12,333 nt of DNA from NCBI GenBank assembly GCA_013298265.1, contig JAAFHE010000041.1, positions 1 through 12,333 on the forward strand, in the 5' to 3' direction. A model generated the notes under the pieces. It saw nothing but the letters and a program-made list of their open reading frames with translations, ran no database searches and was not told the DNA's origin. Positions 1 through 12,333 of the stretch are shown piece by piece; positions within the stretch are counted from its first letter, which is position 1, and every line of letters starts with the position of its first letter. This DNA comes from Lysobacterales bacterium (GTDB lineage Bacteria; Pseudomonadota; Gammaproteobacteria; Xanthomonadales; Rhodanobacteraceae). The position numbers and the translations under genes were made by a program.

Positions 1-1176
1 GGCGGCCTGTTGTTCGTCGATCTCGACGACGCCACCAACCTTCGCGAGCAGGTAGGGCTTATCGGTTTCGACAAGCTGCTCGGCCAGATAGGCGCGTTTC
101 TGGCCACCCACCTGGACGCCAGTGAACTCGTCACACGCTTCGGCGACACCAGCTTCATCGTATTGAGCCCGGACCGCGGCGCGTCCGATCTGGCAACGGG
201 CAGCCGTGACCTGGTCGAGCGTGTCGCGCGCGAACATTTCGACGTCGACAGCCAGAACTACCGCATCGCGTTGCGCGTAGGCATTTGTCCGTTCTCTGCC
301 AACCTCGGGGATGCCGGCGCCATGCTGACGTCAGCCGAGCGCGCAATGAGCGACACGCGCCGTATAGCGGGCAACAGTGTCGGGATCTTCGCGGTCAAGC
401 CGACCGGCGACGCGGCGTTGGTCGAGAATCTTCGCGCAGCCCTGCGCAGCGATTCGTTCCATCTCGTGTTCCAGCCCATTGCCGCACTCGCCAGCGACGA
501 CGAGGGCGAGACCGACGAACAATTCCAGGCCCTGCTGCGCTTGCATGGCGACGACGGCAAGGTGCTTACCGCAAGCCACATCGTGCCGACTGCGGAGCAG
601 GCCGGCCTCATCGACGAGCTCGATCGCTGGGTACTGGGTCGCTGTCTCATGGTGTTGTCCGAACGTGCACGCCAGGGCAGGCCGGTGCGGCTGTTCGCAA
701 GCCAGTCGCTCGCCGCGGCGCGGGATCCAGCGCGCGTGGGCTGGCTACGCCAGCAGCTCGAGACACGCCGCATCGCCGGCAGCCGCCTCGTGCTGGAGCT
801 GCGCTTGCCGCAGAACGCCGCCGACCGCGACGTAGTCGCCGGCTTCGCCGCGGCGGTGCACCAGATCGGTGTGGGCCTGTGCCTGGCCGGCGCGGTGCCG
901 AACGAAGCGGCAGAGGCCGCGATCCAGCATCTGACGGTGGACTTCATCAAGATCGCGCCGGAGTGCATTGCCGATCGCAGCCTGCGTATGCGCGACGAGC
1001 TGCGCAGGCTTGTGCATATGGCCCACGACCACGGCCGCCGCGTGATCGCGCCGCGCATCGAGGATGCGCAAAGCGCGGCTACGCTGTGGACCATCGGCGT
1101 CGATTTCATTCAAGGCAATTTCGTGCAGCATGAGGCGCAGAATCTCGACTACGATTTTCGCGCCGCGACGGGATAG
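1..1176 (+). CDS. FimX-like degenerate GGDEF-EAL protein (5' partial)
   Basis: C-terminal 391 codons of a larger protein whose start lies before the window; the frame is open from base 1. The first residues (LLFVDLDD) match the opening strand of a GGDEF domain. At the active-site loop, residues 48-52 of this fragment read GDTSF instead of GGDEF, so cyclase activity is not expected. An EAL domain follows from about residue 143. FQPI is kept (157-160), but the EAL triad is QAL (176-178), the DDFG segment is replaced by AGAV (296-299), KIDG by KIAP (317-320) and AEGVE by APRIE (350-354). QGNFV (371-375) and a terminal LDYDF are present. In the FimX family such dead domains bind c-di-GMP and control type IV pilus assembly with PilZ and PilB. 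FimX-like is inferred from this pattern of decay; another c-di-GMP receptor is possible. The hybrid kinase starts 70 bp downstream on the same strand, so co-transcription is likely. Confidence 0.75.
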   Translation, partial: GGLLFVDLDDATNLREQVGLIGFDKLLGQIGAFLATHLDASELVTRFGDTSFIVLSPDRGASDLATGSRDLVERVAREHFDVDSQNYRIALRVGICPFSANLGDAGAMLTSAERAMSDTRRIAGNSVGIFAVKPTGDAALVENLRAALRSDSFHLVFQPIAALASDDEGETDEQFQALLRLHGDDGKVLTASHIVPTAEQAGLIDELDRWVLGRCLMVLSERARQGRPVRLFASQSLAAARDPARVGWLRQQLETRRIAGSRLVLELRLPQNAADRDVVAGFAAAVHQIGVGLCLAGAVPNEAAEAAIQHLTVDFIKIAPECIADRSLRMRDELRRLVHMAHDHGRRVIAPRIEDAQSAATLWTIGVDFIQGNFVQHEAQNLDYDFRAATG

Positions 1177-1246
1177 GACTGCACTACGACGGGGACCAGG
1201 CGGATCGGCACGCAGGCGTTCCGGCCGCCGCTGACGAGGGATAAAC

Positions 1247-3667
<2,421 letters not shown>

Positions 3668-3668
3668 A

Positions 3669-3699
3669 ACGACGGAGCGCGCACAGCGCGCTCCGTCGT
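3669..3699. terminator. Bidirectional hairpin between convergent genes
   Basis: A perfect 14-bp inverted repeat with a 3-nt ACA loop begins two bases after the hybrid kinase stop and ends six bases before the bfr stop. It is GC-rich with no clear T tract on either side, so it could act as a shared transcription barrier or mRNA 3'-end protector rather than a textbook intrinsic terminator. Confidence 0.65.
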
Positions 3700-3704
3700 G
3701 CGAC

Positions 3705-4175
3705 TCAGCTACCTATCTTTTTCTGCAGGTAACTTGCTTCGCCGAGCAACTGCATCAGGTTGAGCTGGGTCTCCAGCCAATCGATGTGTTCTTCCTCGGA
3801 CTCGAGGATGTGCTCGAACAGCTCGCGGCTGATGTAGTCGCCAACCTTCTCCGCCTCGGCGATCGCCACGCGCAGGTCGGGCACGGCGGCATATTCGAGT
3901 TTGAGATCGCATTCGAGACATTCACGCGGCGTTTCGCCAATCAGGATCTTGCCCAGATTTTGCAGGTTCGGCAGTCCTTCGAGAAAAAGTATGCGCTCGA
4001 TCAGTTTGTCCGCATGCTTCATCTCGTCGATCGACTCCTTGTACTCGTGATCGGCGAGATCCTTGAAGCCCCAGTTCTTGAACATGCGTGCATGCAGGAA
4101 ATACTGGTTGATCGCAGTCAATTCGTTGTAGAGCGCCTTGTTGAGGTGCTCGATGATCTTGGGGTCGCCCTTCAT
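3705..4175 (-). CDS. bfr: Bacterioferritin
   Basis: 156 residues, the usual Bfr length. It stores iron as a ferric mineral inside a 24-subunit cytoplasmic shell with heme at the dimer interfaces. The four-helix bundle shows the dinuclear ferroxidase ligands E18, E51, H54, E94, E127 and H130, and the heme-binding methionine M52, so this is a heme-containing bacterioferritin and not a plain ferritin. GGAG lies about 9 nt before the ATG. Its release partner Bfd is encoded upstream on the same strand, 455 bp away, so the pair is probably transcribed from separate promoters. A TATAGT -10 element sits 30 bp before the start. The gene converges on the hybrid kinase across a strong hairpin. Confidence 0.96.
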
Positions 4176-4204
4176 GGCCGGTGCTCCGTGGGGAATCGGC
4201 GGCG

Positions 4205-4210
4205 ACTATA
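4205..4210 (-). promoter_or_regulatory. Candidate -10 element of bfr
   Basis: TATAGT on the minus strand, five of six matches to the sigma-70 -10 consensus, about 30 bp upstream of the bfr ATG. No good -35 hexamer lies at 16-18 bp. The spacer holds a perfect CGCCGC-ACA-GCGGCG inverted repeat (4216-4230), and the 10-mer AAATGCGAAT (4234-4243, plus-strand reading) lies just upstream. An activator or repressor site here is plausible but not shown. Confidence 0.5.
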
Positions 4211-4553
4211 GCGCCCGCCGCACAGCGGCGAAGAAATGCGAATTGGATGCAATGCCTCTAACGTGAGTCGGGTCGGCACAACCTCAGTCGCAGCCCCTCT
4301 TCTGTGCCGTCGAGCACGCCGCGAAATGATCACGGACCGTTTTCCGGGCCAGACAATTCCGATCTGACCAAGGCAGATCGGGTTCAGGCGTCGAACAAGC
4401 CTAACCCGCCTTTCTCACACCCGTTCGTAGCAAGGCTGTCGAGACGCCGTCCTGATGCGCGCCGCGGACTTCAGTGACGGCGAAGGCATAGCCGACACTC
4501 CGTCGAGCCGGCACGAGCGAGCAGCGCGCGTCAGGGCGAGCGTATCGGCGGCC

Positions 4554-4617
4554 GCAGTAGAAGGGTGGTTAGAAAGCGGGCCAGGATCCCCGGCTAACTG
4601 CCGCGCGGCCCTTCTGC
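4554..4617 (-). terminator. Imperfect long hairpin after bfd
   Basis: Starts 13 bp past the bfd stop. Outer arms AGAAGGG/CCCTTCT (4559-4565 and 4609-4615), a second pair TTAG/CTAA (4569-4572 and 4594-4597), and an inner six-pair stem over GGATCC. There is no T tract on the bfd strand, so it may stabilise the bfd mRNA end or act as a factor-dependent stop. Function is inferred. Confidence 0.35.
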
Positions 4618-4630
4618 AAACAGCATCCGC

Positions 4631-4837
4631 TCAGGCAGCGGCGAGTATTGGCAGTTCGAAAGCGCGCGCGTTGCGCGGCAGCGCCTCATGCAACACCTGC
4701 GCGGCAAAGTCGGCACAGGCGCCACAGCTACCGGCACAACCTGTGCGCATGGTCAGTTCCGCCAATGACCGAACTCCGTCTGCCGCTGCCTGGCGGATGG
4801 TCGAGTCGGTAATGCCGTTGCAGATACAGACGTACAT
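4631..4837 (-). CDS. bfd: Bacterioferritin-associated ferredoxin
   Basis: 68-residue [2Fe-2S] protein that passes electrons to the Bfr heme so that stored ferric iron is reduced and released. The family N-terminus MYVCICNGITD is exact in form; cluster ligands are C4, C6, C38 and C41, with an extra C34. The open frame extends 12 codons further upstream, but the internal ATG is chosen because GGAGGG lies exactly 8 nt before it and the protein then begins as Bfd proteins do. A sigma-70 promoter and a Fur-box-like sequence lie immediately upstream, which fits the known iron-starvation induction of bfd in gammaproteobacteria. The tail after residue 53 (LPRNARAFELPILAAA) is variable in the family. 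Confidence 0.95.
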   Translation of the reverse strand: MYVCICNGITDSTIRQAAADGVRSLAELTMRTGCAGSCGACADFAAQVLHEALPRNARAFELPILAAA

Positions 4838-4861
4838 GGCTGCAGCCCTCCAATGCAGAGC

Positions 4862-4890
4862 ATTGGACTGCAAATGCGAATGAGTGTCAA
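4862..4890 (-). promoter_or_regulatory. Sigma-70 promoter of bfd
   Basis: Minus strand TTGACA (4885-4890, perfect -35), a 17-bp spacer and TCCAAT (4862-4867, four of six). The predicted transcript starts near 4855, giving a leader of under 20 nt that carries the GGAGGG ribosome site. A perfect 7-3-7 palindrome, CCAATGC-AGA-GCATTGG (4850-4866), overlaps the -10 and the start site and may be a second operator. Confidence 0.75.
4870..4888. promoter_or_regulatory. Candidate Fur box in the bfd promoter
   Basis: The 19-bp stretch GCAAATGCGAATGAGTGTC matches the classical Fur consensus GATAATGATAATCATTATC at 12 of 19 positions by direct comparison. It covers the spacer and part of the -35, the usual place for Fur repression. 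The match is weaker in the right half, so the call rests partly on the gene it controls. Confidence 0.55.
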
Positions 4891-4929
4891 CAACCTTCCG
4901 ATCTGAATCTGCGGAAACGGGTGAACGGA

Positions 4930-5475
4930 TCAGCCCGCCTCAGCCAGCACCGTCAACGTGGTGCGCAGCGCAACTGAAGGGCCTTCAAGCTGGACCCGGC
5001 AAGCATTTTCTACCGTGGGAGCGAACTGGCGCAGGGCGCGTTCGTACACCTGACGCTTGAAGGTGACGACATTCTGCGCCGGATACCAGAAATCCACCCA
5101 GCGCCAGATATCGAACTCCGGCTTTTCATTCGCGTCCAGGCGTAAGTGGCGCTCCTCACCCAGGAACCGCAGGAGGAACCAGACCTGTTTCTGACCGATA
5201 CAGACAGGTCGCTCGTTGCGGCGCAGATAGCGGCGCGGCAACCGATAGCGCAGCCACCCCGGCGTCGCGGCGAGCACCTCGACGTGCTCAGGGAACAAAC
5301 CTGTCTCTTCCTGCAACTCCCTATACATGGCTTCAAGCGGTGTTTCGTCGCTACGCATGCCGCCTTGCGGGAACTGCCAACCGTCTCGGTTGATGCGGCG
5401 AGCCCAGAACAGTCGGCCATCGTCCCGCAACAGGACTATGCCCACATTGGGCCTGTAGCCATCGGGATCGATCAC
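4930..5475 (-). CDS. rppH: RNA pyrophosphohydrolase RppH
   Basis: 181 residues, close to the 176 of E. coli RppH. It removes pyrophosphate from 5'-triphosphorylated RNA and so opens mRNAs to RNase E decay. The N-terminus [14 protein letters not shown] is the family signature, and the Nudix box GX5EX7REUXEEXGU spans residues 38-60 with E53, E56 and E57. [20 protein letters not shown] and [13 protein letters not shown] are further RppH blocks. The frame is open to 5550, but the GTG at 5475 is chosen because GGAG lies 7 nt before it and the product then aligns with the family from residue 1. It is transcribed divergently from the tRNA gene. Confidence 0.95.
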
Positions 5476-5557
5476 CGGCCGACTCCAGAGAATACGTACT
5501 GGATTGATTCTTCCACAGCGCACGCGGAGCCAGCAAGGCAGCACGGCCATATCCGGC

Positions 5558-5585
5558 TTGACACGCGCCGGGCCAAAGATACAAT
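5558..5585 (+). promoter_or_regulatory. Promoter of the tRNA gene
   Basis: TTGACA (5558-5563), a 16-bp spacer and TACAAT (5580-5585), followed by a GC-only discriminator (CCCCGCCC). A GC-rich discriminator after a good -10 is typical of tRNA and rRNA promoters under stringent (ppGpp) control. The start near 5592 leaves a leader of about 27 nt to be trimmed from the tRNA. Confidence 0.8.
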
Positions 5586-5618
5586 CCCCGCCCTTCTGTC
5601 GGGCACAATTGCCCCAGT

Positions 5619-5695
5619 GGCTAGGTAGCTCAGCCGGTCAGAGCGCGGCACTCATAATGCTGAGGTCGGCGGTTCGATCCCGCCTCTAGCCACCA
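5619..5695 (+). tRNA. tRNA with CAT anticodon, probably elongator tRNA-Met
   Basis: 77 nt with encoded CCA. It folds fully: acceptor GGCTAGG/TCTAGCC (one G-U), D stem GCTC/GAGC, anticodon stem CGGCA/TGCTG with loop CTCATAA, T stem GGCGG/CCGCC with TTCGATC, discriminator A. The anticodon CAT is at 5653-5655. It is not an initiator, because position 1 pairs with position 72. CAT can also belong to tRNA-Ile2 (lysidine-modified); the GGCTA acceptor start and the overall match to known elongator tRNA-Met genes favour Met. Confidence 0.95.
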
Positions 5696-5708
5696 CTTTA
5701 TTCCTTGC

Positions 5709-5733
5709 GACCTTGCCGCTTCACGGCAAGGTC
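5709..5733 (+). terminator. Hairpin between the tRNA and queD
   Basis: Perfect 10-bp stem GACCTTGCCG/CGGCAAGGTC with a CTTCA loop, 14 bp after the tRNA and 14 bp before the queD ATG. It has no T tract. It may mark the tRNA 3' processing boundary or a leaky stop; the only AAGG near queD lies inside its 3' arm. Confidence 0.5.
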
Positions 5734-5747
5734 CGGCCTCGGTACTG

Positions 5748-6104
5748 ATGGATCTGTTCAAGACATTCCAGATCGAGGCTGCGCATCGTCTGCCAGCGGT
5801 GCCGGCCGGCCATAAATGTTCGCGCATGCACGGTCATTCGTTTCGTATTGAAGTGCATGTATCGGGACCGGTAGATCCGCAGTTGGGCTGGGTCATGGAC
5901 TTCGCGGACATCAAGCGAGCGTTCGGGCCGATCTTCGATGCGTTGGATCACCACTGCCTCAACGATATCGCCGGCCTGGAAAACCCGACCAGCGAAAATC
6001 TGGCCATCTGGATCTGGGCACGGCTCAAGCCAGACCTGCCGCAGCTAAGCCGGATCCTGGTCCACGAGACATGTACTTCGGGTTGCAGCTATGCGGGACC
6101 GTAG
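5748..6104 (+). CDS. queD: 6-carboxy-5,6,7,8-tetrahydropterin synthase QueD
   Basis: 118 residues, the standard size of bacterial QueD. It converts 7,8-dihydroneopterin triphosphate to 6-carboxytetrahydropterin in queuosine biosynthesis; queuosine modifies the wobble base of GUN-anticodon tRNAs. Zinc ligands H13 (FQIEAAHRL), H28 and H30 (MHGHSF), catalytic C24 in CSRMHGH, the LDHHCLND block (66-73), PTSENLA (80-86) and E107 in VHET are all present. No clear Shine-Dalgarno precedes the ATG; it starts 52 bp after the tRNA and could be read through from the tRNA promoter. No other queuosine gene is near. Confidence 0.92.
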
Positions 6105-6106
6105 CG

Positions 6107-6136
6107 ATCTGCGGAAAAGCAGATAAGATTTCCGCA
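6107..6136 (+). promoter_or_regulatory. Mutually exclusive hairpins between queD and the next gene
   Basis: ATCTGC/GCAGAT (6107-6112 and 6119-6124, loop GGAAAA) competes with TGCGGAAA/TTTCCGCA (6110-6117 and 6129-6136). The second stem ends 8 bp before the GGAGG of the downstream gene. The pairing is exact, but any regulatory role is inference. Confidence 0.35.
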
Positions 6137-6158
6137 CTCATTACGGAGGCGGTGCCAT

Positions 6159-6734
6159 ATGTGCCTATCGCGCTGGCTCGCGCTCTTTCTGCTGGTTGCC
6201 GCTCCGGGGATACAGGCCGCAACAGTTGGTGGCCATGAATTCGCCGATCGCATCAACGTTCCGGGTGTGGGTGCCAACCTGCGCCTGTCCGGTGCAGCGG
6301 TCCTGGATCGCAACTTCGTTCCGTTTTATGCAGCCGCGCTGTATCTGCCGGCATCGGTGCACAGTCTCGACCAGCTGCAATCTGGCCTGAGCGCCTACCG
6401 CGTTGTCATGGTCTGGCAGATCCCGGCGCTTGATGAGACGCATGTAGACGACTACTGGCGCAAAGCGTTTGCCGATGCAGCAGGACCGGAACGGCTGAAA
6501 CGCATCCAGTCCGGCGTCGGGCGATTTGTCGATGTCTTCACCAGCGCTCGTCATGGCCAGGTCATCTTGTTCGATTACATACCGGACGCCGGCATGCGTA
6601 TCTTCGTCGACGACAAGCCGGCCGGGCAGTTGGCCGGTGTCGAATTCAACTCCGCGCTCCTGTCGATTTGGATTGGCGAGAAGTCGCCGCGGGAGTTCCG
6701 AACCGCACTGCTGGCAGGAATCGATCGAAATTGA
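6159..6734 (+). CDS. Exported chalcone isomerase-like domain protein
   Basis: 191 residues beginning with a signal peptide (hydrophobic core about 6-16, likely cut after the A20 of GIQA). The mature part has the pattern of the bacterial chalcone-isomerase-like family: a G-x-x-F start (GGHEF), GANLRLSGAAVLDRNFVPFYAAALYLP, a mid-helix around DDYWRKAFADAAG, and a C-terminal stretch ending in IWIGEKSPREFRTALL. Members are periplasmic proteins of unknown substrate; enzymatic chalcone isomerisation has not generally been shown for the family, so only the fold is claimed. GGAGG lies 9 nt before the ATG. It follows queD by 54 bp on the same strand, and no separate promoter is obvious. Confidence 0.82.
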   Translation: MCLSRWLALFLLVAAPGIQAATVGGHEFADRINVPGVGANLRLSGAAVLDRNFVPFYAAALYLPASVHSLDQLQSGLSAYRVVMVWQIPALDETHVDDYWRKAFADAAGPERLKRIQSGVGRFVDVFTSARHGQVILFDYIPDAGMRIFVDDKPAGQLAGVEFNSALLSIWIGEKSPREFRTALLAGIDRN

Positions 6735-6780
6735 CGCGCCGCGCAATTCAGTTCGGCGAATTTTTCGAGCCAAAAATCAA

Positions 6781-6793
6781 TAAGTTAAACTTA
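6781..6793. promoter_or_regulatory. Palindrome TAAGTT-A-AACTTA upstream of the phasin gene
   Basis: Perfect 6-1-6 inverted repeat within a clearly AT-rich stretch (about 6735-6850) in an otherwise GC-rich window. It lies about 107 bp before the phasin start. It may be an operator or part of an upstream activating region; no regulator is assigned. Confidence 0.4.
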
Positions 6794-6831
6794 CCTTCCG
6801 ACATCAGGGGCGAAATTCTTCAAATTCTCTG

Positions 6832-6860
6832 TTGCGTTGCAACAAAAACCTCGTTACAGT
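6832..6860 (+). promoter_or_regulatory. Phasin promoter with GTTGC-GTT-GCAAC palindrome
   Basis: Best candidate: TTGCGT (6832-6837), 17 bp, TACAGT (6855-6860), with AT-rich DNA upstream that could act as an UP element. The palindrome GTTGC-GTT-GCAAC (6831-6843) overlays the -35. PhaR-type repressors of PHA genes bind TGC-rich inverted repeats at phasin promoters, so this is a candidate PhaR operator. Confidence 0.45.
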
Positions 6861-6899
6861 GCGCCCCGTCACCCCACACCGCCTAACGAGGGCAAGCCA

Positions 6900-7301
6900 A
6901 TGATCGAGCAGTACAACAACCAGGTGCTGGCTTTCAGCAAGAGCTTTGCCGAAGCCGCGTTCAAGGTGCAGGGCCTGGCTCTGCAGAACTTCGAAAAGAT
7001 CGCCGGCCTCCAGCTGAAGACGATTGAAACCAGCGCGACCGCCACCGCGGCATTCGTGACCGAAGCTCTGGAAGTCCGTGACTTCGACGGCCTCAAGGCT
7101 ATCTGGCCGAAGGGCGTCACGCTGGCCAAGGAATCGGCCGAGAAGGCCTACGCGACCAGCCAGGAAGTTTTCGGAATCAGCGTAAAGACCAGCGAAGCGC
7201 TGGGCGAACTGGCCAAGACCAACTTCGCCGCGACCAACGAAACCATCAAGACCAATGTGGATTCGTTCAAGAAAGCCGCTACCGCTGCAGTCACCAAGTA
7301 A
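6900..7301 (+). CDS. Phasin family protein (PHA granule-associated)
   Basis: 133 residues starting MIEQYNNQVLAFSKSFAEAA. It is almost entirely amphipathic helix rich in Ala, Lys, Glu and Thr without Cys, ending in a Lys/Ala-rich tail (TNVDSFKKAATAAVTK). This is the pattern of the PhaP/phasin_2 family that coats polyhydroxyalkanoate granules and limits their size. The ATG at 6900 is chosen over an upstream in-frame start at 6837, because GAGGG lies 7 nt before it and the upstream 21 codons overlap the promoter. It is a single-gene unit with its own promoter and a strong terminator. No PHA synthase is in the window, so the presence of PHA is inferred. Some phasin-like proteins occur in non-PHA producers. 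Confidence 0.9.
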   Translation: MIEQYNNQVLAFSKSFAEAAFKVQGLALQNFEKIAGLQLKTIETSATATAAFVTEALEVRDFDGLKAIWPKGVTLAKESAEKAYATSQEVFGISVKTSEALGELAKTNFAATNETIKTNVDSFKKAATAAVTK

Positions 7302-7327
7302 GCAGTAGCTGAGGCGAGCATCAAGCC

Positions 7328-7366
7328 GCGCTGCGACGACCCTCCCCCTCCCCGTAGTCGTAGCGC
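7328..7366 (+). ncRNA. C-rich-loop hairpin in the phasin 3' UTR, possible 3'-UTR-derived small RNA
   Basis: Ten-pair stem GCGCTGCGAC/GTCGTAGCGC (one G-U) closes a 19-nt loop containing CCCTCCCCCTCCCC. It lies between the phasin stop and its intrinsic terminator. The loop is complementary to GGAGG-type ribosome sites, as in C-rich-loop regulatory RNAs. An RNA ending at about 7408 is a hypothesis. Confidence 0.35.
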
Positions 7367-7373
7367 CGCTTTG

Positions 7374-7408
7374 GACCGGATGACGCAAGTCATCCGGTCT
7401 TTTTCTTT
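7374..7408 (+). terminator. Intrinsic terminator of the phasin gene
   Basis: Perfect 11-bp stem GACCGGATGAC/GTCATCCGGTC with a GCAA tetraloop, followed by TTTTTCTTT. This is a textbook Rho-independent terminator and the strongest in the window. It ends 7 bp from the stop of the convergent MAPEG gene. Confidence 0.95.
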
Positions 7409-7414
7409 GTGCGC

Positions 7415-7804
7415 TCAGGCTAGCGCGGCGACTACGAAAAGCCCGACCATGCAGGCGAGCCCCAGAACCCAGGTCAGACTCCGTAGCTGCGGGCGGTCGC
7501 TCAGGTAGAACGCGCCGTAAATCAGCCTCAGCGCGATGAACAGCACGGCTAACAGGTCGATGCGTCCCTGCGGCGCGTGCACCCACTGTGCGACCAGTAC
7601 GGCCGCCGCGAACGGCGGGAACGCTTCAATTGAATTCAGATGCGCCCAATGCGCACGTGCGCGAAAGCCCGTCAGTTCCGCCTGAAACACGCGCGGTTGA
7701 CGATTGAGCCTGCGCATGCCGGCTTCGTGACCGTATTTCGCGACGGCCGTGAACACGAGCGGCAGCAATGCCGCGATCAAGATACACCACAGGGCAATCG
7801 TCAC
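7415..7804 (-). CDS. MAPEG-family integral membrane protein
   Basis: 129 residues with four membrane helices (about 3-23, 58-76, 83-101, 108-128) and the MAPEG-type motif RAHWAHLNSIEAFPPFAAAV after the first loop (N57, E60). MAPEG proteins include glutathione S-transferase-like and eicosanoid enzymes; bacterial members of this short type are mostly uncharacterised, so no substrate is claimed. The start is GTG with GGAG 7 nt upstream. It lies 223 bp downstream of the STAS gene on the same strand, so an independent promoter is likely, though none is clear in the sequence. Confidence 0.85.
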   Translation of the reverse strand: MTIALWCILIAALLPLVFTAVAKYGHEAGMRRLNRQPRVFQAELTGFRARAHWAHLNSIEAFPPFAAAVLVAQWVHAPQGRIDLLAVLFIALRLIYGAFYLSDRPQLRSLTWVLGLACMVGLFVVAALA

Positions 7805-7930
7805 GCAGGGGCTCCTAGATGACAGTCAGACGGACAGAAAACACACGCTGGCCGATTGACCGTACCATGCGCCGGCGTGGGCACGTAGAAAAACATCGAA
7901 GTGTCCGCGCACCGGGATATGCCACTAGCA

Positions 7931-7953
7931 ATCGAGCGCGTAAGCGCGTTGAT
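7931..7953. other. Hairpin with GTAA tetraloop between the STAS and MAPEG genes
   Basis: ATCGA-GCGC-GTAA-GCGC-TTGAT with one bulged G; nine pairs in total, including one G-T. It is the only clear structure in the 223-bp gap 7805-8027, where I see no gene. It could end the STAS operon, but it lies about 75 bp past its stop and lacks a T tract. Confidence 0.3.
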
Positions 7954-8027
7954 CGACGGATGCAAGTGTGTACCTGCGCCGGACTGGCGGACTGAAAACC
8001 GTCGTCCAACGATTCGTCGAAGAACCC

Positions 8028-8639
8028 TTACTTCGGTCCGAGCAGGCGGCGCAATTTGCCGCCAAGCCCCTCGTCGGCATCCGGGTCAGCTTCCGCATCT
8101 CGTTCCGGCTCACGAGAGGGCGGCAGCGGCGTCGGTGCGCGCGGCGGGCGCGGCACCACGGGCTGACCTGGCGCTACCTTGGCGTCCAGCAGTCGCGCGG
8201 CGGCCTCGGCCAGTTCGGAAGACGCTCCGCCGGCGGGCATGATGGAACCGGCGCCGATCAATCGTGACACGGTGTGCAGCAGCCCCGGATCGATCCCGAT
8301 TGCCGGGTGCCCGGCCAAGGCGGCGGCGCGCGAGGGATAGGTTGGAATCGGCTGCGCCAGCCCCTGCTTGAATACGGCCTGTAACACGGCGGGAACGCCG
8401 GCCAGGCGAACCGACCCGGTGTTCTGAACGACGCGCGCAGCGAACACTGACAGGGACTTCAGTCCGCTGCTGGACGCATAAATCAGTCCGGCCGCATCAA
8501 CGACGAAATGGCGAGCACCCGCAGCCTCGAGTTCCTGCAGGCCGAGCTCCACATCGACTGCGCCATCCGCATCCAGGCGCCCGCCCAGTGCAACGATGTG
8601 CACCTGTCCTTCTTGTCCGCAAGCCAGCTCGACAGCCAC
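8028..8639 (-). CDS. STAS-domain protein with Pro-rich C-terminal extension
   Basis: 203 residues. The N-terminal half (about 11-108) is a STAS domain: VHIVALGGRLDADGAVDVELGLQ, then VVDAAGLIYASSSGLKSL. In anti-sigma-factor antagonists this second motif is D-x-S-G-L and its Ser is phosphorylated; here it is S56-S57-S58-G59-L60, so the phospho-site position is kept while the preceding Asp is Ser. The rest is helix, then a Pro-rich linker (156-176), an acidic stretch (180-190) and a basic end GGKLRRLLGPK. GTG start with AGAGGG 8 nt upstream, inside the end of the FHA gene, whose stop lies 4 bp away, so translation is probably coupled. No anti-sigma kinase or PP2C phosphatase is in the window, and the partner is unknown. 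Confidence 0.85.
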   Translation of the reverse strand: MAVELACGQEGQVHIVALGGRLDADGAVDVELGLQELEAAGARHFVVDAAGLIYASSSGLKSLSVFAARVVQNTGSVRLAGVPAVLQAVFKQGLAQPIPTYPSRAAALAGHPAIGIDPGLLHTVSRLIGAGSIMPAGGASSELAEAAARLLDAKVAPGQPVVPRPPRAPTPLPPSREPERDAEADPDADEGLGGKLRRLLGPK

Positions 8640-8643
8640 AACC

Positions 8644-9708
8644 TCAGCCCTCTCGGAAGACCCAGCGCGCTGCGCCGATCTGGATCACGTCCTGGTCGCG
8701 CAACAGCCGCTCACGGATCCTTTCTGCATTCACCCGCGTGCCATGCGGAGACCCCATGTCAACGACGGTGTAGCCGGCCATGCTGACGGTGAGCTGCGCA
8801 TGTTTCGGGTCGACGCCCGGACCGCCGACGCGCACGTCGCTGCCGGAGTCAGCACCGATGCTGATAGTGTTGAGGCTCAACACGATGCTGTTCTTGCCGG
8901 CTTCCGGATTTTGCGGGACCAGACGCGCGGCACGCACGACGACCGTGGCGCCGGACGCAGCGGCGGGCGCGGCGCCGTTGCGCGCCGGCAGTGGAATATC
9001 CAGCACGGGCATCATCTGCGTCTCGCTAGGCGGCCGTACGGGTTTCGCCGCAGCAACGGTTGCGGCGGGAGCAGCTACCTGTAGCGGTGGCGGAATAGCC
9101 GCGAACACCTGCGTCCGATCACTGGCCAAATCGGTTTCCATCGTACGGAAGCCGCCGGGAACCGTCGGAGCACTTGGGCCTGGGCCAGCCGCTGCCGGCG
9201 CAGGTGTCGCTGGGGCGCTCGCGACCGGTGGCGACGCGGCGAGATGCAGTTCCGCCTCGGAATGGAACGCGTCAAGGAATCTGGCCTTCAGTTCCTGCGC
9301 GCGTTTGAGAGCCTCCGCACGGGCGGCGAGCTCGGTCTCAAGCTCGGCGATTCGACGCTTGAACTCACCCTCATCGAACTCGCCCAGCTGATGGCGCAGG
9401 TCGATCTCCTGCCGGTCCAGCGTGATGGACTCATGATCGCCGGTATAGCGCTCGAGCAGTCCGCTGAGCTCGATGAACTGCGCGCGCGCCTCTTGCTTCA
9501 GCGGAGCGGCTTTCTGCTCTATCTCGCGATTGCGGCTCTCATAGTCGCCGCGCACGCGAAGGTAGACCGCCTCGGCGACCGCGCTGCGCTTTTCCTCCAG
9601 CTGTTGCAGCCGCTCGCTTAGCACGTCCTGCTCGGACTTGAGCGTCTTGAGCGATTCGACGGCGCTGACGTCGATGGCTTGCAGTGCGGCGATGCGATCA
9701 TTGCTCAT
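8644..9708 (-). CDS. Coiled-coil protein with C-terminal degenerate FHA domain
   Basis: 354 residues from the ATG at 9708. GGAG lies 6 nt before it; a TTG eight codons upstream is less likely. Residues 12-150 are strongly charged, heptad-like helix (coiled coil). Residues 157-255 are an Ala/Pro linker with two Thr-Gln sites, DRTQVF (T199) and SETQMM (T230). Residues 273-351 form an FHA domain by strand pattern, but the phosphopeptide-binding residues are altered: Gly-Arg is G285-A286, the Ser of SxxH is D300 (H303 kept), and the Asn of NG is H322 (HGT). Phosphothreonine binding is therefore doubtful. It is the middle gene of the cNBD-FHA/FHA/STAS operon, 20 bp after the first gene and 4 bp before the third. 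A scaffold role is inferred. Confidence 0.85.
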   Translation of the reverse strand: MSNDRIAALQAIDVSAVESLKTLKSEQDVLSERLQQLEEKRSAVAEAVYLRVRGDYESRNREIEQKAAPLKQEARAQFIELSGLLERYTGDHESITLDRQEIDLRHQLGEFDEGEFKRRIAELETELAARAEALKRAQELKARFLDAFHSEAELHLAASPPVASAPATPAPAAAGPGPSAPTVPGGFRTMETDLASDRTQVFAAIPPPLQVAAPAATVAAAKPVRPPSETQMMPVLDIPLPARNGAAPAAASGATVVVRAARLVPQNPEAGKNSIVLSLNTISIGADSGSDVRVGGPGVDPKHAQLTVSMAGYTVVDMGSPHGTRVNAERIRERLLRDQDVIQIGAARWVFREG

Positions 9709-9728
9709 GGTGCTCTCCGTGCCGCGCG

Positions 9729-10634
9729 TCAAGGCGCGACCAATTCTATGTCGATAGTGCCGAAACGTAGCTGGTCGCCCGGCTTGACGGGCGCAGCGGT
9801 ACCTGTGGCCAGTCGCTGGCCATTGATGAAGGTGCCGTTGGCCGTACCGACTTCCTCTCGCAGAAACAGCAGCGCGCCCTGACGCAGCAGCTTGGCATGG
9901 CGGCGGCTGAGAGTGCGCGCGGTATCGAGCGGGCCCAAGTTGATTTCCGGCGTGGTGCCCGTGACCGGATCGATGCGGCCGACCAGAAACTCGCTGCGTC
10001 CGGATTCCAACGCGAAACGTTGTCCGCTGGCCGCATGCACCAGCGCCAGAGTGCCAGTTGCATGTGCCGACGCCGCCTCGGCTGCAACCGCACGCGGAGG
10101 CGCTACGGCCGGCACAGGTGCAATCGGCGGGACCGGCGACGGAGCCGCAGCCGGTGAAGGCACCGCCCTCGGCGGCAGCTCGGCCACCTTAGCGGGCACG
10201 ACAGGCGCAGCCGCGGGAGCGCCTGTCGCCGCCGCCGAAGCGACCGGCGCTGCACGAAGACGCTGCAACTCCTGCTGCAACTCGCTTATGCGTTGCTCTG
10301 CGCGACGCTGACGCAGGGCCAGCTTGCGCATGATGCGCACAGCAATTTCCACATTTTGACGCAACAACTCAGCGAACGCGGCGCGTTCGATGCGCAAAAG
10401 GCGGCAGTTGGTCTGGGCCAACGCCGACGCAAAACGTGGCTGATCTTCGAGCACGGCCATCTCGCCGAGAAAGTCGCCGGGCTCCAGCACGGCCAGCGGC
10501 TCGCTACCGCGCGCGGTGCGCAGGATGGCGATGCTGCCGGATTCAACGATGTACATCTCCGCACCGGCATCGCCCTCGCGAAACAGATACTGCCCTGCGG
10601 GAACATCGGTGTAGAGGTCGTTTGCCTTGGCCAT
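9729..10634 (-). CDS. Cyclic-nucleotide-binding domain fused to a canonical FHA domain
   Basis: 301 residues, predicted cytoplasmic. The N-terminal cNMP-binding domain (about 8-105) shows YLFREGD, YIVESGSI and the phosphate-binding cassette GDFLGEMAVLEDQPRFASA, with E58 and R67 in the ligand-contacting places. A helix (107-127) leads to an Ala/Pro linker (129-190), then an FHA domain (200-299) with all core residues: G219-R220, S243-x-x-H246 and N266-G267-T, plus N271-G272. This should bind a phosphothreonine partner. The nucleotide is not known; cAMP and c-di-GMP binding are both known for Crp-type domains in this lineage. There is no DNA-binding domain. The ATG follows AGGAAAGG. It is the first gene of the three-gene operon and is divergent from the esterase gene. 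Confidence 0.92.
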   Translation of the reverse strand: MAKANDLYTDVPAGQYLFREGDAGAEMYIVESGSIAILRTARGSEPLAVLEPGDFLGEMAVLEDQPRFASALAQTNCRLLRIERAAFAELLRQNVEIAVRIMRKLALRQRRAEQRISELQQELQRLRAAPVASAAATGAPAAAPVVPAKVAELPPRAVPSPAAAPSPVPPIAPVPAVAPPRAVAAEAASAHATGTLALVHAASGQRFALESGRSEFLVGRIDPVTGTTPEINLGPLDTARTLSRRHAKLLRQGALLFLREEVGTANGTFINGQRLATGTAAPVKPGDQLRFGTIDIELVAP

Positions 10635-10669
10635 GCTGCCTTTCCTGCCTGTCGCGGCGGTATCGGCCG

Positions 10670-10699
10670 ATTATGCCGAGCGCTTCAATTGAGCGGCAA
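10670..10699 (-). promoter_or_regulatory. Promoter of the cNBD-FHA/FHA/STAS operon
   Basis: Minus strand TTGCCG (10694-10699), an 18-bp spacer and CATAAT (10670-10675), 36 bp before the start codon. The palindrome TCAATTGA lies in the spacer. Confidence 0.5.
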
Positions 10700-10709
10700 C
10701 CGCGCCGCG

Positions 10710-10722
10710 ACGTTCGTAACGT
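10710..10722. promoter_or_regulatory. Palindrome ACGTT-CGT-AACGT in the divergent promoter region
   Basis: Perfect 5-3-5 inverted repeat in the 185-bp gap between the divergent operon and the esterase gene, just upstream of the operon -35. It is a candidate operator. I see no convincing promoter hexamers for the esterase. Confidence 0.35.
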
Positions 10723-10819
10723 GTTGTGCCCGCGATCACGCCACGAACGCGCACTGTGCCGCGTTCCCGCACACTGCCGCACGCGGATACTGCACGCAAC
10801 GACGGTGAGAACGGCGGCA

Positions 10820-11743
10820 ATGAAGCTTCCCGGCAAACTCCTGCTGCTCACGCTGGTCGGCTGCAACGCGGCGGGCGCAGCCACGACCGTGCGCCTGCCG
10901 CCCTGGGCCTGCGACGGCAACAACGACCGCATCTTCCGAAACGGACTGCAGGTCGGAGATTTCGTCCGACCCAGTCCCAGCCATGGCAGCGGCGGCGCTA
11001 TACCCGGGCGACAGTTGCGCACGCTGTCGATCGCCGGACTCGGTAACGGCACACAGAAGCTTCATATCTATGTCCCGCCGAACTACAACCCGGCCTATGC
11101 AACGCCGCTAGTCATCACCCTGCACGGCACCGCCGGCAGCCCCGCCAATGCCGACCTCTACGCCCAGGACGTGCGCAACGCGTGGCAAAGTGTCGCAGCC
11201 ACGCGCGGCTTCATCGTCGCCGCGCCGGTCGCGAACGGCGCTTCGGGCTCCTGGAAGGATGGCCTGTCCGCGCCTCCGAACGACTACACCTTTCTCGCCG
11301 CCGCCATGGCCGACCTGCGTGCGGCGTACAACATCGACGACAGCCGCACTCAGCTCTGGGGATTTTCGGCCGGCGGCCATGTTGCTCATGATCTGCTCGT
11401 CAACGGCCCCGTTCCGGCGCTGGACGAGAACCATGTCGCCGCTTACGCGGTCAGCGCCGGGCGCTTGTTCGCCCTGGCTTGCCTGGGCGACAGCGAGGAA
11501 CAGTGCCAGGCACGCCTGGACACGCAGGTGCGCAAGCTACCGTTCGACCTGCACCTGGGCACAGCCGATCCGATGGCCGGTCCGCCCTACAACGCCGCGC
11601 AGGATCCGGCGCGCTTCGAAACCGCCGGCTGGGTCATGGACGACACGCTGAATTACTACGTCTTCGGCGGCGGCCACACCTACGAAGCCGGCCACTTCGT
11701 CGACATCTGGAACTTCTTCTGCCGCTTCGCCGTGACTCCCTGA
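10820..11743 (+). CDS. Exported PHB-depolymerase-like esterase (alpha/beta hydrolase)
   Basis: 307 residues from the ATG at 10820. The frame is open much further upstream, but that part lies over the divergent gene and lacks a signal sequence. The N-terminus has two Lys, a Leu-rich core and LVGC, a fair lipobox (C15); cleavage later at AGA-A is the alternative. The mature part is an alpha/beta hydrolase: oxyanion-side HGTAGSP (102-108), nucleophile S183 in GFSAG, acid D250 in GTADP, and His from GGHTYEAGH (H286 or H292). Four Cys (31, 221, 229, 301) could form disulfides, fitting export. This places it near PHB-depolymerase/feruloyl-esterase type secreted esterases; the true substrate is unknown. 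The ribosome site is weak (GGTGAG, 10 nt away). Confidence 0.82.
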   Translation: MKLPGKLLLLTLVGCNAAGAATTVRLPPWACDGNNDRIFRNGLQVGDFVRPSPSHGSGGAIPGRQLRTLSIAGLGNGTQKLHIYVPPNYNPAYATPLVITLHGTAGSPANADLYAQDVRNAWQSVAATRGFIVAAPVANGASGSWKDGLSAPPNDYTFLAAAMADLRAAYNIDDSRTQLWGFSAGGHVAHDLLVNGPVPALDENHVAAYAVSAGRLFALACLGDSEEQCQARLDTQVRKLPFDLHLGTADPMAGPPYNAAQDPARFETAGWVMDDTLNYYVFGGGHTYEAGHFVDIWNFFCRFAVTP

Positions 11744-11750
11744 TGGCCGT

Positions 11751-11764
11751 CCGCGGCAACGCGG
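11751..11764 (+). terminator. Short hairpin after the esterase gene
   Basis: CCGCG-GCAA-CGCGG, a five-pair GC stem with a GNRA loop, 8 bp after the stop. The T5 run comes only 11 bp later (11776-11780), so termination is uncertain. Confidence 0.3.
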
Positions 11765-11782
11765 AATTGGCCCCCTTTTTGG

Positions 11783-11812
11783 TTGCGACGCATCAAAAAC
11801 GGCTGATATAAT
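11783..11812 (+). promoter_or_regulatory. Promoter of the ATP synthase operon
   Basis: TTGCGA (11783-11788), an 18-bp spacer and a perfect TATAAT (11807-11812). The start near 11819 gives a leader of about 60 nt before the atpI GTG. In the leader, GCGGT/ACCGC (11844-11848 and 11863-11867) could form a stem right before the AGGG ribosome site. Confidence 0.8.
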
Positions 11813-11880
11813 CCCGCTGCTTAGTGACCGGTGCGCGTACCGTGCGGTGCGTAGACCGGGCAACCGCCAGGGCAATCCCA

Positions 11881-12249
11881 GTGAGAAACTCCATCGCCGC
11901 CGGCCGGCGACTGGCCACTCGGATCGTGTTCGCCCAGGCGGGAGTTTCCCTTTTGATAGCATTGCTGTTTCTGGCGCAGGGAACGCGTCCGGCGACGGGC
12001 GCCCTCGCGGGCGGAATGCTGGTGGCGCTGGGGACCGCACTGCTCGCCGCACGCATGTTTCGCGGTGATGCGATCAGCGGTCCGATGGCATTCTGGGGAT
12101 TGCTGCTGGGCACGCTGTTGAAATGGATCTTGCTGGTAGGCGGATTGATCAGCCTGCTCAGCGTATGGCGATTGCCGCCTCTGGCGGTGATCACGGGTTT
12201 CACGGCAGCCCTGCTGGTGCATCTGGCGGGACTGCGGTTCAAGGAATAG
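11881..12249 (+). CDS. atpI: ATP synthase accessory protein AtpI
   Basis: 122 residues with four hydrophobic helices (IVFAQAGVSLLIALLFLAQG, GALAGGMLVALGTALLAARMF, AFWGLLLGTLLKWILLVGG, LAVITGFTAALLVHLAG). Such small membrane proteins are encoded first in proteobacterial F1Fo operons and help assemble the c-ring. GTG at 11881 is preferred over the GTG at 11824, which lies almost on the predicted transcript start; AGGG is 8 nt before 11881. The identity rests on the helix pattern, the K in the third helix (LLKWILL) and position directly before atpB. Confidence 0.92.
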   Translation: MRNSIAAGRRLATRIVFAQAGVSLLIALLFLAQGTRPATGALAGGMLVALGTALLAARMFRGDAISGPMAFWGLLLGTLLKWILLVGGLISLLSVWRLPPLAVITGFTAALLVHLAGLRFKE

Positions 12250-12259
12250 CGGAGTTCTT

Positions 12260-12333
12260 GTGAGCACCGAGGCAGCGACAGGCGGTCTGAACGAATACAT
12301 CACCCATCACCTGACCCACAACGTAAAAAAAAA
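12260..12333 (+). CDS. atpB: ATP synthase Fo subunit a (3' partial)
   Basis: The first 24 codons only, starting GTG with GGAG 5 nt before it and 10 bp after the atpI stop. The N-terminus STEAATGGLNEYITHHLTHN has the HHLTHN segment common at the start of gammaproteobacterial AtpB. Subunit a forms the proton half-channels against the c-ring. The gene is cut by the window end inside A9. Confidence 0.9.
   Translation, partial: MSTEAATGGLNEYITHHLTHNVKK

Follow-up and report, generated by a model that had tools for sequence, protein, structure and literature searches.

A conserved cNBD-FHA, pseudo-FHA and STAS gene set in Lysobacterales as a possible branch of an RsbU/RsbV-type partner switch

Among described systems, the RsbU/RsbV-type partner switches, which pair a SpoIIE-type phosphatase with a STAS protein (SpoIIE/RsbU with SpoIIAA/RsbV), come closest to the three-gene set considered here (genes A, B and C), and the phosphosite of SpoIIAA is Ser58. 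Another point of comparison is GarA/OdhI, which we take to be defined as a short FHA protein with an N-terminal phosphosite and a working phosphothreonine pocket. In Gram-negatives, a partner switch with PP2C and a GHKL kinase is represented by HsbR-HsbA of Pseudomonas aeruginosa, in which a single REC-PP2C-kinase fusion does the switching of HsbA (PMC6482189). FHA and cyclic-nucleotide-binding (cNBD) domains serve as input modules of second-messenger enzymes in the Bdellovibrio proteins DgcB (FHA-GGDEF; PMC6733907) and Bd1971 (cNBD with EAL), respectively, both of which turned up as PDB matches.

The likeness of our set to SpoIIAA/RsbV and SpoIIE/RsbU lies in the STAS fold and phosphoserine position of protein C (SpoIIAB-SpoIIAA structures 1th8 and 1tid) and in a SpoIIE-type phosphatase gene, here called D, that stands beside C in the loci of 14 relatives. 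The differences are that D carries an FHA domain, that two further FHA proteins belong to the set, that the window is without D, and that neither an RsbW kinase nor a sigma factor is assigned to A-B-C. DgcB and Bd1971 are single enzymes, unlike the A-B-C set, and we know of no STAS or SpoIIE partner for them. The proposed set resembles HsbR-HsbA as a Gram-negative switch of this kind and differs from it in that no FHA or cNBD partner is described in the part of that source available (PMC6482189). No description of the A-B-C set was found in the open-licence literature searched.

The window, by which we mean the whole stretch of 12,333 nucleotides analysed (contig JAAFHE010000041.1 of assembly GCA_013298265.1), carries the three genes on the minus strand. 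Gene A (9729..10634) encodes 301 aa with a cNBD, a Pro/Ala-rich linker and a canonical FHA domain, gene B (8644..9708) encodes 354 aa with a helical domain, a disordered linker and a pseudo-FHA domain, and gene C (8028..8639) encodes 203 aa with a STAS domain and a tail. The mechanical open reading frame of B starts at a TTG at 9732; with the ATG at 9708 taken as the start, the gaps are 20 bp (A-B) and 4 bp (B-C), and both coordinates and spacing are those given in an earlier, sequence-only reading of this DNA. Pfam likewise bears out the domains named there (cNBD and FHA in A, FHA in B, STAS in C), and the NCBIfam matches of all three proteins fall below the curated cut-offs. As to the single promoter proposed for the operon, a scan of 7400-11000 returned one sigma-70-like match, upstream of A (10699-10670, minus strand); this match is weak (9/12; shuffles gave a mean of 0.4) and does not establish a promoter.

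On the C side, a gap at 7805..8027, which in the 14 relatives' loci is the slot of D and is without it here, separates C from a MAPEG-family gene (7415..7804, minus strand, Pfam), beyond which lies a phasin gene (6894..7301, plus strand). On the A side there is a divergent PHB-depolymerase-like esterase gene (10820..11743, plus strand; NCBIfam matches below cut-off, signal peptide seen by eye). A hybrid histidine kinase is encoded at 1247-3667, and a tRNA-Met (CAT) occupies 5619-5695, between NUDIX (RppH-like) and QueD-like genes. A second A-like match at 10709-11497 on the minus strand, with similar ones in relatives, was rejected, as it runs antisense to the esterase and comes from a query frame overextended upstream.

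Both Pfam domains of A score over cut-off (PF00027, 88.5 bits; PF00498, 37.5 bits). Its FHA domain (about residues 215-298; 9741..9992, minus strand) contains Arg220, Ser243, His246 and Asn266, and these pocket residues (GR, SxxH and NG) are kept in 24/24 sequences, a 25th row, from locus L066, having been left out because it holds masked letters. The intact pocket supports the idea, already put forward for the FHA domains of this operon, that A is built to read phosphothreonine. The cNBD (residues 11-94; 10353..10604, minus strand) has the phosphate-binding cassette residues Glu58 and Arg67, and in the same 24 sequences the Glu is invariant, while the Arg is found in 17 (the remainder being 5 His, 1 Ser and 1 gap). 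Control by a nucleotide, also proposed earlier, is therefore plausible for the window's A, judging from its cassette Glu and Arg, but it is not a fixed property of the A family, because the Arg is missing in 7/24. All three FHA patterns are found in 118 of the 120 database rows listed for A (the window's own among them), and the cassette pattern in 119, one of which has Asp for Glu. The cassette Arg is replaced by His in L059, L060, L062, L069 and L070, so nucleotide sensing may be lost in these loci.

Protein B scores above A against the Pfam FHA family (PF00498, 48.4 bits), and it also matches the FHA-like family Yop-YscD_cpl (42.7 bits), both over cut-off, yet its pocket is replaced. Across 47 sequences including the window's, the Arg of GR is replaced in all 47, the Ser of SxxH in 45 and the Asn of NG in 46 (one of these being a gap), and in the window's pseudo-FHA (residues 261-353; 8650..8928, minus strand) Ala286, Asp300 and His322 stand in place of the Arg, Ser and Asn of phosphothreonine-binding FHA domains. 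The sequence-only reading was thus right to call this domain degenerate. The AlphaFold2 model has a helical domain of high confidence up to about residue 155 (residues 1-155; 9244..9708, minus strand), which is the diagnostic part of the B family, then a disordered linker (residues 156-256; 8941..9243, minus strand) mostly with pLDDT <50, and an FHA fold; a coiled-coil-type Pfam match reaches 15.1 bits, below cut-off. With its helical domain, disordered linker and pseudo-FHA, B looks like a scaffold, in line with the scaffolded complex first suggested.

Among solved structures, the FHA fold of B is closest to those of GarA/OdhI (6i2p, 8p5x, 2kb3; 30-34% identity), and B also shares with them threonines N-terminal to the FHA domain. 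However, GarA has GR, SRRH and NGT, all replaced in B, and B reaches only 42.5 bits against the NCBIfam OdhI model, whose cut-off is 200, so that B falls outside GarA/OdhI as defined above. Seven columns of the B linker are at least 97% identical across 38 close homologues, and three of the seven are Thr (binomial 0.02, on rows that are not independent), namely Thr230 (9019-9021) and Thr255 (8944-8946), present in 38/38, and Thr189 (9142-9144, all minus strand), present in 37/38. From this conservation we infer that the three threonines are candidate FHA ligands.

Protein C matches PF13466 (32.8 bits) and PF01740 (24.9 bits), both over cut-off. Since its profile (66.3 bits against SpoIIAA) and its predicted model (TMt 0.83 against 1th8) both agree with SpoIIAA, Ser57 of C (8469..8471, minus strand; position counted from the alignment) is placed on SpoIIAA Ser58. 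At this position 33 sequences have 26 Ser, 6 Asn and 1 Ala, with Asn in P0245 and in 5/6 T. soli-type proteins and Ala in L042. Taken by its sequence, C can be classed as a SpoIIAA-like STAS protein that keeps the phosphoserine position; a conserved serine is also named in PMC8256260. The tail of C (residues 108-203; 8031..8318, minus strand) has low model confidence, and its basic C-terminal stretch is conserved in the subgroup of 203-aa-type proteins. The tails end in short basic, hydrophobic stretches (window 8031-8070), such as KLRRLLGPK, or WFKGQ in some f12 genomes, which are possibly membrane- or partner-binding.

To compare the neighbourhoods we used 31 non-duplicate loci, all found with B as the tracer. 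A, B and C follow one another in the same order and on the same strand in 25 of them, which goes beyond coincidence; the other six are cut by contig ends (L052, L064 and L065), lack C (L050) or have B alone (L049 and L071). The earlier reading had made its proposal depend on the trio being a conserved neighbourhood, and because it proved to be one in relatives, the trio stands as a conserved unit. Named carriers include Tahibacter harae, T. aquaticus, T. soli, a Rudaea sp. MAG and Rhodanobacteraceae MAGs. At its fullest the neighbourhood reads esterase< A> B> C> D< MAPEG> phasin< (chalcone-like<) QueD< RppH-like>, and many loci lack some of these genes (QueD-type and NUDIX calls come from Pfam, the names QueD and RppH being given by eye). 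As the flanking gene order is conserved as well, the three proteins could share an operon and still serve separate pathways, their synteny reflecting slow rearrangement of the whole region, as for MAPEG, phasin and QueD; we consider this improbable, given that A, B and C remain together, -4 to 53 bases apart, in loci with altered flanks (L043, L044 and L045). Because phasin and the PHB-depolymerase-like esterase flank the set, it could also be supposed to regulate polyhydroxyalkanoate granules. One or both of these genes were detected in 21/31 loci, but the esterase looks secreted (by eye), and in L040, L042, L043 and L045, where the trio is retained, a search of 17-20 kb with a 50-bit limit detected neither gene, which makes a role in granules very improbable.

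Sampling of genomes gave a narrow distribution. In the order, a B that includes the N-terminal helical domain occurs in 16/151 genomes. The full trio is seen in 13 of these; in G038 the contig stops before A is reached, in G091 A and B are present and C is missing, and in G031 only B is found. In the phylum sample, 4/398 genomes match the N-terminal domain of B, three of them from the window's own family and the fourth marginally (20.7 bits, positions 13-68), and among the matches listed for a class sample of 369 genomes, with up to five candidates scored per genome, only the window's own genome (G000) and G012 reach the N-terminal half. At this sampling the B family looks nearly confined to one order. 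A B homologue with 53% identity, P0217, is labelled Deltaproteobacteria (MAG) and counts against such confinement; its label may reflect transfer or a binning or naming error. In a Dokdonella MAG (L071, 9791-13765), the B match lies inside a very long open frame, called as 1324 aa by a simple caller.

The gene that links the set to partner switching is D, which encodes an FHA(-GAF)-SpoIIE/PP2C protein and lies convergent, between C and the MAPEG-phasin-QueD flank, in 14 loci; it is about 3 kb from C in L062 and close in the other D-bearing loci. A domain scan of six of these 14 D proteins found FHA and SpoIIE in every one and GAF in four, and the other eight calls rest on tblastn. The sequence-only reading had noted no kinase, phosphatase or anti-sigma factor beside the trio, which holds for the window (as to Ser/Thr kinases, PP2C and RsbW-like proteins in the scanned ORFs) and fails for these 14 relatives' loci. 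The window and L039, L054, L055, L057 and L068 (Tahibacter and kin) have the same order as the D-bearing relatives, with the same MAPEG-phasin-QueD flank, minus D. In a tree of 26 B proteins these six rows form one branch with 100/100 support, and across the whole tree the presence of D needs four changes. No FHA-SpoIIE protein was found in the six genomes of this clade (G000, G012 and those of L054, L055, L057 and L068), where SpoIIE-side matches to the D query start at residue 105 or later and FHA matches fall in other proteins, and the same query found full-length matches in two D-bearing control genomes. G012 is 100% complete, and since the window's own genome is 87.6% complete, absence of D there alone is not firm. 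The simplest reading is a deletion of D in the ancestor of the window clade, the direction being inferred.

Eleven loci have C without adjoining D, among which L040 and L042 belong neither to the window clade nor to the three genomes (G021, G011 and G003) in which trio and D are apart and D adjoins MAPEG (L142, L143 and L149). The genome of L042 (G005) has a nearly full-length FHA-SpoIIE match elsewhere, and that of L040 (G055) has none among the matches listed. L050, where C is missing beside A and B, has no D at that place either, L061 ends directly after C, and FHA-SpoIIE proteins occur in genomes without the trio as well (e.g. G025 and G110). In 25 C sequences, Ser57 is present in 14/14 with D adjoining and in 9/11 without, a difference too small to argue from. 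Three other candidates were set aside: an extra FHA gene beyond D, which falls on the MAPEG gene; apparent D matches in L049 and L044, which are short FHA cross-hits; and a protein of the window's genome (G000:C569), which matches only the GAF-SpoIIE part of D.

Elsewhere in the window's genome, and all off the window's contig, there are 25 Hanks-kinase matches, a GAF-SpoIIE protein truncated at a contig end (its GAF assigned by similarity) and a REC-SpoIIE-HATPase protein with the layout of the fused REC-PP2C-kinase protein that switches HsbA (PMC6482189). The contig likewise lacks a cyclase-FHA fusion of the same genome, a 303-aa frame (L006; G000:C611:1371-1847 and 2007-2168) with a class III nucleotide cyclase and a C-terminal FHA, which could supply the nucleotide for A. 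A stand-alone RsbW query matched nothing in G000 and, in G012, a SpoIIE-HATPase fusion only, and among the matches listed for 16 genomes there was no RsbW-like kinase near the trio. The strongest HATPase_c_2 match listed for G000 is fused to REC-SpoIIE, the others lying in histidine-kinase-like frames or in a 95-aa fragment at a contig end (G000:C601), which looks by eye like a histidine kinase end and was rejected as RsbW. Stand-alone RsbW proteins as the partner kinase were also rejected, as the six close matches found, at 61-100% identity, come without exception from f12 genomes that have at least B and C and are confounded with phylogeny.

Failure to find D in the six clade genomes and the outcome of the RsbW query would also fit a dismantled switch, in which an ancestral, D-bearing system has left the window clade with A-B-C as a phosphoserine-independent scaffold and C as a binding module only. 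The T. soli-type C proteins, with Asn57 in 5/6 and without the GKLRRLLGPK tail end, point the same way. Against this, Ser57 is kept in 14/15 rows of the 203-aa-type C subgroup, window included (the exception is P0245), and PP2C-kinase fusions are present in the genome; we regard such a dismantling as rather unlikely.

We favor, tentatively and at slightly less than even chances, the explanation that A-B-C is a branch, scaffolded and organised by FHA proteins, of an RsbU/RsbV-type partner switch, and that the window clade has lost the phosphatase belonging to it. This follows from D standing beside the STAS gene in 14 loci and from the phosphoserine position kept in C, and for the same reasons the idea that the set is unconnected to any named system is not supported. 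The kept FHA pocket of A, the lost pocket Arg of B, the conserved linker threonines, the Hanks-kinase matches and the cyclase-FHA fusion of the window's genome also speak for this explanation. In such a branch, a Hanks-type kinase would phosphorylate the B linker threonines, on which the FHA domain of A, and that of D where present, would dock, so that B would bring A, C and D together; binding of a nucleotide by A would alter the assembly, and C would be the output, free or bound according to the phosphorylation state of Ser57. In the window's lineage, C would have to be served by another phosphatase or kinase, such as the REC-SpoIIE-HATPase or GAF-SpoIIE proteins, or work without that cycle. 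With D gone and no kinase assigned, the window's own copy qualifies only in part as a member. Also counted against the partner-switch explanation are the substitution of Ser57 in 7/33, the missing cassette Arg in 7/24, the lack of an RsbW-like kinase in the window's genome with a stand-alone RsbW query, the FHA-SpoIIE proteins of trio-less genomes, the D-less L040 and L042 outside the window clade, and the non-independent rows behind the linker-Thr statistic.

A bolder version, which we hold doubtful, is that one scaffold joins three chemistries, namely phosphothreonine (placed on the B linker by a kinase and recognised by the FHA of A and that of D), cyclic nucleotide (A) and phosphoserine switching (D on C), and that Tahibacter and relatives deleted the phosphatase and kept the trio. 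If true, the Tahibacter clade would be a natural experiment in rewiring and, with only the phosphatase gene missing from the neighbourhood, a clean comparison. In Gram-negatives rich in Hanks kinases, the set would connect signalling by these enzymes with phosphoserine switching, through a conserved pseudo-FHA, an FHA joined to a nucleotide-binding domain, and a STAS protein with its putative phosphatase.

In G021, two kinase genes, one RsbW-like with a start rich in Trp and Arg and one of Hanks type, follow just after D and MAPEG, at a distance of about 1.6 to 3.6 kb from D (L142, 9902-10432 and 10544-11950). In G012, a GAF-SpoIIE-HATPase_c_2 fusion (L084, 731-2748) is followed by what appears to be its own STAS gene (YIDSSG, by eye), and this pair, which adjoins a phosphatidylserine-synthase-like gene, is probably a second, separate partner switch.
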